NCBI RefSeq assembly: GCF_900102085.1
Contig: NZ_FMVM01000013.1
Coordinates: 124,001 to 188,000 of the forward strand
Direction: 5' to 3'
Length of the DNA stretch: 64,000 nucleotides
Origin: Paenibacillus polysaccharolyticus
GTDB taxonomy: Bacteria > Bacillota > Bacilli > Paenibacillales > Paenibacillaceae
In this document: in pieces, positions 1 to 64,000 of the stretch
How positions within the stretch are numbered: the stretch's first letter is position 1
Layout: each line of letters starts with the position of its first letter
Translations under genes and position numbers: made by a program
The notes under the pieces: generated by a model
Database searches by the model: none
What the model was told of the DNA's origin: nothing
The model's input: only the letters and a program-made list of their open reading frames with translations

Positions 1-10
1 GCTTGAGGGC

Positions 11-1897
11 ATGAGTGAAAGGCATGTGCAACAATGGCTGGTGTTAAGCATGTATCTTCCGTTAAGTCAGGCTTCGTGGCTGGTAGATCAATTCGTACCC
101 GAGCGTAGCATGGATATGTGGCGTATGGAGGCGTGGCAAAGCTACTTCAATACCAAGCTGGACTTGTATGAGCATCTCTCGGGTGAAATAGAGGCAAGGA
201 GAGTGTTGGTCGAACAGGCGGAGGCAGGGAAATGGAAGAATGGAAATGGATTGGACAGAGGGGAGAACGATAAAAGGGGAAAAGGAATTGGTAGGGATGG
301 AGGGAAAGGGACTGCAGCTATGCGTGCAGTTAGGGTGGGCGGGATGCCGAAGCCATATCCCGCCGAGTATTGGGCTCAGCTGGAGCAGTGCGCAGCTCTG
401 CTGGCTGAGCGGATGAGCGGCCGCCAATTACTGGCGGCCGAGGCCGAGGCGCTGCTGGCGGCGGAGCCCGCCATGCCGCCAGGGGGCTGGCGCGCGGCTG
501 CGCAGCTCGCGCGCTTGCATGGGCGGCTGCAGCTCACAGCCGCCCTCGAAGGGCCTGCCACGCGCCGCAGGTTCGCGTGGCTCGGCCGCGCGCGAAGCGC
601 GCCCCGCTGCCACCGCTGTGGCAGCGAAGCCAGGCAGCGCGTGCCCTGCGCTGCCTGCGGCCTGGCGGCGTGCGCCTACTGCGAGGCATGCCTCGCGCTA
701 GGGCGTAGCCGTGCTTGTGCGCTGCTGCTACGCAGTGCAGCGCAAGGGGCCGTGCCCGCACGCGGCGAAGCATCGCGTGGCACGGCCCTGGCCCCCACCG
801 GCGGCGGACTCGCCCGGTGGGGGCTAAGCGCAGCGCAGAGCGCGGCAGCAGCCGCGGCGCTCGCGTTTTTGGCCCGGCCGCCCGCAGGGGATGGGCCGGG
901 GCGGTTCTTGCTCTGGGCCGTGACCGGGGCCGGCAAGACCGAGATGATTTTTCCACTAATCCAGCACACCCTGGATCATGGGGGACGAGCATTGGTCGCT
1001 ACACCGCGCAGGGATGTTGTACTGGAGCTGGCTCCGCGCCTTGCCAAAGCATTCCCGGACACCTCGCTCGCAACGCTGTATGGCGGAAGTTCGGAGCGCT
1101 GGAAAGACGCGCAGCTTACTCTGGCCACCACACACCAGCTTATGCGTTTTTACCAAGGTTTTGATCTGGTGATCATCGACGAACTTGATGCATTTCCTTA
1201 TCATAACGATCCCATGCTGGCCCACGCCGCTACATCTTGCTGTAAACCGGAGGGGCATTTTATTTATTTGTCCGCTACGCCGCCAACCCGTTTGCAACGT
1301 GAGGTCGCTTTGGGCAAACTTGCTCATGCCAAAGTGCCTGTCCGCTTCCATCGACATCCGCTACCTGTACCGAAGCTGATCAACATGTCTACTATGGCAC
1401 AATGCATCAAACGCAAACAACTTCCAGCTACCATCGTGAGTAGCATTCGTACTTCCTTACAACGTGATGCTCAGGTGTTTGTTTTTGTAACGCGTATCGC
1501 CCAGATTGAGGCCTTTGTGCTCCTGATGCGTCGGACTTTTCCTGGGATCTCAATTGAAGGCACTTCATCGCAGGATGCGGAGCGGGCTGCCAAAGTCATT
1601 GCATTTCGTGAACGCTCCATCCGTCTGCTCGTGACAACCACCATCTTGGAGCGAGGCGTGACGATCCCGCGTAGCGATGTGTTTATTCTGGATGCAGACA
1701 ACGGACTTTTTGACGAGGCTTCGCTCGTACAGATGGCAGGCCGGGCAGGGCGCTCCCTGGATGATCCGGCAGGCCGTGTCGTATTTGCTGCATCCCGCCG
1801 TACTCGTTCCCAAGTGAAAGCTGTATCCCAGATCCGCAAAATGAACGCTATTGCCCGTCGCAAACGTTACCTCCGTACGCCAGCTCCAAGATCATAG
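11..1897 (+). CDS. comFA: ComFA, competence DNA-translocation ATPase/helicase
   Basis: DEAD-type ATPase thought to drive uptake of single-stranded transforming DNA on the cytoplasmic side of the membrane. Seen: Walker A VTGAGKTE (about 304-311), Walker B IIDELDAF (388-395), LSATPP (about 427) and the helicase motif QMAGRAGRS (about 573-581). A CxxC cluster at 200-227 fits the zinc finger known in ComFA. At 628 aa it is much longer than the roughly 460 aa B. subtilis protein; the extra length is N-terminal, and the stretch coded by nt 400-915 is very GC-rich and alanine-rich, unlike the rest. The frame is open to the window edge, so the true start could lie upstream, although GAGGG sits just before this ATG. 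comFC follows after 217 bp; no comFB is present. Confidence 0.92.
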   Translation: MSERHVQQWLVLSMYLPLSQASWLVDQFVPERSMDMWRMEAWQSYFNTKLDLYEHLSGEIEARRVLVEQAEAGKWKNGNGLDRGENDKRGKGIGRDGGKGTAAMRAVRVGGMPKPYPAEYWAQLEQCAALLAERMSGRQLLAAEAEALLAAEPAMPPGGWRAAAQLARLHGRLQLTAALEGPATRRRFAWLGRARSAPRCHRCGSEARQRVPCAACGLAACAYCEACLALGRSRACALLLRSAAQGAVPARGEASRGTALAPTGGGLARWGLSAAQSAAAAAALAFLARPPAGDGPGRFLLWAVTGAGKTEMIFPLIQHTLDHGGRALVATPRRDVVLELAPRLAKAFPDTSLATLYGGSSERWKDAQLTLATTHQLMRFYQGFDLVIIDELDAFPYHNDPMLAHAATSCCKPEGHFIYLSATPPTRLQREVALGKLAHAKVPVRFHRHPLPVPKLINMSTMAQCIKRKQLPATIVSSIRTSLQRDAQVFVFVTRIAQIEAFVLLMRRTFPGISIEGTSSQDAERAAKVIAFRERSIRLLVTTTILERGVTIPRSDVFILDADNGLFDEASLVQMAGRAGRSLDDPAGRVVFAASRRTRSQVKAVSQIRKMNAIARRKRYLRTPAPRS

Positions 1898-2114
1898 TCA
1901 TCATTACATCAACATACACAACTGAACTTGAATAAGCTCACTACAGACTAATCGTTGATGCGAACCATTATTTACGCCAGTATCCACCTTCAAACAAAAC
2001 CATTCCATCGCTACACAAGCACTAGTGGTCTTCACACTACTAACCGAACGTGTATTACATACTTTATGCTCGCTACGTCGTCTCGTTATTCCGTTTAGAG
2101 AGGAGAAGCACATC

Positions 2115-2936
2115 ATGTTCAGTTATATTTCTCATATCTCCGAGCATGTTCAGCGTTTAACCGGACAACTCCATAAGCTGCTTGGCCCGCCGGGTTCACC
2201 ATGTTTGACTTGTGGAACCCGTGCAGTGTTGTCCTCACGTTATCCCGGGATATGTTCGCGTTGTGTACAGCAGATTCCATGGATTCGTTCGATCCGTTGC
2301 CAGCGCTGTGGGCGTGGTGTAGGATGCCCTGACTGTGTGCGCCCGCATATGCAGAATCGCTCTTTCTTCTGCAATCGTAGCGCCGTCCAGTATAACGATC
2401 TAATGAAAGATTGGATAAGCATGTACAAATTTCGAGGCTATGAGCGCTACGCTCCGCTACTAACTGCTATGTTAACTCAAGCTTTTCAAGCGATGAGTGA
2501 AGAACTGACTCTTATATGTGAAAAAGAAACCGGGAAGCCGCTATGGCGACCGGATGCGGTCACGTATGTGCCCGTGAGCGACGAGCGTCTGGCCGAACGC
2601 GGCTTTAATCAGGCGGAGCGGCTGGCAACAGAGCTTGCCATCACCGCTGGTTTGCCCTGTGTTGATCTGTTGCAACGCCAGATCAACACAGGGAAACAAA
2701 GCTTCAAGTCTCGCGCCGAGCGATTCGAGACGATGAAACATGCCTTTTCTATCAAGCTTGATGAATTTGATTTCAGCCTGCTCAAGAATTACAGCAAGCC
2801 GTTTAAATTACTTTTAATTGATGACATCTACACGACCGGAAGTACGTTAGACGCTTGTGGGCATGTCATTTTACATGCCGCAAGTAAAGCCGGCGTGACG
2901 GTGGAGATTTATACACTCACACTAGCACGGTCTTGA
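2115..2936 (+). CDS. comFC: ComFC, amidophosphoribosyltransferase-like competence protein
   Basis: Phosphoribosyltransferase-fold protein needed for transformation, thought to act with ComFA at the inner face of the membrane. The N-terminal third carries paired CxxC motifs (CLTCG, CSRC, CQRCG, CPDC), a likely zinc ribbon. The PRPP-binding loop LLIDDIYTTGST lies near residue 233. The ATG at 2115 is chosen because AGAGGAGAAG precedes it; the frame could open 30 codons earlier but without a ribosome site. Length 273 aa is close to the family norm. It lies between comFA and yvyF as in B. subtilis. Confidence 0.92.
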   Translation: MFSYISHISEHVQRLTGQLHKLLGPPGSPCLTCGTRAVLSSRYPGICSRCVQQIPWIRSIRCQRCGRGVGCPDCVRPHMQNRSFFCNRSAVQYNDLMKDWISMYKFRGYERYAPLLTAMLTQAFQAMSEELTLICEKETGKPLWRPDAVTYVPVSDERLAERGFNQAERLATELAITAGLPCVDLLQRQINTGKQSFKSRAERFETMKHAFSIKLDEFDFSLLKNYSKPFKLLLIDDIYTTGSTLDACGHVILHAASKAGVTVEIYTLTLARS

Positions 2937-2949
2937 GGTTTTGTTGTTA

Positions 2950-2972
2950 TTTCCCCCTAAATAGTTAGGGGA
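2950..2972. other. Hairpin downstream of comFC
   Basis: TTTCCCCCTAA and TTAGGGGAAA form a short stem with a four-base loop. There is no T tract on either strand, so it is at best a weak terminator or an RNA-end stabiliser. The rest of the comFC-yvyF gap is AT-rich with no further feature I can support. Confidence 0.4.
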
Positions 2973-3163
2973 AACTGTGAAGTAGATATCAGAAGCTAAG
3001 ATAACCTTGTAAAATATGGGGTCCAACTTTAAAAAAAATTTCATATTCACGCAATCTAACCATTGTATATTTGTAAATATGCTATGGACTTCATATGAGA
3101 AAATAAGGTAATGTATAGATATTATCTAGTCGGAATAGGAAGTTTGAGAGGGGAGTTTTAGCG

Positions 3164-3568
3164 ATGAATTTAGGGAATTGTCCTCGTTGCGGAAGATTGT
3201 ATGCATTGAATTTTCGTGATGTGTGCTCGAACTGTATCAAGGAAATGGAGCAGGAATACCAGATCTGTGTAGACTATTTGCGCGAGAATAAAGGCGCCAA
3301 CATACAGGAATTGTCGGATGCGACAGAAGTCTCAATCAAAACCATCACGAAGTTTATCCGAGAGGGACGGATTTCCATCGAAAACGCCCCGAATATGATG
3401 TATCCTTGTGAAGTGTGCGGAATGCTGATTCGTGAAGGCCATATGTGCGATTCCTGCCGTACTCGACTAACGAAAGACTTGGCTGGGGCTGCTCGTGAAG
3501 TAGGTCAGAAGGATAACAACCCAATAGGCGGACGAACCTACAATGCCGTCGACAAACTGCGCAATTAA
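3164..3568 (+). CDS. yvyF: YvyF family flagellar operon protein
   Basis: Small cysteine-rich protein (134 aa) always found at the head of late flagellar operons in Bacillales (family TIGR03826). Two CxxC pairs at the N-terminus (CPRCG, CSNC) and two further pairs (CEVCG, CDSC) suggest zinc binding. The middle part, around residues 44-70 (GANIQELSDATEVSIKTITK), reads like a helix-turn-helix. Function is not established; a regulatory role is inference from the fold. A GAGAGGGGAG ribosome site precedes the ATG. A terminator-like hairpin separates it from flgM. Confidence 0.85.
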   Translation: MNLGNCPRCGRLYALNFRDVCSNCIKEMEQEYQICVDYLRENKGANIQELSDATEVSIKTITKFIREGRISIENAPNMMYPCEVCGMLIREGHMCDSCRTRLTKDLAGAAREVGQKDNNPIGGRTYNAVDKLRN

Positions 3569-3620
3569 TAGGAACGTGGTCTTAAATACGAATAATGCTA
3601 TAACAAATGTTTTGAAACGT

Positions 3621-3655
3621 ACCGATAAACTTATTAAAGATTATCGGTTTTTTTT
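3621..3655 (+). terminator. Intrinsic terminator between yvyF and flgM
   Basis: ACCGATAA pairs with TTATCGGT across a 12-nt loop and is followed by eight T. It would stop part of the com/yvyF transcription before flgM, so flgM-flgN-flgK-flgL probably has its own promoter in 3656-3743. A weak sigma-D-like TAAA with ACGTATAT lies at 3680-3706. Confidence 0.75.
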
Positions 3656-3743
3656 ATTATCCTACTCATTTCGAACACATAAAGATAAAGAAAGAAATAC
3701 GTATATCAACGAAAAAAATCAGGTGAAAGGAAGTGCACTTCGA

Positions 3744-4028
3744 ATGAAAATCAATGAACCGAGTCGAATTGGAGCCATCAATTCATATCAGAGGAATGTT
3801 GAGTCCAATCAGCAGGCTGAGAACAAGAAAAGCCGCCGCAAGGATGAAGTATCCATTTCTCCGGAGGCGATGAAGATGCTTGAAGAACAAGGACGTACAC
3901 AAGATGCAGGACGGTTGCAACGCATTCAGGAGTTGAAAGAGCAGGTAAGCTCAGGAACATACCAGGTAGACAGTAGCAAGCTTGCTGACAAGCTGCTACC
4001 GTATTTCAAGTCTTTTGATAAGGAATAG
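3744..4028 (+). CDS. flgM: FlgM, anti-sigma-D factor
   Basis: Anti-sigma factor that holds the flagellar sigma factor SigD/FliA inactive until the hook-basal body is complete. 94 aa, typical for FlgM. The N-terminal MKINEPSRIG and the segment RRKDEVSISPEAM match the conserved sigma-binding protein of Bacillales. ATG 3744 is chosen because GAAAGGAAG lies upstream and the family N-terminus begins there; an open frame continues upstream to 3543 but overlaps the terminator. flgN follows after 11 bp. Confidence 0.9.
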   Translation: MKINEPSRIGAINSYQRNVESNQQAENKKSRRKDEVSISPEAMKMLEEQGRTQDAGRLQRIQELKEQVSSGTYQVDSSKLADKLLPYFKSFDKE

Positions 4029-4039
4029 GTGATTAGGTA

Positions 4040-4543
4040 ATGGCAGCACTGGACAGATTAATTGCAGTTTTAGAGCAGATGGAGCAAAGTCACCGTGATA
4101 TGCTGGAGCTAAGTCAAGTTAAACGAGAAGTTATCGTCAAAAATGATGTAGACCAGCTTATTGCTATCATGAATAAGGAATCCAAGTTTATGAAACAGCA
4201 GGAGCCGCTTGAAACAGAACGACTACATGCTGTTCATGAACTACTTCAGGAGCGTGGCATCAAGTCGATGCTGAACCTGAATATTACCGAGATTTCCAAG
4301 CTGATCTTTGATCCGGCTGACAAACAGCGATTGTTTGAAGTTCAGAAGAGGCTGGCGGGAACATTACAAGAATTGAAAGAGATTAATCAACTCAATCAAA
4401 AGCTGATCGAGCAATCATTAATGTTTATTGATTTATCTATGGACATGTTTGCTTCGAGACCTGAACAGGATGCAACTTATCAGCATCCTGCTGATAAACA
4501 CGGCAATCCAGGGCGAATCGGTCTGTTCGACACGCGTGCCTGA
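4040..4543 (+). CDS. flgN: FlgN (YvyG), chaperone for FlgK/FlgL
   Basis: 167-aa, mostly helical and charged protein with the layout of FlgN-type export chaperones, which keep the hook-filament junction proteins FlgK and FlgL export-ready in the cytoplasm. Sequence identity within this family is low, so the call rests on helical heptads (for example LDRLIAVLEQMEQSHRDMLE), the size and the position directly before flgK. The tail after about residue 145 is non-helical. Confidence 0.85.
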   Translation: MAALDRLIAVLEQMEQSHRDMLELSQVKREVIVKNDVDQLIAIMNKESKFMKQQEPLETERLHAVHELLQERGIKSMLNLNITEISKLIFDPADKQRLFEVQKRLAGTLQELKEINQLNQKLIEQSLMFIDLSMDMFASRPEQDATYQHPADKHGNPGRIGLFDTRA

Positions 4544-4561
4544 TTAATAGGGGGAAACCAG

Positions 4562-6118
4562 GTGACATCTACATTTCATTCAATCGAAACGGCTAAACGC
4601 AGTTTGTTTACACAGACGGCCGCTCTTAGCACAACAGGCCATAACGTAGCCAACGCCAACACGGAAGGATACTCACGTCAGAAGGTGAACATGCAGGCTT
4701 CCATTCCTATGGAGCCGTTTGCATTTTTGCACAGCACAGCACCAGGACAACTCGGAACAGGAGTAGAGTTCGACTCGATCACACGTGTTCGCGAGAAGTT
4801 TCTGGATGACCAGTATCGAAACGAAAATACCAACTTTGGGAGTTGGTCGATTCAGCGAGATACACTGGAAAAACTCGAGGCGATTGTAAATGAGCCATCG
4901 GACACGGGTTTCCGGACGGTTATGGATAATTTCTATAAATCCTGGTCCGATCTGAGTAAAAACCCGGAAGACGTTACGGCTCGACGGATTGTTAAAGAGA
5001 CGACACTGGCTCTTACAGATGCGATGAACCAGATTAGTCGCCAATTGGACGCTCTAAGTCAGGATTTGGACAGCAATATTGCGGTCAAGAGTAATGAAAT
5101 CCAAGGTTATTTGGGTAATATTGCGAACCTTAACAGTGCAATTGTAAAGGTAGAGTCCCTAGGGGATAATGCAAACGACCTACGTGACCAACGTGACTTA
5201 ATGGCAGACAAGCTTTCCAAAATTATGAATATTACCGTCACGGATTCGCCACAGGGTTATCAGGTTCAAATGAATGGACAAGAGCTTGTGACTGGCGGAG
5301 TGGTACAAACAGTGGTAGATTCAGCGTTTTTGAATAACGCATATACAGCTGGTACGCTCACCAACGGTGAGGTTCATGGCATGATCAAATCCAGAGATAC
5401 GCTGGTGAGTGACTACCGTAAACAAATGGATGAGCTAGCGAATACGTTAGCTAACGGGGATATCGAGATCACAATACCTGCAGGTTCTGTACTACCTGAT
5501 AATACCGTTCTGAATAATGTTACATACACAGGAGCGACACGAACATTGGCTAGTGATCTGAAGGTCACTGTCAAAGGTTTAAACGGATTGCATCAGCTTG
5601 GGTATAGTCTGGATGGTACGAACAATGGAGGATTACCTTTCTTTACTGCGGCTGGAGGTGGAACCGCAATTACAGCCGGGAATATCTCCTTGAATGCCGC
5701 CATAGTGGCTGATCCAAACAAGATTGCAACTTCACTTCGAACAACAACGAATGCATCTGGAACAGAAACGATAATCAAAGGGAATAATACACTGGCTAAT
5801 CTGATGGCTAATCTTAAAGACACGCCGATGAAATCAGCTGACGGTTTGCGTAATGCAACAATCGGGGCTCAATTTAGCGCGATAGTAGGTCAACTCGGTG
5901 TACAGTCTCAGGAAGCAGCTCGCCAAACATCGAATTCGGAATTTTTGGTCGAACAGGTCAACACGAGACGCCAATCGGTCAGTGGAGTATCGCTGGATGA
6001 AGAGATGTCGAATATGATTAAATTCCAGCATGCATACAGTGCTTCAGCGCGCTTTATGACGGCATATGACCAATTATTAGAGAAATTAATTAATTCTACA
6101 GGTACAGTAGGCAGATAA
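4562..6118 (+). CDS. flgK: FlgK, hook-filament junction protein 1
   Basis: First hook-associated protein, which joins hook to filament outside the cell. The conserved N-terminal helix region (STTGHNVANANTEGYSRQ, about residues 22-40) and the C-terminal helix region (SLDEEMSNMIKFQHAYSASA) that form the D0/D1 domain are both present. 518 aa, with a variable middle rich in T, N and G. Start is GTG at 4562 behind GGGGGAAACCAG. Cys-free, as expected for an exported axial protein. Confidence 0.95.
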   Translation: MTSTFHSIETAKRSLFTQTAALSTTGHNVANANTEGYSRQKVNMQASIPMEPFAFLHSTAPGQLGTGVEFDSITRVREKFLDDQYRNENTNFGSWSIQRDTLEKLEAIVNEPSDTGFRTVMDNFYKSWSDLSKNPEDVTARRIVKETTLALTDAMNQISRQLDALSQDLDSNIAVKSNEIQGYLGNIANLNSAIVKVESLGDNANDLRDQRDLMADKLSKIMNITVTDSPQGYQVQMNGQELVTGGVVQTVVDSAFLNNAYTAGTLTNGEVHGMIKSRDTLVSDYRKQMDELANTLANGDIEITIPAGSVLPDNTVLNNVTYTGATRTLASDLKVTVKGLNGLHQLGYSLDGTNNGGLPFFTAAGGGTAITAGNISLNAAIVADPNKIATSLRTTTNASGTETIIKGNNTLANLMANLKDTPMKSADGLRNATIGAQFSAIVGQLGVQSQEAARQTSNSEFLVEQVNTRRQSVSGVSLDEEMSNMIKFQHAYSASARFMTAYDQLLEKLINSTGTVGR

Positions 6119-6144
6119 ACATAGAGAGGAGTGAGTAAATTAAA

Positions 6145-7065
6145 ATGAGAGTTACCAATAACATGTTGAGTTCACAGTTGATTCTTAACCTGAACCGCAA
6201 TGCACAGCAAATGAACACTACTCAAACTCAATTGGCAACAGGGCGTAAGATTAATAAGCCTTCAGATGATCCGGTTGGTATTACTTATTCTCTCCGGTAC
6301 CGTGCGGAACTATCATCCAATGAGCAATATCAGAAAAATGTGGATAGCGCGATATCTTGGCTGGATTTCAATGATACCGTTATGGATCAGGCCGGTAGTG
6401 TGGTACAGCGTTTGAGAGAATTGACAGTTCAAGCGGCAACGGGAACGAATCCACAGTCGGCTCTGGACAGCATCAATGAAGAAGTCAAACAACTCAAAGC
6501 ACAGCTCATAGATATCTCAAATAGCACACTAAACGGAAAGTATGTTTTTAACGGCGAAACCTATGACGTTAAGCCATACGATTTTCCTGCAAATCCGGAT
6601 GGATCATTTGACACATCTGGCGCTGCTTCAGTTCTTACTGATACAGGCAAGATTAATTTTATTGTCGGTGAAGCTGTTCAACTCCCGATCAATGTCACGG
6701 GCAATGAGGTATTTGGAAACGCAGCTGAGGCAGATAACCTGTTTGTGATCTTTAATACTATTAGTCAGGCTCTGGCTAGTGGAGATCAGAAGGAATTGTC
6801 TAATCAACTAAACAATATTGATACGCGGACCAATAAAATGCTTTCTATTCGAGCTGAAATTGGTGCAAAAACAAATCGTATAGAACTGATGCAAGGTAGA
6901 TTGAGTGATCTTGAAGTGAATTTGTCCGATCTACAGTCCAAGGTTGAGGATGCGGATTATGCTGAATTGTCCATCAAATCTAAAATCCAGGAGAATATTT
7001 ACAACGCTTCTCTATCTACAGGAGCGAAAATCATATCCCAATCTTTGGTTGACTTTCTGAGATAA
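6145..7065 (+). CDS. flgL: FlgL, hook-filament junction protein 3
   Basis: Second junction protein, homologous to flagellin at both ends. N-terminal MRVTNNMLSSQLILNLNRN and LATGRKINKPSDDP are the family signature; the C-terminus (LSIKSKIQENIYNASLSTGA) is the second half of the coiled-coil core. 306 aa. GAGAGGAGTG precedes the ATG. It lies 26 bp after flgK, co-transcribed. Confidence 0.95.
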   Translation: MRVTNNMLSSQLILNLNRNAQQMNTTQTQLATGRKINKPSDDPVGITYSLRYRAELSSNEQYQKNVDSAISWLDFNDTVMDQAGSVVQRLRELTVQAATGTNPQSALDSINEEVKQLKAQLIDISNSTLNGKYVFNGETYDVKPYDFPANPDGSFDTSGAASVLTDTGKINFIVGEAVQLPINVTGNEVFGNAAEADNLFVIFNTISQALASGDQKELSNQLNNIDTRTNKMLSIRAEIGAKTNRIELMQGRLSDLEVNLSDLQSKVEDADYAELSIKSKIQENIYNASLSTGAKIISQSLVDFLR

Positions 7066-7080
7066 AGGGGAGATCCTCTT

Positions 7081-7650
7081 GTGAGTATTATTCCAATGCT
7101 GCAAATCCAGACAACGCCTACAGTACTTCATATAGATGCGGACATGGGGCAGTATTCCATCCGGCAACCGAAAGCAGATGTAGAGCTCCATACGAAGCCT
7201 GGGAAGTTAACGATACAAAGCCATCCGATAGATCTTAATATCGATCAGTCCAAGGCCTTCTCGGCCTATCATGGAGGGAATATGATTGATATGAATGCCC
7301 GGATCTATTCAGGCATTCAGCAGATTTTTCTGCAAAATATGGCCGAGCGTGTACAGCAAGGAAATGAACTGGCGGCAATTCATAAGCCAGGTAATACGAT
7401 TGCCAACATTGTCGGGACGAACTGGCAAGCCAAACCGTTTCCAGAGACGCGTACACCGGCATCTATGGATAATGTGAGCATTCGTGTTAACACGAGAGCG
7501 CCTGACGTTCGTTTTGAAGCAGGAGAATCGGAAATGAATGTCACCGTGAACAAACCTGAGATCGAGTATCAACGCGGGAAACTGGATATCTATGTACAAC
7601 AATATGCTTCCATACAGTATATCCCGCCTTCAATAGATATCGGATTATAA
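7081..7650 (+). CDS. yviE: YviE family (DUF6470) flagellar operon protein
   Basis: 189-aa protein of the family that sits between flgL and fliW in Bacillales. GTG start behind AAGGGGAG. It begins with short beta-like repeats (PMLQIQTTPTVLHIDADMGQ) and has a YQRGKLDIYV segment near the end. No catalytic motif, signal peptide or membrane segment is visible. Role unknown; operon position suggests a flagellar assembly or quality-control task. Confidence 0.8.
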   Translation: MSIIPMLQIQTTPTVLHIDADMGQYSIRQPKADVELHTKPGKLTIQSHPIDLNIDQSKAFSAYHGGNMIDMNARIYSGIQQIFLQNMAERVQQGNELAAIHKPGNTIANIVGTNWQAKPFPETRTPASMDNVSIRVNTRAPDVRFEAGESEMNVTVNKPEIEYQRGKLDIYVQQYASIQYIPPSIDIGL

Positions 7651-7664
7651 GTTATACTATAGAG

Positions 7665-7700
7665 CTATAGACGGTTGTAAGCATCCGCTATAGTTTTTTT
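7665..7700 (+). terminator. Intrinsic terminator or attenuator just upstream of fliW
   Basis: CTATAGACGG and CCGCTATAG pair across a 10-nt loop and are followed by seven T. It lies only about 33-36 nt before the probable fliW start, leaving almost no room for a new promoter, so it would act as an attenuator lowering fliW-csrA expression relative to flgKL. Confidence 0.7.
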
Positions 7701-7735
7701 TATCTAAAATTATTATCGCCAGGGAGGCGTTTATC

Positions 7736-8179
7736 ATTTTTATTGAGACAAGTAATTGGGGTAAGATTGAAGTCGATGAGCAAAGTATTTATGAGTTCTC
7801 CAGAGGTCTGCCTGGATTTGAAGATGAGACTACGTTTGCTTTAATTCCTTGGGAAGAGACACCTTTCAGCTATTTACAATCAGTGAAGGAGAAAGAACTT
7901 TCATTTTTGGTGGTTAGCCCGTTTGAATTTAAACAGGATTACAGCTTTGAACTGAGCGATGAAGATAAAGAAGAATTGGAGATTGAGGAAGAAGTTGCTG
8001 TATTCTCGATCGTTACGATTCATTCCGAGATTACGAAATCAACCATGAATTTGCTGGCTCCAGTAGTCATCAATCCCGTCAAGAGAGTAGGGAAGCAGGT
8101 TGTCCTTCTCCAATCGGACTATATGACCAGACATCTCATCTGGACGGAAGAATTAACGACGACAGAGGGGGGAGCCTGA
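7736..8179 (+). CDS. fliW: FliW, flagellar assembly factor and CsrA antagonist
   Basis: FliW binds flagellin and CsrA in turn and so couples filament assembly to flagellin translation. The conserved GLPGFE motif (about residues 24-29) and [20 protein letters not shown] are present. No ATG, GTG or TTG occurs in this frame before GTG 7883, which would remove the first 49 residues including GLPGFE. A strong AGGGAGG at 7721-7727 lies 8 nt before ATT 7736 and 5 nt before ATC 7733, so translation most likely starts at an AUU or AUC codon, giving 147-148 aa, the family length. The stop is 1 nt from csrA. Confidence 0.88.
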
Positions 8180-8180
8180 T

Positions 8181-8426
8181 ATGTTAGTATTGTCACGTAA
8201 AAAGGGCGAGTCGATAATCATTCAGGATAACATCGAGGTAACCGTTCTCGCAGTAGAAGGGGACACGGTACGAATCGGTATATCTGCTCCCAAACAGATT
8301 GATATCTTTCGAAAAGAGGTATATGCGTCTATCCAGGAAGCTAACCGGGAATCAGCTAAACCGGATGCTCCCAGCGTTGCAGCTTTTATGGAGCTACTGC
8401 AAGGAATAGAGAACAAAAAAAAATAA
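8181..8426 (+). CDS. csrA: CsrA, carbon storage/flagellin translation regulator
   Basis: Dimeric RNA-binding protein that blocks ribosome access to hag m[23 protein letters not shown] is the canonical N-terminus and the RNA-binding GxxxP region reads [18 protein letters not shown]. At 81 aa it is slightly longer than the E. coli protein (61 aa), as usual in Bacillales. GAGGGGGGAG serves as ribosome site inside the end of fliW, so the two are translationally linked. Its likely target lies 145 bp downstream. Confidence 0.95.
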
Positions 8427-8444
8427 AAATATTCCAATTTACTA

Positions 8445-8472
8445 TAAAGAGTTCTTCACTTCCTGTCGATAT
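8445..8472 (+). promoter_or_regulatory. Sigma-D-like promoter of hag
   Basis: TAAA at 8445-8448 and GTCGATAT at 8465-8472, 16 nt apart, match the sigma-D (sigma-28) pattern TAAA-N15-GCCGATAT in 11 of 12 positions, with one extra spacer base. It would give a hag leader of about 90 nt. It lies in the csrA-hag gap, as in B. subtilis. Confidence 0.7.
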
Positions 8473-8525
8473 ATAGTTTAGACGCTGCTTCAGCAGGGCG
8501 GCCGACCTTAATGTCGCGGCGTTTA

Positions 8526-8562
8526 CCACATGGATGTGGAACTAACTTATTTTCAGGGAGGA
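8526..8562 (+). promoter_or_regulatory. CsrA binding sites in the hag leader
   Basis: CCACA-TGGA-TGTGG (8526-8539) forms a five-pair stem presenting GGA in the four-base loop, and CACATGGATGT is close to the CsrA consensus RUACARGGAUGU. A second GGA-rich site, CAGGGAGGA (8554-8562), is the hag Shine-Dalgarno itself. Two sites, one on the ribosome site and one upstream, is the arrangement known for B. subtilis hag. A further hairpin (CTGC-TTCA-GCAG, 8485-8496) lies nearer the 5' end. Confidence 0.75.
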
Positions 8563-8570
8563 AATTTCTA

Positions 8571-9464
8571 ATGATTATCAACCACAATATCGCTGCAATG
8601 AACACACACCGTCAACTGGGTGCAAACACAACAAACACAAACAAAGCAATTGAAAAATTGTCTTCCGGTCTGCGTATCAACCGTGCTGGTGACGATGCTG
8701 CAGGTTTGGCAATTTCCGAAAAAATGCGCGGTCAAATCCGCGGTTTGGATATGGCTACTAAAAATGCTCAAGACAGCATTTCCTTGATCCAAACAGCTGA
8801 GGGTGCGTTGAACGAAACTCACTCCATCCTGCAACGTATGCGTGAGCTTGCAGTACAATCTTCCAACGATACAAACACAGATAAAGACCGTACTGCATTG
8901 CAAGATGAAGTAAACGAGTTGGCGAAAGAGATCACTCGTATCTCTAATACAACTGAGTTCAACACTAAGAAATTGCTTAACGGTTTTGCGGACAGCGGTT
9001 CTTCTGTAACAAGTGCTGCTAACCTGAGCTTCCACATTGGTGCAAACGCTGACCAAAACATCTCTTTGACAATCAAAGCGATGGATGCTGCAAGCCTGGG
9101 CGTTGGCGCAGCTACTGGATCCACTTCCGCAACTGGTGCAACAGCTGCAGCAGTAACTGGTGGTATCAGCATCTCCAGCGCAACTTCTGCAAATGCTGCA
9201 ATCACAACAATCAACAATGCGATTGAAACAGTTTCCACTGAGCGTGCTAAACTGGGTGCTTACCAAAACCGTTTGGAGCACACAATCAACAACTTGGGAA
9301 CAACTTCCGAGAACTTGTCTGCTGCTGAATCCCGTATTCGTGACGTAGACATGGCAAAAGAAATGATGAACCAAACGAAAAACAACATCTTGGCTCAAGC
9401 TTCCCAAGCGATGTTGGCACAAGCAAACCAACAGCCGCAAGCTGTTCTGCAATTGTTGCGTTAA
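8571..9464 (+). CDS. hag: Flagellin (Hag/FliC)
   Basis: Filament subunit, 297 aa. The conserved N-terminus MIINHNIAAMNTHRQL and SSGLRINRAGDDAAGLAISE, and the C-terminus RIRDVDMAKEMMNQTKNNIL to QAVLQLLR, are intact, so the coiled-coil core is complete. The middle (about 160-215) is a short, alanine/serine/threonine-rich domain, a plausible substrate for O-glycosylation by the neighbouring glycosyltransferase (inference). ATG 8571 follows CAGGGAGGAAAT; the frame opens 20 codons earlier but the family start is here. Codon use is strongly biased (for example CGT for arginine, AAC, TTC), as expected for a very highly expressed gene. Confidence 0.97.
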   Translation: MIINHNIAAMNTHRQLGANTTNTNKAIEKLSSGLRINRAGDDAAGLAISEKMRGQIRGLDMATKNAQDSISLIQTAEGALNETHSILQRMRELAVQSSNDTNTDKDRTALQDEVNELAKEITRISNTTEFNTKKLLNGFADSGSSVTSAANLSFHIGANADQNISLTIKAMDAASLGVGAATGSTSATGATAAAVTGGISISSATSANAAITTINNAIETVSTERAKLGAYQNRLEHTINNLGTTSENLSAAESRIRDVDMAKEMMNQTKNNILAQASQAMLAQANQQPQAVLQLLR

Positions 9465-9490
9465 TTTTAACTCAGCATTTATTGGTAAAA

Positions 9491-9524
9491 AAGGTTGTCG
9501 ATTTTCACATCGACAACCTTTTTT
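9491..9524 (+). terminator. hag terminator
   Basis: AAGGTTGTCGAT and ATCGACAACCTT form a perfect 12-pair stem with a six-base loop, followed by T residues. It gives hag a monocistronic transcript. Confidence 0.92.
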
Positions 9525-9814
9525 ACTATGCCTCGTCTAATAATCAGAATCTAAGTGTGCATGACATGTTATTAGAAATTAGAACTGTCTTTGTTTAATT
9601 TGAGTGTTCTATTGAAATAGATTATGGATAGTGTTTTAACAAACATTAACAAGAAAAATATAGAGCAGAGGAAGCTCGGTATACTGTTGCATATACCTCA
9701 TGCTCATTCATATAAATTGAAATTCAGGTATGATGAAGTGTTATGGATCTATAATTTACGATGTGATGTCATTGATTGAATTAAATACTACTAATGAAGA
9801 GACGAGTGGATCTA
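9525..9814. other. AT-rich gap before the glycosyltransferase
   Basis: About 290 bp, clearly richer in A+T than the flanks. A TATAAT at about 9752 has no good -35 at 17 nt. No reading frame, hairpin or repeat I can support. The base composition continues into the next gene. Confidence 0.4.
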
Positions 9815-11722
9815 ATGGACAAAACGATTTCCCTTTGCATGATTGTTAAAAATGAACAGAAGTACTTAGAGAAGTGCCTAGAGAGTGTAAAGCAAATTGT
9901 TAGTGAGATTATTATCGTGGATACAGGCTCGACGGATGAAACATTAGATATCGCCAAGAAATATACCCCCAATATATATTCCTTCAATTGGGTGAATGAT
10001 TTCTCTGTTGCGAGAAATTATGCGATCGAGCAGGCAAAATCAGATTATATTCTTGTGATGGATGCAGATGAATATTTTGATGCAGATGTAAATCTACAGG
10101 AGGAATTAAAGAAAGACTACGATTATTATGTATTTAATATTAATAATCATATGAAATTTAATCAATCATTTATACACACAGCTGTGAGGTTGTTCCGGAA
10201 CAACATTGGCTTAAAATATGAAAATAGATTGCATGAGCATCTTAACATACTGGACGATAACTCTAAATACCGTGGTGTTATGTCGGTATCGACAATTCAG
10301 CATGTAGGATACATGGATGAGGAAATATTGGAAGAGAAGAAACATAAGCGTAATCTGCCTTTAATGAAACTGGAAGTTCAGGAGAATCCTACAGCCTACA
10401 ACCTATATAATATGGGGAAAACCTATTTTGGTATGAATGATTTTAAAAAAGCGGTTACTTATTTTCAAAAATCGTACTCGCTGGGCAAGGACAAAGTATA
10501 TATCCCTGAGCTGCTCACAAAGTTATCATTTGCACTTCATGAGACCGGTCAATTTGAGGATGCCGTTGGTATACTAGTGGATGCCACGAGAATCTTCCCT
10601 TCAGAAACGGAGATGAAATACATTCAAGGTATTATATATGCGAGGAATGGATATTTCAAAGACGCCGAAACGTGTTTCCATGAATGTATTAAATTAGGCG
10701 ATCAAGGTACGATGGTTACCGAGGGTAGCGGAGGATATATGGCGCATCTTCAATTGGCGGATATGTATGAGAAAACGAACCAATTGGATAAAAGTTACTT
10801 GGAGAGAATTAACGCGATGAGGGTAAAAGGGAACACTGCGCATGTGTTGCAGGATTACTTACAGTTCAGCCTTAAAATAAATCAATCTGCGGACGAGTGC
10901 AAACAGATTATAGAGGAACACTATAAACTGAACACCATAGAAGATCTCCAGAATTTAATGAATACTTTGTACAGTTTGCGTCATCCGTTGTTGAACCACT
11001 ACTTGAGCAAATTCAACATCACAACGGAGCCGCATATTCATACGATTGCCAAGATATATAGTAAAGACAAGAATCTAATGAGAACAGCCTTAGAAGATAT
11101 TAATAACTTGGGCAATAGAGAAAATATACAAGATGTTCTACTGATGGCCTATATATTTAAGGACAAGAGTGTAATGGATAAAATTCAATTTGCAATGAAT
11201 TTTGGCGTCAAAGAGATGAAAATAATCAAACAACTCTTTGAAGATGAAAAGTTGACAGGCTCTATTACTAAACCGTTGCAAAATGTTCTATTTACACTTT
11301 GTAAACAATTGATCATGATTGAGGAGTTTGAACTATTCCAGGAGCTGACTCAAAAACTGATAGATAATGATTCTAAAAATGTTTTGAATATATGTAAAAT
11401 TCTCAGCGAGTATAGATTTGACGAGTTAGCGATTGATATGTTGGTTGGTGTGTATAGGGAATCACCAAATCATCCGGGAATTGTAAGGCTTTTAGGGGAT
11501 TTGTGTTTCCGAAACAACTATTTTGAAGATGCAGAATTGTTCTATACCAAATTATTGAACTTAGACTCCAGTTATGAAACATACGAGCGGAATTTTAGGC
11601 TTTACGAAAATAATAATGATCAAGAAGCTATGATGAAAATGAGAAAAGAAATGATGGAGAAATTCCCTTCAGCTGCTTGGGTTCAACCCGGGTATGATAC
11701 TCGTATTTTGTCATCTAACTGA
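9815..11722 (+). CDS. GT2-type glycosyltransferase with TPR-like tail, probable flagellin glycosyltransferase
   Basis: 635 aa. The N-terminal 230 residues are a family 2 glycosyltransferase: ISLCMIVKNEQKYLEKCLES and EIIIVDTGSTDETLDIAKKY, then VMDADEYFD (about 79-87), the sugar-nucleotide/metal DxD. The rest is helical with TPR-like units (YNLYNMGKTYFGMNDFKKAV and others). This layout matches SunS-like enzymes that glycosylate peptides or flagellin. Its place between hag and flaG-fliD points to O-glycosylation of flagellin. ATG 9815 is preferred (GAGTGGA upstream) over ATG 9794. The gene is much more AT-rich than its neighbours, a sign of transfer or of weak codon selection. Confidence 0.85.
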   Translation: MDKTISLCMIVKNEQKYLEKCLESVKQIVSEIIIVDTGSTDETLDIAKKYTPNIYSFNWVNDFSVARNYAIEQAKSDYILVMDADEYFDADVNLQEELKKDYDYYVFNINNHMKFNQSFIHTAVRLFRNNIGLKYENRLHEHLNILDDNSKYRGVMSVSTIQHVGYMDEEILEEKKHKRNLPLMKLEVQENPTAYNLYNMGKTYFGMNDFKKAVTYFQKSYSLGKDKVYIPELLTKLSFALHETGQFEDAVGILVDATRIFPSETEMKYIQGIIYARNGYFKDAETCFHECIKLGDQGTMVTEGSGGYMAHLQLADMYEKTNQLDKSYLERINAMRVKGNTAHVLQDYLQFSLKINQSADECKQIIEEHYKLNTIEDLQNLMNTLYSLRHPLLNHYLSKFNITTEPHIHTIAKIYSKDKNLMRTALEDINNLGNRENIQDVLLMAYIFKDKSVMDKIQFAMNFGVKEMKIIKQLFEDEKLTGSITKPLQNVLFTLCKQLIMIEEFELFQELTQKLIDNDSKNVLNICKILSEYRFDELAIDMLVGVYRESPNHPGIVRLLGDLCFRNNYFEDAELFYTKLLNLDSSYETYERNFRLYENNNDQEAMMKMRKEMMEKFPSAAWVQPGYDTRILSSN

Positions 11723-11823
11723 GTCCATCACTAAGATCAAATCTTAATTTTACTATAATTCTCTACATTCTCACTTAAAGATTACCGATAAATATAATAA
11801 ATAATTCCATCGGGGGATGAACG

Positions 11824-12213
11824 ATGAATCTACAGTTTTCACTTTCTACCAATGTGACTGGGACTTCTTCAGCTACAAATAACACATCAGTTGAGCCTCG
11901 GAGTAATAAGGACAGCATGTTATTACAATCGGTTAGAAACGGAACGGATTTATCCAAATTGGAACGGCAAGGAATGAATATTCCACCTGGCGATGAACAA
12001 CTCATCAAAGCCATTGATAAGGCCGTTAAAGCTCTTCAGGGCCCAACAACGACCCTAGAGATGAGTGTACACGAGAAAACGCATCAAATTCTCGTTAAGG
12101 TTCTTAATAAGGAAACTGGAGAGGTTCTTCGAGAGATCCCACCTGAGAAAACACTGGATCTAGTTGCCAAAATGATGGAAATTGCAGGGATTGTGATCGA
12201 CGAAAAGGTGTAG
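11824..12213 (+). CDS. flaG: FlaG family protein
   Basis: 129-aa protein of the FlaG/YvyC family, usually placed before fliD and linked to control of filament length. The C-terminal half carries the family core (LEMSVHEKTHQILVKVLN and GEVLREIPPEKTLDLVAKMM). The N-terminal 50 residues are polar and variable. A GGGGGATGAACG ribosome site precedes the ATG. fliD begins 13 bp downstream. Confidence 0.9.
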   Translation: MNLQFSLSTNVTGTSSATNNTSVEPRSNKDSMLLQSVRNGTDLSKLERQGMNIPPGDEQLIKAIDKAVKALQGPTTTLEMSVHEKTHQILVKVLNKETGEVLREIPPEKTLDLVAKMMEIAGIVIDEKV

Positions 12214-12226
12214 GAGGGTGAAATGA

Positions 12227-13732
12227 ATGGTATCAAGAATTAATGGCTTTTCAGGTATGGATGTCGACAGTATGGTCAAATCGTTGATGTCAGTAAAGCG
12301 TGTCCCTCTAGATAAATTAAAGCAACAGAAGCAAATTTTCGATTGGACTCGCGACAGCTATAGAGAACTAAACAGTAAAATTGTACAAATGAGTAATAAA
12401 TTATTTGATATGAGTAGTAAATCGGAATTGCTAAATACTCAAAAATCAACGGTGAGTGGGAATTCTACAGCTGTCAAAGCTGAAGCCAATGCAGATGCAA
12501 GCAATGTTTCCTTGGAAGTCAAGGTCACTAAGCTTGCTGAGAAGGCAATTATGAAAAGTTCAGTTGAGCTGCAGGTTGGTGGAACAAAAGCTACGCGAGC
12601 AACAACTCTGGCCGATCTTACTGGAAGTGCAACTCCGGGAACGTATGATTTGAATATTAACGATAAAACGGTCCAATTTGGCAGCACGGATTCAATAGCT
12701 GTTGTGATAGCAAGAATTAACTCAGAGGTTCCAACAGTGAATGCAACTTTTGATGAAATTAGTGGTAAGTTTACAATCACACATAAGGAATTTGGTAAAG
12801 CAATAACCGATACGGATAGTAATAAATTATCTAAGACTAGCTCGTTGTTAGGAGCACTGAAACTTGATGCTCCGGCTAACTTTGGAACAGGTGGGAAGGT
12901 AAACTATACTGAAGGAGAAGTTACCGTTACAAGCGGGTTAGGTGGTACTGAAACGTATAAGCCATCCACAGACAGTCTCACGGTTAATGGAGTTAAATTG
13001 ACTTTTTTGGAAGTCACAGGTGCTACCAACTCCAAAATCACAACCCAGTCTGATCCTACCAAGGCTGTAGAGACCATTAAATCATTTGTGGATTCGTATA
13101 ATGAATTACTAGGACTGATGAATTCCAAAATATCAGAACAAACTTATCGTGACTTTAAACCTTTAACAGATGAACAACGCGAGTCCATGAAGGAAGATGA
13201 TATTAAAAAATGGGAAGAAAAGGCTAAGAGTGGTATCCTGAAAAATGATGGTATTCTCAGTGATACTGTAACCACCATGAGAATGATTATTAGCAATAAT
13301 CTTAAAGGTCTTAGCGAAGCCGGAATCACGACAGGGCAATATTATGAGAAGGGGCAATTGAAAATTGATGAAGCTAAGTTAACAGCAGCTTTAACGGCGA
13401 ATCCGGATAAGGTTTTATCTATTTTCCGCGGTTCTGCCTCCGATCTTAATGGCAAGCCTATTTTTGGTGAAATAAGAGGAAAGTTAAATGAAACGTTGGA
13501 TATGTTTACGAAAAAAGTAGGTACATCCAAATTTGATACGAATGCTTCCATGGCTTTGAAAACAGAAAGTATTATGGGAGAACAATTAAAAGATTATAAT
13601 AATCGTATCTCAAACTTGGAGCGGAAAATGACGAATTGGGAAACGCGATATTATAAACAATTTACAGCGATGGAGAAAGCAATGAGTCAGTTCCAATCCC
13701 AATCTTCCAGTTTGGCAAGCTACTTTAAGTAA
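12227..13732 (+). CDS. fliD: FliD, filament cap protein
   Basis: Cap protein (HAP2) that guides flagellin polymerisation at the filament tip. 501 aa. The N-terminal RINGFSGMDVDSMVKSLMSV is the FliD N-domain signature, and a long C-terminal coiled coil (NNRISNLERKMTNWETRYYK, then MEKAMSQFQSQSSSLASYF) matches the family. The frame opens at ATG 12227, three bases after another ATG in a different frame; AGGAGGGTG lies upstream. fliS follows after 20 bp. Confidence 0.95.
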   Translation: MVSRINGFSGMDVDSMVKSLMSVKRVPLDKLKQQKQIFDWTRDSYRELNSKIVQMSNKLFDMSSKSELLNTQKSTVSGNSTAVKAEANADASNVSLEVKVTKLAEKAIMKSSVELQVGGTKATRATTLADLTGSATPGTYDLNINDKTVQFGSTDSIAVVIARINSEVPTVNATFDEISGKFTITHKEFGKAITDTDSNKLSKTSSLLGALKLDAPANFGTGGKVNYTEGEVTVTSGLGGTETYKPSTDSLTVNGVKLTFLEVTGATNSKITTQSDPTKAVETIKSFVDSYNELLGLMNSKISEQTYRDFKPLTDEQRESMKEDDIKKWEEKAKSGILKNDGILSDTVTTMRMIISNNLKGLSEAGITTGQYYEKGQLKIDEAKLTAALTANPDKVLSIFRGSASDLNGKPIFGEIRGKLNETLDMFTKKVGTSKFDTNASMALKTESIMGEQLKDYNNRISNLERKMTNWETRYYKQFTAMEKAMSQFQSQSSSLASYFK

Positions 13733-13752
13733 AAGAGGAGGAAGGATTTGAA

Positions 13753-14130
13753 ATGATTAAATCTCCTTATGAGAAATATAAACAGAATTCAGTACAGACC
13801 TCAACACCAGGTCAGCTGGTGATCATGTTATATGATGGGGCCATTCGCTTTGTTAAAGCAGGATTGGATGGCATACAAACGAAAGATTACTACAAAGCAA
13901 ATGTGAACTTAGGTAAAGCTCAGACAATTGTTAGTGAACTAATGTCAACCTTGAATCAATCCTACCCGGTAGCTAAAGATTTGTTTGCTTTATACGAGTA
14001 TACGAATCATTTGCTTATTCAGGCGAATATTAAAAAGAATTCGAGTCTGGGTGAGGAAGCATTAGGGTATTTACAAGAGCTAAGAGAAACCTGGGTCGTG
14101 ATCAATAAACAGACCGCAGGAACAATGTAG
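13753..14130 (+). CDS. fliS: FliS, flagellin export chaperone
   Basis: 125-aa helical chaperone that binds the flagellin C-terminus and prevents polymerisation in the cytoplasm; in B. subtilis it also helps FliW-CsrA homeostasis. Family motifs: YKQNSVQTSTPGQLVIMLYD near the N-terminus and a final helix ending in ETWVVINKQ. AGAGGAGGAAGG precedes the ATG. fliT begins 1 bp after the stop. Confidence 0.95.
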   Translation: MIKSPYEKYKQNSVQTSTPGQLVIMLYDGAIRFVKAGLDGIQTKDYYKANVNLGKAQTIVSELMSTLNQSYPVAKDLFALYEYTNHLLIQANIKKNSSLGEEALGYLQELRETWVVINKQTAGTM

Positions 14131-14131
14131 T

Positions 14132-14485
14132 ATGGAAAGCAAAGATCAGATAAACCAGCTGATAGATGAACTCGCGATATTAACAGATGCTTTCGTAAAA
14201 GAAATCAACACAAAATCATCAGATGAGACTGAAGCTTTTGTGAATGAACGTCAGTCGATCGTAGAACGTCTAATAAGGTTGGGCGGGCCTGCTAAGGCAA
14301 ATCAAGAACAACATACGAAGCTGAATCATATTCTTGCTTATGATGCGTTGATTGAGTCTCATATGTTAGCGTTAAAAGATGAGGCTCAGCAGTGGTTGAT
14401 GCAGCGGAATGCAGCACGTAGTCAACGTAACCTCTATGAAGCCAAGTATGCAGCAGATAGTTACCTTATGGATAAAAGAAAATAA
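14132..14485 (+). CDS. fliT: FliT-like flagellar chaperone
   Basis: 117-aa, helical, charged protein directly after fliS. FliT proteins are poorly conserved; the call rests mainly on position and size. FliT normally chaperones FliD. The first residues overlap the end of fliS almost exactly, indicating translational coupling. A terminator follows. Confidence 0.7.
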   Translation: MESKDQINQLIDELAILTDAFVKEINTKSSDETEAFVNERQSIVERLIRLGGPAKANQEQHTKLNHILAYDALIESHMLALKDEAQQWLMQRNAARSQRNLYEAKYAADSYLMDKRK

Positions 14486-14497
14486 TCTTTTACAAAA

Positions 14498-14534
14498 AGA
14501 TCAGGGGTTCAGATGAACTCTTGGTCTCTTTTTT
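14498..14534 (+). terminator. Terminator of the flaG-fliD-fliS-fliT operon
   Basis: AGATCAGGGGTTC pairs along all 13 positions (with several G-U pairs) with GAACTCTTGGTCT across the AGAT loop, followed by six T. Confidence 0.85.
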
Positions 14535-14682
14535 AATTCATGTTAAAAATAAATATGCGCAACAAAAAATAGTATATTCGTTTTTGATGATTTATACTTA
14601 GTTGAAACAGTCCAACGTGAAACTTTCAACATTTCCCCCTATAAATCTACAAAAAATACCAAGAAAACATTTTCTTTACCAA

Positions 14683-14712
14683 TTGACAATGGATAAGTTT
14701 AGGTGATATCAT
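14683..14712 (+). promoter_or_regulatory. Sigma-A-like promoter of the cold-shock gene
   Basis: TTGACA (14683-14688) and TATCAT (14707-14712) are 18 nt apart. It would start a leader of about 60 nt. Long, structured leaders are usual for cold-shock genes. Confidence 0.6.
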
Positions 14713-14778
14713 CTGAGTTGTGGGCTAGGGTCTTGGCCAGAGCTTCACTTCATTTGATGACGAAGGGAATGTTAGTGC

Positions 14779-14976
14779 ATGCAAGGTAAAGTAAAATGGT
14801 TCAACGCAGAAAAAGGTTACGGTTTCATTGAGACTGAAGACGGCGGCGACGTATTCGTACACTTCTCCGCAATTCAATCCGAAGGCTTCAAAACTTTGGA
14901 AGAAGGTCAATCCGTTGAATTCGACATCGTCGAAGGCGCACGTGGACCGCAAGCAGCTAACGTAATCAAATTATAA
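14779..14976 (+). CDS. Cold-shock protein (CspB/CspD type)
   Basis: 65-aa single OB-fold nucleic-acid chaperone. [18 protein letters not shown] contains RNP1 (KGYGFIE) and VFVHFSAI is RNP2. The end, [14 protein letters not shown], is the usual C-terminus. GAAGGGAATG serves as ribosome site. It binds single-stranded RNA and DNA in the cytoplasm and is probably strongly expressed, judging by its codon choice. Which of the paralogues (cspB, cspC, cspD) it corresponds to cannot be told from sequence alone. Confidence 0.95.
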
Positions 14977-15041
14977 TCATCCGGACAATCCGACCTACAT
15001 ATATGGTTAGATGGTTACCAAATTGAATTATCGCTAGCATC

Positions 15042-15068
15042 AGACTCCGGTGATCCGGGGTCTTTTTT
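15042..15068 (+). terminator. Terminator of the cold-shock gene
   Basis: AGACTCCGG-TGAT-CCGGGGTCT (one mismatch) followed by a run of T. Confidence 0.9.
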
Positions 15069-15333
15069 TGTAATGATAGAGTTTAAAATATAGGCAAGTT
15101 GATCCCTCCATTACCGGACAAAACGGGGGTAGTTTAAGGGTCGGGATAAGCTAGTTCTACATAACAGATTGAGTAACCTTAAAAACGGTTAAATAGATGA
15201 TCAAGCGCCCGATGTACAATCCGGTTAAATCTGTGATTTTGCTCGAAAATGGCGAAAAATCACGAAATATGGCGTTAAACTTACGTTGGTTGATGTGACT
15301 GGAGCAGATGTCATTATTCGGTCACCGGGAGTT

Positions 15334-15363
15334 TTTACATGGCGCTTACATTCGTGTTATAAT
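15334..15363 (+). promoter_or_regulatory. Sigma-A promoter of hpf
   Basis: TTTACA (15334-15339), 18-nt spacer, TATAAT (15358-15363). The implied start is only about 25 nt before the hpf ATG, giving a short leader with its GGAGGAG ribosome site. Stress-sigma control, known for B. subtilis yvyD, was not recognised in this sequence. The 265 bp between the preceding terminator and this promoter hold nothing else I can support. Confidence 0.7.
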
Positions 15364-15393
15364 GAAGTGGCAAAGATAAAGGAGGAGTGCCCT

Positions 15394-15954
15394 ATGAATT
15401 TAAGTATTCGAGGTCAACAAATCGAGGTTACCGAAGCTTTGAAAGATTATGTCGACAAAAAGTTGAGTAGACTCGAGAAGTATTTCGATGCACCCCTTAC
15501 CTCTGACGGTGCCGTTACACTGAGCACAACTAGAGGCTTGCATACAGTTGAGGTGACGATTCCTTTGAAGGGCTTTGTGCTCCGTGCTGAAGATGAGAGC
15601 GATGATATGTACGCATCCATTGACGCCGTTGTGGACAAGTTGGAACGTCAAATTCGCAAACACAAAACGAAAATTAACCGTAAATTCCGTCAGGAAGGTA
15701 GCCTGAAGACTCTCTTCGTAGAAGATCCGACAGGCACAGTGGCTACAGCCGAACTGGACACGGATACGGATGATGATTTGGAAGTTGTACGTACGAAACG
15801 TTTTATGTTAAAACCAATGGATGTGGAAGAGGCAATCCTCCAGATGAACATGGTTGGTCATAACTTCTTCGTATTTTCCAACATCGAGAATGAGGAAGTA
15901 AGCGTCGTTTACAAACGGAACGATGGCAAGTATGGCTTGATTGAGCAAGGTTAA
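15394..15954 (+). CDS. hpf: Long-form ribosome hibernation-promoting factor HPF (YvyD)
   Basis: 186-aa long HPF. The N-terminal S30AE domain (MNLSIRGQQIEVTEALKDYV) sits in the ribosomal decoding region and silences 70S ribosomes; the C-terminal domain (VRTKRFMLKPMDVEEAILQM, then YKRNDGKYGLIE) drives 100S dimer formation. ATG 15394 follows GGAGGAGTG; the frame is open 36 codons further upstream but runs through the promoter. Order fliT-hpf-secA is conserved in Bacillales. Confidence 0.95.
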   Translation: MNLSIRGQQIEVTEALKDYVDKKLSRLEKYFDAPLTSDGAVTLSTTRGLHTVEVTIPLKGFVLRAEDESDDMYASIDAVVDKLERQIRKHKTKINRKFRQEGSLKTLFVEDPTGTVATAELDTDTDDDLEVVRTKRFMLKPMDVEEAILQMNMVGHNFFVFSNIENEEVSVVYKRNDGKYGLIEQG

Positions 15955-16039
15955 GTACTTACAGCATCGCTTCAATTGAATAGATAGCCCTAGTATTGAA
16001 TATAAGCAGGAGCCTATGCTTCCTGAATCGAACTTAACG

Positions 16040-16073
16040 AGAGCTTCCATCCTTCAAGGGATGGGGCTCTTTT
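16040..16073 (+). terminator. hpf terminator
   Basis: AGAGCTTCCATCC and GGGATGGGGCTCT pair with one bulge across a five-base loop, followed by TTTT. Confidence 0.8.
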
Positions 16074-16693
16074 GTGCGTAGCGACTTTATCGGAACATGG
16101 AAATAAAATGATGAAACTATTCGCTATATTGTTGCGTCTAATAGATTAGGAGTCAGCAGGAAAATCAAAACAAAAGTAGAATTATAAAAGTTAAAATGAA
16201 TTTTGATATTAAATTCCATATTTCCCACAAATGATCGATTGATCCTTGCAACATCTCGGGAAATAAAACAGTCCATTTGCCACTTCCGATAACGACTATG
16301 ATTTTTTGCACTAAAACTCGGTTTATACGGGGGATGAAGTTCTAAGAAGTCTGCTACGGCGTGTTGCGGCGACCCTTACAAACTGTTACAATTTATGCAA
16401 AGAGAATCATTGTCCTGATGAGGAATTGTCAACGAATGATCGCTAATCATAATCAATGACAGACACAGCACCATGAACATGATTCAATAGCTCGAATTCT
16501 GGCATGTATTCCATAAACCAGAGCCGGGTGAATACGATCAGCTTCATGAGTAACTGTGGCAAGCCTGGAGTTGATTCATCTCATATGTTTTTTTGTTTGT
16601 TACCCCCAGGGGGAAATGGATCAACAATCCATCCGATGGTGTCGTATGGCGGCAGCAGGGGGTCTATTCTGTTTTGCACGAAAGGGGTATACC
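16074..16693 (+). other. Long leader or control region before secA
   Basis: 620 bp without a supportable gene. A possible promoter, TTGTCA (16426-16431) with CATAAT (16448-16453) at 16 nt, would give a secA leader of about 230 nt. CCCCCAGGGGG-like pairing at 16605-16615 is a small hairpin. Short open frames here have no ribosome sites and run into secA out of frame or as an in-frame extension (from 16556) of the true gene. Confidence 0.4.
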
Positions 16694-19198
16694 ATGTTAG
16701 GACTTGTCAAAAAGATCTTCGGAGACATGAACGAGCGTGATGTGAAACGTCTGATGAAGACGGTCGATGTGATCAATAAACTGGAACCACAATTTCAGGC
16801 ATTGTCTGATGAGCAGTTGAAAGGCAAAACGGAGGAATTCCGTGCCCGGATTGAAAAGGGAGAAACGACGGATGAACTTCTTCCTGAAGCATTTGCAACC
16901 GTACGTGAGGCATCACGCCGCGTATTGGGCAAACGTCATTATGATGTACAAATGCTTGGCGGGATTGCGCTGCACGAAGGCCGTATTTCTGAGATGAAAA
17001 CGGGTGAAGGTAAAACACTGGTAGGAACACTGCCGGTATATTTGAATGCATTGATGTCCAAAGGTGTACACGTAGTCACAGTCAATGACTATTTGGCGCA
17101 ACGGGATAGCCAGGAGATGGGACAAATCTATGAATTCCTGGGTATGTCAGTTGGGGTTAACCTCAGCGGTATGGACCATGCACTGAAACAGCATGCATAT
17201 GCATGTGACATTACGTATGGTACGAACAATGAATTCGGGTTCGACTACCTTCGTGACAACATGGTGCTGTACAAAGAGCAAATGGTACAACGTCCATTGT
17301 TCTTCTGTATCATTGACGAAGTAGACTCGATCCTCGTCGATGAGGCACGTACACCATTGATCATTTCCGGACAAGCTCAGAAATCGACCGATCTGTACTA
17401 TGCAGCGGACCGCTTTGTGAAACGTCTTGTGCCGGAAGAAGATTTCACGGTGGATATCAAAGTGAAATCCGTAGCGCTGACTGAGGGTGGCGTAGCCAAA
17501 GCGGAGAAAGCTTTTGGTATTGAGAACTTGTATGATCATGCCAACGTGACGCTGAACCACCACATTGTACAGGCTCTGAAAGCTAACGTCATTATGCGCC
17601 GTGATGTGGATTATGTTGTTTCAGATGAAGAAGTCATGATTGTTGATGAATTCACTGGCCGTCTGATGGCTGGCCGTCGCTACAGTGATGGATTGCATCA
17701 AGCGATTGAAGCCAAAGAAGGCATTGAGGTTCAGAACGAGAGCATGACGCTGGCAACAATCACATTCCAGAACTACTTCCGGATGTACCGTAAACTTGCG
17801 GGGATGACAGGTACAGCAAAAACAGAGGAAGAAGAGTTCAAGAAAATCTATGGACTTGAAGTATTGCAGATTCCGACGAATCGTCCAAACAAACGGGATG
17901 ATATGGCGGATGTGGTCTACAAGAGCATTGATGGCAAGTTCAAAGCGGTTGTGGAAGAGATTGTAGAGCGCCACAGCAAAAATCAACCGGTTCTGGTGGG
18001 TACGGTATCCATTGAGAACTCGGAGCGTCTATCGGACATGCTGAAACGTCGCGGCATCAGACACCAGGTCTTGAATGCGAAGTTCCACGCGGAAGAAGCT
18101 GAAATCATCTCTGGCGCGGGTCAAGCGGGTGCAGTAACGATTGCAACGAACATGGCCGGTCGGGGTACAGATATTATTTTGGGTGAAGGTGTGGCTGAAG
18201 TTGGCGGCCTTCATATCATCGGTACAGAGCGCCACGAATCACGCCGGATTGATAACCAGTTGCGTGGTCGTGCGGGACGTCAGGGTGACCCGGGTTCCAC
18301 ACAGTTTTACCTGTCACTGGGCGATGAATTGATGAAACGTTTCGGTGCGGACAACGTGCTCAACATGATGGAGCGTCTTGGTTTTGAAGAAGATCAACCG
18401 ATCGAGAGCCGCATGATTACACGTGCTGTAGAATCTGCGCAGAAGCGGGTTGAAGGTAATAACTTTGACGTACGTAAAGTGGTACTCCAGTATGATGATG
18501 TCATGAACCAACAACGTGAGATTATCTACAAACAGCGTCGTGAGGTATTGGAGTCTGAAAATATTAAACAAATCGTTATGGATATGATCAAACCTTCCAT
18601 TGAACGTATCGTTGAAGCACACTGCAGTGACGAGATTCCGGAGAACTGGGAGCTGCAAGAGGTTGCGGACTTCATGAACAGCAAATTGCTGGATGAAGGC
18701 TCGATTACCAAAGATGACCTTTGGGGCAAAGAAGCTGAAGAGATCATTGAGTATCTGTTCGAGAAAGTACAGAACAAGTACAATGCCCGTGAAGAACGTA
18801 TCGGTGAAGATATGGTTCGTGAATTCGAAAAAGTGGTTGTGCTTCGTGCAGTAGACAGCAAGTGGATGGATCACATTGATGCGATGGATCAATTGCGCCA
18901 AGGTATTCACCTCCGTGCATACGGTGGTACAGACCCACTTCGTGAGTACCAATTCGAAGGTTTCGAGATGTTCCATCAGATGATCGCTTCGATTCAGGAA
19001 GAAGTTGCGACGTATGTGATGAAAGCACAGATCGAAAGCAACCAGGAGCGTCAGGCCGTAGTGGACGAGAGTCAGATCTCGACAAGCGGTGAACCTGCTG
19101 AGAAACGTCCGGTGAAAGTTTCTGACCAAATCGGCCGTAATGATCCTTGTCCGTGTGGCAGTGGCAAAAAGTTTAAACACTGTCATGGTCAAGAGTAG
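16694..19198 (+). CDS. secA: SecA, preprotein translocase ATPase
   Basis: Motor of the Sec export channel (SecYEG), 834 aa. Seen: Walker [11 protein letters not shown] (about 100-109), Walker [14 protein letters not shown] (about 204-216), the second nucleotide-binding half with [20 protein letters not shown], and the C-terminal zinc tail [17 protein letters not shown], which binds SecB or ribosomes. ATG 16694 is chosen: AAAGGGG precedes it and [20 protein letters not shown] is the family start. It is a housekeeping gene, single copy here, and it also serves flagellin-independent secretion. Confidence 0.97.
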
Positions 19199-19486
19199 TT
19201 TTCGTTTCATTCCTTTTATCGAAGTACCCAATGTAAGATAGGTTAGTTTAATCTATATCGTTTCACTTATACGGCTCCTTGCAGCCGGGGGTTCAATAAG
19301 ATAAAGTGGAGGATGCATATCCGATAATCGGTGCATATGAATAATCATATGATGCTGATTGAGGGGTGACGTGCCTGCTGGTAACAGTATGCGCAAGCCT
19401 CACGGTATATTGTATCCGAGACTTGATCTTGATTATTGAACTTCCCGGATGCGGGGAGCTTATCTTAATGAAAAGAGGAATTGCAC
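19199..19486. other. Gap between secA and prfB
   Basis: 288 bp with small imperfect palindromes (CATATGAATAATCATATG at about 19334-19351) but no T-tailed terminator and no clear promoter. secA and prfB may be co-transcribed. Confidence 0.35.
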
Positions 19487-20600
19487 ATGATCGATCCAAG
19501 CGTGAAGCAGGACCTGCGTGAAATAGGCAAGAAATTAACAAACCTTAGGGGGTCTCTTTGACTTAGATCTCAAGCAAGAGATGATTGAGAACTTTGAAGA
19601 GAAGATGTCAGCTCCAGACTTCTGGGATGACAATGAGAAAGCGCAAGCCGTCATTGCAGAGATGAACGCAGTGAAAGGTTCGGTAGATCAGTACGCGAAG
19701 TTGCAACAGGATTATGATGATGCATTGATGATGGCTGAGCTGGCTGATGAAGAAGGCGACGAAGAGCTCGCTACGGAGATTGGTAACAGTGTCGCTGCAA
19801 TTGTAGGCAAACTGGAAGAGTTTGAATTACAACTTCTCCTGAACCAGCCGTATGACAAGATGAATGCGATTCTGGAGCTTCATCCAGGCGCTGGTGGTAC
19901 CGAGTCGCAGGACTGGGGTCAGATGCTGCTCCGTATGTACACACGCTGGGCAGAGAAACGGGGCTTCAAGGTTGAGGTGCTGGATTATCTTCCGGGTGAT
20001 GAAGCGGGGATCAAGAGTGTGACGTTGTCCATCAAAGGGCATAACGCATACGGTTATCTGAAAGCAGAGAAGGGGGTTCACCGTCTGGTGCGGATCTCTC
20101 CTTTTGACTCATCAGGCCGTAGACATACTTCCTTCGTATCTTGTGATGTGGTGCCGGAGATCGACGATACCATCGAGATCGACATTCGTACCGAAGACCT
20201 TAAGATCGATACGTATCGTGCAAGCGGTGCGGGTGGACAGCATATTAACACTACCGATTCCGCTGTACGGATTACACATATTCCAACCGGAGTGGTTGTG
20301 ACCTGTCAGAACGAACGTTCACAGATCAAAAACCGTGAGCGTGCGATGACGATGCTTCGTTCCAAATTGTATGAGCGCAAAATTGAAGAGCAGAAAAAAG
20401 AACTGGACGAAATCCGAGGGGACCAGTCGGATATTTCGTGGGGAAGCCAGATTCGCTCCTATGTATTCCATCCCTATAGTATGGTAAAGGATCACCGTAC
20501 AAGCGTAGAGACAGGTAATACAGGAGCAGTGATGGACGGCGACCTCGATGCATTCATCGACGGTTATTTGCGTAGCCAAATTAAAGTAGAAAACGATTAA
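19487..20600 (+). CDS. prfB: Peptide chain release factor 2 (programmed +1 frameshift)
   Basis: RF2 terminates at UGA and UAA. The gene starts at ATG 19487 (AAGAGGAA upstream), reads 24 codons to CTT, meets TGA at 19559-19561, and continues in the +1 frame from GAC at 19560, giving 370 aa. The recognition loop SPF (RISPFDSSG), the catalytic GGQ ([19 protein letters not shown]) and the length are all canonical. The in-frame UGA autoregulates RF2 level. Annotators that ignore the shift would call only the second part, starting near 19581. Confidence 0.97.
19547..19561 (+). promoter_or_regulatory. prfB +1 frameshift site
   Basis: AGGGGG (internal Shine-Dalgarno-like), TCT, then the slippery CTT followed by TGA C. 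This is the classic RF2 autoregulatory element: spacing of three bases between AGGGGG and CTT, and C after TGA, are both conserved. Confidence 0.97.
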
Positions 20601-20608
20601 TTCAAGTT

Positions 20609-20663
20609 CCTGTATGGACCCGTGCGCTGAGGCGCATGCTGGTGTATACAGGGGCTTTTTTTT
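20609..20663 (+). terminator. prfB terminator
   Basis: CCTGTAT pairs with ATACAGG around an inner GTGCGC-TGAG-GCGCAT hairpin; eight T follow. Confidence 0.88.
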
Positions 20664-20726
20664 GAACAATTTTAAGAAATGTTAAGAAGATTATGGATAC
20701 GTTATATAAAAGGAGCGCGCGACAAC

Positions 20727-21635
20727 ATGCAAGAGCAACAACATTCATATCCTCAACGCAAAAAGAGGTTAACCACCTTCATTCCCCTGAATGGACCATG
20801 GCGGAACGTCATCGATACCCTGTTTATTATTGTGGGTTCGTTTTTGATTGCCGTAGCCTTTAATTTATTTTTATTGCCCAATCAAATCGCTTCAGGTGGT
20901 GTATCGGGTTTATCCATCCTCGGAGACGAGTGGTTGGGCTGGGAACCGGCATATACCCAATGGGCGATTAACATCCCGTTATTAATTGCAGGTTTCCTGT
21001 TGATTGGTAAACAATATGGTGTGCGTTCCATCCTTGGAAGCATTGTGTTGCCGCTCTTTGTATATTTGACGAGTCATTGGGAGATTCCGACGGCTAATCC
21101 GTTGCTCGGCTCTCTGTATGGGGGCATTGGTGTGGGGCTCGGGATTGGGATCGTGTACCGGGGCAGAGGCTCAACCGGGGGCATGAGTATTCTGGCTCGC
21201 ATTGTGCAAAAATACAGTGGACTCAGTTACTCGCTATGTGTTGTCATCATGGATGCAACCGTCATTATTTTGGCAGCCTTTGTGCTGTCGCTGGAGCAGT
21301 CTCTGTATGCATTAATCGGGTTGTACGTTACGGGTAAAGTCATTGATGCCGTCGAGATGGGACTTGGATACTCCAAGGTGGCATATATCATCTCCAACCA
21401 GACAGAACCGATTACCAAAGTCATTCTGGCCGATCTGGATCGTGGTCTGACCAAGCTGGAGGCCAAAGGTGGATATACGGATGACCAGCGAACGGTGCTA
21501 ATGGTAGTCGTGGGACAAAATGAAGTGCCGAGACTGAAAGCGCTGATCCGGTCTGTGGACCCGGGAGCGTTTGTCATCATTAGTAATGCGCATGAGGTGC
21601 TTGGTGAAGGCTTTAAGCGCGGTGAGCATATTTAA
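20727..21635 (+). CDS. YitT family (DUF161/DUF2179) membrane protein
   Basis: 302 aa. About five to six membrane segments in the first 200 residues (for example TLFIIVGSFLIAVAFNLFLL, INIPLLIAGFLLIGKQYGV) followed by the soluble DUF2179 domain (GGYTDDQRTVLMVVVGQNEV, VDPGAFVIISNAHEVLGEGF). The family is common in Firmicutes, with no proven transport substrate. AAAGGAG at 20709-20715 fixes the start at ATG 20727. From memory, a YitT relative (yvjA) also sits between prfB and ftsE in B. subtilis. Confidence 0.9.
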   Translation: MQEQQHSYPQRKKRLTTFIPLNGPWRNVIDTLFIIVGSFLIAVAFNLFLLPNQIASGGVSGLSILGDEWLGWEPAYTQWAINIPLLIAGFLLIGKQYGVRSILGSIVLPLFVYLTSHWEIPTANPLLGSLYGGIGVGLGIGIVYRGRGSTGGMSILARIVQKYSGLSYSLCVVIMDATVIILAAFVLSLEQSLYALIGLYVTGKVIDAVEMGLGYSKVAYIISNQTEPITKVILADLDRGLTKLEAKGGYTDDQRTVLMVVVGQNEVPRLKALIRSVDPGAFVIISNAHEVLGEGFKRGEHI

Positions 21636-21661
21636 GGTTTAAAAGCATGAGGTAGGTATAA

Positions 21662-21720
21662 AAAAGCAGATCCTCTCTTTACCCCGATTACGGGGAAGGG
21701 AGGTTCTGCTTTTATTTTTT
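21662..21720 (+). terminator. Terminator of the YitT-family gene
   Basis: A long stem, AAAAGCAGATCCTCTC against GGGAGGTTCTGCTTTT, capped by CCCCG-ATTA-CGGGG, then TATTTTTT. The A-rich 5' side also allows weak function on the minus strand. Confidence 0.92.
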
Positions 21721-21781
21721 AGAATATAGGATCTAGACTAGGCAGGTTTTCCTGTATAAGCAAAACAACCAAACTAACTAA

Positions 21782-21934
21782 AATTTACACATCAACGGAG
21801 ATGACAGAAAAAATCTGTAGAAGCGAAGCGGTCGCCTTTATCACCGGATTTTCCCCTTTAGTAAAGGGAATTAAAAAATCTGGGGATAACAGCGATTGGA
21901 AGATTATTCTGTCATCGTAGTGTCTGTGTAAATT
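21782..21934 (+). repeat. Structured intergenic repeat, copy 1
   Basis: First of five copies. Outer stem AATTTACACA/TGTGTAAATT (perfect 10 pairs), second stem GATGACAGAA/TTCTGTCATC (perfect 10 pairs), third AATCT/AGATT, then GCGAAGCG and TCGC against CAGCGAT, inner stem TTATC-CCGGATTTT against AAAATCTGGGGATAA, and apical CCCTTT/AAAGGG. It sits between the convergent YitT-type gene and cls, after the former's terminator. No coding capacity. Confidence 0.85.
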
Positions 21935-21967
21935 ATGTTCTGTTATTTATATAGGTTTCTGCCGAGT

Positions 21968-23416
21968 TTACAAGATTGGAGACAGCAGACGAGAAATAGC
22001 TTCTTTGAAACGTATCATAAAACTGCGATTTTGGTATTCTTCCAGCGATAACTCTCGTGATACATGCAGATCATGTTCGAACGTCTGTACAAGTGTCGTT
22101 GCAATGGCCTCATCATACATAAAGGCATTGACCTCAAAGTTCAACCGGAAACTGCGGTAGTCGATATTGGCAGTTCCAACCGAAGCGACCAAACTATCAA
22201 TAATCAATGTTTTGGCGTGGATAAACCCATTATCGTAGATAAATACTTTAGCCCCTACTTTTAGCAACTCCCCGATATAAGACAGCGTGGCCCAATATAC
22301 AAACGCATGATCCGGTTTATTGGGAATCATAATACGAACATCGATACCCGACAGGCAGGCAAGGCGTATCGCTTCGAATACACTGGCATCCGGGATAAAA
22401 TACGGGGTTTGAATAAGAATCGAATGTTTGGCACCATTAATCATTTTCAGGTAGCTGTTCTTGATGTGCTCGATCTCGGCGTCAGGACCACTGGATACAA
22501 TCTGCATGGCGGTCTGACCTGAACCCTCAATTTGAGGGAAATGAGAGGGAACATACGGCGTGTCATGTTGTTTGGAAGCTTCGTTCCAGTCGAGCAGGAA
22601 ACGTGTTTGCAGCGCATGCACCGCATTACCTCGAATACGAAGGTGGGTATCGCGCCAGTAGCCGAATTTCGAATTGAGTCCGAGATATTCATCCCCAACG
22701 TTGAAGCCGCCAGTATAACCGAGATTACCATCGATGATAACGATTTTGCGGTGGTTACGGTAATTCATCCGTAGGTTGATCAGACTGAATTTGGATGGGA
22801 AAAAGACTTCTACAAGTCCACCCGCTTCACGCAGTTCTTTGAAAAATCGATTTCTTACCCGTCGCGAGCCCAGCGCGTCGTACAGCAGACGAACCTTCAC
22901 GCCTTCACGCGCCTTACGGATCAGAGCGTCCCGAATCCGTTTGCCGAGGCTATCCCCACGATAAATGTAATATTGCACATGCACATGATCTTGTGCCGCC
23001 TCGATGTCATCGAGAAGCCGTTGGAACTTGTCTGTTCCATCGGTGATGATCTCAACGGCGTTATGCTCTGTCAGGAGTGCCCCATTTTGTTTGAGGTTCA
23101 TATAAATCATGTCTTGGCTATTTTCTGTTGCCTTGTTGGAGAAAGGCGTGCGATTATCCTGCAGCTGGGCAAGCTGCGCCTCGATTCGTTCCTCCAAGCC
23201 AAGCTTCTTGCGCTCTTTCCATTGAAAGAGGCGATAGCGAGTCAGATTCTGACCCGTCAATAGATAAAGGATGAACCCGAAGACCGGAATAAAGTTCAAT
23301 ACCAGCAGCCAAGCCCAGGAAGCACTGGCATCCTTGCGTTCAAAGAAAACGACTGCGGCAGCGAAGATAATATTCAGTCCCAGGAGCACAATAAGTAATA
23401 TGGATTCGATATGCAC
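21968..23416 (-). CDS. cls: Cardiolipin synthase, phospholipase D superfamily
   Basis: Joins two phosphatidylglycerols to cardiolipin at the membrane. 482 aa. Two N-terminal membrane helices (about 5-25 and 33-53), then two PLD domains with HxKxxxxD motifs: H222, K224, D229 (HRKIVIIDGNLGYTGGFN) and H400, K402, D407 (HAKTLIIDSLVASVGTANID). Both catalytic sites are intact. It is encoded alone on the minus strand between repeat copies 1 and 2 and is divergent from argC. Confidence 0.95.
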   Translation of the reverse strand: MHIESILLIVLLGLNIIFAAAVVFFERKDASASWAWLLVLNFIPVFGFILYLLTGQNLTRYRLFQWKERKKLGLEERIEAQLAQLQDNRTPFSNKATENSQDMIYMNLKQNGALLTEHNAVEIITDGTDKFQRLLDDIEAAQDHVHVQYYIYRGDSLGKRIRDALIRKAREGVKVRLLYDALGSRRVRNRFFKELREAGGLVEVFFPSKFSLINLRMNYRNHRKIVIIDGNLGYTGGFNVGDEYLGLNSKFGYWRDTHLRIRGNAVHALQTRFLLDWNEASKQHDTPYVPSHFPQIEGSGQTAMQIVSSGPDAEIEHIKNSYLKMINGAKHSILIQTPYFIPDASVFEAIRLACLSGIDVRIMIPNKPDHAFVYWATLSYIGELLKVGAKVFIYDNGFIHAKTLIIDSLVASVGTANIDYRSFRLNFEVNAFMYDEAIATTLVQTFEHDLHVSRELSLEEYQNRSFMIRFKEAISRLLSPIL

Positions 23417-23617
23417 TGTAGTCCCCCATGTCTCATAATGACCTTCGGAGTCCAGTTCAATGTGACCTTAATTAAAAAGGGTATGTGTATGAACAGGACT
23501 CTGTATGTAATGTTTCCTTCTACTATGTATTTTAACAGAAGAATCCTTGTTCGTCCCTAAGGTAAAAAGTTATCGTTCGGATTTGTTGGGAATCCGTGTA
23601 AAATTCATGATAGATGG

Positions 23618-23646
23618 TTGTATTTATATAACTAGAGTCGTATAAT
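23618..23646 (+). promoter_or_regulatory. Sigma-A-like promoter for the arg cluster
   Basis: TTGTAT (23618-23623), 17-nt spacer, TATAAT (23641-23646). It lies upstream of repeat copy 2, so a leader of about 280 nt would carry that element before argC. The region is AT-rich with partial palindromes (GTATAATAATAC), but I could not assign an ArgR box with confidence. Confidence 0.65.
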
Positions 23647-23709
23647 AATACACAAATATGCATAGAAGCGACGGAATTGTCTGCTCAAGCTTTGATGATA
23701 CGTATGAAC

Positions 23710-23870
23710 GAGATGTTTGCACAAAAAACGGAGAGGACAGAAACAAACCTGGAAAGCGAAGCGGTCGCTTTTATAACTGGATTTTCCCTTTAAGAAAGGG
23801 GATGAAAAAATCCGGGGATAACAGCGAATGAAAGGTTGTTCTGTCATTGAAGTGCTAGTGCAAATTTCTC
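23710..23870 (+). repeat. Structured intergenic repeat, copy 2 (argC leader)
   Basis: Outer stem TTTGCAC/GTGCAAA, extended by GAGA/TCTC; GGACAGAA against TTCTGTC; AACCT/AGGTT; GCGAAGCGGTCGC; GGATTTT against AAAATCC; apical CCCTTT/AAAGGG. It lies between the probable arg promoter and the argC GTG, so it should be part of the argC leader RNA. Confidence 0.85.
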
Positions 23871-23935
23871 GTCATCATTCAGAGAGCTTTGAGCAAGGCA
23901 GAAGTAGCGCATACAACAGGATTGGGGGAGCGAGA

Positions 23936-24985
23936 GTGAATAACAAATTAAGAGTGGCAATCGTCGGTTCCACCGGCTACGGCGGGGTGGAACTGATTCG
24001 TTTTTTTCAGAATCATCCGCAAGTTGAAATTACATCGGTAATCTCTTCATCGAGCAGCGGGGAGTCCATCGCCGATGGGTTTCCGCATTTGACGGACGTG
24101 ATTCGCAGGCCACTCGACGGTGTCGATCCGGCAGAGATCGCAAGTCGTGCAGATCTCGTATTCACCGCGACCCCGTCTGGCGTAAGCGCGAAGCTCGTAC
24201 CGAGTCTGCTGGAAGCAGGACTGAAAGTGATCGACCTGTCGGGTGATTTCCGTTTGAAAGACGGATCGGTGTATGAGCAATGGTATAAACACCCTGCACC
24301 GTCAGCAGAATTGCTGGAGAAGGCCGTATACGGTATGGCTGAGGTGTATGGAGATGAAGTGAAAGGTAAGGATTTTATATCCAATCCTGGCTGTTATCCA
24401 ACAGCTACGTTGCTGGGTCTGATTCCTGCGGTGGAAGCGGGATGGATTGATCCATCGACCATCATTATTGATGCGAAATCAGGTGTATCGGGTGCAGGGC
24501 GCGGAACGAGTCTGACCAACCATTATGCAGAAATGAATGAAAATTTTAAAGCGTACAAATTGAATAAACATCAGCATATCCCTGAGATCGAGCAAGTGCT
24601 CGGCAATATCACCGGAAGCTTGGTGACGGTAACTTTTACAACACAGCTTGTGCCGATGACACGCGGCATTATGAGTACGATGTATGCAAAGCTGACGGGC
24701 GAGCATAGTGATCAGGAGATTGTGGACTTATATCGTAAATATTATGAAAACAGACCTTTTGTACGTGTACGTGAACCGGGTATTTGGCCTTCGACAAAAG
24801 AAGTGTCTGGATCGAACTATTGTGATATCGGATTTTCGGTAGACCCGCGCACAGGACGTTTGACGATCATTTCGGTGATCGACAACCTGGTGAAGGGTGC
24901 ATCCGGGCAAGCGATTCAAAATATGAACCTGATGATGGGATGGGAGGAAAACCTCGGGCTGAACATGACACCAGTATATCCATAA
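23936..24985 (+). CDS. argC: N-acetyl-gamma-glutamyl-phosphate reductase
   Basis: Third step of arginine synthesis: NADPH-dependent reduction of N-acetylglutamyl phosphate to the semialdehyde. 349 aa. The nucleotide-binding start VAIVGSTGYGGVELIRF and the active-site cysteine in SNPGCYPTAT (about residue 150) are present, as is the HQHIPEIEQ region. Start is GTG 23936 behind GGGGGAG; the longer frame from 23828 begins inside repeat copy 2 and is not credible. First gene of the arg cluster. Confidence 0.96.
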   Translation: MNNKLRVAIVGSTGYGGVELIRFFQNHPQVEITSVISSSSSGESIADGFPHLTDVIRRPLDGVDPAEIASRADLVFTATPSGVSAKLVPSLLEAGLKVIDLSGDFRLKDGSVYEQWYKHPAPSAELLEKAVYGMAEVYGDEVKGKDFISNPGCYPTATLLGLIPAVEAGWIDPSTIIIDAKSGVSGAGRGTSLTNHYAEMNENFKAYKLNKHQHIPEIEQVLGNITGSLVTVTFTTQLVPMTRGIMSTMYAKLTGEHSDQEIVDLYRKYYENRPFVRVREPGIWPSTKEVSGSNYCDIGFSVDPRTGRLTIISVIDNLVKGASGQAIQNMNLMMGWEENLGLNMTPVYP

Positions 24986-25131
24986 CATGTGGCTTGTGAA
25001 CATCGTAGGGGGAGCGCGCGAAGAAGCGGTGTTCCATCTAAAAGTCATAAGGCATGGGTATAAGTTGTGGGAGTTTCAGTTGAAGCAGGCGGTTGATCAG
25101 CATATGGCTGAACGCATACGGGGGATATGAT

Positions 25132-26370
25132 ATGGGAACAAAAGTGGAGCATCAAACTTTTACCGTAGTTGAAAATGGAACCATTGTTACGCCAGGCGGA
25201 TTCTCGGCAGGAGGACTGCACTGTGGTCTGAAAAAAACATCACGCAACGACATCGGAGCGATTCGATGTGATATCCCTGCGACAGCTGCAGCGGTTTACA
25301 CGACGAACGTGTTTCAGGCTGCTCCGCTCAAAGTCACTCGGGAAAGTCTGAGCAACGGACGGTTGCAAGCAGTGATTGTAAATAGCGGTAATGCCAATGC
25401 ATGTACAGGGCAGCAGGGTGAAGAGGATGCGTATGCGATGCGTGCGGCAGCGGCTCGTGAACTGGGCGTGGCTGAAGAGGACGTGGCTGTGGCTTCTACG
25501 GGGGTCATCGGTGAATTGCTGAAGATGGATGCGGTACATTCGGGCATCAAGGCGCTTCCGGAACAGCTGGGCAAAGAAGCAAACGAAGCAGAACAATTTT
25601 CACAAGCGATTCTGACTACCGATCTGGTGAAAAAGGAAGCTTGCGTCTCCGTCGTAGTTGGCGGCAAGACGGTAACAATTGCGGGAGCGGCCAAAGGCTC
25701 GGGGATGATTCATCCGAATATGGCCACGATGCTGGCATTTATGACCTCGGACGCGGTCATCGGAGCAGAAGCGTTGCAGCGCCTGCTGCGCCAAGCGACC
25801 AACCATACATTTAACATGATTACCGTAGACGGTGATACCAGCACAAACGATATGCTCGTAGCAATGTCTAGCGGTTATGCAGGTAATGAAGAACTGACGA
25901 TGGATCACCCGGATTGGGAGGCCTTTGCTGCCGGGTTCACATATGTATGCCAAGTGCTTGCCAAAGCGATTGCGCGTGATGGTGAAGGAGCAACCAAGCT
26001 GGTGGAAGTGGAAGTGACGGGTGCGGTTAGTGATGAATCTGCACAAGCCATTGCCAAAACGGTAATCGGTTCAAGCCTGGTGAAATCTGCGATGTTTGGA
26101 GCTGATGCAAACTGGGGCCGAATTATCGCTGCTGTAGGCCGTGCAGGCCAGCCGGTGAACCCGGATACGGTGGATATCCGTCTCGGTGACATCTCTGTGC
26201 TCGCACAGTCTCGTCCTGTTGTGTTTGATGAAGAAGCAGCACTGGCATATTTGCAGACGGATACGGTACGCATTGTAGTGGACCTGCATCACGGTGAAGG
26301 CAACGCTGTAGCGTGGGGATGCGACCTGACGTATGACTATGTGCGAATTAATGCAGCATATCGCACGTAA
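25132..26370 (+). CDS. argJ: Bifunctional ornithine acetyltransferase/N-acetylglutamate synthase
   Basis: Transfers acetyl from N-acetylornithine to glutamate (cyclic pathway) and, in bifunctional forms, also uses acetyl-CoA. 412 aa. The self-cleavage site that makes the alpha and beta chains is seen in KGSGMIHPNMATMLAF (about 187-202, new N-terminus at the threonine of ATM). ATG 25132 is chosen after CGGGGGAT. argJ presence explains the absence of argA and argE. The 420 bp to argB holds repeat copy 3. Confidence 0.95.
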   Translation: MGTKVEHQTFTVVENGTIVTPGGFSAGGLHCGLKKTSRNDIGAIRCDIPATAAAVYTTNVFQAAPLKVTRESLSNGRLQAVIVNSGNANACTGQQGEEDAYAMRAAAARELGVAEEDVAVASTGVIGELLKMDAVHSGIKALPEQLGKEANEAEQFSQAILTTDLVKKEACVSVVVGGKTVTIAGAAKGSGMIHPNMATMLAFMTSDAVIGAEALQRLLRQATNHTFNMITVDGDTSTNDMLVAMSSGYAGNEELTMDHPDWEAFAAGFTYVCQVLAKAIARDGEGATKLVEVEVTGAVSDESAQAIAKTVIGSSLVKSAMFGADANWGRIIAAVGRAGQPVNPDTVDIRLGDISVLAQSRPVVFDEEAALAYLQTDTVRIVVDLHHGEGNAVAWGCDLTYDYVRINAAYRT

Positions 26371-26578
26371 GTAGAAGTTTTGTTATAGATATGATTGTCT
26401 TAATTCATGCTCGAGCTCATTGATGTGAGTCCCGTCATGAAATCATATTTACCTGAACATTTGTTAAAGTATCTGAACGTTATTAAAGGTACTGAACTTG
26501 CAGCTTCATCTCTTAGAAAGCTGCGTACCATCATAGATGTAAAAATGTTTATAAGGATTAAACTTTTAAATATAAAAA
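26371..26578. other. argJ-argB gap before repeat copy 3
   Basis: AT-rich; contains a short plus-strand open frame (26407-26592) with no ribosome site and no recognisable product. No terminator or promoter was found with confidence. Confidence 0.35.
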
Positions 26579-26732
26579 ATAAACGAATATAGTGGAAGAG
26601 GCGGAATCGATTCTGTAGAAGCGTAGCGTTCGCATTTGTCTCCGGGTTTTCCCTTTGGAAAAGGGGAATCGAAAAACCTGGAGACAACGGCGATCGAAAG
26701 AACGATCCGATTCTGGAACGGCTAACGTTTAT
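26579..26732 (+). repeat. Structured intergenic repeat, copy 3 (most diverged)
   Basis: Outer stem ATAAACG/CGTTTAT; second stem CGGAATCG/CGATTCTG (one G-U), which replaces the GGACAGAA/TTCTGTC stem of the other copies; TTCT/AGAA; TAGAAGCGTAGCG; inner stem TTGTCTCCGGGTTTT against AAAACCTGGAGACAA; apical CCCTTT and AAAGGGG. It differs most in sequence yet keeps every helix, so changes are compensated. Confidence 0.85.
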
Positions 26733-26791
26733 CTATATCTTTTATATAGGTGTTAATCCTTTATAACCCCATAAGAAAGGAGTCTTGCCCC

Positions 26792-27631
26792 GTGAATTCA
26801 ACCATGCCAACCGGCAGTACTGCAACGGAAGCAGGTACGGAAAAACAGATGTTTGTGATGAAATGTGGAGGCAGTACACTGGCTGCATTGCCAGAGTCTT
26901 TCTTTGCGGATCTGCGTGATTTGCAGACCTCGGGAAACGGCCCGGTCATCGTTCATGGCGGCGGCCCGGCAATCTCTGATAACTTGGCGAAGCTTGGGAT
27001 CGAAACCGAATTTGTAAATGGTTTGCGTAAGACCACTGAGCCTGTATTGGACGTTGTAGAAATGGTGCTGGCAGGTAGCATTAACAAACAGATCGTCCGT
27101 TTGATCCAGCGTGTAGGCGGTCAGGCTTTGGGTGTATCTGGTGTCGATGGCGGTCTCATTCAAGCGAAACCGGTAGCAAACCATGCCGAAATCGGCTGGG
27201 TTGGTGATGTAACAAGCGTCAAAGCAGAGATTATCCAGGGGATCGTAAACATGGGCTATATGCCCGTTATTGCACCCGTAGGTGTGGATGCGAGCGGACA
27301 GCGCTACAACATTAATGCCGATACGGCTGCTGGAGCGGTAGCGTCTCATCTAGGCGTAAGTCGAATGATCGTCGTGACAGACGTACCAGGCATTATGAAG
27401 ACGATTGGTGGCGAGAAAAAAGTACTGCCATCCGTATCCGTTCAAGAGATCGAGGATATGATTCAAACCGGCGAAATCTACGGCGGCATGATCCCGAAGG
27501 TACGCGCAGCAATTGCGTGTATCCACGGCGAGGTGCGCGAGGTTATTATCGTGGACGGCAGCGAGCCGCAGATCCTGAGCCGTGTGCTTGGCGGAGAGAC
27601 GATCGGTACACGAATTATCCGAATGCAGTAG
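26792..27631 (+). CDS. argB: Acetylglutamate kinase
   Basis: Phosphorylates N-acetylglutamate, second step of arginine synthesis and often the feedback point. 279 aa. Amino-acid-kinase motifs: FVMKCGGSTLA, VIVHGGGPAISDNL, NINADTAAGAVASHL and GGMIPKVRAAIACI. Start is GTG 26792, 9 nt after AAAGGAG (26776-26782). An N-terminal tail of about 20 residues precedes the kinase fold; the arginine-sensing N-helix was not clearly recognised. Confidence 0.95.
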   Translation: MNSTMPTGSTATEAGTEKQMFVMKCGGSTLAALPESFFADLRDLQTSGNGPVIVHGGGPAISDNLAKLGIETEFVNGLRKTTEPVLDVVEMVLAGSINKQIVRLIQRVGGQALGVSGVDGGLIQAKPVANHAEIGWVGDVTSVKAEIIQGIVNMGYMPVIAPVGVDASGQRYNINADTAAGAVASHLGVSRMIVVTDVPGIMKTIGGEKKVLPSVSVQEIEDMIQTGEIYGGMIPKVRAAIACIHGEVREVIIVDGSEPQILSRVLGGETIGTRIIRMQ

Positions 27632-27706
27632 ATGTAATACGAAATTCAGACTTTAGTTTTTTTTAATTATAAAAAAGAATTTGTACACGGCGTTTTTATG
27701 AATCTT

Positions 27707-27941
27707 CATAACACAATAACGAAGAGTTCAGTACAGACCTGAAAGCGATAGAGCATAACGAAGAGGACAGAATTAAACCTGGAAAAGCGAAGCGCTCGCC
27801 TTTATCACCGGATTTTCCCTTTAGGAAAGGGAATCAAAAAAATCTGGGGATAACAGCGATTGAAAGGTTATTCTGTCATCGGAGTGGTTGGTGCGATAAG
27901 AGCTTGAAGATGATTTTGGAACCGGAGTGACCAGTGTTATG
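27707..27941 (+). repeat. Older repeat copy split by copy 4
   Basis: CATAACAC (27707-27714) and GTGTTATG (27934-27941) pair perfectly and flank two half-elements: a left arm (27711-27752: ACAATAACGAAGAG, GACCTGAAAGCGA) resembling the left arm of copy 5, and a right arm (27903-27933: TTGAAGATGATTTTGG, CCGGAGTG) resembling the right arm of the other copies. Copy 4 lies between them. This looks like one element inserted inside another. Confidence 0.6.
27753..27894 (+). repeat. Structured intergenic repeat, copy 4 (argB-argD gap)
   Basis: Stems: GCAT/GTGC (short outer), GACAGAA/TTCTGTC, AACCT/AGGTT, AGCGCTCGC region against CAGCGAT, TTATC-CCGGATTTT against AAAATCTGGGGATAA, apical TTCCCTTT-AGG-AAAGGGAA. 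It is flanked by GCGATAGAGC (27745-27754) and GCGATAAGAGC (27893-27903), a near-perfect direct repeat. Confidence 0.85.
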
Positions 27942-27990
27942 TTTTGGATTCACCTTATGCGTGTACGAATCGACAAGGAGTGATATGGTC

Positions 27991-29244
27991 ATGGCAAAAG
28001 GCAACGAACAGCCAGGTTCTGGCACAGCCGTAGCAGGAGTAGCAGCAAAAGGTGCAACGGCACCGACGGAAAGCTCACTTTTTCAAACGTATGCACGGTA
28101 TCCAATTAGCTTGGTCAAAGGTAAAGGCAGTTGGTTATGGGACGATCAGGGGAACCGCTATCTCGATTTCATGTGCGGACTTGCTGTGACGAGCCTGGGC
28201 CATGCACCGGAGAAAGTCGGAGCGAAGTTGAAAGCTCAAATCGATGAGCTGTGGCACGTATCTAACTTGTTCCAGATTCCAGGACAGGAAAAGGCAGCAG
28301 CCTTGCTGACAGCCAACACCTGCGCTGACGCGGTCTTTTTCTGCAACAGCGGCGCTGAAGCGAACGAAGCGGCGATCAAAGTGGCACGTCGTTATCAGCA
28401 GAAGGTGAAGGGTGAAGATCGGTACGAAGTGATTACCTTTGCTCAATCGTTCCATGGACGGACATTGGCAACACTGACGGCAACCGGGCAGGATAAGGTG
28501 AAAGAAGGATTTTTGCCACTGCCAGCTGGATTTGTAACTGTGCCTTTGCATGATATTCCTGCACTTGAAGCGGCGATTGGACCGAAGACCGCAGCGATTA
28601 TGCTGGAGATGGTTCAGGCCGAGGGTGGAGTATATCCGGTGGAGCCGGAATTTGTGAAGCATGTGCGTAAACTGTGTGACGAACACGGCTTGCTCATGAT
28701 CGTGGACGAAGTACAGACAGGAATGGGACGTACAGGCAAGCTGTTTGCTCACGAGCATTATGGTGTTGAGCCGGACGTGTTCACGGTTGCGAAGGGTATA
28801 GGCAGTGGATTCCCTGTTGGCGCAATGTTGGGGAAAGGCTTCCTGCGTGATGCATTTACACCGGGTAGCCATGCAACGACGTTTGGTGGCACACCGCTTG
28901 CTTCCTCCGTTGTTATTGCGACGATTGAGACGATGCTGGAAGATCGTTTGCCAGAGCGTGCAGCCGAGATGGGCGACTATTTGATGACGTCCTTGCGCAA
29001 TCGTTTGGCAGGCAACTCATTCGTGAAAGAAGTGCGCGGTATGGGTTTGCTGGTCGGCATTGAGTGCGCAGAGCCGATCGGTGATATCGTATTGGCAGGA
29101 CAGAAACGCGGCATTTTGTTTGTCTCGGCTGGGCCAAATGTGATTCGTTTGCTTCCTAACCTGTATGTAAGTAAAGAAGAAATCGACGAGGCTGTGTCCC
29201 TGGTGGCGACGTTGATTGAGGAGTATGTAGCGGCGAAAGCTTGA
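27991..29244 (+). CDS. argD: Acetylornithine aminotransferase
   Basis: PLP enzyme (class III) turning N-acetylglutamate semialdehyde into N-acetylornithine. 417 aa. NSGAEANEAAIKVARR (phosphate-binding), IVDEVQTGMGRTGKLFA, and the Schiff-base lysine in VAKGIGSGFPVGAM (about 268). ATG 27991 lies 10 nt after AAGGAG; ATG 27985, in the same frame, is the alternative. The first 25 residues (GSGTAVAGVAAKGATAPTES) are a low-complexity tail not seen in most ArgD. Confidence 0.95.
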   Translation: MAKGNEQPGSGTAVAGVAAKGATAPTESSLFQTYARYPISLVKGKGSWLWDDQGNRYLDFMCGLAVTSLGHAPEKVGAKLKAQIDELWHVSNLFQIPGQEKAAALLTANTCADAVFFCNSGAEANEAAIKVARRYQQKVKGEDRYEVITFAQSFHGRTLATLTATGQDKVKEGFLPLPAGFVTVPLHDIPALEAAIGPKTAAIMLEMVQAEGGVYPVEPEFVKHVRKLCDEHGLLMIVDEVQTGMGRTGKLFAHEHYGVEPDVFTVAKGIGSGFPVGAMLGKGFLRDAFTPGSHATTFGGTPLASSVVIATIETMLEDRLPERAAEMGDYLMTSLRNRLAGNSFVKEVRGMGLLVGIECAEPIGDIVLAGQKRGILFVSAGPNVIRLLPNLYVSKEEIDEAVSLVATLIEEYVAAKA

Positions 29245-29272
29245 TCCCTTGATGATAAAATAATGTACTGAA

Positions 29273-29294
29273 CCGGGGCTATCACGGCCCCCGG
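29273..29294 (+). other. GC-rich hairpin in the argD-argF gap
   Basis: CCGGGGC and GCCCCCGG pair with a bulge across TATCACG. There is no T tract, so not a terminator; a processing or stability element inside the arg transcript is possible. Confidence 0.45.
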
Positions 29295-29507
29295 CGCAGA
29301 TTAAAGTGAAAGAATCCCTGTAGCCGCATGGTGCTCAAGCGCAGAAGTAGCAGAGGCTGACGATCCATCCGCGGTACAGATTGAATGGGAATTTGCTCTA
29401 CCTAAGCTGATATGGAGAGGGTTAATTCAGCCGAGCCAAGTCAGCCAAGGACTGTAGAACTTCTGCCCGTGCGGGTGCAGGGAACCGGAAATGAGGAGGA
29501 ACCAATA

Positions 29508-30473
29508 ATGGCAGTACAGCACACAGACAAGGTCCAGAAAATTGATTTGAGAGGCCGGGATTTCATTGAATTCACGGACTATACAGCAGAAGAAATTCGT
29601 TACCTGCTTGATCTCGCGATTGAGATTAAAGGCAAGCAAAAAAGCGGTGTACCGTTCCAGCCCCTGAAGGGCAAAACGATCGGACTTATTTTTGAAAAAT
29701 CATCGACACGTACGCGTGTATCCTTTGAAGTCGGTATGTTCCAGTTGGGCGGACACGCGCTTTTCCTGAGCAAAAACGACATTCAGCTGGGACGCGGCGA
29801 AACGACGCATGATACGGCTAAGGTACTGTCTCGTTATCTTGACGGCATCATGATCCGTACGTTTGGACACCATAATGTGATTGAACTGGCAGAACACGCG
29901 GATGTTCCAGTAATCAATGGACTGAGTGATGCAGCACACCCATGTCAGGTACTGGCGGATTTCCAAACGGTGCTGGAGCATAAAGGCAAACTGGCGGGTC
30001 TGAAAATGGCTTATGTCGGCGATGGCAACAACATGGCACACTCTCTGATGCTCGGTGCAGCGAAAATGGGGATGCATGTTGCAGTAGCCACTCCGGAAGG
30101 ATATGAGCCGGACAGCACCGTGGTCGAGCAAGCTCGTGCGATTGCACAGGAGAGTGGCTCCGAAGTAGTCGTAACCTACAGTGCACAGGAAGCCGTGAAA
30201 GATGCTGATATTGTGTATACGGATGTATGGGCGAGCATGGGCTTTGAAGAGGAGCAAAAGATTCGTGAGCAGGCGTTTGCGGCGTATCAGGTCGATGAGG
30301 AATTGATGAAAGGTGCGAAGCCGGATTACATGTTCCTGCACTGCTTGCCAGCACACCGCGGTGAAGAAGTGAGCGCAGGTGTCATTGACGGCCCGAACTC
30401 GCTGATCTTTGATCAGGCAGAGAACCGTCTGCATGCACAAAAAGCACTGATGGCCGCTTTGATGAGCGAATAG
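29508..30473 (+). CDS. argF: Ornithine carbamoyltransferase
   Basis: Makes citrulline from ornithine and carbamoyl phosphate. 321 aa. The carbamoyl-phosphate loop STRTRVSFE (about 64-72), HPCQVLADFQT and the ornithine site HCLPAHRGEEV (about 277) are intact. ATG 29508 follows GAGGAGGAACC; the frame is open to 29412 without a better site. No carAB is nearby, so carbamoyl phosphate must come from genes elsewhere. Confidence 0.96.
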   Translation: MAVQHTDKVQKIDLRGRDFIEFTDYTAEEIRYLLDLAIEIKGKQKSGVPFQPLKGKTIGLIFEKSSTRTRVSFEVGMFQLGGHALFLSKNDIQLGRGETTHDTAKVLSRYLDGIMIRTFGHHNVIELAEHADVPVINGLSDAAHPCQVLADFQTVLEHKGKLAGLKMAYVGDGNNMAHSLMLGAAKMGMHVAVATPEGYEPDSTVVEQARAIAQESGSEVVVTYSAQEAVKDADIVYTDVWASMGFEEEQKIREQAFAAYQVDEELMKGAKPDYMFLHCLPAHRGEEVSAGVIDGPNSLIFDQAENRLHAQKALMAALMSE

Positions 30474-30563
30474 TCGCGATTTGCGGCAATGGCTTGATTT
30501 TACACGCCAATTTGGCGATGATAGATGCAATATAGTAATTGATCTTGGGGAGGACCATATCAC

Positions 30564-31799
30564 ATGGCTAAGGAAAAAATCGTACTCGCCTATTCCGGCG
30601 GACTAGACACATCTGTAATTTTGAAATGGCTGAAAGAAACGTATGATGCAGAGATTATCGCGTTTACCGCGGATATCGGTCAGAAGGATGAACTCGACGG
30701 ACTCGAAGAAAAAGCACTCGCTACGGGCGCTTCCAAAGTATACATCGATGATCTGCGCGACGAATTCGCGAAAGATTTCATCTATCCCATGTTCCAAGCA
30801 GGTGCCCTTTATGAAGGTCAATACCTGCTTGGTACAAGTATCGCGCGTCCGCTTATCGCTAAACGTATGGTGGATATCGCGCGTGCAGAAGGCGCTACAG
30901 CGATCGCTCACGGCGCTACGGGTAAAGGAAATGATCAGGTTCGTTTTGAGCTGAACGCAGCTGCACTGACACCGGACATTCAAGTGATCGCGCCTTGGCG
31001 TCTGGAAGAGTTCCGCAATCAGTTCCCGGGACGTGCAGAAATGATCGCTTACGCTGAAAAACATGGCATTCCGGTTACTGCTTCTGCGGCGAAACCTTAT
31101 TCCACGGACCGCAACCTGCTGCATATCAGCTATGAGAGCGGTGTGCTTGAAGATCCTTGGTTCGACCCAAGCGCGGACGAAAACAAAGATATGTTCCTGC
31201 TGAGCAGCGCACCTGAGGATGCACCGGACCAACCGGAGTACCTCGAACTGGAGTTTGAACAAGGTGACTGTGTTGCCCTGAACGGCGAGCGTCTGAGCCC
31301 ACTGCAAGTGATGGAGCAACTGAATGAACTGGGCGGCAAACACGGTATCGGCCGTGTGGACATGGTAGAGAATCGTTTTGTCGGCATGAAGAGCCGCGGC
31401 GTATACGAAACACCGGGTGGAACGATCCTGTTCACGGCACATCGCAAAATGGAATCCATTACGATGGATCGTGAAGTGATGAACCTGCGTGACAGCTTGA
31501 TTACACGTTACAGCACACTCGTATATAACGGGTTCTGGTTTGCACCGGAACGTCTGGCACTGCAAGCTCTGGTAACGGAAAGCCAGAAGAACGTAACCGG
31601 TACGGTTCGTGTGAAACTGTACAAAGGAAATGTTATTGGCGCAGGCGTGAAAAGCCCTGTCAGCCTGTACAATCCGGACATTGCTACCATGGAAGCTGAT
31701 CCATCTGAAGCTTATGACCAAGGTGATGCAACAGGCTTTATCCGCCTGAACGCACTGCGTTTGAAAGTACATTCCGGTGTGGAACAAAACAAAAAATAA
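30564..31799 (+). CDS. argG: Argininosuccinate synthase
   Basis: ATP-dependent joining of citrulline and aspartate. 411 aa. N-type ATP pyrophosphatase P-loop [11 protein letters not shown] (about 9-19), then [13 protein letters not shown] and [21 protein letters not shown] precedes the ATG. Codon use is more biased than in the neighbours (for example CGT, GGC, CTG), which produces a long meaningless open frame on the opposite strand. Confidence 0.97.
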
Positions 31800-31905
31800 T
31801 TCACGGCGTGTGGTTCACGCTACATCATAATTACTGACAAGGCAGGCCGTTCTTGCACATTCTGGCAGGGGCGGCTTTGTCCATGAGCGAAAGGGGATAC
31901 TCACT

Positions 31906-33309
31906 GTGAGCAAGCTGTGGGGAGGACGTTTTACGAAGCAAACCAACCATCTGGTTGAAGAATATACCGCATCCATTAATTTTGACAAAGCATTGGCGGA
32001 AGAAGATATTCAAGGCAGTTTGGCCCATGTGACGATGCTGGGCAAATGCGGTATTTTGCCGGCTGAAGATGTGGAAACGATCAAAGAAGGCCTGATTACC
32101 GTTTTGCATAAAATCCGTGCAGGTGAAGTGGAATTCTCCGTATCAGATGAAGACATCCACATGAATATTGAGAAAAATCTGATTGAAACGATTGGCCCTG
32201 TCGGCGGTAAACTGCATACAGGTCGTAGCCGGAATGACCAGGTGGCAACCGATATGCACTTGTATCTGCGTGAACGTGTCGTAGGTTTTGTTGGCATGTT
32301 ACATGCTTTGCAGGAGGCGCTAATTGGACAGGCTAAAGACAATCTGGATACGATTGTACCGGGTTATACCCATTTACAACGTGCACAGCCGATTCTGTTT
32401 GCACACCACTTGATGGCCTATGTATCCATGTTCCAGCGTGATGCGGAGCGTCTGATGGACAGCTACAAACGGATTAATGTACTGCCACTTGGTGCAGGGG
32501 CACTTGCGGGCACAACGTTCCCGATTGATCGTCATTTTGTAGCAGAGCAGCTTGGCTTTGATGGAGTATATGAGAATAGTCTGGATGCGGTAAGTGACCG
32601 TGACTTTATCGTGGAGTTTCTGGCCGCCGCTTCCCTGATCATGACTCACTTGTCCCGTCTGAGTGAAGAGCTGGTGCTGTGGAGCAGCACGGAGTTTGGT
32701 TTTGTAGAGCTGGATGATGCGTTCTGCACAGGCAGTAGCATTATGCCGCAGAAGAAGAACCCAGATGTACCTGAGCTTGTTCGTGGTAAAACAGGACGTG
32801 TATACGGCAATCTGATCGGGTTGTTGACCGTGCTGAAATCTCTTCCGCTGGCTTACAACAAGGATATGCAGGAAGACAAAGAAGGTATGTTTGATACGGT
32901 AGCAACACTTGAAGGGGCGCTTCAGTTGTTTGCTCCAATGATCGCTACGATGAAAGTAAACAAGGATCGTATGCGTCAAGCGGTAAACCAGGACTTCTCC
33001 AATGCAACGGATATTGCGGATTTCCTCGTCGGAGAGGGTCTGCCTTTCCGTCAAGCACATGAGGTGATTGGTAAAACGGTATTGTACTGCATCCAGAACG
33101 GCAAATATTTGCTTGATCTGACGATTGATGAATTCAAACAATTTTCACCGCTGTTTGATGACCGCATCTATGCTGTGTTACAGCCTGAAGCAGTAGTTAA
33201 CGCTCGTAACGTATACGGTGGAACAGCGTCTAATCAGGTCGCGGAAGCTATTTCTCGTAGTGAGAAGCTGCTGGGACAGACGGAGCAATGGATCGAGAAT
33301 CGGGGTTAA
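31906..33309 (+). CDS. argH: Argininosuccinate lyase
   Basis: Last step: splits argininosuccinate into arginine and fumarate. 467 aa. The superfamily signature [12 protein letters not shown] (about 280-291) and [15 protein letters not shown] are intact. GTG start after AAGGGGAT. It ends the arg cluster and is followed by a terminator shared with the convergent allantoinase gene. Confidence 0.97.
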
Positions 33310-33391
33310 CACCTAGGGGCAGTACTCAGTGAAGATCTGACGATGATCTGAATGGGATAGGATGTTACACTGATTGTGATCAATGGGAACT

Positions 33392-33438
33392 AAAAGAAGC
33401 ATGTTCAAGAGATGTACTCTCGGACATGCTTCTTTTTT
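33392..33438. terminator. Bidirectional terminator between argH and allB
   Basis: AAAAGAAGCATGT pairs with ACATGCTTCTTTT, with extra pairing across the top, T tract on the plus strand and an A tract giving T on the minus strand. It separates the convergent arg and allantoin clusters. Confidence 0.88.
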
Positions 33439-33453
33439 AGGTTTCCTACTGCC

Positions 33454-34809
33454 TTATGGCCTCTGCCAGCTACCTTCGTTTACAGAAGGTAGCACCTTGC
33501 CATCCTGCACAACGATATGTCCGCGGATGATTGTACCTGCCAGACTCGACGGGAAAGTATGCCCGATATAGAGGCTCTGTTTATGCTTGGCATAATAGTT
33601 TTCTTCCGTCACGGTGAATGCTTCATTCAGGTTTACGATGGCAAGGTCTGCATCCATTCCGATGGCGATACTGCCCTTACGATCTGCAAGTTCAAAACGT
33701 GTTGCCGGATTCGAAGCTGTCCAAGCAGCGACGTGCTCTAATGGAATGTTGTGGGCTAATGCAAGTTCCAGAGCAGAGAGTAGTGTGAATTGTCCACCAC
33801 TGATTCCGCCCCATGCCTGAAAGAGATTATAATCTTTCGGATCTTTCATCTCGTAAGGGCATGGTGAATGATCGGAAGATAGCATATCGAATTTACCTTC
33901 TGCCAGGAGGGAAATCAGCCTCTGCTGTTCATCTGCTTCCCGGAGTGGAGGTGCACATTTGGCGATAGTCCCTTTTTCACGCAGGCTATCGTGGTTGAAG
34001 AGCAGGTAATGTGCGCAAGTTTCTACCGTGACATTCATACCACGGGCTTTTGCCGCCTCAATTTTAGCCACGGCTGCTGCGGAACTGATATGAACAAAAT
34101 GCAGGGCGCAGCCTGTAATTTCGGAGTAGTAGAGTGCGCGTTCAACCGCCTCGACTTCTGCGAGGATGGGCCTTGTCTCCAGATAATCATCGGCGCTGAC
34201 GAGTCCTGCCGCTTCCTTTTCAGCTTTCAGCCAGTTTGTTATTGCCGCGCTTTCCGAATGCAGAGCCAGAATTTTGCCGAGAGCTGCAATCTTTTTCATG
34301 CCCGTCAGCAGTGTCATGTCGTCTACCGCTTCGAACTCTTTATTACCTGTGGTCGACAAGAAGGCTTTAAACCCAATGACACCAGATTCGGCTAATGGCT
34401 GCAAGTCATCTTCGTTGCCAGGTACGAGCCCGCCCCAGAGGCCGAAATCAACGATAGATTTTTCATTGCCGATGCGGGCTTTCTCCAGCAGTGCTTCCTC
34501 CGTGACTGTGGAAGGGATTCCGTTGAGTGGCATATCGAAAAAGGTTGTACAGCCACCTGCGGCCATCATCGCTGATCCGGTGGTGAAGCCTTCCCAGTGC
34601 TCCCTTCCTGGTTCGCTGAAATGCACGTGTATATCAATCATGCCTGGGAGTACATGCTGTCCGGTGGCATTCCACTCGTGTGTAGTTTCACCTTCAAGTG
34701 TAGCGGTAATCGCCGCAATCTTGCCATTTTTCACACCGATATCAACTTGTGTGACTCCGTCTGGCAACACTACATTTCCGCCACGTATGATCAGATCATA
34801 ATGTTCCAT
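33454..34809 (-). CDS. allB: Allantoinase
   Basis: Opens the allantoin ring to allantoate; B. subtilis counterpart pucH. 451 aa amidohydrolase: MIDIHVHFSEPGREHWEG with the HxH pair, the lysine in GFKAFLSTTG that is carboxylated to bridge two metals, LHSES, HFVHISSAAA and SSDHSPCPYE. Start MEHYDLIIRGG is chosen, 10 nt after AGGAG; an MDM start two codons earlier is possible. Last gene of the minus-strand allantoin cluster. Confidence 0.94.
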   Translation of the reverse strand: MEHYDLIIRGGNVVLPDGVTQVDIGVKNGKIAAITATLEGETTHEWNATGQHVLPGMIDIHVHFSEPGREHWEGFTTGSAMMAAGGCTTFFDMPLNGIPSTVTEEALLEKARIGNEKSIVDFGLWGGLVPGNEDDLQPLAESGVIGFKAFLSTTGNKEFEAVDDMTLLTGMKKIAALGKILALHSESAAITNWLKAEKEAAGLVSADDYLETRPILAEVEAVERALYYSEITGCALHFVHISSAAAVAKIEAAKARGMNVTVETCAHYLLFNHDSLREKGTIAKCAPPLREADEQQRLISLLAEGKFDMLSSDHSPCPYEMKDPKDYNLFQAWGGISGGQFTLLSALELALAHNIPLEHVAAWTASNPATRFELADRKGSIAIGMDADLAIVNLNEAFTVTEENYYAKHKQSLYIGHTFPSSLAGTIIRGHIVVQDGKVLPSVNEGSWQRP

Positions 34810-34886
34810 ATCCATCCCTCTCCTCTTTGCTGGTATTTTCATTGTATGGCTCGGATCGTTGAGTCAGGCCTGGGTTTTATTCGTAT

Positions 34887-36281
34887 TTACTCGTAGATCG
34901 TACCTTTCTTGAATGAAGAGCCTTTAAAAGCAAATTTGCTAAGTAACAGGTATGCAAGGCCAGCCGTGATGAAGCCGATGATCCAGCCGATGTCAACGAG
35001 CAGGAAGGCTGCTCCAGCTCCGATGAGCATAGCTAACAAGGCGCTTGGGTTATACCCTTTGAAGGAGCCGTTATCCAGATATAACTCTGCTGTATCGACC
35101 TTTTGTTTTCGCAAGATGTAATATTCGACTAGCATGATCGCTACAATGGGGCCCAGGAATGCGGAATAGATCAGAATAAATGTATTCAAACCTTGAGCCG
35201 AGGAATCCTGTACGAGTACCCATGGGAACGAACAGAGGGCGAGCAAGCCGGTGATGACAACAGATGCTTTGTATTTAAGCTTGGTAACAAGCGAGATGAC
35301 GTAAGCGGGTGGTACGATGTTAGCGACCATATTAACGGCAACTGCACCAATAACGATGAAGGCTGAGACGAATACGGTGATATATGAGTTGTCCACAATA
35401 ACAGCAAAGGCCTTGACTGGATTAGAGATGCCTGTTGCTGCGGCCATCATTGCACCGATCGTCAGAACGAATCCATAAGCGATAACGATCGGGAAGAAGT
35501 AGAGCATACTACGCTTTTTGTCACTCATGCCGCTCTTCAGCTCACGAGAATAATCACCTGCGCTTAGGAAGATGGCTGCGTAGTTTCCAAGGAATACCAT
35601 GATGAAAGCAAAGAATGGAAGTCCCCATGTCCCTTTGGCATTCACCCAATTTTCGGTAATGGCTGTGCTGTGGGAGTTAAGTAATAAGGTGAATACATAG
35701 ACGAGTGCAAGCATAATAACGACGGAAGCGAGAGTTTCAACCCACTTGATTGCGTGAAAGCCATAAAGTGACAGGACAATCTGAACGGCCTGTAGCAAGA
35801 TAAAACAAACAGGAATACTGTCTAAGCTGCCACCGCTTAATACTTTGACAATTTCATTCAAAGCCGTTGCTCCGACCCAGCTCTGGAAGCCGTACCACAC
35901 GATGGCGGGCACACCACGTAAAAATGAGGAGATGATCGATCCTTTGATGCCAAAGGACATTCGCAGTTGAACAACATAGGGGATGCCTGTTCGATAACCA
36001 AACCGGTCATTGATCGCAAAGATCACGGAAATAATACCAATGGCAATCATCGCAGCTACAAATGTCTGAAACACATTGAGCGTGGCGACACCAGCAACAA
36101 TGAGGCTCGCTCCGAGGGTCATGTTACCGAGGTTCACGCCATCTCCGATCCACATGAACATGTAGGGTACTGATCCGATTGTTCTCTCGCTCTCCTGTTT
36201 CGGTTTTAAGGAGTCGTCGATGCTGATTTCTTCATGTAGCTGCGTCTGTTTCAGTACTTGTCCTGCCAAATTCGTTGACAT
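34887..36281 (-). CDS. pucI: NCS1 family allantoin permease
   Basis: Sodium- or proton-coupled symporter of the NCS1 (benzyl-hydantoin/allantoin/uracil) family, about 12 membrane helices over 464 aa. The family features are seen in MFMWIGDGVNLGNMTLGASL and FGYRTGIPYVVQLRMSFGIK. Placement directly upstream of allB (77 bp) supports allantoin as substrate. Start MSTNLAG follows AGAGGAG by 10 nt. The 300 bp upstream are AT-rich and should hold its promoter. Confidence 0.9.
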   Translation of the reverse strand: MSTNLAGQVLKQTQLHEEISIDDSLKPKQESERTIGSVPYMFMWIGDGVNLGNMTLGASLIVAGVATLNVFQTFVAAMIAIGIISVIFAINDRFGYRTGIPYVVQLRMSFGIKGSIISSFLRGVPAIVWYGFQSWVGATALNEIVKVLSGGSLDSIPVCFILLQAVQIVLSLYGFHAIKWVETLASVVIMLALVYVFTLLLNSHSTAITENWVNAKGTWGLPFFAFIMVFLGNYAAIFLSAGDYSRELKSGMSDKKRSMLYFFPIVIAYGFVLTIGAMMAAATGISNPVKAFAVIVDNSYITVFVSAFIVIGAVAVNMVANIVPPAYVISLVTKLKYKASVVITGLLALCSFPWVLVQDSSAQGLNTFILIYSAFLGPIVAIMLVEYYILRKQKVDTAELYLDNGSFKGYNPSALLAMLIGAGAAFLLVDIGWIIGFITAGLAYLLLSKFAFKGSSFKKGTIYE

Positions 36282-36590
36282 ATCTGCCCCACTCCTCTTT
36301 GATATGGGGTGCCGCAAGGCTGGTTGATCTCTGAATTAACGAGTCGTTCCATCCATTCCTGTCTGCACACCACAGATGATATAAAACATGTAAGATAAAA
36401 TAACTTAATAATGTTATGTATCCTTACTTGTTCTTTGTATCTCTTATTTTATCATCTTGTTTGTACAATTCATTGACAAAAACGTAGATTGTTCTCGTAA
36501 TTTCTGTTGAATTTGTATGAAAAAATATGACGTGGTATGTGATGTTAGGATGAAATGGTGTAAAAAACGCATTTTTGTGTTCAAAACATC
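36282..36590. other. Control region between FAH-family gene and pucI
   Basis: AT-rich, 309 bp. On the minus strand TTGTCA with GATGAT at 17 nt is a weak promoter candidate for pucI-allB. No terminator with a T tract was seen after the FAH gene. Confidence 0.35.
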
Positions 36591-37463
36591 TTACAATGTT
36601 CGGGTTTCGCTCTCTATCCTATTATCTAGTTTCCGAAGTCCATCAATCTGACAGCTAACCACATCGCCTGGTTGAATGGTGACTGATCCCGGGGTGCCTG
36701 TTAAGATGACATCACCCGGATGAAGTGTCATCACGTTCGACAGAAAAGAAATCAGGTACGCAGGAGAAAAGATCATATGATTAACGGTATTGCTGTGGGC
36801 AACATGACCATTGTGCACCGTTTGAATCTCAAGTTCGTTCAAATTTTCGTATTCTTCAGGCGTTGAGAGAGAAGAGCCAAGGCTTAGGAATGTGTCAAAA
36901 CTTTTGGCACGCTGCATAAACCGGGGGTTGCGGGCATGAATATCCTTGGCAGTCATATCAAGTGAGGTCGTGTAACCTGCTATAACGTCCATTGCCTGCT
37001 CCTCACCAATGCCTTTGCATGTTTGTCCGATGACAATCGCGAGTTCTGCCTCAGCGGTGATCTGTCCCGCTCCAACAGGCAGACGAATCATTTCCCCGGA
37101 GCCGATCAGGGATGAATCAGGTTTGAGAAAGATAACAGGTTCATCTTCGGGTGGGCGTCCAGATAGTTCGATGGCTTTGTCCCAATAGTTCATGCCTACA
37201 CCAATGATTTTCCTTGGACGGCGATATAGCGCACGATAGGATACGTCACTGGCGGGCAGAGAAGCCAGTGAAGCAAGTTGTCCGTGTTCATTGCAGTACC
37301 AGTTACGTAGTGCGGTGAATTGATTTTTTTGCAGCAAAGTAAACAGATCTGTATCCCAGCTTGTGCCGAATTGCTCGTTCAGCCAAGCCAGTGGAGTAAT
37401 GCCTCGATCCGTCCAAAATGCCACTTGTTCTCGCCCTTTATCTTCAATCGTTACAAGTTTCAT
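36591..37463 (-). CDS. Fumarylacetoacetate hydrolase-fold protein
   Basis: 290 aa with the FAH C-terminal domain: IGVGMNYWDKAIELSGRPP, PVIFLKPDSSLIGSG, and metal ligands in AEAELAIVIG (ExE) and SLDMTAKDIHARN. Family members cleave C-C or decarboxylate or hydrate 2-oxo acids, and some are annotated as ureidoglycolate lyase. The cluster suggests a ureide-derived substrate (inference). The ATG overlaps the stop of the amidase gene (ATGA), so they are translationally coupled. The first 70 residues form the usual N-terminal cap. Confidence 0.85.
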   Translation of the reverse strand: MKLVTIEDKGREQVAFWTDRGITPLAWLNEQFGTSWDTDLFTLLQKNQFTALRNWYCNEHGQLASLASLPASDVSYRALYRRPRKIIGVGMNYWDKAIELSGRPPEDEPVIFLKPDSSLIGSGEMIRLPVGAGQITAEAELAIVIGQTCKGIGEEQAMDVIAGYTTSLDMTAKDIHARNPRFMQRAKSFDTFLSLGSSLSTPEEYENLNELEIQTVHNGHVAHSNTVNHMIFSPAYLISFLSNVMTLHPGDVILTGTPGSVTIQPGDVVSCQIDGLRKLDNRIESETRTL

Positions 37464-38764
37464 CGGCACACCTCTTCCGCAAACTGTTTTGCCGTCCAAT
37501 GCAATAACCTAAGATCTGTGTTCGTACCACCGATAAAAGATAACCCGAGGGGCAGTCCATCGAGACGGTGAACTGGAACTGTAACCTGGGGCAGGCCGGA
37601 AAGGCCGGCGATACAGGAGAGTTGCATTGTTTTGGCACGGTAAGCTTCTGCTTCAGGACCTTTCAATCCCAGAAGGGGAGCCGGGCCCGGTGCGGTTGGA
37701 ATGGCAAGCAGACCCTCTTCTCCTAACAAGTCAACGAGGTTACGCCGTACGCGAGCGCGCAACTTCACTTCGGCCTCGCTAGCAGACTTTTCAAGGGAGC
37801 AAGCCCACTCAAAACGTTCTGCGATTCCTGGGCCAAATGTCGGGCGTTCTTTTGTCAGCCAGTCGCTGTGTTCGTGCGCAATTTCCAGCCCTTGAAGAAC
37901 ACGGAACGCCGCTGACCAGTCTGCCAAGCTCTCGCCGGGTTCGGTTAGATTAATGCATTGATAACCTTCCGGCTGCCATCCCTCAATTCCGTGTAATGTT
38001 GAGAGCAAAAGCGAACAATCTTCAGCTTCTGGCAGCTCCCATGCTTCTGTCGCTATGAAGAACTGAGTGAACGGCTTCGTATCTAATTCAGTTGTAATTT
38101 CTGATCCATTTTCCTTCAAAAGAAGCTTTTTTTTCAGTAGCGCGTTGCCTACGTTGCGTAAAATAGTTACATCCTGACTCATCCAGCCAACTGTATCAAA
38201 GCTATGTGCAAGAGGAATGACCCCCTCTGTCGATACAGCTCCATGCGTTGGGCGGAAGCCGTATAGTCCGCAATACGAAGAGGGGATGCGTACGGACCCA
38301 CCCGTATCCGTTCCGATGGCGAAATCGACCAGTCCCGCCGCTGCTGCAACGGCAGACCCACTCGATGAACCGCCTGGAATCCGATCCGAAGCGAGGGGAT
38401 TGGTTGGTGTGCCGTAGTGAGCATTTTCCCCATTCAGACTGTACATCAATTCATCTGTCTGTGTTGAGCCTTCGAGAATTGCGCCATTCTCCAGCAGGGT
38501 AAGCAATGCAGGGGCAGTAGAGGTTGCAGGATCATGTGTGCGAAGCCAATCCGGATTGCCTGCTCCGCTTGTTTCTCCCTGAATATTGAAAACATCTTTG
38601 ACTGCAAAGGTTAGTCCACTTAGTGAGCCAGCTTGATTAGCTGGCAGTCTGATGTCTGCATTAACGTATGCCCCCCAGTGATTAGGCTGGAGCGCATCGG
38701 TTGTTTTTTTTGGACCCGTTTTCATTGCAGATGTTTCTGTCTGTTCCTGATTTGAATGATTCAT
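37460..38764 (-). CDS. Amidase signature family hydrolase
   Basis: 434-aa amidase signature enzyme with the Ser-cisSer-Lys triad visible: lysine in LTFAVKDVFN, GGSSSGSAVAAAAGL, and nucleophile serine in GTDTGGSVRIPSSYCG. It resembles the AtzE/HpxX-like group more than GatA, and there is no gatBC nearby. In this cluster it could hydrolyse oxalurate, oxamate or a related ureide amide (inference). AAAGGGG lies 8 nt before the ATG. The permease gene ends 3 bp upstream and the FAH gene overlaps its stop. Confidence 0.88.
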   Translation of the reverse strand: MNHSNQEQTETSAMKTGPKKTTDALQPNHWGAYVNADIRLPANQAGSLSGLTFAVKDVFNIQGETSGAGNPDWLRTHDPATSTAPALLTLLENGAILEGSTQTDELMYSLNGENAHYGTPTNPLASDRIPGGSSSGSAVAAAAGLVDFAIGTDTGGSVRIPSSYCGLYGFRPTHGAVSTEGVIPLAHSFDTVGWMSQDVTILRNVGNALLKKKLLLKENGSEITTELDTKPFTQFFIATEAWELPEAEDCSLLLSTLHGIEGWQPEGYQCINLTEPGESLADWSAAFRVLQGLEIAHEHSDWLTKERPTFGPGIAERFEWACSLEKSASEAEVKLRARVRRNLVDLLGEEGLLAIPTAPGPAPLLGLKGPEAEAYRAKTMQLSCIAGLSGLPQVTVPVHRLDGLPLGLSFIGGTNTDLRLLHWTAKQFAEEVCR

Positions 38765-38767
38765 TAG

Positions 38768-40105
38768 TTATTCCCCTTTCGTTCTTATACTAGGGCTTAG
38801 TGCACTCAGGGAGGAGCGGGAGTGGACTTGGTTCAATAACAAAGCCAGTAAAATACCTACCAAAAGCCCGTTTCCGAGCAGTGGACGTAGCAATGGGGGT
38901 AATGTTGTAAAAATTTCCGACGGTAATCCCATAACGATAATACCTATGAATAATGGCGCAGCCGTCCGGTAGAGGTTTGCCGCATCCATATGAAGCTGTC
39001 CGAAATACTGGAGTGAAGAACCTAACAGGCGAAGGTATGTCACGAATAGTATAGCGCTTCCGATACTGAGCGGAAGTTGTGTCAGTAAACCGGTGACGGC
39101 TGGAATCAGGCCGATAGCTGCAAACATCAGACCCCCAATAACAAACGGAAGTCTTTCTCGCATACGGGTTTGTTGGAGAAAGCCGACAGAACTAACATAT
39201 GGAGCGTATGGAACGAGTCCGAGCGCACCTGATATCACTGCAAGGATGCCACTGATTGTAAAAGAACGTTTATACTGGCTGCTGGCCGCTTCGTGTTCAT
39301 AGATAGCATCCGTACCTTTCAGGGCACCAAATGTGTTTGAAGTGTTGATTAAACCGGCAATCACGGCGATCGCGATTACGCCAGTGTTCAATCCACCCGT
39401 AGGTTCCCCAAGCGGGAACCAGACTGCATCGAGTGTTCCTGAATTGGATGTTCCCCCAGAGCTGCCGAAGATAAATACATGTAATGCCCAGCCGCCCAAA
39501 ATACCAATCAGCAAAGCATACTGCGCTATGGCTGGCCGTGCTTTTATGGATAAGACAGCAACCAAAACAGCCACTGCTGCGGCTAGTAGGAAGACGGCAG
39601 GTTGGATAACGTTCGCCTTGTCGGAAGAGCCTGATGAAATACCAAGCATACCTTCGAGAAAAATGATATTCAGTCGGCAACCAAGTAAGAACATAAATAC
39701 AGCCATGACTCCTGGTGTAAATAATTTCGATAAAGGCGTAGCCAGACCGCATAAGCCAATCAGGATTGTGATCACACCCGAGATCAGAATGCCGACGGCG
39801 AGACTACCCCCGAGTTCCGTCAAGGATATACCAAGGGAGGGGGCGGATGCGCTAAGGCTCAGGATGACACCCCACCATAACCCCGACTGTCCTTCCATGA
39901 CGGATCTTTGATGTCCAAGCCATGCTTGTACAGCACATGCGATTCCGGTGAGGATGAATGAACACTGGATCAGAAATTGAATTCGTTCCTGTGGCAATGC
40001 AAATGCCGCCCCAACTGTAATAGGTATAACTACCGTATTGGTAAATAAGAAAAACAGCCATTGCAGCCCGCCCAGACCGGAGCGGAGCCAGTTGATTTTA
40101 AGCAT
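38768..40105 (-). CDS. NCS2-like purine/uracil/xanthine permease
   Basis: 445-aa, strongly hydrophobic protein with about 12-14 membrane segments. The start LQWLFFLFTNTVVIPITVGA and the central GVIAIAVIAGLINTSNTFGA resemble the QH/NTSN motif region of nucleobase-ascorbate transporters. Substrate is probably a purine-derived ureide or purine; it is not close enough by eye to PucJ/PucK to assign. It opens a three-gene unit: permease-amidase-FAH. GGAAGGTG serves as ribosome site. Confidence 0.85.
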   Translation of the reverse strand: MLKINWLRSGLGGLQWLFFLFTNTVVIPITVGAAFALPQERIQFLIQCSFILTGIACAVQAWLGHQRSVMEGQSGLWWGVILSLSASAPSLGISLTELGGSLAVGILISGVITILIGLCGLATPLSKLFTPGVMAVFMFLLGCRLNIIFLEGMLGISSGSSDKANVIQPAVFLLAAAVAVLVAVLSIKARPAIAQYALLIGILGGWALHVFIFGSSGGTSNSGTLDAVWFPLGEPTGGLNTGVIAIAVIAGLINTSNTFGALKGTDAIYEHEAASSQYKRSFTISGILAVISGALGLVPYAPYVSSVGFLQQTRMRERLPFVIGGLMFAAIGLIPAVTGLLTQLPLSIGSAILFVTYLRLLGSSLQYFGQLHMDAANLYRTAAPLFIGIIVMGLPSEIFTTLPPLLRPLLGNGLLVGILLALLLNQVHSRSSLSALSPSIRTKGE

Positions 40106-40203
40106 GTGTCACCTTCCGTGTGGAGCCTCGTTGAGAATGTTTCCCGTGCACATAGGTAATCCATGATGCAGTTGATGTATCTTAACGAAGTCTGAATTGT
40201 ACA

Positions 40204-40233
40204 AAAGGATTCCGGCAGTTCCCGGAATCCTTT
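40204..40233 (-). terminator. Terminator after pucG (minus strand)
   Basis: AAAGGATTCCGG and CCGGAATCCTTT form a perfect 12-pair stem with a six-base loop; on the minus strand TTTTG follows. The T tract is short, so read-through into the permease gene is possible. Confidence 0.6.
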
Positions 40234-40308
40234 CAATATTAATAAATAGCCTTGATTCTAATTGACCAATAACAGTGCTCCTATGCGATGTTTAAATCCC
40301 TCGGCGCT

Positions 40309-41538
40309 TTATTCTGCTTGCTCGTAAACGTCAAGGGCCTCTTGCACCCCGCGTCCGATCACAATCGGAGCTTTATGCCGGATTAACACAGCTTCCAGAG
40401 CGGATAGGACGAATAGTACGTTTTCTTTCCGACAACTGTAACCCATGGTGCCGATTCTCCAGATCTGTCCATGCAACGGTCCGAATGAGCTAGCGATCTC
40501 AATGCCGAACTGGGTCAGAAGTGTAGTTCGTACAGACTCGCCATCAATACCTGCAGGAATTTTCACACAGGTGACGACTGGAAGCTTCCATGCTTTATCG
40601 TTGAACAGCTCCAGACCCATGCCTCGTATACCTGCCATCAGTGCTTTTTCATGCAATCGATGACGTTCGAAGCGTGTTTCAAGTCCTTCTTCCAGCAGGA
40701 TGCGCAAGCCTTCACGCAGTGCGTACAGCATGGATGTTGCCTCTGTATGATGATTCAGCCGTCGTGGCCCCCAGTAATCTTGCAACTGGCTCAGATCAAA
40801 GTAATTACTGCGGATTGGATGTGCGACATCCCGGCGATCACTCTCAAGTGCAACACCACGTTCTACTTTTTTCCGACTTGCCAGAATGCGTTCAACCCGC
40901 TCGTTGTAAGTTACAGGAGCCATGCCAGAAGGGACGGATATGCACTTTTGGGTGCCGCCAATCACGGCATCGAGTTGCCATTCATCTACTTTGACGTGGG
41001 CGCCGCCAATGGAAGCAACAGCATCAACGACCGTTAATACACCAAGTTCTCGGCAAGCTGGACCGATCTGGTCCAGTGGCTGCATGCAACCTGTTGAAGT
41101 CTCGCCATGTACGATGGCTAAAATTTTCGGCTGAACTCGTTTTACCTCATCGATTACTGCTTGTTGGTCGAATACTTCTCCCCATGGGCATTCCATGAGA
41201 TGGAGTTCTGCGCCGTGACGTTCGGCAATTTCAGTCAGCAGATGTCCGAAGCGTCCGAAGATAGGAACAAGCACTTTGTCCCCTGGCTCGATCAGGCTGC
41301 ACAGCACGGCTTCCAGACCGGAACGTGAAGTGCCATCAACCGGAAAGGCCCACTGGTTCGTCGTTTGGAATGTCTGCCGCAACATGTCCATCGTTTCGTT
41401 CATCATTCGGGTGAATTCCGGATCGAATTGGCCCAGAATGGGTGTTGCCATGGCTCTTAAAACTCTCGGGTCAACCTCGACTGGTCCTGGGGTCATAATG
41501 GTTCTCAAAGGTGCATGAATTTCCCGGTACTGTGTCAT
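40309..41538 (-). CDS. pucG: (S)-ureidoglycine-glyoxylate aminotransferase
   Basis: PLP class V aminotransferase, 409 aa. TIMTPGPVEVDPRVLRAM at the start, FPVDGTSRSGLEAVL, and the Schiff-base lysine in VIGGTQKCISVPSGMAPV. PucG uses ureidoglycine from allantoate breakdown and glyoxylate, yielding glycine and oxalurate. Close relatives are alanine- or serine-glyoxylate aminotransferases; the position next to pucF and pucR supports PucG. Start MTQYREI is 10 nt after GGAGG. Confidence 0.9.
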   Translation of the reverse strand: MTQYREIHAPLRTIMTPGPVEVDPRVLRAMATPILGQFDPEFTRMMNETMDMLRQTFQTTNQWAFPVDGTSRSGLEAVLCSLIEPGDKVLVPIFGRFGHLLTEIAERHGAELHLMECPWGEVFDQQAVIDEVKRVQPKILAIVHGETSTGCMQPLDQIGPACRELGVLTVVDAVASIGGAHVKVDEWQLDAVIGGTQKCISVPSGMAPVTYNERVERILASRKKVERGVALESDRRDVAHPIRSNYFDLSQLQDYWGPRRLNHHTEATSMLYALREGLRILLEEGLETRFERHRLHEKALMAGIRGMGLELFNDKAWKLPVVTCVKIPAGIDGESVRTTLLTQFGIEIASSFGPLHGQIWRIGTMGYSCRKENVLFVLSALEAVLIRHKAPIVIGRGVQEALDVYEQAE

Positions 41539-41570
41539 CTCGTCATCGCCTCCTGGTTCTAGTTGTTCAT

Positions 41571-42815
41571 TCAATATGCCAGCTTATATAACAGGTCGAT
41601 TAACAGGCGAACTCCGCGCTGCAAATCTTCCGTATGGGTGAATTCAGCAGGGGAGTGGCTAATGCCGCCCTGGCTTGGAACGAATAATAATCCTGTTGCA
41701 CAATACGTGCCGAAAATCTGTGAGTCATGTCCTGCGCCACTTGTCATTCTTTTGTATGAAATACCTTCGCTTTTTAAAATGTCCTCAGCCGTTTGGTTTA
41801 ACGTGCAATCCATCGCAACGGGAGGTTCATCCATCCACTTATGGCAAGCGACCGTTGTTCCATGTTCAGAGGCGACGGTCTCGAAGTCACTGAAGCATGC
41901 CTCGCAAAATTGCTCAATGATCTTGGCATCACTGTGACGAACATCCAGGCTAAAGGTGACCTCGCGTGCAATGACATTACCTACATTCGGTTTAACTTCC
42001 ATGCGTCCAACGGTGGCGACAAGTCCAGACTCATGGGCTTTGGCCCGATGCATCAATATTCGGATCAACTCGGCTGAAGTAAACATCGCATCACGACGCC
42101 ACTGCATAGGTGTTGTCCCGGCATGGTTGCTCTCACCGTATACCGTAATGTTATAACGGCGTTGCCCCACGATGTGACTGACGATGCCGATTGATTTCTC
42201 TTCGCGTTCAAGCACCTGGCCTTGTTCGATGTGCAGTTCAATAAAACATTCCAGGTCTTTGCGTGTTGGCTGAGCATGAAGTCCGAGTCCGAATCCTGCC
42301 TCGTGCATGGCCTGTTCGAAGGGGATTCCGTTTACATCGTTGATGTGGTGGATGGCCTCGCGCTCTTTTACTCCCGTTATGTTGCCTGAGCCCCAATAAG
42401 TCATTGGGAAACGACTGCCTTCTTCTTCACACAACGATACCACTTCAATAGGTTTGAGTGGCTGACCATAATGTGTGAGCAAATGTTCCACAGCAATGAG
42501 TGCTGCAATGATCCCATAGGCTCCGTCATATTTGCCACCGCCGATCACGGTGTCGACATGAGACCCGGTTAACACTACGTTTGCTTCAGGATTACGTCCA
42601 GAGAGCCGACCAAACAAATTGCCGACATCGTCATAGCGTGCGGATAAACCAAGTTGTTCTATTTTAGCTTGAATCGCCTTCTGAGCTGCGCTCCAAGCCG
42701 GGTCATAGAGCAAACGGGTTACACCGCCGCTGTTGTCTTTTCCGTACGAAGCCAGCCATTCGACCATCTCTTCGATCTGCTTAGACAAGGCAGATGGTTT
42801 TGGTTGTTCAATCAT
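41571..42815 (-). CDS. pucF: Allantoate amidohydrolase
   Basis: Metal-dependent M20-family hydrolase releasing ammonia and CO2 from allantoate to give (S)-ureidoglycine. 414 aa. Metal ligands in GSHVDTVIGGGKYDGAYG and CEEEGSRFPMTYWGSGNITG; the dimerisation domain carries GESNHAGTTPM. Relatives are N-carbamoyl-L-amino-acid hydrolases, and the context decides. Start MIEQPKPS is 10 nt after GGGGGAT. It is the first gene after the divergent pucR. Confidence 0.92.
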   Translation of the reverse strand: MIEQPKPSALSKQIEEMVEWLASYGKDNSGGVTRLLYDPAWSAAQKAIQAKIEQLGLSARYDDVGNLFGRLSGRNPEANVVLTGSHVDTVIGGGKYDGAYGIIAALIAVEHLLTHYGQPLKPIEVVSLCEEEGSRFPMTYWGSGNITGVKEREAIHHINDVNGIPFEQAMHEAGFGLGLHAQPTRKDLECFIELHIEQGQVLEREEKSIGIVSHIVGQRRYNITVYGESNHAGTTPMQWRRDAMFTSAELIRILMHRAKAHESGLVATVGRMEVKPNVGNVIAREVTFSLDVRHSDAKIIEQFCEACFSDFETVASEHGTTVACHKWMDEPPVAMDCTLNQTAEDILKSEGISYKRMTSGAGHDSQIFGTYCATGLLFVPSQGGISHSPAEFTHTEDLQRGVRLLIDLLYKLAY

Positions 42816-42986
42816 CAAGTGCAGTATCCCCCATTCCGGCAACGCTAGCTTTCCGACCGATGTTAGATTAATTAACTTGGCATTGCGTTTAATTCATCGT
42901 AAAATAAAAAAAATTAAAAAGCATTCACGAAAATGTAGAAGAATAGCTGAATTCGTTGTGCATGTTAACCATAGGGGTGGAGAAGG

Positions 42987-44618
42987 ATGAAAATGAGTGA
43001 CCTGCTGAAGCTGGGTGTATTCAACGGCACAATCGTGGTAGGGGGAAGTGGTGGTTTGAATCGGGAGGTTCATACCGTCAATATGATGGATGCTCCTGAT
43101 ATTATTCCGTACTTGAAAAGAAATGAGTTACTGATTACGACGGCTTTTCATTTCAAGGATGACCTGCCGGCTCTGCTTGAACTGATTCGTGAGATGGGGC
43201 AACAGGAATGTGCAGGACTGGGTATCAAAAGCAAAAGATTTCTCGGCAACATTCCTGAATCCGCAGTTCAGCTGGCAAACGAGTTGGATCTGCCTCTGGT
43301 GGAACTGCCTGTTGATCCTTCGCTAGGTGATATTGTCAACAAATCGCTGAGCCATATCCTCGATGTGCGAACAACGGAGTTGCATAATGCCATACAGACC
43401 CATCGCCAGTTCACCCAACAAATTATGAGCGGTCAAGGTATACCTAAGCTGCTTGATCAATTATCTGCTTTGCTGCGATTTCCTGTATATTTGCTCGGGC
43501 CGTATCTGCAGCCAATCTTCGGCCGAGTTCCTGCTAAAACGGTTGTACAACTGGAGATGTTATTATCTGGCGGTGGTCAAATTCATGTAGCGCCTTCCGT
43601 GTTCTCGGCATTTTCCTTGTTAGGTGAGGAACGTGAAACGTTAACATTATTTCCCGTATACACCCATAGACAAGTGCATTTCCTGTGTATTACCGGTTTC
43701 ATATCACCTGCTGAACGTTCAAGCATTCTGACCATTGAACAGGCAACGAATGTGATTGCGTTTGAATTAATGAAGGATAATGCATTGAAGCAGAATCGGC
43801 GCCGGATCCAGAATGAGTTTTTTACTAACTTTATTGGAGGGGTCTTCTCGAGCAACGAGGAGATTGCAAACCGGGCAAGGGAATTCGGACTGTCCAGCGA
43901 TCAACGATACCTTTGTGTAGTCGGCAAGCTGAATAGCAAGGATCGAGCGACGTCATTCATGCAGTATAAGGCAGAACAGGATCAGATTGCTGAACATCTT
44001 CAAGGGGAGTTAGCACACTTCCGCCATCCTATATATTTGTTCACCCATGACCGATCCTATGTGCTACTTATGCCGCTGGTTGAAGAGTGGGAGATGGTCA
44101 AACCTTCCTTTATCGAGTTACTGGAACGTCTGCAACGTAAAATTGCCATGTATTACGAATCGGAGCTGTCATTTGGTCTTAGCAGTTATGCCCAGCCACT
44201 TAGCCAGATTCCTTTATCTTTTAAAGAGGCGAATGAAGCTCTCTATTTCGGGAGTATATCGGGAAAAATACGCTTTATCGAAATGTATCAGCCGAAGGAA
44301 GTATCTGAAATTTTGCGTTTGATCCCCCATGATCATCTGAGAAAATTTTATGTGGATACGATGCAAGGATTCGAAGATGAGACACTTAAGGATCACCATA
44401 TGTTGCTTCATACATTGTCTGTATATCTGGAAACGCATTGTCATCTTGCCGAGACGGCAAAGCGGCTTTATATTCACCGGAATACTGTAATTTATCGACT
44501 GGAAAAATGCGAAGAGATTATCGGTCGTAGCCTGAAAGACCCGGAGGAGACATTGCGTCTTCGGATGGCCTTTCGGATCAAAGCGTTGCTACCAGAAGAA
44601 GGAAAAGCGGCGTATTGA
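42987..44618 (+). CDS. pucR: PucR family transcriptional regulator
   Basis: Activator of purine/allantoin catabolism genes. 543 aa: N-terminal PucR domain (MSDLLKLGVFNGTIVVGGSG, LLITTAFHFKDDLPALLELI), a middle GGDEF-like part, and the C-terminal helix-turn-helix (HCHLAETAKRLYIHRNTVIY). It is divergent from pucF, 171 bp apart, so operators should lie between. TTAACTTGGCATT at about 42874 partly matches the B. subtilis PucR box, without certainty. ATG 42987 or 42993 are both plausible behind GGGGTGGAG. Confidence 0.92.
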   Translation: MKMSDLLKLGVFNGTIVVGGSGGLNREVHTVNMMDAPDIIPYLKRNELLITTAFHFKDDLPALLELIREMGQQECAGLGIKSKRFLGNIPESAVQLANELDLPLVELPVDPSLGDIVNKSLSHILDVRTTELHNAIQTHRQFTQQIMSGQGIPKLLDQLSALLRFPVYLLGPYLQPIFGRVPAKTVVQLEMLLSGGGQIHVAPSVFSAFSLLGEERETLTLFPVYTHRQVHFLCITGFISPAERSSILTIEQATNVIAFELMKDNALKQNRRRIQNEFFTNFIGGVFSSNEEIANRAREFGLSSDQRYLCVVGKLNSKDRATSFMQYKAEQDQIAEHLQGELAHFRHPIYLFTHDRSYVLLMPLVEEWEMVKPSFIELLERLQRKIAMYYESELSFGLSSYAQPLSQIPLSFKEANEALYFGSISGKIRFIEMYQPKEVSEILRLIPHDHLRKFYVDTMQGFEDETLKDHHMLLHTLSVYLETHCHLAETAKRLYIHRNTVIYRLEKCEEIIGRSLKDPEETLRLRMAFRIKALLPEEGKAAY

Positions 44619-44640
44619 TAGAGTGACCTAATATGATTAC

Positions 44641-44719
44641 AAGCAGGCTGAGATAAACTGTACCCCCAGGTTAGTTAAATTAACCGAGGAGGCTCAGTCC
44701 ACTTTAAGCCTGCTTTTTT
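44641..44719 (+). terminator. Compound terminator after pucR
   Basis: AAGCAGGCT pairs with AGCCTGCTT, followed by T; inside lies GGTTAGTT/AATTAACC, so the whole folds as a branched stem. It is longer than a usual terminator. Confidence 0.75.
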
Positions 44720-44762
44720 AGTTGGCAATTAATACAGGAGAGGGAGGCCTCTCTTATGTGCC

Positions 44763-45551
44763 TCAGTCTCTTTTAGACAGTGGTAACCACTTCAACACAT
44801 TCTGAATTTTCATGTCCCAGTAACCCCATTCATGTTCCCCGGGTTCTTCCTCATAAGTTAACTTGAAGTCTGTCTCGGCGCAGGCTTTACGGAATGTCTG
44901 ATTATCTTCATACAGAAAATCCTCTGTTCCACAGCATTGATAGAGGAGTGGTCGTGGAGCCGGGTTATGTTTACTCTCCTGGAGCAAATGGATTAAATCG
45001 TTCTCTGAGCCTGCAAATTGAGGCCCGAAGATACGTAACAGTTCGGCCTGCCGTAAAGCGGATGGGGCGTCGTTGCTCAAATGAGCGGCCATGTCAAGAG
45101 CACCCGAAAGACTTGCCGCCGCAGCGTATTGATCCGGTTTTCGCAGAGCCAGCTTGAAGGCACCGTATCCGCCCATGGATAGGCCAGCAACGAAATTATC
45201 TTCGCGTTTCGGTGACAGCGGGAAGAAGGAGCGCGCGAGTTTAGGCAATTCCTCACTAATGAATGTCCAGTATTGTCCTCCCTCTGCCATGTCCGTGTAG
45301 AAACTGCGATGAACCTGAGGCATAACGACCGCAATTCCGAGTGAAGCGACATAACGTTCAATCGAAGTGCGGCGTAGCCAGATGGAATCGTCATCGGACA
45401 TCCCGTGAAGCAAATACAGGGTTGGGTGCAGACCAGAACCAGTGACGTTTTCCATTCCGATCTGATTGTGGGTCTGCTGTGGCAGAATCACATGCATGCT
45501 TGTACTTAATCCGAGGGCATCTGAGTAGAAATCACATTTAATGAGTGCCAT
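44763..45551 (-). CDS. Alpha/beta-hydrolase esterase (EstA/esterase D-like)
   Basis: 262 aa, cytoplasmic (no signal peptide). The nucleophile elbow [14 protein letters not shown] and [17 protein letters not shown] fit the esterase D/tributyrin esterase family. The catalytic acid and histidine are probably in [12 protein letters not shown] and [12 protein letters not shown]. Substrate unknown; relatives hydrolyse short acyl esters or S-formylglutathione. It stands alone on the minus strand. AAAGGGG lies 12 nt before the ATG. Confidence 0.85.
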
Positions 45552-45856
45552 ACCGAAAAGTAACCCCTTTCATAAATGGAAGTCGAATAAGGATGTTATT
45601 ATGCCATGGAAAAGGTGAGAAAACTGAAATATATCAGCTTATATTCCAAGGTTATACCCAAAATAAAGTAAACGCAATGATAGGTTATAAAACGTATTCG
45701 ATATCTGCGTAAATAATCTTTGTATAATCCATATTCTGGACAAAACAAAGAAATAAATAAACAAAGAATAGATTATTTCATCACATATGACCCTCGTATC
45801 TTTACAACGTAACAATGTTTTGTTACACTAACTTTAATGAAAAGGGGGTCCTGAAA
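45552..45856. other. Intergenic region before the yhbD-type gene with an inverted repeat
   Basis: 305 bp, AT-rich. AAATAATCTTTG (45711-45722) and CAAAGAATAGATTATTT (45762-45778) form an imperfect inverted repeat spanning a TATAAT (45723-45728). It could be an operator or a leader hairpin for the yhbD-type gene. Confidence 0.4.
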
Positions 45857-46480
45857 TTGACGGATGATTTGATCTCCAAAAAAGAGCTACTTGACCTGAC
45901 AGGCATTTCATACGGTCAATTATATCGTTGGAAACGAAAAAACCTGATTCCTGAGGAGTGGTTTATTCGAAAGTCTTCTTTTACGGGACAGGAAACATTT
46001 TTTCCTAAACAGCAGATTTTACAGCGGATCGACAAGATTGTTCATATGAAAGACGGGTTGTCGCTGGATGAACTGGCAGATGTGTTCTCGCCAACACTTG
46101 GTGAGGTGGAGATGTCAGACCAACAACTGCTGGATCGAAACATTGTTTCACTAGCTTCGCTTGATCTGTTAAACGAGGCTGGTCGCCAGCAGTCATTATA
46201 TGGTCTCGAACAGATTATGATGCTTTATGTGCTTGAAAAGCTGCTTCTCAGCGGGGATATCACTCAGCAGGAGGGGTTACTCCTGATTGATGTAATGTCT
46301 GAACACTATTACCGGTTTCGTGACCGTGCTAGTGAATTGCTGCTTATTCGCAAGATGGGCGTACCTGCCTTTATGGTGGTGAACTCGGGAGCTGAACTTT
46401 ATTTTGATCAAGGGGTAAAAGTGGTACTTCGCATTCCGCTTGCAACGTTCATGGAAGAATTGAAACTTAAATTGGGCTGA
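45857..46480 (+). CDS. yhbD: YhbD family (DUF4004) regulator-like protein
   Basis: 207 aa. The N-terminal LISKKELLDLTGISYGQLYR and WKRKNLIPEEWF read as a MerR-type winged helix; the rest is helical without a known ligand domain. In Bacillales it is paired with bactofilin genes (B. subtilis yhbD-yhbE-yhbF, from memory). TTG 45857 is chosen, 8 nt after AAAGGGGG; the frame is open 14 codons upstream without a site. The bactofilin gene follows after 14 bp. Confidence 0.82.
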   Translation: MTDDLISKKELLDLTGISYGQLYRWKRKNLIPEEWFIRKSSFTGQETFFPKQQILQRIDKIVHMKDGLSLDELADVFSPTLGEVEMSDQQLLDRNIVSLASLDLLNEAGRQQSLYGLEQIMMLYVLEKLLLSGDITQQEGLLLIDVMSEHYYRFRDRASELLLIRKMGVPAFMVVNSGAELYFDQGVKVVLRIPLATFMEELKLKLG

Positions 46481-46494
46481 GGGGGATTTTACGA

Positions 46495-47322
46495 ATGGAA
46501 GAACGTCACTTAAGAAATGATTTGAATGTCACAGGCTCTCGCAAAACAACAGGCGGTTCTTATCACCGAGTGAATATTGACGGTATGGCTAAACTGGATG
46601 GTGATCTGGATTGTTCCTCCCTAAGCGTTAACGGGACGCTGAAAATCTACGGTTCCCTCGTCTCCGAGAGCACAACGATCAACGGAATGGCCAAAGTGGA
46701 GGGAGAACTGCGGACCCAATCTCTAGATGTCAATGGAACATTGGGAGTTCATGGTGCAGCGCGTGCCGAGAGTACGATGGTTAACGGAATGTGTACCATT
46801 AATGGTCCATTGGTCAGCAATCGGGTACGTGTGGATGGCATGACCACGATTAATGGAGACTTATCTACGCCTGAGTTTACTGTGAACGGAAAGTGTAATG
46901 TGCGCGGTAGAGTGGACAGTGAGCGTATTGATATCGGTGGTATGGCGACGATTGATGGAGATGTGCAGGGTGAAGTGATCAACGTTCAGGGCAATATTAA
47001 AGTGGGCGGACTACTTAATGCGGACAGTGTGGAGATTCGTTTATACACGTCCTCTTCAGCAAGAGAAGTAGGCGGTGAGCGTATCGATATTCGGCGCAAG
47101 GAACGCAGCGGATTATGGAAAGCGCTCGGATTGGGCGGTGCGCCATCCTTCAGGGCTCAATTGATCGAGGGCGATGAGATTGTACTGGAAGATACCGAAG
47201 CGGATACGGTTCGAGGGAGTCGAGTCCATATTGGGCGCGGCTGTAATATCCGGTTTGTGGAGTACTCTGGCGAACTATCCGTTGATCCGGAAGCGAAGGT
47301 GGGCAACAGCGAGCGAATTTAG
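46495..47322 (+). CDS. Bactofilin, polymer-forming cytoskeletal protein
   Basis: 275 aa. Repeated short beta-strand units (INGMAKVEGEL, VNGTLGVHGAA, VDGMTTINGDL, IGGMATIDGDV) predict a bactofilin beta-helix that polymerises without nucleotides, here in an unusually long, double-length form. The last 90 residues (RRKERSGLWKALGLGG, then IGRGCNIRFVEYSGEL) form a distinct tail. The B. subtilis relatives YhbE and YhbF assist flagellar hook and rod assembly, which may link it to the motility genes here (inference). Confidence 0.85.
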   Translation: MEERHLRNDLNVTGSRKTTGGSYHRVNIDGMAKLDGDLDCSSLSVNGTLKIYGSLVSESTTINGMAKVEGELRTQSLDVNGTLGVHGAARAESTMVNGMCTINGPLVSNRVRVDGMTTINGDLSTPEFTVNGKCNVRGRVDSERIDIGGMATIDGDVQGEVINVQGNIKVGGLLNADSVEIRLYTSSSAREVGGERIDIRRKERSGLWKALGLGGAPSFRAQLIEGDEIVLEDTEADTVRGSRVHIGRGCNIRFVEYSGELSVDPEAKVGNSERI

Positions 47323-47410
47323 CCAAGAGGCAAGATGCAAGAGACGGCTCGTATAATCTTATAAAAGTAGAACTTATGGTTATCCCCCCAAGGTAGAAGG
47401 TTTTGCCATA

Positions 47411-47438
47411 AAGCAATCGGTCCTTGGACTGATTGCTT
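47411..47438 (+). terminator. Terminator-like hairpin after the bactofilin gene
   Basis: AAGCAATCGGTCC pairs with GGACTGATTGCTT; the T-rich stretch GTTACTTCTTTT after it is imperfect. Confidence 0.6.
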
Positions 47439-47504
47439 GTTACTTCTTTTCGGATATACTAATGCAGTCATATGAATAGAACGGGAATGGAGAGATTAAC
47501 AACA

Positions 47505-49067
47505 ATGGCTGCGCGTAACAATAAAATTGGATTTGTGCTGGCAGGTTTGCTGCTCAGCATCTTAATGGCCTCTATGGATAATACCATTGTGGCTACGGCC
47601 ATGGGGGATATTGTGGGTAAGCTCGGCGGGCTCGACAAGTTCGTCTGGGTAACTTCTGCCTACATGGTGGCTGAGATGGCAGGTATGCCGATTTTCGGTA
47701 AACTGTCGGATATGTATGGACGTAAAAAGTTTTTTGTCTTCGGGATCATCGTATTTATGCTTGGCTCCGCTTTGTGTGGAACTGCGACATCCATCGTGGA
47801 ACTGACGATGTACAGAGCAATTCAAGGGATTGGTGCAGGAGCACTGGTGCCGATTGCGTTCACGATTATGTTTGATGTCGTTGCGCCTGAATCGCGGGGG
47901 AAGCTGGGTGGTCTGTTTGGGGCAGTGTTCGGTCTTTCGAGTGTATTCGGGCCGCTTCTAGGTGCGTACATTACAGAGTATGCCACATGGGAATGGGTGT
48001 TTTACATCAATCTGCCGCTCGGTTTGATTGCATTTCTGTTTATCGCATTTTTCTATAAGGAATCTCACCAGCATCAGTCACAGCAGATTGACTGGCTGGG
48101 TGCCATTACACTTATCGGTGCTGTGGTTTGCCTGATCTTTGCGCTGGAGCTGGGTGGCAAGACGTTTGCTTGGGACTCTGCACAGATCTTGGGGCTGTTT
48201 GCCGGATTTATCGTGCTGGCGTTGATTTTCTTGTATGCAGAAACGAAGGCCAAAGAGCCAATTATTTCATTCGGTATGTTCCGCAAGCGGGTGTACTGGT
48301 CAAGTAACGTCATTGCCATGTTCAGTGGCGCTGCGTTTATTACGGCATCGGTATATATCCCGATTTTCATCCAGGGCGTACTCGGTGGTAAAGCAACCAA
48401 CTCGGGTCTTGTCCTTCTGCCTATGATGCTGGGTTCCGTCGTGACGGCTTCTATGGGCGGTGTGCTCATGACCAAAACGAAATACCGCAATATTATGATT
48501 CCAACGCTGGCATTGCTTGTAGTGGGTCTGGGGTTGCTCACGACATTGGATGAAGGTTCATCCCTATGGACAATTCGGGTATACATGGTCATGATTGGCC
48601 TTGGTGTCGGTGCATCCTTCTCTGTACTTAGTAATGCAGCTATGAATGCCTTCGAACCGCAAAGACGCGGTGCTGCCAGTTCAACGCTGAACTTTCTGCG
48701 TTCCTTGGGCATGACGATGGGCATCACGATCTTTGGCATTGTACAGAGTCAAGTGTTTACGCGCAAAATGACAGACAGCATGGCTGGTGCCGCTGGAGAA
48801 GCTGGTGCAACGGCTGGAGCACCTGCAGGTGGTCTGCCTGCCGGGATGGATCTGACCGATCCGCATGCACTGTTATCACCGGAGCTACGTCAAGGGATTC
48901 CTCCACAGGTGCTGGATTCCATCACACATGCGTTATCCTCTTCCATTGTACAGCTGTTTGCCTGGGCGGTTATTCCAGCAGCCCTCGCTTTGATCGCTTC
49001 CTTCTTCATGGGGAAAGAGAAGATGGTTGTAGGAGAAGAGCAACACGAGTATACAGGTGGTCACTAA
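47505..49067 (+). CDS. DHA2-type MFS multidrug exporter (EmrB/QacA family)
   Basis: 520-aa, 14-helix proton-driven exporter. Motif A-like GKLSDMYGRKKFFV, motif C-like GLFGAVFGLSSVFGPLLGAY, and MDNTIVATA at the start are family hallmarks. A hydrophilic alanine/glycine-rich insert (GAAGEAGATAGAPAGGLPAG) lies before the last helices. Substrate unknown. ATG 47505 is chosen after GGAGAG. No regulator gene is adjacent, and a strong terminator follows. Confidence 0.9.
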   Translation: MAARNNKIGFVLAGLLLSILMASMDNTIVATAMGDIVGKLGGLDKFVWVTSAYMVAEMAGMPIFGKLSDMYGRKKFFVFGIIVFMLGSALCGTATSIVELTMYRAIQGIGAGALVPIAFTIMFDVVAPESRGKLGGLFGAVFGLSSVFGPLLGAYITEYATWEWVFYINLPLGLIAFLFIAFFYKESHQHQSQQIDWLGAITLIGAVVCLIFALELGGKTFAWDSAQILGLFAGFIVLALIFLYAETKAKEPIISFGMFRKRVYWSSNVIAMFSGAAFITASVYIPIFIQGVLGGKATNSGLVLLPMMLGSVVTASMGGVLMTKTKYRNIMIPTLALLVVGLGLLTTLDEGSSLWTIRVYMVMIGLGVGASFSVLSNAAMNAFEPQRRGAASSTLNFLRSLGMTMGITIFGIVQSQVFTRKMTDSMAGAAGEAGATAGAPAGGLPAGMDLTDPHALLSPELRQGIPPQVLDSITHALSSSIVQLFAWAVIPAALALIASFFMGKEKMVVGEEQHEYTGGH

Positions 49068-49207
49068 AGCAGAGGAGAGCGAAGCCAAGCCATGATTAAA
49101 CCGCTTTATTTCAACCAGTGACCTAGTATCAGTCTTAAGTTATAACTCCATGTAATTTAAGCGAACACAGACTATGATTATAGAGGGTTTCATCAAATCA
49201 TGAACTT

Positions 49208-49255
49208 AAGCACAAGTCTCATATCCCATATTGGGGTATGAGACTTGTGCTTTTT
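49208..49255 (+). terminator. Terminator of the MFS gene
   Basis: AAGCACAAGTCTCATA pairs perfectly with TATGAGACTTGTGCTT around a CCC/GGG top, with five T after it. The sequence between the MFS stop and this hairpin holds nothing else. Confidence 0.95.
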
Positions 49256-49329
49256 GCTTCTACACTTCATTCTTTAGAGGGTTTTTAAGACTTATATTTG
49301 CCTACTTCAATATATAGGTTGAACTTTCA

Positions 49330-49480
49330 TTTACACAATAACGGAGAGGACAGAAAAAACCTGAAGAAGCGAAGCGCTCGCCTTTATCCCCGGATTTTCC
49401 CCTCTGGAAAAGGGAATCCAAAAAATCCGGGGATAACAGCGATCGGAAGGTTATTCTGTCCTTGGAGTGTTCCGTGTAAA
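49330..49480 (+). repeat. Structured intergenic repeat, copy 5
   Basis: The best-paired copy. Outer TTTACAC/GTGTAAA, then AGGACAGAA/TTCTGTCCT (9 perfect pairs), AACCT/AGGTT, GCGAAGCGCTCGC against CAGCGAT, inner TTATCCCCGGATTTT/AAAATCCGGGGATAA (15 perfect pairs), apical TTCCC/GGGAA. It lies after the MFS terminator, in the convergent gap with the VanW gene. Confidence 0.88.
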
Positions 49481-49514
49481 CAACATGTATTTCAACTTAT
49501 ATTTCCACCTGAAT

Positions 49515-50948
49515 TTAAGGCTGATTCCCCTCACGAATGCCATCCTCCACCACGGAAGGTTGCTGTGGATCAGGCATGCTAATATGACCTGAGCGGGCAA
49601 TCAGACGGCTTTGTGCTTTGTAGGTGTCACGTGAGATTGTTTTGGTTTCAACGACTTTGCCATCAACTCGCTTCGTGCGTACCGTCTCAACGATGTACCC
49701 GGGCTGTCCATTCTGAAGCACTTGCTGGGCCCCTTCGGGTAACACGTTACTGGATACATACTTTACAGGTACACTGAGCGTTTCAATCGTACGAGACTCC
49801 AGCGCATAACTGACGTTCTCGGGGAATGTGCCGAAAAACTTCACCACCATGCGCCCGCCTTGCACCTTGGCATGGATCAACAGGGATTTCTCGGTGCTGT
49901 TTCGAAAACGAAAGTTAATGGCGCCCGAGGCAAAGGTGGCATCTAACCCTTTCGGTATATATTTAACAGGCAACGAGTGATTACGCCGTTCCACAATATC
50001 CAGCCCCGTTAGCAGAGCGGCATTATATACGGTGCTGGATACCTGACAGATTCCTCCGCCAATTCCGGGCATCAGCCTGCCATTCACGATGACCGGTGCT
50101 TCCCGAAAACCATATTCCTTCTCCGCTTTGCGAATCACCTTTTCATAGTCGAACACACCTCCAGGCGGCAAAATCATCCCGTTGATGGCCTGAGCCGCCG
50201 CGCTGACGTTATGTATCCGACCTTGACTACTGTTTCCCAGCCCTGTGGAAAATTGAATGATTTTTCGCTCGATGCCTTCCTGCTTTAGTGAATCGATCGT
50301 TACCTCTGGTTTCAAGGTGTATAGAGGTAAAAGAATGCGGATGGGTTCTGGTTTTACTCCATCCATCACATCGCTCAGCTCCCTGTGCAACTTGGTCTGC
50401 ATGAGGGTGCTAAGTGTTTTCCAATCAATCCGGCGCACGCTTTTCTCCGGAATGTACTGCACTTGATCATTGGCGGTGATGCGGCGGACGGCTTCGGTCG
50501 GCGTACCGAAGGTTTCTTTTTCCCAGGCAGGGCTAAGCAATTGTTGAAAGGTTTGTTCGTTGTAGTTCATATCCAAAGAGAAGGTCTGGGGAAATTGATA
50601 CCGTGCATACGCGCGTTCCCACAGGTTCCCCTCATCCAGCTGTTGTACTGCGGCCTTGAAGCTGTCTGCACTGTAACTCACTCCTAGTTCGGCGGCAGTA
50701 TGTGACATCGTTATCGGGTTTGGTTCAGTCACTTCCAGTGTGACAGGCCAGTCCTGTAATTGTTGAATGCGAGTGTGCAGTTCTGCCAGTACCTCTTTGC
50801 GATGTTTGCCATCGATGGCCCAGCCGCTAATCTGTACCCCTTTTGGCAAAGTAGGCTGGTTTACGTACATATAGAGCAATCCATAGGACGCGGAGCCGAT
50901 CAAGAGCAGGGAGAACAGGGCGATGACCGTTACATGTATTTTTTTCAT
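49515..50948 (-). CDS. VanW family protein with G5 domain
   Basis: 477 aa, membrane-anchored outside the cell: one N-terminal helix (about 5-25), a peptidoglycan-binding-like domain (about 90-220), the VanW core (MILPPGGVFDYEKVIRKAEK, GGGICQVSSTVYNAALLTGL) and a C-terminal G5 domain (VETVRTKRVDGKVVETKTIS). It resembles B. subtilis YoaR. Function is unknown; G5 domains bind N-acetylglucosamine-containing polymers. VanW here is not a sign of vancomycin resistance. Start MKKIHVTV is 9 nt after AAAAGGAG. Confidence 0.9.
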   Translation of the reverse strand: MKKIHVTVIALFSLLLIGSASYGLLYMYVNQPTLPKGVQISGWAIDGKHRKEVLAELHTRIQQLQDWPVTLEVTEPNPITMSHTAAELGVSYSADSFKAAVQQLDEGNLWERAYARYQFPQTFSLDMNYNEQTFQQLLSPAWEKETFGTPTEAVRRITANDQVQYIPEKSVRRIDWKTLSTLMQTKLHRELSDVMDGVKPEPIRILLPLYTLKPEVTIDSLKQEGIERKIIQFSTGLGNSSQGRIHNVSAAAQAINGMILPPGGVFDYEKVIRKAEKEYGFREAPVIVNGRLMPGIGGGICQVSSTVYNAALLTGLDIVERRNHSLPVKYIPKGLDATFASGAINFRFRNSTEKSLLIHAKVQGGRMVVKFFGTFPENVSYALESRTIETLSVPVKYVSSNVLPEGAQQVLQNGQPGYIVETVRTKRVDGKVVETKTISRDTYKAQSRLIARSGHISMPDPQQPSVVEDGIREGNQP

Positions 50949-51201
50949 AACCAAACGCTCCTTTTGGCTTCTGTTGTTCCGGAATTCGTAACACTCTCTA
51001 TCTATATGATCCAAGGGTGGAAAACTTTCGGGTACTCAATAGGTAACAAATTTGTTACAATAAACTTCATATGAATCCATGCTTCACCAGCAAAAGAGGG
51101 ACAGGATGGATTTTTCCTGATGAATTTCAGGTCTTTTTAAAGGAAATGCCGGGATTGTGTCGAAATCATAATGGCTAACTATGTGAGCAGGAAGTGATGA
51201 T

Positions 51202-51888
51202 GTGATAGAAATGCAGGACGTGTGGAAGACCTACGCCAATGGTACCCACGCATTACAAGGGGTGTCGGTGAAGATCGACCGCAATGAATTTGTCTATATC
51301 GTTGGTCCATCCGGTGCAGGCAAATCGACATTCATGAAATTGATGTACAGAGAAGAAGTGCCAACCAAAGGGCAAATATCCATTAACGGATTTAATATTG
51401 GCAAGTTGAAACCACGAAAAATTCCTTATGTGCGGCGTAATATCGGTGTTGTATTTCAGGATTTCCGCCTGTTACCGAAGATGACAGCATATGAGAACGT
51501 GGCATTTGCTATGGAAGTTATTGAAGCGCCGAAGCGTCACATCAAGAAAAGGGTTATGGAAGTGCTCGATCTGGTGGGATTACGCAACAAGGCCAACCGC
51601 GAACCTTCACAACTCTCCGGCGGGGAACAGCAACGGATTGCGATCGCACGGGCGATTGTCAACAATCCTTCCGTCATTATTGCGGACGAGCCTACAGGGA
51701 ATCTGGACCCGGAGACGTCATGGGGCATTATGCAACTGCTGGACGAGATCAATTTCCGGGGCACAACGATTGTAATGGCAACACACAACAAAGATATTGT
51801 TAATACGATGCGTAAACGGGTTATCGCCATTGAACGCGGACAGATTGTACGGGATCAGATGAGAGGGGAATACGGTTATGAATTTTAG
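51202..51888 (+). CDS. ftsE: FtsE, cell-division ABC ATPase
   Basis: ATPase of the FtsEX complex, which activates a cell-wall hydrolase during division or elongation. 228 aa: Walker A GPSGAGKSTFMKLMYREE (about 36-53), signature LSGGEQQRIAIARAI, Walker B VIIADEPTGNLDPETS. GTG start with a GCAGGAAG site upstream. It overlaps ftsX by 11 bp. The 253-bp gap from the VanW gene holds their divergent promoters. Confidence 0.96.
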   Translation: MIEMQDVWKTYANGTHALQGVSVKIDRNEFVYIVGPSGAGKSTFMKLMYREEVPTKGQISINGFNIGKLKPRKIPYVRRNIGVVFQDFRLLPKMTAYENVAFAMEVIEAPKRHIKKRVMEVLDLVGLRNKANREPSQLSGGEQQRIAIARAIVNNPSVIIADEPTGNLDPETSWGIMQLLDEINFRGTTIVMATHNKDIVNTMRKRVIAIERGQIVRDQMRGEYGYEF

Positions 51889-52795
51889 TACTCTCTTGCG
51901 ACATCTGCGGGAGGGCTTCAAGAACGTATTCCGCAATGGCTGGATGTCAGTGGCCTCCGTCATGTCGATTATCGTCTCTCTGTTTATTCTTGGCGTGTTT
52001 ATGTTGCTTGTGCTTAACGTGAACTCTATGGCCAATCAGGTAGACAGCCAGGTAGAGATCAGTACGTTTCTGGAGCTGAATGTGGACGAGAACCTGCGCA
52101 ATGTCATTGGTCAGGAGATCAGTGCCATGCCTGAAGTCAGCGAGATTCGAATTGTTCCGAAGGATGAAGGATTAAAAGAATTTCGTGAACGTCTAGGCGA
52201 AAATGCGGATAATGTTCTCGGTGGTTTCGATGTAGATAACAATCCATTGCCAGATACGATTGAAGTTAAAGTAATTGAACCGGAAACGGTCAATTTTGTC
52301 GCGCAGAAGATTGAAGCATTGAACGAGAAACATGCCGAGAAGCCGATCATGAAAGTGAACTACGGCAAGGAAACGGTAGATGTGTTATTCAAATTCACGA
52401 AGCTTGTTCGTAATATCGGATTTATTTTTGTCGGGGGACTGGGCCTGATGTCGATGTTCCTGATCTCGAATACGATTCGCGTAACGATTCTGGCGCGCCG
52501 CCGGGAGATTGGCATTATGAAACTGGTGGGTGCAACCAACACCTTTATCCGCTGGCCTTTCTTTATTGAAGGGGCGTTAATTGGACTAATCGGTTCCGTT
52601 ATCACGGTCGCGGTTCTGTTCTTCGGATACAGTCAACTGATGTCAACGATTGGTCAGGATGTCTTCATGCAGATGCTGAATCTAATTCCACTCAGCGAAA
52701 TCTGGCCACTGATGGGAACGTTACTGATTGGGCTTGGTGTGCTCGTAGGCATTTTGGGCAGTACACTGTCCATTCGCAAGTCGCTCAAAGTGTAG
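51878..52795 (+). CDS. ftsX: FtsX, cell-division ABC transmembrane protein
   Basis: 305 aa, four membrane helices (about 25-45, 175-200, 225-250, 270-295) and an extracellular loop after the first helix (about 50-170) that contacts the wall hydrolase. Family motifs: REGFKNVFRNGWMSVASVMS at the start and LARRREIGIMKLVGATNTFI. It starts inside ftsE. The next gene is a likely direct partner. Confidence 0.96.
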   Translation: MNFSTLLRHLREGFKNVFRNGWMSVASVMSIIVSLFILGVFMLLVLNVNSMANQVDSQVEISTFLELNVDENLRNVIGQEISAMPEVSEIRIVPKDEGLKEFRERLGENADNVLGGFDVDNNPLPDTIEVKVIEPETVNFVAQKIEALNEKHAEKPIMKVNYGKETVDVLFKFTKLVRNIGFIFVGGLGLMSMFLISNTIRVTILARRREIGIMKLVGATNTFIRWPFFIEGALIGLIGSVITVAVLFFGYSQLMSTIGQDVFMQMLNLIPLSEIWPLMGTLLIGLGVLVGILGSTLSIRKSLKV

Positions 52796-52958
52796 AAAAT
52801 GTCGAAAAGAATGGAAAAACAGGTTCATTATTGAACGCTGTTTGACGATATGTAGAAAAGACGCAACTGTTGTTTTGATGAAAGAAAGCAAAGAACATGC
52901 TGTTCACCACCTGTGCAGGTTGCTTTCTTGTGAATTCATAGGATGGGGGATCATCATT

Positions 52959-54239
52959 TTGAAAAAAACCGCTTCGCTGCTGGCCTTTATGTTACTGGCC
53001 GGTATGACGTTTCAACCTTCTGACGGATATGCCAAGAATAGCATCAGCGATATTGATCAACAGATTCAGCAACTGGAGAGCAAGGCGGCTTCCGCCAAGC
53101 AGGAGCAAAAAAAGGCTGCGGCCAATAAACAGGAAGCGCAACATTACAAGAACAAAACCAATGCTTACCTTAAGGTTGTCTTGGAACAGATCAATGTCGT
53201 TAGTGATGAGCTGGCCAGTGTATCGTTGCAGATTGAAAATACGGAGGAAGATCTTCGTACAACGAAAAAAGATCTGCAAGCAGCAGAAGACCGGATCGTC
53301 GCAAGAGAAAAACTGCTAGAGTCACGTGTACGCCTGATGTATACGGATGGGGCAGTATCCTACCTTGATGTCCTTTTATCTTCCACCAGCTTTACCGATT
53401 TTCTGACCCGTGCGGACTCGCTTAAAACGATTGTGGATCAGGATCAGCATCTCTTGGATGAACATAAAAAGGACAAGCAACTTGTGGTAGAGAAAAAGGC
53501 AGATTTGGACCGACAATATGCGGAGGCCAAAAGCCTGTATTCACAGAAGAAACAGCGCAAGTCGCAGCTGAACGATAAAGAGAAAGAAAAGCAGGTGCTC
53601 CTGGCTTCATATGATGCTAAAATTGAACAATCCGAAGAGTTGACGGCTGAGCAGGAAGCTGTGTTGATGCAGATTGCTGGCAAACGCTCAGCTCTGTTAC
53701 AGGAGAAAAATAAATTGCGTGAGCAACAGGCCGCAGCTGCAGCCAAAGCTCGGGCCCAAGCTGCGGCACGTGCCAAAGCAGCAGCCAAGGCGCCAACACG
53801 TGTAAGTTCAAGCGGCAACAGTGAGGTAACTTATTCGTCAGGTAGCGGTATTTTTGCAAGACCGGTGTCTGGTGGACGCATTTCTTCACCGTTCGGTCCG
53901 CGAATTCACCCGATTACAGGGGAAGTAGGCAAACTGCATGCAGGTGTCGATTTTGCCGTTCCAGTAGGCACATCCGTTCATGCGGCTTCCGGCGGGATTG
54001 TCATTATGGCTGAATGGTATAGTGGCTATGGCTACACGGTTATTATTGATCATGGCGGAGGTCTGTGGTCATTGTACGGCCATTTGCGTGAAGGTGGATT
54101 CAAGGTCAGCAAGGGAGATACGGTAAATAAAGGCGATACGATTGCCGAGTCTGGCAATACAGGGAACTCAACTGGGCCTCACTTGCACTTTGAAGTGCGT
54201 GATAATGGAACAGCTGTGAATCCGATGAACTATTTGTAG
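52959..54239 (+). CDS. Secreted coiled-coil M23 peptidase (murein hydrolase/activator)
   Basis: 426 aa: signal peptide MKKTASLLAFMLLAGMTFQP with probable cleavage after DGYA, then a long coiled coil (about 30-250), an alanine/lysine-rich linker (KARAQAAARAKAAAKAP), and a C-terminal M23 domain with KLHAGVDFAVPVGTS and GPHLHFEVRDNG. The zinc ligands (H, D, HxH) look intact, so it may be an active endopeptidase rather than only an EnvC-like activator. It is adjacent to ftsEX, suggesting control through FtsX. TTG 52959 is chosen, 8 nt after GGGGGA; the upstream frame lacks a signal peptide. Confidence 0.9.
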   Translation: MKKTASLLAFMLLAGMTFQPSDGYAKNSISDIDQQIQQLESKAASAKQEQKKAAANKQEAQHYKNKTNAYLKVVLEQINVVSDELASVSLQIENTEEDLRTTKKDLQAAEDRIVAREKLLESRVRLMYTDGAVSYLDVLLSSTSFTDFLTRADSLKTIVDQDQHLLDEHKKDKQLVVEKKADLDRQYAEAKSLYSQKKQRKSQLNDKEKEKQVLLASYDAKIEQSEELTAEQEAVLMQIAGKRSALLQEKNKLREQQAAAAAKARAQAAARAKAAAKAPTRVSSSGNSEVTYSSGSGIFARPVSGGRISSPFGPRIHPITGEVGKLHAGVDFAVPVGTSVHAASGGIVIMAEWYSGYGYTVIIDHGGGLWSLYGHLREGGFKVSKGDTVNKGDTIAESGNTGNSTGPHLHFEVRDNGTAVNPMNYL

Positions 54240-54398
54240 ATTGTCTGATTTAATGCGTTGCAACTTATATAGTTTAAACTTCGAATGGAAAAATCATAAT
54301 CCGTACAAGCTAGACATATACTAAGCTGGCATGTTCAGGGAATGATTCGGGGCATTCCGAATCGGATGCGCTTCAAAACTAAAGGCGGTGACAAACGG

Positions 54399-55871
54399 AT
54401 GATGAAAAAAAGATCGGCGCTGCTGTTCGTTATTTTGGGACTGCTTGGCGGGAGTCTGTTAACCATCGTGTTAATGACTTACCCGGGCATTACAAGCCAG
54501 GTAAAACCCGGCGAAGGACTGCTGGCAAGTGTAACCGGCAGCTCGCAGCAGAAAAACGATTTAAAGAAGATTGAAACCGCAATGGATTTGATCTCCAGTA
54601 ACTATTATAAAGATGTCGACCGTACCAAGTTGATTGATGGTGCGATTAACGGCATGATGGAATCTCTCGGTGATCCCTACTCCAACTATATGGGACAGGA
54701 AACAGCTGCCCAGTTTGAAGAGTCTATCGAAGGTTCATTTACCGGTATTGGTGCAGAGGTTTCCTCGCAAGACGGTAATGTCGTTGTCGTTTCCCCAATC
54801 AAAGGCTCACCTGCTGAAAAAGCAGGTATCCGTGCGAAAGACATCATTATGTCCGTTAACGGCGAATCGCTTCAAGGACTTGAGCTCAACAAAGCGGTTA
54901 ACAAGATTAGAGGTCCAAAGGGTAGCGAAGCCAAAGTACAGGTGAAACGTGCGGGATCGACAGAGCCGATTGAATTCACGATTGTTCGTGATGATATTGA
55001 TCTGGAAACCGTCTATGCACATATGGAAGATGGCGGTATTGGTGTCATAAACATTACGCAGTTCTCACTGAATACAGGTGAACGCTTTAAGGAAGAACTT
55101 GCTAAGCTGGAGAAGCAAAATATGAAAGGCCTGATTATCGATGTACGGAATGACCCGGGCGGTGTACTACAAGTCGTTATCGATATAGCAGAACAGTTTG
55201 TACCGAAAGGTAAAGTCATCGTTCAGGTTGAAGATAAAAATGGCAAGAAGGAACAAAGTAAATCGAATGGATCAGCCAAACCTTATCCTATTACCGTCTT
55301 GATGAACAAAGGTAGCGCGAGTGCTTCCGAAATCCTGGCAGGAGCTTTGCAACAATCTGCTGGTGCTACACTCGTGGGTGAGAATTCATTTGGTAAAGGA
55401 ACCGTACAGACCAGCTATGATAAACAGATGGGCGACGGTAGCCTGCTGAAGATTACGATCGCCAAGTGGCTGACACCAAACGGTACCTGGATTCATGAAA
55501 AAGGCATCAAACCGGATATTGCAGTGAACCAGCCAGACTATTTCTCGGTTGCGCCGATTAATAAAGAGAAGTTGCCACTGAAATATGACAGCAATAGCAT
55601 GGATGTGAAGAGTGCGCAGACGATGCTGAGAGGACTTGACTTCAAGCCGGATCGTGTAGACGGATACTACGACCAGAAGACCGAAGAAGCCGTCAAGGCG
55701 TTCCAGAAGAAAAAAGGCATTCAGATTACTGGCCAAATCGATGAGAAAACGGCAGAGTCTCTGGAAGCATCTCTGATTGAACGTATTGCCAATCCTCAAT
55801 ATGATGCACAGCTGAAACGCGCGATCGAAAATGTCTCAAAGGATATTTCGTCCGCTGTGTCGAAGCCATAA
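54399..55871 (+). CDS. ctpB: S41 carboxy-terminal processing protease (CtpB-like)
   Basis: 490 aa, membrane-anchored by one N-terminal helix. PDZ domain (about 100-180: GSPAEKAGIRAKDIIMSVNG), S41 catalytic domain with serine in MNKGSASASEIL and lysine in NSFGKGTVQTS, and a C-terminal peptidoglycan-binding repeat (about 410-465: DGYYDQKTEEAVKAFQKKKG). In B. subtilis CtpB cleaves SpoIVFA and so links forespore to mother cell. The order ftsE-ftsX-ctpB-minJ is retained. ATG 54399 follows AAAGGCGGTG. Confidence 0.92.
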   Translation: MMKKRSALLFVILGLLGGSLLTIVLMTYPGITSQVKPGEGLLASVTGSSQQKNDLKKIETAMDLISSNYYKDVDRTKLIDGAINGMMESLGDPYSNYMGQETAAQFEESIEGSFTGIGAEVSSQDGNVVVVSPIKGSPAEKAGIRAKDIIMSVNGESLQGLELNKAVNKIRGPKGSEAKVQVKRAGSTEPIEFTIVRDDIDLETVYAHMEDGGIGVINITQFSLNTGERFKEELAKLEKQNMKGLIIDVRNDPGGVLQVVIDIAEQFVPKGKVIVQVEDKNGKKEQSKSNGSAKPYPITVLMNKGSASASEILAGALQQSAGATLVGENSFGKGTVQTSYDKQMGDGSLLKITIAKWLTPNGTWIHEKGIKPDIAVNQPDYFSVAPINKEKLPLKYDSNSMDVKSAQTMLRGLDFKPDRVDGYYDQKTEEAVKAFQKKKGIQITGQIDEKTAESLEASLIERIANPQYDAQLKRAIENVSKDISSAVSKP

Positions 55872-55900
55872 AGAAGGCTGATTTTCAGCCTTCTTTTTTT
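55871..55900 (+). terminator. ctpB terminator
   Basis: AAGAAGGCTGA and TCAGCCTTCTT form a perfect 11-pair stem with a three-base loop and a long T run. minJ then starts about 36 bp further. Confidence 0.92.
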
Positions 55901-55935
55901 CTGAACCGGCTGAAGGAGAGGAGTGAAATGCTACA

Positions 55936-57267
55936 ATGGAATGGGTATGGCCTTGGTTAACTGTATTAGGGGAAGCAATGTTACAGTTGTTGATTCAGCC
56001 GTTTTATTATATGGCAGTGATTCTGATTGCTTTAATTTATCATCGTCAGTTGCTCCAGGAACGGAAACTCTTCCATGTACGTATGCAGAGTTCGATCACG
56101 CAGGCGATTCGAGCGGTTCTCGGGGGAATTGTCATTGGTGTAATTGTGTCCATGATATCTCTTTTCCTGGGCACTTATCTTACGCTGGGAAGTCTGATTA
56201 GCATATGGATTGCAGCATTGGTCTTAGCACTTATTCGTATCCGTTATTTATGTTTCGCCTATGCGGCAGGGGCACTGGGAGTACTGCAATTTGCTTTGAA
56301 TGTGGCTTCCAGCTGGCAACCTTCCGGTATGCTTGGACAAGCTGTGGAGACGGTGCGTGCATTGGACATGCCTGCATTGCTCGTGCTGGCTGCATTGCTG
56401 CATTTTGGCGAAGCTATACTGGCACGAATGCAGGGTGTATCTATGGCCTCACCGTTTCTGATGGAAGGTAAACGCGGGAAGTTGGTAGGCGGATATCAGA
56501 TGCAACTCTTCTGGGCGGTTCCGCTACTAATTCTTGTTCCGACAACCGGAGGTATCACAGAACTGGCGTGGACTCCGCTACTTCATGCAGGTCAGGGCTA
56601 CACGCTAATGGCACTACCCATCTTGCTGGGATTTAGCGAAAATACACAAAGTATGCTACCTGGGCGTAAACTCCAGGTTTCAGCTAAACGTTTGATGCTG
56701 TATAGCTTGGCATTACTTGTATTCAGTCTGCTTGCCGTATGGTGGTCACCATTGACAGTGATTGCAGCCTTGGTAGCTTTTGCCGGACATGAACTCCTGG
56801 TGTGGTACAGCGCATTGGAAGAGCAGCAACTTAGTCCTGCATTTGTTCACCCTCAGCATGGACTTAAGGTACTTAGTGTGATTCCAGAGAGTCCTGCAGC
56901 AGAGCTCGGAATTGAGGCAGGGGAGACATTGTATAAAGTGAACGGTATACTCGTTCATTCTCCCGAAGAGCTACACCGGGCACTGCGGATGAATCCGGCT
57001 TTTTGCAAGCTGGAGGTGCGTAATCATCAAGGAGAGAGCAAGTTTATGCAACGAGCGATTTACGAAGGCGAGCACCACCAGCTTGGTGTGATTATGGCAC
57101 CGGATAAACATGAAGCATGGGCAGTTCAGCCACGTCCGGTGACGTTGTTTCATGTGGTTACGCTCAAATTATTCACACGCCGGAAAGAGCAACAGCGTAT
57201 CGACGAAGCTCCACTGGCTTTACCACCAGCCCCTGTAGTGAGTGACAAAGGGTCAGTCGAAATGTAA
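55936..57267 (+). CDS. minJ: PDZ-domain membrane protein, MinJ-like topological factor
   Basis: 443 aa: about seven to eight membrane helices up to residue 300, then a PDZ domain (GLKVLSVIPESPAAELGIEA, then GETLYKVNGILVHSPEELHR). In B. subtilis MinJ bridges DivIVA and MinD at poles and septa. The call rests on topology plus position after ctpB; sequence similarity to MinJ is low by eye. ATG 55936 has GGAGAGGAG 12 nt before it. Confidence 0.78.
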   Translation: MEWVWPWLTVLGEAMLQLLIQPFYYMAVILIALIYHRQLLQERKLFHVRMQSSITQAIRAVLGGIVIGVIVSMISLFLGTYLTLGSLISIWIAALVLALIRIRYLCFAYAAGALGVLQFALNVASSWQPSGMLGQAVETVRALDMPALLVLAALLHFGEAILARMQGVSMASPFLMEGKRGKLVGGYQMQLFWAVPLLILVPTTGGITELAWTPLLHAGQGYTLMALPILLGFSENTQSMLPGRKLQVSAKRLMLYSLALLVFSLLAVWWSPLTVIAALVAFAGHELLVWYSALEEQQLSPAFVHPQHGLKVLSVIPESPAAELGIEAGETLYKVNGILVHSPEELHRALRMNPAFCKLEVRNHQGESKFMQRAIYEGEHHQLGVIMAPDKHEAWAVQPRPVTLFHVVTLKLFTRRKEQQRIDEAPLALPPAPVVSDKGSVEM

Positions 57268-57268
57268 T

Positions 57269-57315
57269 AAAAGGTACTTCCAAACGCCTTGGCTGGCGTG
57301 AGGAAGTACCTTTTT
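57269..57315. terminator. Bidirectional terminator between minJ and the response regulator
   Basis: AAAAGGTACTTCC pairs with GGAAGTACCTTTT, with an inner GCC/GGC pairing; T on both outer sides serves both convergent genes. Confidence 0.92.
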
Positions 57316-57318
57316 GCT

Positions 57319-58008
57319 TTATTTTCTCAAAATAAAAATGGCGATTTGGGTGCGATCACGCAAATGCAGCTTACCCAGGATTTCAGTTACATAGTTTTTG
57401 ACGGTACCCTCGCTGAGAAACAGTTTAGTGGCAATTTCTTTGTTGGATAGTCCTTCTGATATAGCTTCGGCAACGGAAAGCTCCATGCGTGTAAGCCCGT
57501 GCGTTTCAAGTGGCTCGTTTACCGGAGGAGAAGCTGGCGTTCGGAGCAAACCCGCGAGTTTGCGTGCAATATCCGGGTGGATCAGCATATCCCCGTTATA
57601 GACGGTTTTGATGCCCTGTACGATCCGGTCAGGAGGGACGTTTTTGAGTAGATAACCACTCGCTCCGTTCTGTATAGCTTGAATGATATATTCATCGTCG
57701 TCAAAGGTTGTCAGCATCAGTACCTGGATATCGGGGAAACGGGTTTTGATCAAAAGAGTTCCTTCGACCCCATCACATTCGGGCATACGTATATCCATGA
57801 GTACAACATCTGCAGCTGTTCCTGATTCAAGGCAGGCAAGTGCCTCCGTCCCATTGGAAGCCGTACCTGTAATGTGGATATCCGCATCGAGGCCGAGCAC
57901 CACGTTCAGGCTTTCCCGGATGAAGGGATCGTCATCGACAAGGAGGACTTGAATCATTGAAGGTTGCTCGGACAATGTTTTCTGAGTGCTATTGTTCGGT
58001 TCTGGCAT
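57319..58008 (-). CDS. NarL/LuxR-type response regulator
   Basis: 229 aa: receiver domain with acidic pocket VLLVDDDPFIRES and phospho-acceptor aspartate in VLMDIRMPECDG (about 72), conserved lysine in GYLLKNVPPDR, and C-terminal LuxR helix-turn-helix (LSVAEAISEGLSNKEIATKL). It is the partner of the upstream histidine kinase, 19 bp away. The start MPEPNNSTQ has AAAGGA upstream; this leaves a 17-residue tail before the receiver. Likely targets are the divergent ABC genes. Confidence 0.93.
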   Translation of the reverse strand: MPEPNNSTQKTLSEQPSMIQVLLVDDDPFIRESLNVVLGLDADIHITGTASNGTEALACLESGTAADVVLMDIRMPECDGVEGTLLIKTRFPDIQVLMLTTFDDDEYIIQAIQNGASGYLLKNVPPDRIVQGIKTVYNGDMLIHPDIARKLAGLLRTPASPPVNEPLETHGLTRMELSVAEAISEGLSNKEIATKLFLSEGTVKNYVTEILGKLHLRDRTQIAIFILRK

Positions 58009-58027
58009 GAGCATATTCCTTTCCGTT

Positions 58028-59245
58028 TTACAGTAAATTCATTTTGTTTGTAATGGGGATTCGAGTGATAACGGTATATGGGGCGGTGGGTTGAACCTCA
58101 ATGGTACCTCCAATGAACTGTGTACGCTGACGCATACCCTCATGCCCAAGGCCTGTTGTTACACTTGTATCTAAAAGGGAGTGCATGCTGCCATCATTAC
58201 TGATGCTCATACGAATCTCCTGATGCCCAAAAGCCAGTTGCAAACGAATGGAAGTGGCCTTTCCATGTTTAATGGCATTCGTTACAGCTTCTTTGGCGTT
58301 TTTGTACAACACAATCTGCGTACTTGGATAGAGAGTGTGTGGCTGACCAATAATCTCGTAATGAGTCTGTATCCCTGTATCGCGACCGACTTCTTCTAAT
58401 AGACGATCCAAAGCGTAGGCATCGGATGCATGAAAATCAGGACGAAGTTTATGAAGGGTGTTACGCATATCATCCATACTTGCAGCCAGCTGATCTCGAA
58501 TCTGCTTGACCATTTCAGTACCCTGTTCGTTATTCAAAGGTAGCGTGAGCAAGGCAGCTTCTGACATCATTTTGGTGCGTATTAGCCGATGTCCGATATC
58601 ATCATGAAGCTGACGGGATATTCGAATACGCTCTTCTGCCTGAGCCGCATCTTCTAATTGTTTGGAAAATGACAGCAATTGTGCACGCGTCTCTTGTAGC
58701 TCATAATGCTTATGCCGTAGCTCGTCATACACATGCTCCAGTTGCTTGCGACCGTTTGCAGCTTTGGCTCCTTGCCAGGAGAGCGCTGCTGTCATCCATA
58801 AGAGCAAGTTTACGCCAATGCTCAGCTTCACAGAGTCCGAGAGCCAGCTAATGGTGTTCATTTGAACTTCCATGGCTCTAAGACTGAGCGTAGTTGGAGT
58901 TGCAACATGCCAATACAGTGCGAGATTTGTTGTAATCAGCTGAATCCCTAGAATGAACCATCTTACAGATCCACCGAGCCGATACATATAAACATAGAGA
59001 ACCGATAGAGAGATGAAAATCATAAAGGGGCCGTATAGCGCGATCAACCAGCTGGCCCACATTATTTCTGCCAGAAATAACAGTGATTGCTGTGCGCCTG
59101 AACGGGTAAAGCGGTTCGCTACAGCGAGTAAGATCGAGATGAGGATGTAAAAGGTGTACAATGCTTCGCCATGTAAAGGTAGGGTCAAACTGAAAAACAC
59201 AGCAGGTACAACCAATAAACCATATTGCAGGAATCCCAAGGGCAT
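58028..59245 (-). CDS. HisKA_3-type sensor histidine kinase
   Basis: 405 aa: about five membrane helices in the first 180 residues with no large extracellular loop, as in intramembrane-sensing kinases (DesK/LiaS type); then a coiled coil (KQLEHVYDELRHKHYELQET), H-box with the phospho-accepting histidine in RISRQLHDDIGHRL, and an ATPase domain with TGLGHEGMRQRTQFIGG. Signal unknown; membrane or wall stress by cell-envelope agents is the common theme. Start MPLGFLQYG is moderate: GGA is 12 nt upstream. Confidence 0.9.
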   Translation of the reverse strand: MPLGFLQYGLLVVPAVFFSLTLPLHGEALYTFYILISILLAVANRFTRSGAQQSLLFLAEIMWASWLIALYGPFMIFISLSVLYVYMYRLGGSVRWFILGIQLITTNLALYWHVATPTTLSLRAMEVQMNTISWLSDSVKLSIGVNLLLWMTAALSWQGAKAANGRKQLEHVYDELRHKHYELQETRAQLLSFSKQLEDAAQAEERIRISRQLHDDIGHRLIRTKMMSEAALLTLPLNNEQGTEMVKQIRDQLAASMDDMRNTLHKLRPDFHASDAYALDRLLEEVGRDTGIQTHYEIIGQPHTLYPSTQIVLYKNAKEAVTNAIKHGKATSIRLQLAFGHQEIRMSISNDGSMHSLLDTSVTTGLGHEGMRQRTQFIGGTIEVQPTAPYTVITRIPITNKMNLL

Positions 59246-59333
59246 ATGTAGATGACATCCTTTTTTAACATAATGGAGAATAAGACGATAACGCATCCTT
59301 GATTATAACATAGGCCACCGCCACATCAGGAGA

Positions 59334-59362
59334 TGACTTAAGTCACCTTTGAATGATGACTT
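59334..59362. promoter_or_regulatory. Palindromic operator candidate in the kinase/ABC divergent region
   Basis: TGACTTAAGTCA (59334-59345) is a perfect 12-bp palindrome, followed by another TGACTT (59357-59362). A TACAAT (59393-59398) downstream lacks a good -35, as expected for an activated promoter. The site would be at about -65 and -45 of the ABC genes, a fit for a NarL-type activator. Confidence 0.5.
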
Positions 59363-59447
59363 TATGTACCTTCGCCAAGGGGAGACATTCGATACAATAG
59401 ACTTAGAAATATTGCGGTAAGAGCTCATATGGGAGGGGCATACGTAG

Positions 59448-60383
59448 ATGAACATATTGGAAATGGATCACGTTGTAAAACGGTATGGCAGTAAGTTATC
59501 GGTGGATCACCTCAACTTAAGTGTGCAAAAGGGAGAGATTTTTGGTCTGCTTGGCCCGAATGGAGCGGGAAAAAGCACCACCATTAGCATGATTGCAGGT
59601 CTGCTCAGCATGGATCAGGGAGAGATCAGACTGGATGGCATATCGGTGAAGGAGCGACCACTCGATGTGAAGCGTAAGATTGGACTGGTTCCGCAAGATT
59701 TGGCTTTGTATGAAACGATGAGTGCCGCGGATAATGTTACTTTTTTTGCCCGGCTCTATGGATTACGAGGGAAGAAGCTCAAAGAAAGAGTGCAGGAATC
59801 TCTTGAATTTGTTGGTTTGCAAGATAAGGCCAAGGATGCTCCATCCACCTTCTCGGGCGGCATGAAACGCAGACTCAACATCGCATGTGCGCTCAGTCAC
59901 AGGCCGGATCTGATCATTATGGATGAGCCTACCGTGGGCATTGATCCACAATCCCGCAATCACATTCTTGAATCGGTGCGAACGCTCAACAAGATGGGCT
60001 CGACCATTATCTATACAAGTCATTATATGGAGGAGGTTGCAGCGATCAGTAATCGGGTAGCTATCATGGATCAAGGCCGGATTATTGCTTGTGGAACCGA
60101 GGCCGAGTTAAGGGAACGCGTTGCATCGGAGGAAAAAATTGTACTTACCACTTCCGGCATGGATGCCGGTGCTGTGGAAGAACTTAAACTTCACCCGCGT
60201 GTACGGGCAGTAGAAGTCACCGAAGACACAATAACGATTATGCTACCTTCCGCACAGCAGGCACTGCAAGATATGCTGTTTATTTGCAGTAAACATGACA
60301 TATCCATTCAATCCCTCCAGGTCGAAGAACCGGATCTCGAGACGCTTTTCCTCAATCTGACCGGGCGTACGCTTCGAGACTAG
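59448..60383 (+). CDS. ABC-2 exporter ATP-binding protein
   Basis: 311 aa: Walker A GLLGPNGAGKSTTISMIAG (about 33-51), signature FSGGMKRRLNIACALSH, Walker B LIIMDEPTVGIDPQS, H-loop TSHYMEE, and an accessory C-terminal domain of about 90 residues. DrrA/NatA-like group. GGGAGGGGC lies before the ATG. It forms a three-gene unit with two permeases and is divergent from the two-component system. Confidence 0.93.
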   Translation: MNILEMDHVVKRYGSKLSVDHLNLSVQKGEIFGLLGPNGAGKSTTISMIAGLLSMDQGEIRLDGISVKERPLDVKRKIGLVPQDLALYETMSAADNVTFFARLYGLRGKKLKERVQESLEFVGLQDKAKDAPSTFSGGMKRRLNIACALSHRPDLIIMDEPTVGIDPQSRNHILESVRTLNKMGSTIIYTSHYMEEVAAISNRVAIMDQGRIIACGTEAELRERVASEEKIVLTTSGMDAGAVEELKLHPRVRAVEVTEDTITIMLPSAQQALQDMLFICSKHDISIQSLQVEEPDLETLFLNLTGRTLRD

Positions 60384-60394
60384 GAGGAGATGGC

Positions 60395-61585
60395 ATGAGC
60401 ATATGGCATATTTGTATCTTTGAACTCAGACGTATTTTGAAAATTCGTTCTGTAGTGATTAATCTGTTCATTCTGCCTTTATTATTAATTTTCATCTTGG
60501 GAACGGCATTATCGAGCGCGATGGGAACAGGAAAAGATACGACGCCTGATACGTTGCGCGTGGGGATTGTGCAATCAAATGAAGCGGCATCCTCTCCGGT
60601 AGGTGAAGCCCTGAAAGCCTTTGTGGCTGCACCTGAAGTAGCCCAAATGATAAAAGTGAAAAACATGTCTTCACAGGACGAAACGGTTGATGCCTTAAAA
60701 CAAGGAGATCTTGATTTTGCGGTGATCATGACTTCGGATATGGTGCAACAATGGATGGCAGGAAAAACCGTTAAGCTACAATGGATACTTGGAAAAGACA
60801 ATACACTTAATGTGGTGGGGCAGACCGTATTCACTAGCTTTACGGATGAGTTGAATCGACAGGCTGCCATTGCAAAAGTCCTTGGGCCAGAAACGGTGAT
60901 GGCGATTTCAATGCAAAATGGCACTGGATTGCCATCAGCACAGCCGAATATTAAGGTCAGTAGCCCGGGGAATTCCGGTCAATCCTACAGCGCTTCACAG
61001 TATTACGCAGCAGCCATGCTGGCGATGTTTATGCTGTACTCTGGCATGACCACCGTTAACAGCCTGTTTACGGAGCGCGACAAACAAACGCTCGCGCGTC
61101 TTCAGGCAACGCCAGTAGGCAATGGAGTCATCTTTGCTGGCAAAGTTGCAGGTAACAGTTTGCTTGCCTTTTTACAAGCAATCATTATTATCGTCATGAC
61201 CAACCTATTATTTGGCGTGAATTGGGGTGGTCATCCGTGGTTGATTGTACTGATCTGTATACTTATTACGCTGGCGTCAATGACCTTGGGCATTATTGTA
61301 GCCTTGGTTAGTAAAAGTGCTGCTTCAGCTACTGCATTAATGCAGGGGATTATCATCGTGATGACTTTTATTAGCGGCGGGTTTACTCCGATCGCCATCG
61401 ATTTTGTACAGCGCATTAGCGAATTCACGGTGAATCATTGGGCGCTTCAAAGTTTTCTTAGTATGATGCTGGGTGCAACTTTGCAAGAGGTCATGCACAA
61501 TATTTTCATGCTTGGGGCCGTGTGTGCAGTGCTAGCAGCCGCTGCTGCAGTGATATACAGAAAGGTTGGATATCGTTATGAATAG
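60395..61585 (+). CDS. ABC-2 family transporter permease (1)
   Basis: 396 aa: one N-terminal helix, a large extracellular domain (about 45-200), then five helices (for example YAAAMLAMFMLYSGMTTVNS, ASMTLGIIVALVSKSAASAT). The layout is that of YhgE/DrrB-like ABC-2 permeases. AGGAGGAG precedes the ATG, 11 bp after the ATPase gene. It overlaps the second permease by 8 bp. Confidence 0.9.
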   Translation: MSIWHICIFELRRILKIRSVVINLFILPLLLIFILGTALSSAMGTGKDTTPDTLRVGIVQSNEAASSPVGEALKAFVAAPEVAQMIKVKNMSSQDETVDALKQGDLDFAVIMTSDMVQQWMAGKTVKLQWILGKDNTLNVVGQTVFTSFTDELNRQAAIAKVLGPETVMAISMQNGTGLPSAQPNIKVSSPGNSGQSYSASQYYAAAMLAMFMLYSGMTTVNSLFTERDKQTLARLQATPVGNGVIFAGKVAGNSLLAFLQAIIIIVMTNLLFGVNWGGHPWLIVLICILITLASMTLGIIVALVSKSAASATALMQGIIIVMTFISGGFTPIAIDFVQRISEFTVNHWALQSFLSMMLGATLQEVMHNIFMLGAVCAVLAAAAAVIYRKVGYRYE

Positions 61586-62753
61586 TCTGCATATCGCTTG
61601 GTTAATGATCCGGAGAACACTGGGACGTAAACGTGGGTTTGTTGCATTTTTACTGCTACCATGCCTTGTTGTGACAGGTGCAGTTGCTCTTTTTGGAAGT
61701 GAGCAGGCCAGTCGTGCGGTTGTTTCTTATGTCAATATGGATGAGGGGATCGCTGGATCATGGATGATCAAAGAGCTCGCTCGTACGAAGGACTACAGCT
61801 TCAAAGCTGCGAGTAACGAGACAGAAGTGAAATCGGATATCGTTCGCCAAAAAGCAAGCATGGGAATTGTAATTCCCGCCAATTACACCGAATCGCTGTT
61901 ACAGGGGAAGCCCGTGGAGATCCAGTGGATTGAAATGCGTGTCAGCGAAAGCTCATACATCCTACGAGCAGCCGCCGAAGGGGTTTCGGATGGGTTGAAA
62001 CAATCTGCTACTGCGGTACAAACATCTGCTGTCCTGTCGTCTTCTAACGCTGACGCTAAGAATCAGGAGAGGAAACTCGAACAGATTCTGCAAGAGATTG
62101 GGAGGCATCAACTATCTGGAGAAGCATTACATCTGCAGCTATATCCAAAGCCAGGGTTAAACAACGTCACCGGATTCACGATCATGTTCATGATGGGACT
62201 GTTAACGAGCGCGGTGGCTGTTATTATGGACGACCGAAAGCAACGTACGATGGCTCGAATGTATACCGCTCCAGTCAGGTCATATGAGATCGCGCTAGGA
62301 AACTTTCTGGGTAGTCTGGCGATTGGAGTCATCCAGATTATGCTCGTGCTCGGTATAAGCCGTTGGATGCTGCATTATGATGCAGGGATTCCGTTTGGTA
62401 TTCACTTTCTGATTCTTGGAGCATTTATGCTGGTATCGATGGGATTAGCGAGTGCCGTGAGTGGCCTGATCCGTGAATCGAAAAATGCCAGTATGTTGAA
62501 CTCGCTCATCATTGTACCAACTTGTATGATTGGGGGTTGTTTCTGGCCGTTATCCATCATGCCGGAGTATATGCAGAAGCTGGCGAACTTCGTACCGCAA
62601 AAATGGACGATTCAGGCAGTCGAAACGATGTCTGCCGGAGGTAAACTGGCTGACATCACCTTGCCCTTACTGATCCTCTTCGCCATGGCTGTGATCCTGC
62701 TGGCTGTCGGTTCAGTGATTCTTCGTCCCAATCAACCGGGTATGGATGCGTAA
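61578..62753 (+). CDS. ABC-2 family transporter permease (2)
   Basis: 391 aa, same layout as the first permease: N-terminal helix, extracellular domain (about 40-190), five C-terminal helices (GFTIMFMMGLLTSAVAVIMD, FLILGAFMLVSMGLASAVSG, MLNSLIIVPTCMIGGCFWPL). The two probably form a heterodimer with the ATPase. ATG 61578 lies inside the end of the previous gene, with AAAGGTTGG upstream. Substrate cannot be read from sequence. Confidence 0.9.
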   Translation: MNSLHIAWLMIRRTLGRKRGFVAFLLLPCLVVTGAVALFGSEQASRAVVSYVNMDEGIAGSWMIKELARTKDYSFKAASNETEVKSDIVRQKASMGIVIPANYTESLLQGKPVEIQWIEMRVSESSYILRAAAEGVSDGLKQSATAVQTSAVLSSSNADAKNQERKLEQILQEIGRHQLSGEALHLQLYPKPGLNNVTGFTIMFMMGLLTSAVAVIMDDRKQRTMARMYTAPVRSYEIALGNFLGSLAIGVIQIMLVLGISRWMLHYDAGIPFGIHFLILGAFMLVSMGLASAVSGLIRESKNASMLNSLIIVPTCMIGGCFWPLSIMPEYMQKLANFVPQKWTIQAVETMSAGGKLADITLPLLILFAMAVILLAVGSVILRPNQPGMDA

Positions 62754-62856
62754 ATTGGTGGCGGCGTAAATAGGAAAAGAGATAGAGGGAGTCAGTTAGG
62801 AGTTAAGAGTTAAAGCAAGAGCAAGAGTAGGGGTAACGGTAATTTAGAATACAGTC

Positions 62857-62903
62857 AAAAAAGCACGTTTCACGGGATGAATACCGTCAAACGTGCTTTT
62901 TAC
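62857..62903. terminator. Bidirectional terminator between ABC genes and motB
   Basis: AAAAAGCACGTTT and AAACGTGCTTTTT pair around GGGAT/ATACC; T tract on both strands. Upstream (62754-62850) is a purine-rich stretch with short direct repeats (GAGTTAAGAGTTAAAG) and no gene. Confidence 0.9.
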
Positions 62904-62987
62904 TGAGTTGTATTTTTTGTAACATGACTTCGTATAGTCGGTTAATAGAGGCAGAGGTCAGGCATGTATTTTTTGCGGGATAACTGA

Positions 62988-63815
62988 CTATGGCTGTAAT
63001 TGGCGAAGCACCGTGATTTCAACCCGGCGGTTCTTCTGTCTTCCAGCTGCTGTTGTATTGTCTCCGGTTGGTCTGGTATCCGCATACCCTGCATATTGGA
63101 AGTGGTCGGGGTCGAGTTTCTCCTGATCGATGAAAAAGCGTAGTACTGATAACGCACGTTCACCGGACAACTCCCAGTTATCCTTGTACGCGGAATTGGC
63201 TCCTATTGGAATGTTATCCGTGTGTCCCTCAATACTGACCACCATTTGAAGATTACGAAACAAACTGGCGAGTTTGCTAAGTGTAGGTGCAGCATCTTTT
63301 TTCAAGGCAGCTTGTCCTTGATCAAACAGGAAACGATCACTGAGCGTAATGGAGATACCTTGCGGTTTGTCTGCCACGAAAATTTGATTATCCAGTTTAT
63401 TATCTTCGATATATTGGGTAATCACATTGAACAGATTTTGTAATTCCTGTTCCTGAGTCCTGAATTGTTCTTCCCGCTCCGTGAGCGGACGGTTGCTATC
63501 ATCAGGGGTATCTTTGTCCGAATCTGATGACGAATCTTGATCATCCTCTGAGCTTCCATGGGGGGGCTTGGTGATGGTTTGACCCGGTGTATCCCCGAGT
63601 CCGTCCCCCAGTTCAAGTATGGAGTCGGATTTATTAAAAGTGCTTTGAAGGGATTGGGTCACGACGTCGTATTTACCGGTATCCAGATTGCTCATGGCGT
63701 ACATGATGACGAAAAAAATCAGTAGTAACGTAATGAGATCCGCATAGGTAATCATCCAGCGATCCCGATGGTCAGCAGCTTCGCGTTTGGCACGCCGTTT
63801 ACTGCGACGACTCAT
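62988..63815 (-). CDS. motB: MotB, flagellar stator protein
   Basis: 275 aa. One membrane helix (about 21-42: WMITYADLITLLLIFFVIMY) with the ion-binding aspartate in YAD; plug region; then an acidic low-complexity linker (about 90-112: SSEDDQDSSSDSDKD) and the OmpA/peptidoglycan-binding domain (EGHTDNIPIGANSAYKDNWE, then QKNRRVEITV). MotB anchors the stator to the wall. Ion type cannot be told with confidence. AAGGAGGG precedes the ATG, inside the end of motA. Confidence 0.95.
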   Translation of the reverse strand: MSRRSKRRAKREAADHRDRWMITYADLITLLLIFFVIMYAMSNLDTGKYDVVTQSLQSTFNKSDSILELGDGLGDTPGQTITKPPHGSSEDDQDSSSDSDKDTPDDSNRPLTEREEQFRTQEQELQNLFNVITQYIEDNKLDNQIFVADKPQGISITLSDRFLFDQGQAALKKDAAPTLSKLASLFRNLQMVVSIEGHTDNIPIGANSAYKDNWELSGERALSVLRFFIDQEKLDPDHFQYAGYADTRPTGDNTTAAGRQKNRRVEITVLRQLQP

Positions 63816-64000
63816 CTAATCCCTCCTTTGCGAGCGGAGATTGCAAGACCTGGCGGTGCGAGAGTGTAAAAGACTCTAGCCGTTTGCGAACGAGCTGTGG
63901 ATTTTCGCCATTTTGAATGGCAAGCACTCCTTCAAGCATCATCTCCATTTCTTGCACCTCGTCAGCACCTCTGGATTTGATTTTGGAAGCGATAGGTAAA
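63799..64000 (-). CDS. motA: MotA, flagellar stator protein (C-terminal part only)
   Basis: The window ends inside this gene; its last 67 codons are visible. Translated minus strand reads LPIASKIKSRGADEVQEMEM, then MLEGVLAIQNGENPQLVRKR and LESFTLSHRQ, the C-terminus of MotA, including the cytoplasmic part after the last helix. The stop overlaps motB by 17 bp, as typical of motAB operons. Confidence 0.92.
   Translation of the reverse strand, partial: LPIASKIKSRGADEVQEMEMMLEGVLAIQNGENPQLVRKRLESFTLSHRQVLQSPLAKEGLDESSQ

Follow-up and report, generated by a model that had tools for sequence, protein, structure and literature searches.

Several described systems resemble the repeat family analyzed in this study. 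RUP of Streptococcus pneumoniae, known together with IS630-Spn1, is a short non-coding repeat present in about 100 copies, with IS630-like ends and a TA target (PMC2229807, PMC3049150). The Correia repeat enclosed element, CREE (PMC2649163, PMC10969869), is described as about 150 bp long with inverted ends, a TA target, an RNA hairpin, strain-specific insertions and inversion. ISY100, of the IS630/Tc1-mariner group, moves by cut-and-paste at TA and duplicates the TA, according to PMC2170065, and a preference for CTAG is named in the title of Tenzen and Ohtsubo 1991, which that source cites. BOX elements are intergenic and folded and may be co-transcribed (PMC3049150).

The Paenibacillus repeat differs from each of these systems. 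The BOX and ERIC repeats, the latter also being intergenic, folded and possibly co-transcribed, have ends, sequence and hosts that are unlike its own. Unlike ISY100, it carries no transposase. Compared with RUP, host and sequence are different, the repeat studied here has a longer covarying core and undergoes in-place inversions, and no intact cognate element was found in the six element-bearing genomes checked. Host and ends also differ from those of CREE, for which RNase III and IHF properties are described. The listings from searches of an open-access library contained no account of the repeat for Paenibacillus; the family is one of IS630-related MITEs not described there, with an unusual conserved core.

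The window, i.e. the whole stretch of 64,000 nucleotides analyzed, covers C28:124001-188000 of a 6.5-Mb genome (G000) that is available as a 34-contig draft, and the relatives of its ArgB are from Paenibacillus. The gap between argB and argD (27707-27941) contains one hairpin repeat enclosed by the arms of another, as is seen in the window sequence itself. The four sequences named in the preliminary description lie where it placed them (CATAACAC at 27707-27714, GTGTTATG at 27934-27941, GCGATAGAGC at 27745-27754 and GCGATAAGAGC at 27893-27903). Its proposal that one repeat sits within the arms of a second family member is borne out by single, unnested elements with similar arms, which occupy the same gap in five of the 28 named relatives. 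The parts of the composite are as follows:

27707..27754, plus strand: left arm of the outer element (CATAACAC...GCGATAGAGC), which aligns with outer left arms in relatives
27745..27754, plus strand: GCGATAGAGC, proposed earlier as the left target duplication, reread as outer left-arm sequence
27755..27890, plus strand: inner element, core only, own TATAAGTTGAAC ends missing, at most 94% identical to other genomic copies
27891..27941, plus strand: right arm of the outer element (...GCGATAAGAGC...GTGTTATG), from the alignment with relatives
27893..27903, plus strand: GCGATAAGAGC, proposed earlier as the right target duplication, reread as outer right-arm sequence

The composite (239 nt) has a predicted folding energy of -67 kcal/mol (z = -3.6), and none of 200 shuffled sequences folded equally well. 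A total of five direct-repeat copies were found in the window, where the four others are 61-86% identical to the reference copy:

21794..21922, plus strand: copy 1, core
23727..23854, plus strand: copy 2, core, in front of argC; missing from the nearest sister genome (G087), probably deleted there
26597..26717, plus strand: copy 3, core, before argB; several relatives have hits at a corresponding distance from their argB-argD copy
27757..27886: copy 4, core, argB-argD
49313..49501, plus strand: copy 5, complete element carrying a terminal inverted repeat at either end; core at 49340-49469

The counterparts of copy 3 in several relatives show compensated stems, as if kept. Also before argC, GTTGTATTTATATAACTAGAGTCGTATAATAATACACAAATATGCATA (window 23618-23668) varies hardly at all among the 14 genomes compared and is perhaps the arg promoter and operator. 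The site at window position 54267 (GCAACTTATATA/GTTTAAAC) resembles an element end without an element being there, and its counterpart in the sister genome (L091 14485-14577) is a truncated copy of the element.

In G000 itself the composite stretch has at least 41 matches, a figure based on scoring the best 40 of 158 initial candidates. The element spans 183-192 bp, or about 230 bp (230-234) when an optional 40-bp hairpin is included; the repeat is short (50-500 bp) and multicopy, and it is non-coding as judged from the open reading frame list for part of the window. The hairpin module (AAAGCTTTCTGAAAGAAAGCT) lies in the core and is present or absent between orthologs (L206 versus L164; L346). 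With at most one mismatch, TATATAAGTTGAAC occurs 96 times in G000, against seven occurrences of the reversed-pattern control. Terminal inverted repeats with both ends at most three mismatches from TATAAGTTGAAC were found in 39 of 53 copies, i.e. 60 copies less seven nested, arrayed or composite ones. Only 19 of these 39 copies have TA on both sides, an observation against an IS630-type MITE. CTA was found on the left of 17 and TAG on the right of 14, figures that carry no background control for CTAG. Both sister species contain a tandem array with a spacing of about 221 bp (G000 C15:26171-26907, L335; G087 C30:2820113-2820725, L155), and the array members printed from G087 have a different pair of outer arms. 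One locus (L333 1350-1738; G000 C23:307347-307735) has 389 bp between the same ends, with a different interior and no core hit. Remnants of about 71 bp (L309 3499-3565, L315 from 1013 and L330 from 1506) have a junction as if a CGGAG-CGGAG deletion had occurred between the arms. The plasmid and phage collections contained no match to the repeat.

The mobility of the family, which the preliminary description had proposed, is supported by comparisons of filled and empty sites between sister species. The genomes used for comparison correspond to P. xylanexedens DE0019 (G087), P. amylolyticus 27C64 (G041) and P. barcinonensis CECT 7022 (G043). Thirty copies were fetched from G000 and 30 from G087; eight G000 loci could be paired with a G087 locus already fetched, and 22 other copies from G000 and 17 from G087 were queried by their joined flanks. 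By script label, 16 of the 22 G000 copies are empty in G087 and/or G041 (three had no usable locus) and nine of the 17 G087 copies are empty in G000 and/or G041 (two had none), with the L163 rows removed from the table as tandem-array artefacts; some of these labels turn out on reading to be deletion relics (e.g., L131, L153 and L161), and elsewhere the flanks have changed. Six sites are clean (L144, L146, L154, L159 and L162 in G087; L113 in G000), where an empty X-TA-Y corresponds to a filled X-TA-element-TA-Y, with TA on each side of TATAAGTTGAAC...GTTCAACTTATA. For L162 the left TA is visible in the G000 ortholog and G087 reads TG. Beside L135, G087 has a second copy, likewise inserted at a TA, and this site is empty in G000 as well as in G041. 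By comparison, therefore, the ends are the 12-bp TATAAGTTGAAC/GTTCAACTTATA and insertion occurs at TA with duplication of the TA. Two more sites (L130 and L148) fit TA apart from one or two bases that differ in the TA or next to it. Other sites are less favourable to this reading: L129 can equally be read as a 9-bp duplication, the junction is blurred by flank changes at L116, L117, L120, L121, L124, L127, L134, L135 and L136, and a flank is missing in a relative for L118, L122 and L137.

A cognate element of 1162-1167 bp with two reading frames was identified in the genus. It belongs to the IS630 family, as its DDE half matches NF033545 at 140 bits (cut-off 100) and Pfam DDE_3. In G006 this element starts with TATAAGTTGAACTAAAGATT, which agrees in 20 of 20 terminal bases with the right terminus of both L131 and L148 (seven copies were printed); the ends of the repeat are thus shared with an autonomous element. 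The IS630 elements are mostly flanked by CTA and TAG. They have repeat-like ends in G006, G052, G059 and G066, and one such end in G080; G059 and G066 contain both the repeat and an intact cognate element, whereas G084, G039 and G000 contain apparent relics. In G000, where RUP would lead one to look for an intact cognate element in the same genome, there is only the apparent relic, two short fragments beside a partial end (C6:52.7-53.2 kb).

Some observations do not sit easily with this element as the motor. A DDE_3 search of G000, G087, G041, G043 and the single-contig genomes G021 and G023 found no intact IS630 transposase, although G000 and G087 hold insertions absent from the other two genomes. 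Twenty-one of 75 genus genomes are DDE_3 positive; seven of these belong to the 44 genomes whose argB-argD match is strong, and 14 do not. Of 18 DDE_3 loci (from 30 fetched), five have matching ends on both sides, one has a match on one side and twelve have none, some of which carry other ends such as TATAGACCGCAATTAA. No longer autonomous element was found in G000 among end pairs up to 3.5 kb apart (at most one mismatch, outside the listed elements), and the unpaired or unusual ends there were further copies, shortened remnants or ends with no core hit, with no transposase-bounding pair noticed. The presence elsewhere in the genus of an IS630 element with matching ends nonetheless favours the earlier suggestion of a transposase supplied in trans as the probable motor, and the transposase of this IS630 element would then move the MITE.

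The argB-argD comparison comprised 29 gaps, namely the window and 28 of 80 named loci, which were classified by their length and by core hits; four of the resulting labels were then revised by hand (under the length rule, three composites with an extra hairpin had counted as nested and one 154-base gap lacking a core hit as single). Seven gaps have no element, five have one element, 15 have the compact composite seen in the window and two have a fuller nest in which the inner element lies inside the apical loop of the outer one (P. amylolyticus 27C64 and sp. RGIG5677). The relatives therefore do not all carry the same composite; had they done so, this would have spoken against the account in the preliminary description. 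In the gene tree two single-element species fall within a mostly composite clade, which counts against the IS630-MITE account at this site and could be explained only by loss, by recombination or by several origins. The inner copy of the compact composite starts at ATAACGAAGAGG and has lost its terminal ends, and in the window (27755-27890) no TA remains at either of its junctions, which is also unfavourable to a MITE insertion here.

Nests with the inner copy in the apical loop of the outer copy were found at argB-argD in G041, G068 and G019, and elsewhere at L049 (G011), L145 (G087) and L119 (G000). The outer copy of L049 occurs unnested in three relatives, and the G087 ortholog of L119 (L150) has lost part. 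The inner copy is flanked by TA on both sides in L049, L095, L145 and L119. Of 70 aligned copies, 47 have a TA in the apical loop, a count made without a control, and the loop is therefore a ready target.

Copies have also been inverted in place with their copy-specific arms kept, as observed for the second copy in L126/L141 and for L164 (G087) and L206 (G000) compared with L207 (G041). A variant in one arm frequently has its match in the other. According to PMC8604942, arms are matched and spacers inverted by template switching between inverted repeats, and PMC10969869 describes inversion of the Correia element. Two other candidates were set aside: L135/L196, labelled as inverted by the script, is in G087 a second independent TA insertion together with a deleted old copy, and L114/L149 is inverted with no clear copy-specific letters in common and was not counted.

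The TA duplication, the ends TATAAGTTGAAC...GTTCAACTTATA and the 20 terminal bases common to the IS630 element together identify the family as IS630-related MITEs. We place the probability of the joint reading, with TA insertion, movement in trans, nesting in the loop and later trimming or inversion, at about 0.85. The IS630 transposase, acting in trans, would cut the MITE out and paste it in, and the apical loop of a family copy (CCCTTTAGAAAAGGG-like), where a TA is often present, can take up a second copy. The argB-argD composite would be such a loop nest whose junctions were trimmed later, the inner copy having presumably lost its ends and the outer copy its tip. After insertion, copies change through deletion between short direct repeats, and template switching during replication is probably the best explanation for in-place inversion and for the matching of the two arms.

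This reading has to be weighed against others, beginning with the flanking direct repeat of about 10 bp from which a target duplication had been proposed. Although ten of eleven positions agree in the window, the exact GCGATAGAGC/GCGATAAGAGC pair was found in just two of the 29 gaps, with one mismatch in a third, and is missing from the 12 remaining compact composites; as we read the alignment, the two sequences fall on AGCGAAGCG in the left arm and GGATAACAGCGAT in the right arm of the outer element, and clean empty sites display TA. They are therefore no target duplication, and a true 10-bp duplication is hardly credible; its absence from the alignments, the second outcome that the preliminary description had named as refuting, removes the duplication only. 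The presence and absence differences could instead be losses of old copies. Copy 2 was apparently lost in G087, and its absence there was rejected as a virgin empty site since G069 retains an apparent arm remnant; L116 and L117 in G087 look deleted between short repeats, and the 71-bp remnants at three loci have a similar CGGAG junction. Yet single-TA sites empty in both other genomes (L159 and the second copy beside L135, L135/L196) make it improbable that losses rather than new insertions account for the differences. The compact composite, for its part, could have arisen by recombination or template switching in which a hairpin tip was swapped for the whole core of another copy. The missing TATAAGTTGAAC ends and junction TA of the inner copy (27755-27890) would suit such a swap, as would the arm matching and spacer inversion reported in PMC8604942 and the in-place inversions within the family. 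At the same site in G068, however, the inner copy (L095) retains recognisable ends, the right one diverged, and two TA, and ends and TA are retained in nests elsewhere (L049, L145 and L119). We consider the swap rather unlikely, and trimming after loop insertion is our first choice of the two routes.

The conserved core raises the further possibility that the repeat is chiefly a putative functional RNA, a regulator or processing site under selection, with mobility being incidental. The core of about 130 nt is predicted to fold stably (z = -5.3 for copy 5), two-sided compensatory changes occur at 16 of 28 predicted pairs (70 copies aligned of 102 eligible), and there are conserved letters among the unpaired ones. 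The core lies along the direction of transcription in 32 tandem gene contexts versus four among 36 (p = 2e-6; 18 versus two in G000 alone), where neighbours were taken from open reading frame calls at 57 loci including orthologous pairs, with three array loci dropped. The core model has hits in 79 of 109 relatives, of which 13 belong to other genera and have at least 1-9 copies each (at most 29 candidates were scored per genome). Among 78 loci of more distant species there were 26 core hits, three of which are reverse-strand echoes, and eight distant-species hits begin no more than 80 bases from where the ArgB match ends; of 18 flanks printed from these loci just two, both in L292, show clear TATAAGTTGAAC ends by eye. 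Against a chiefly functional RNA, sister species gain and lose copies, two-sided changes can come from template switching alone, and no terminator-like site was found within copy 5. Rfam gave no match at gathering score in the window, only two chance-level hits (E 3 and 3.7), and its covariance models gave none up to E 0.5 against five loci. A chiefly functional RNA is thus possible, although we do not favour it over IS630-related MITEs. Given its fold, its orientation and its spread, the core may nevertheless predate the mobile form and may act as RNA, as judged from sequence comparison. A more tentative proposal, which we think doubtful, is that the core is an undescribed structured RNA of Paenibacillus and its order that acts within transcripts in a single orientation, and which gained IS630 ends in part of the genus and so became a mobile, self-nesting regulatory RNA spreading through operons.

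If the core were indeed a working RNA, the family would represent a genus-wide mobile RNA element without an Rfam match. Template switching can mimic the two-sided changes that are usually taken to prove RNA selection, and the family is therefore suited to telling both apart. As it stands, the family provides a natural series for a bacterial MITE across closely related species, in which copies insert, nest, disappear, flip in place and come to match in their arms, and a likely motor has been identified for it.
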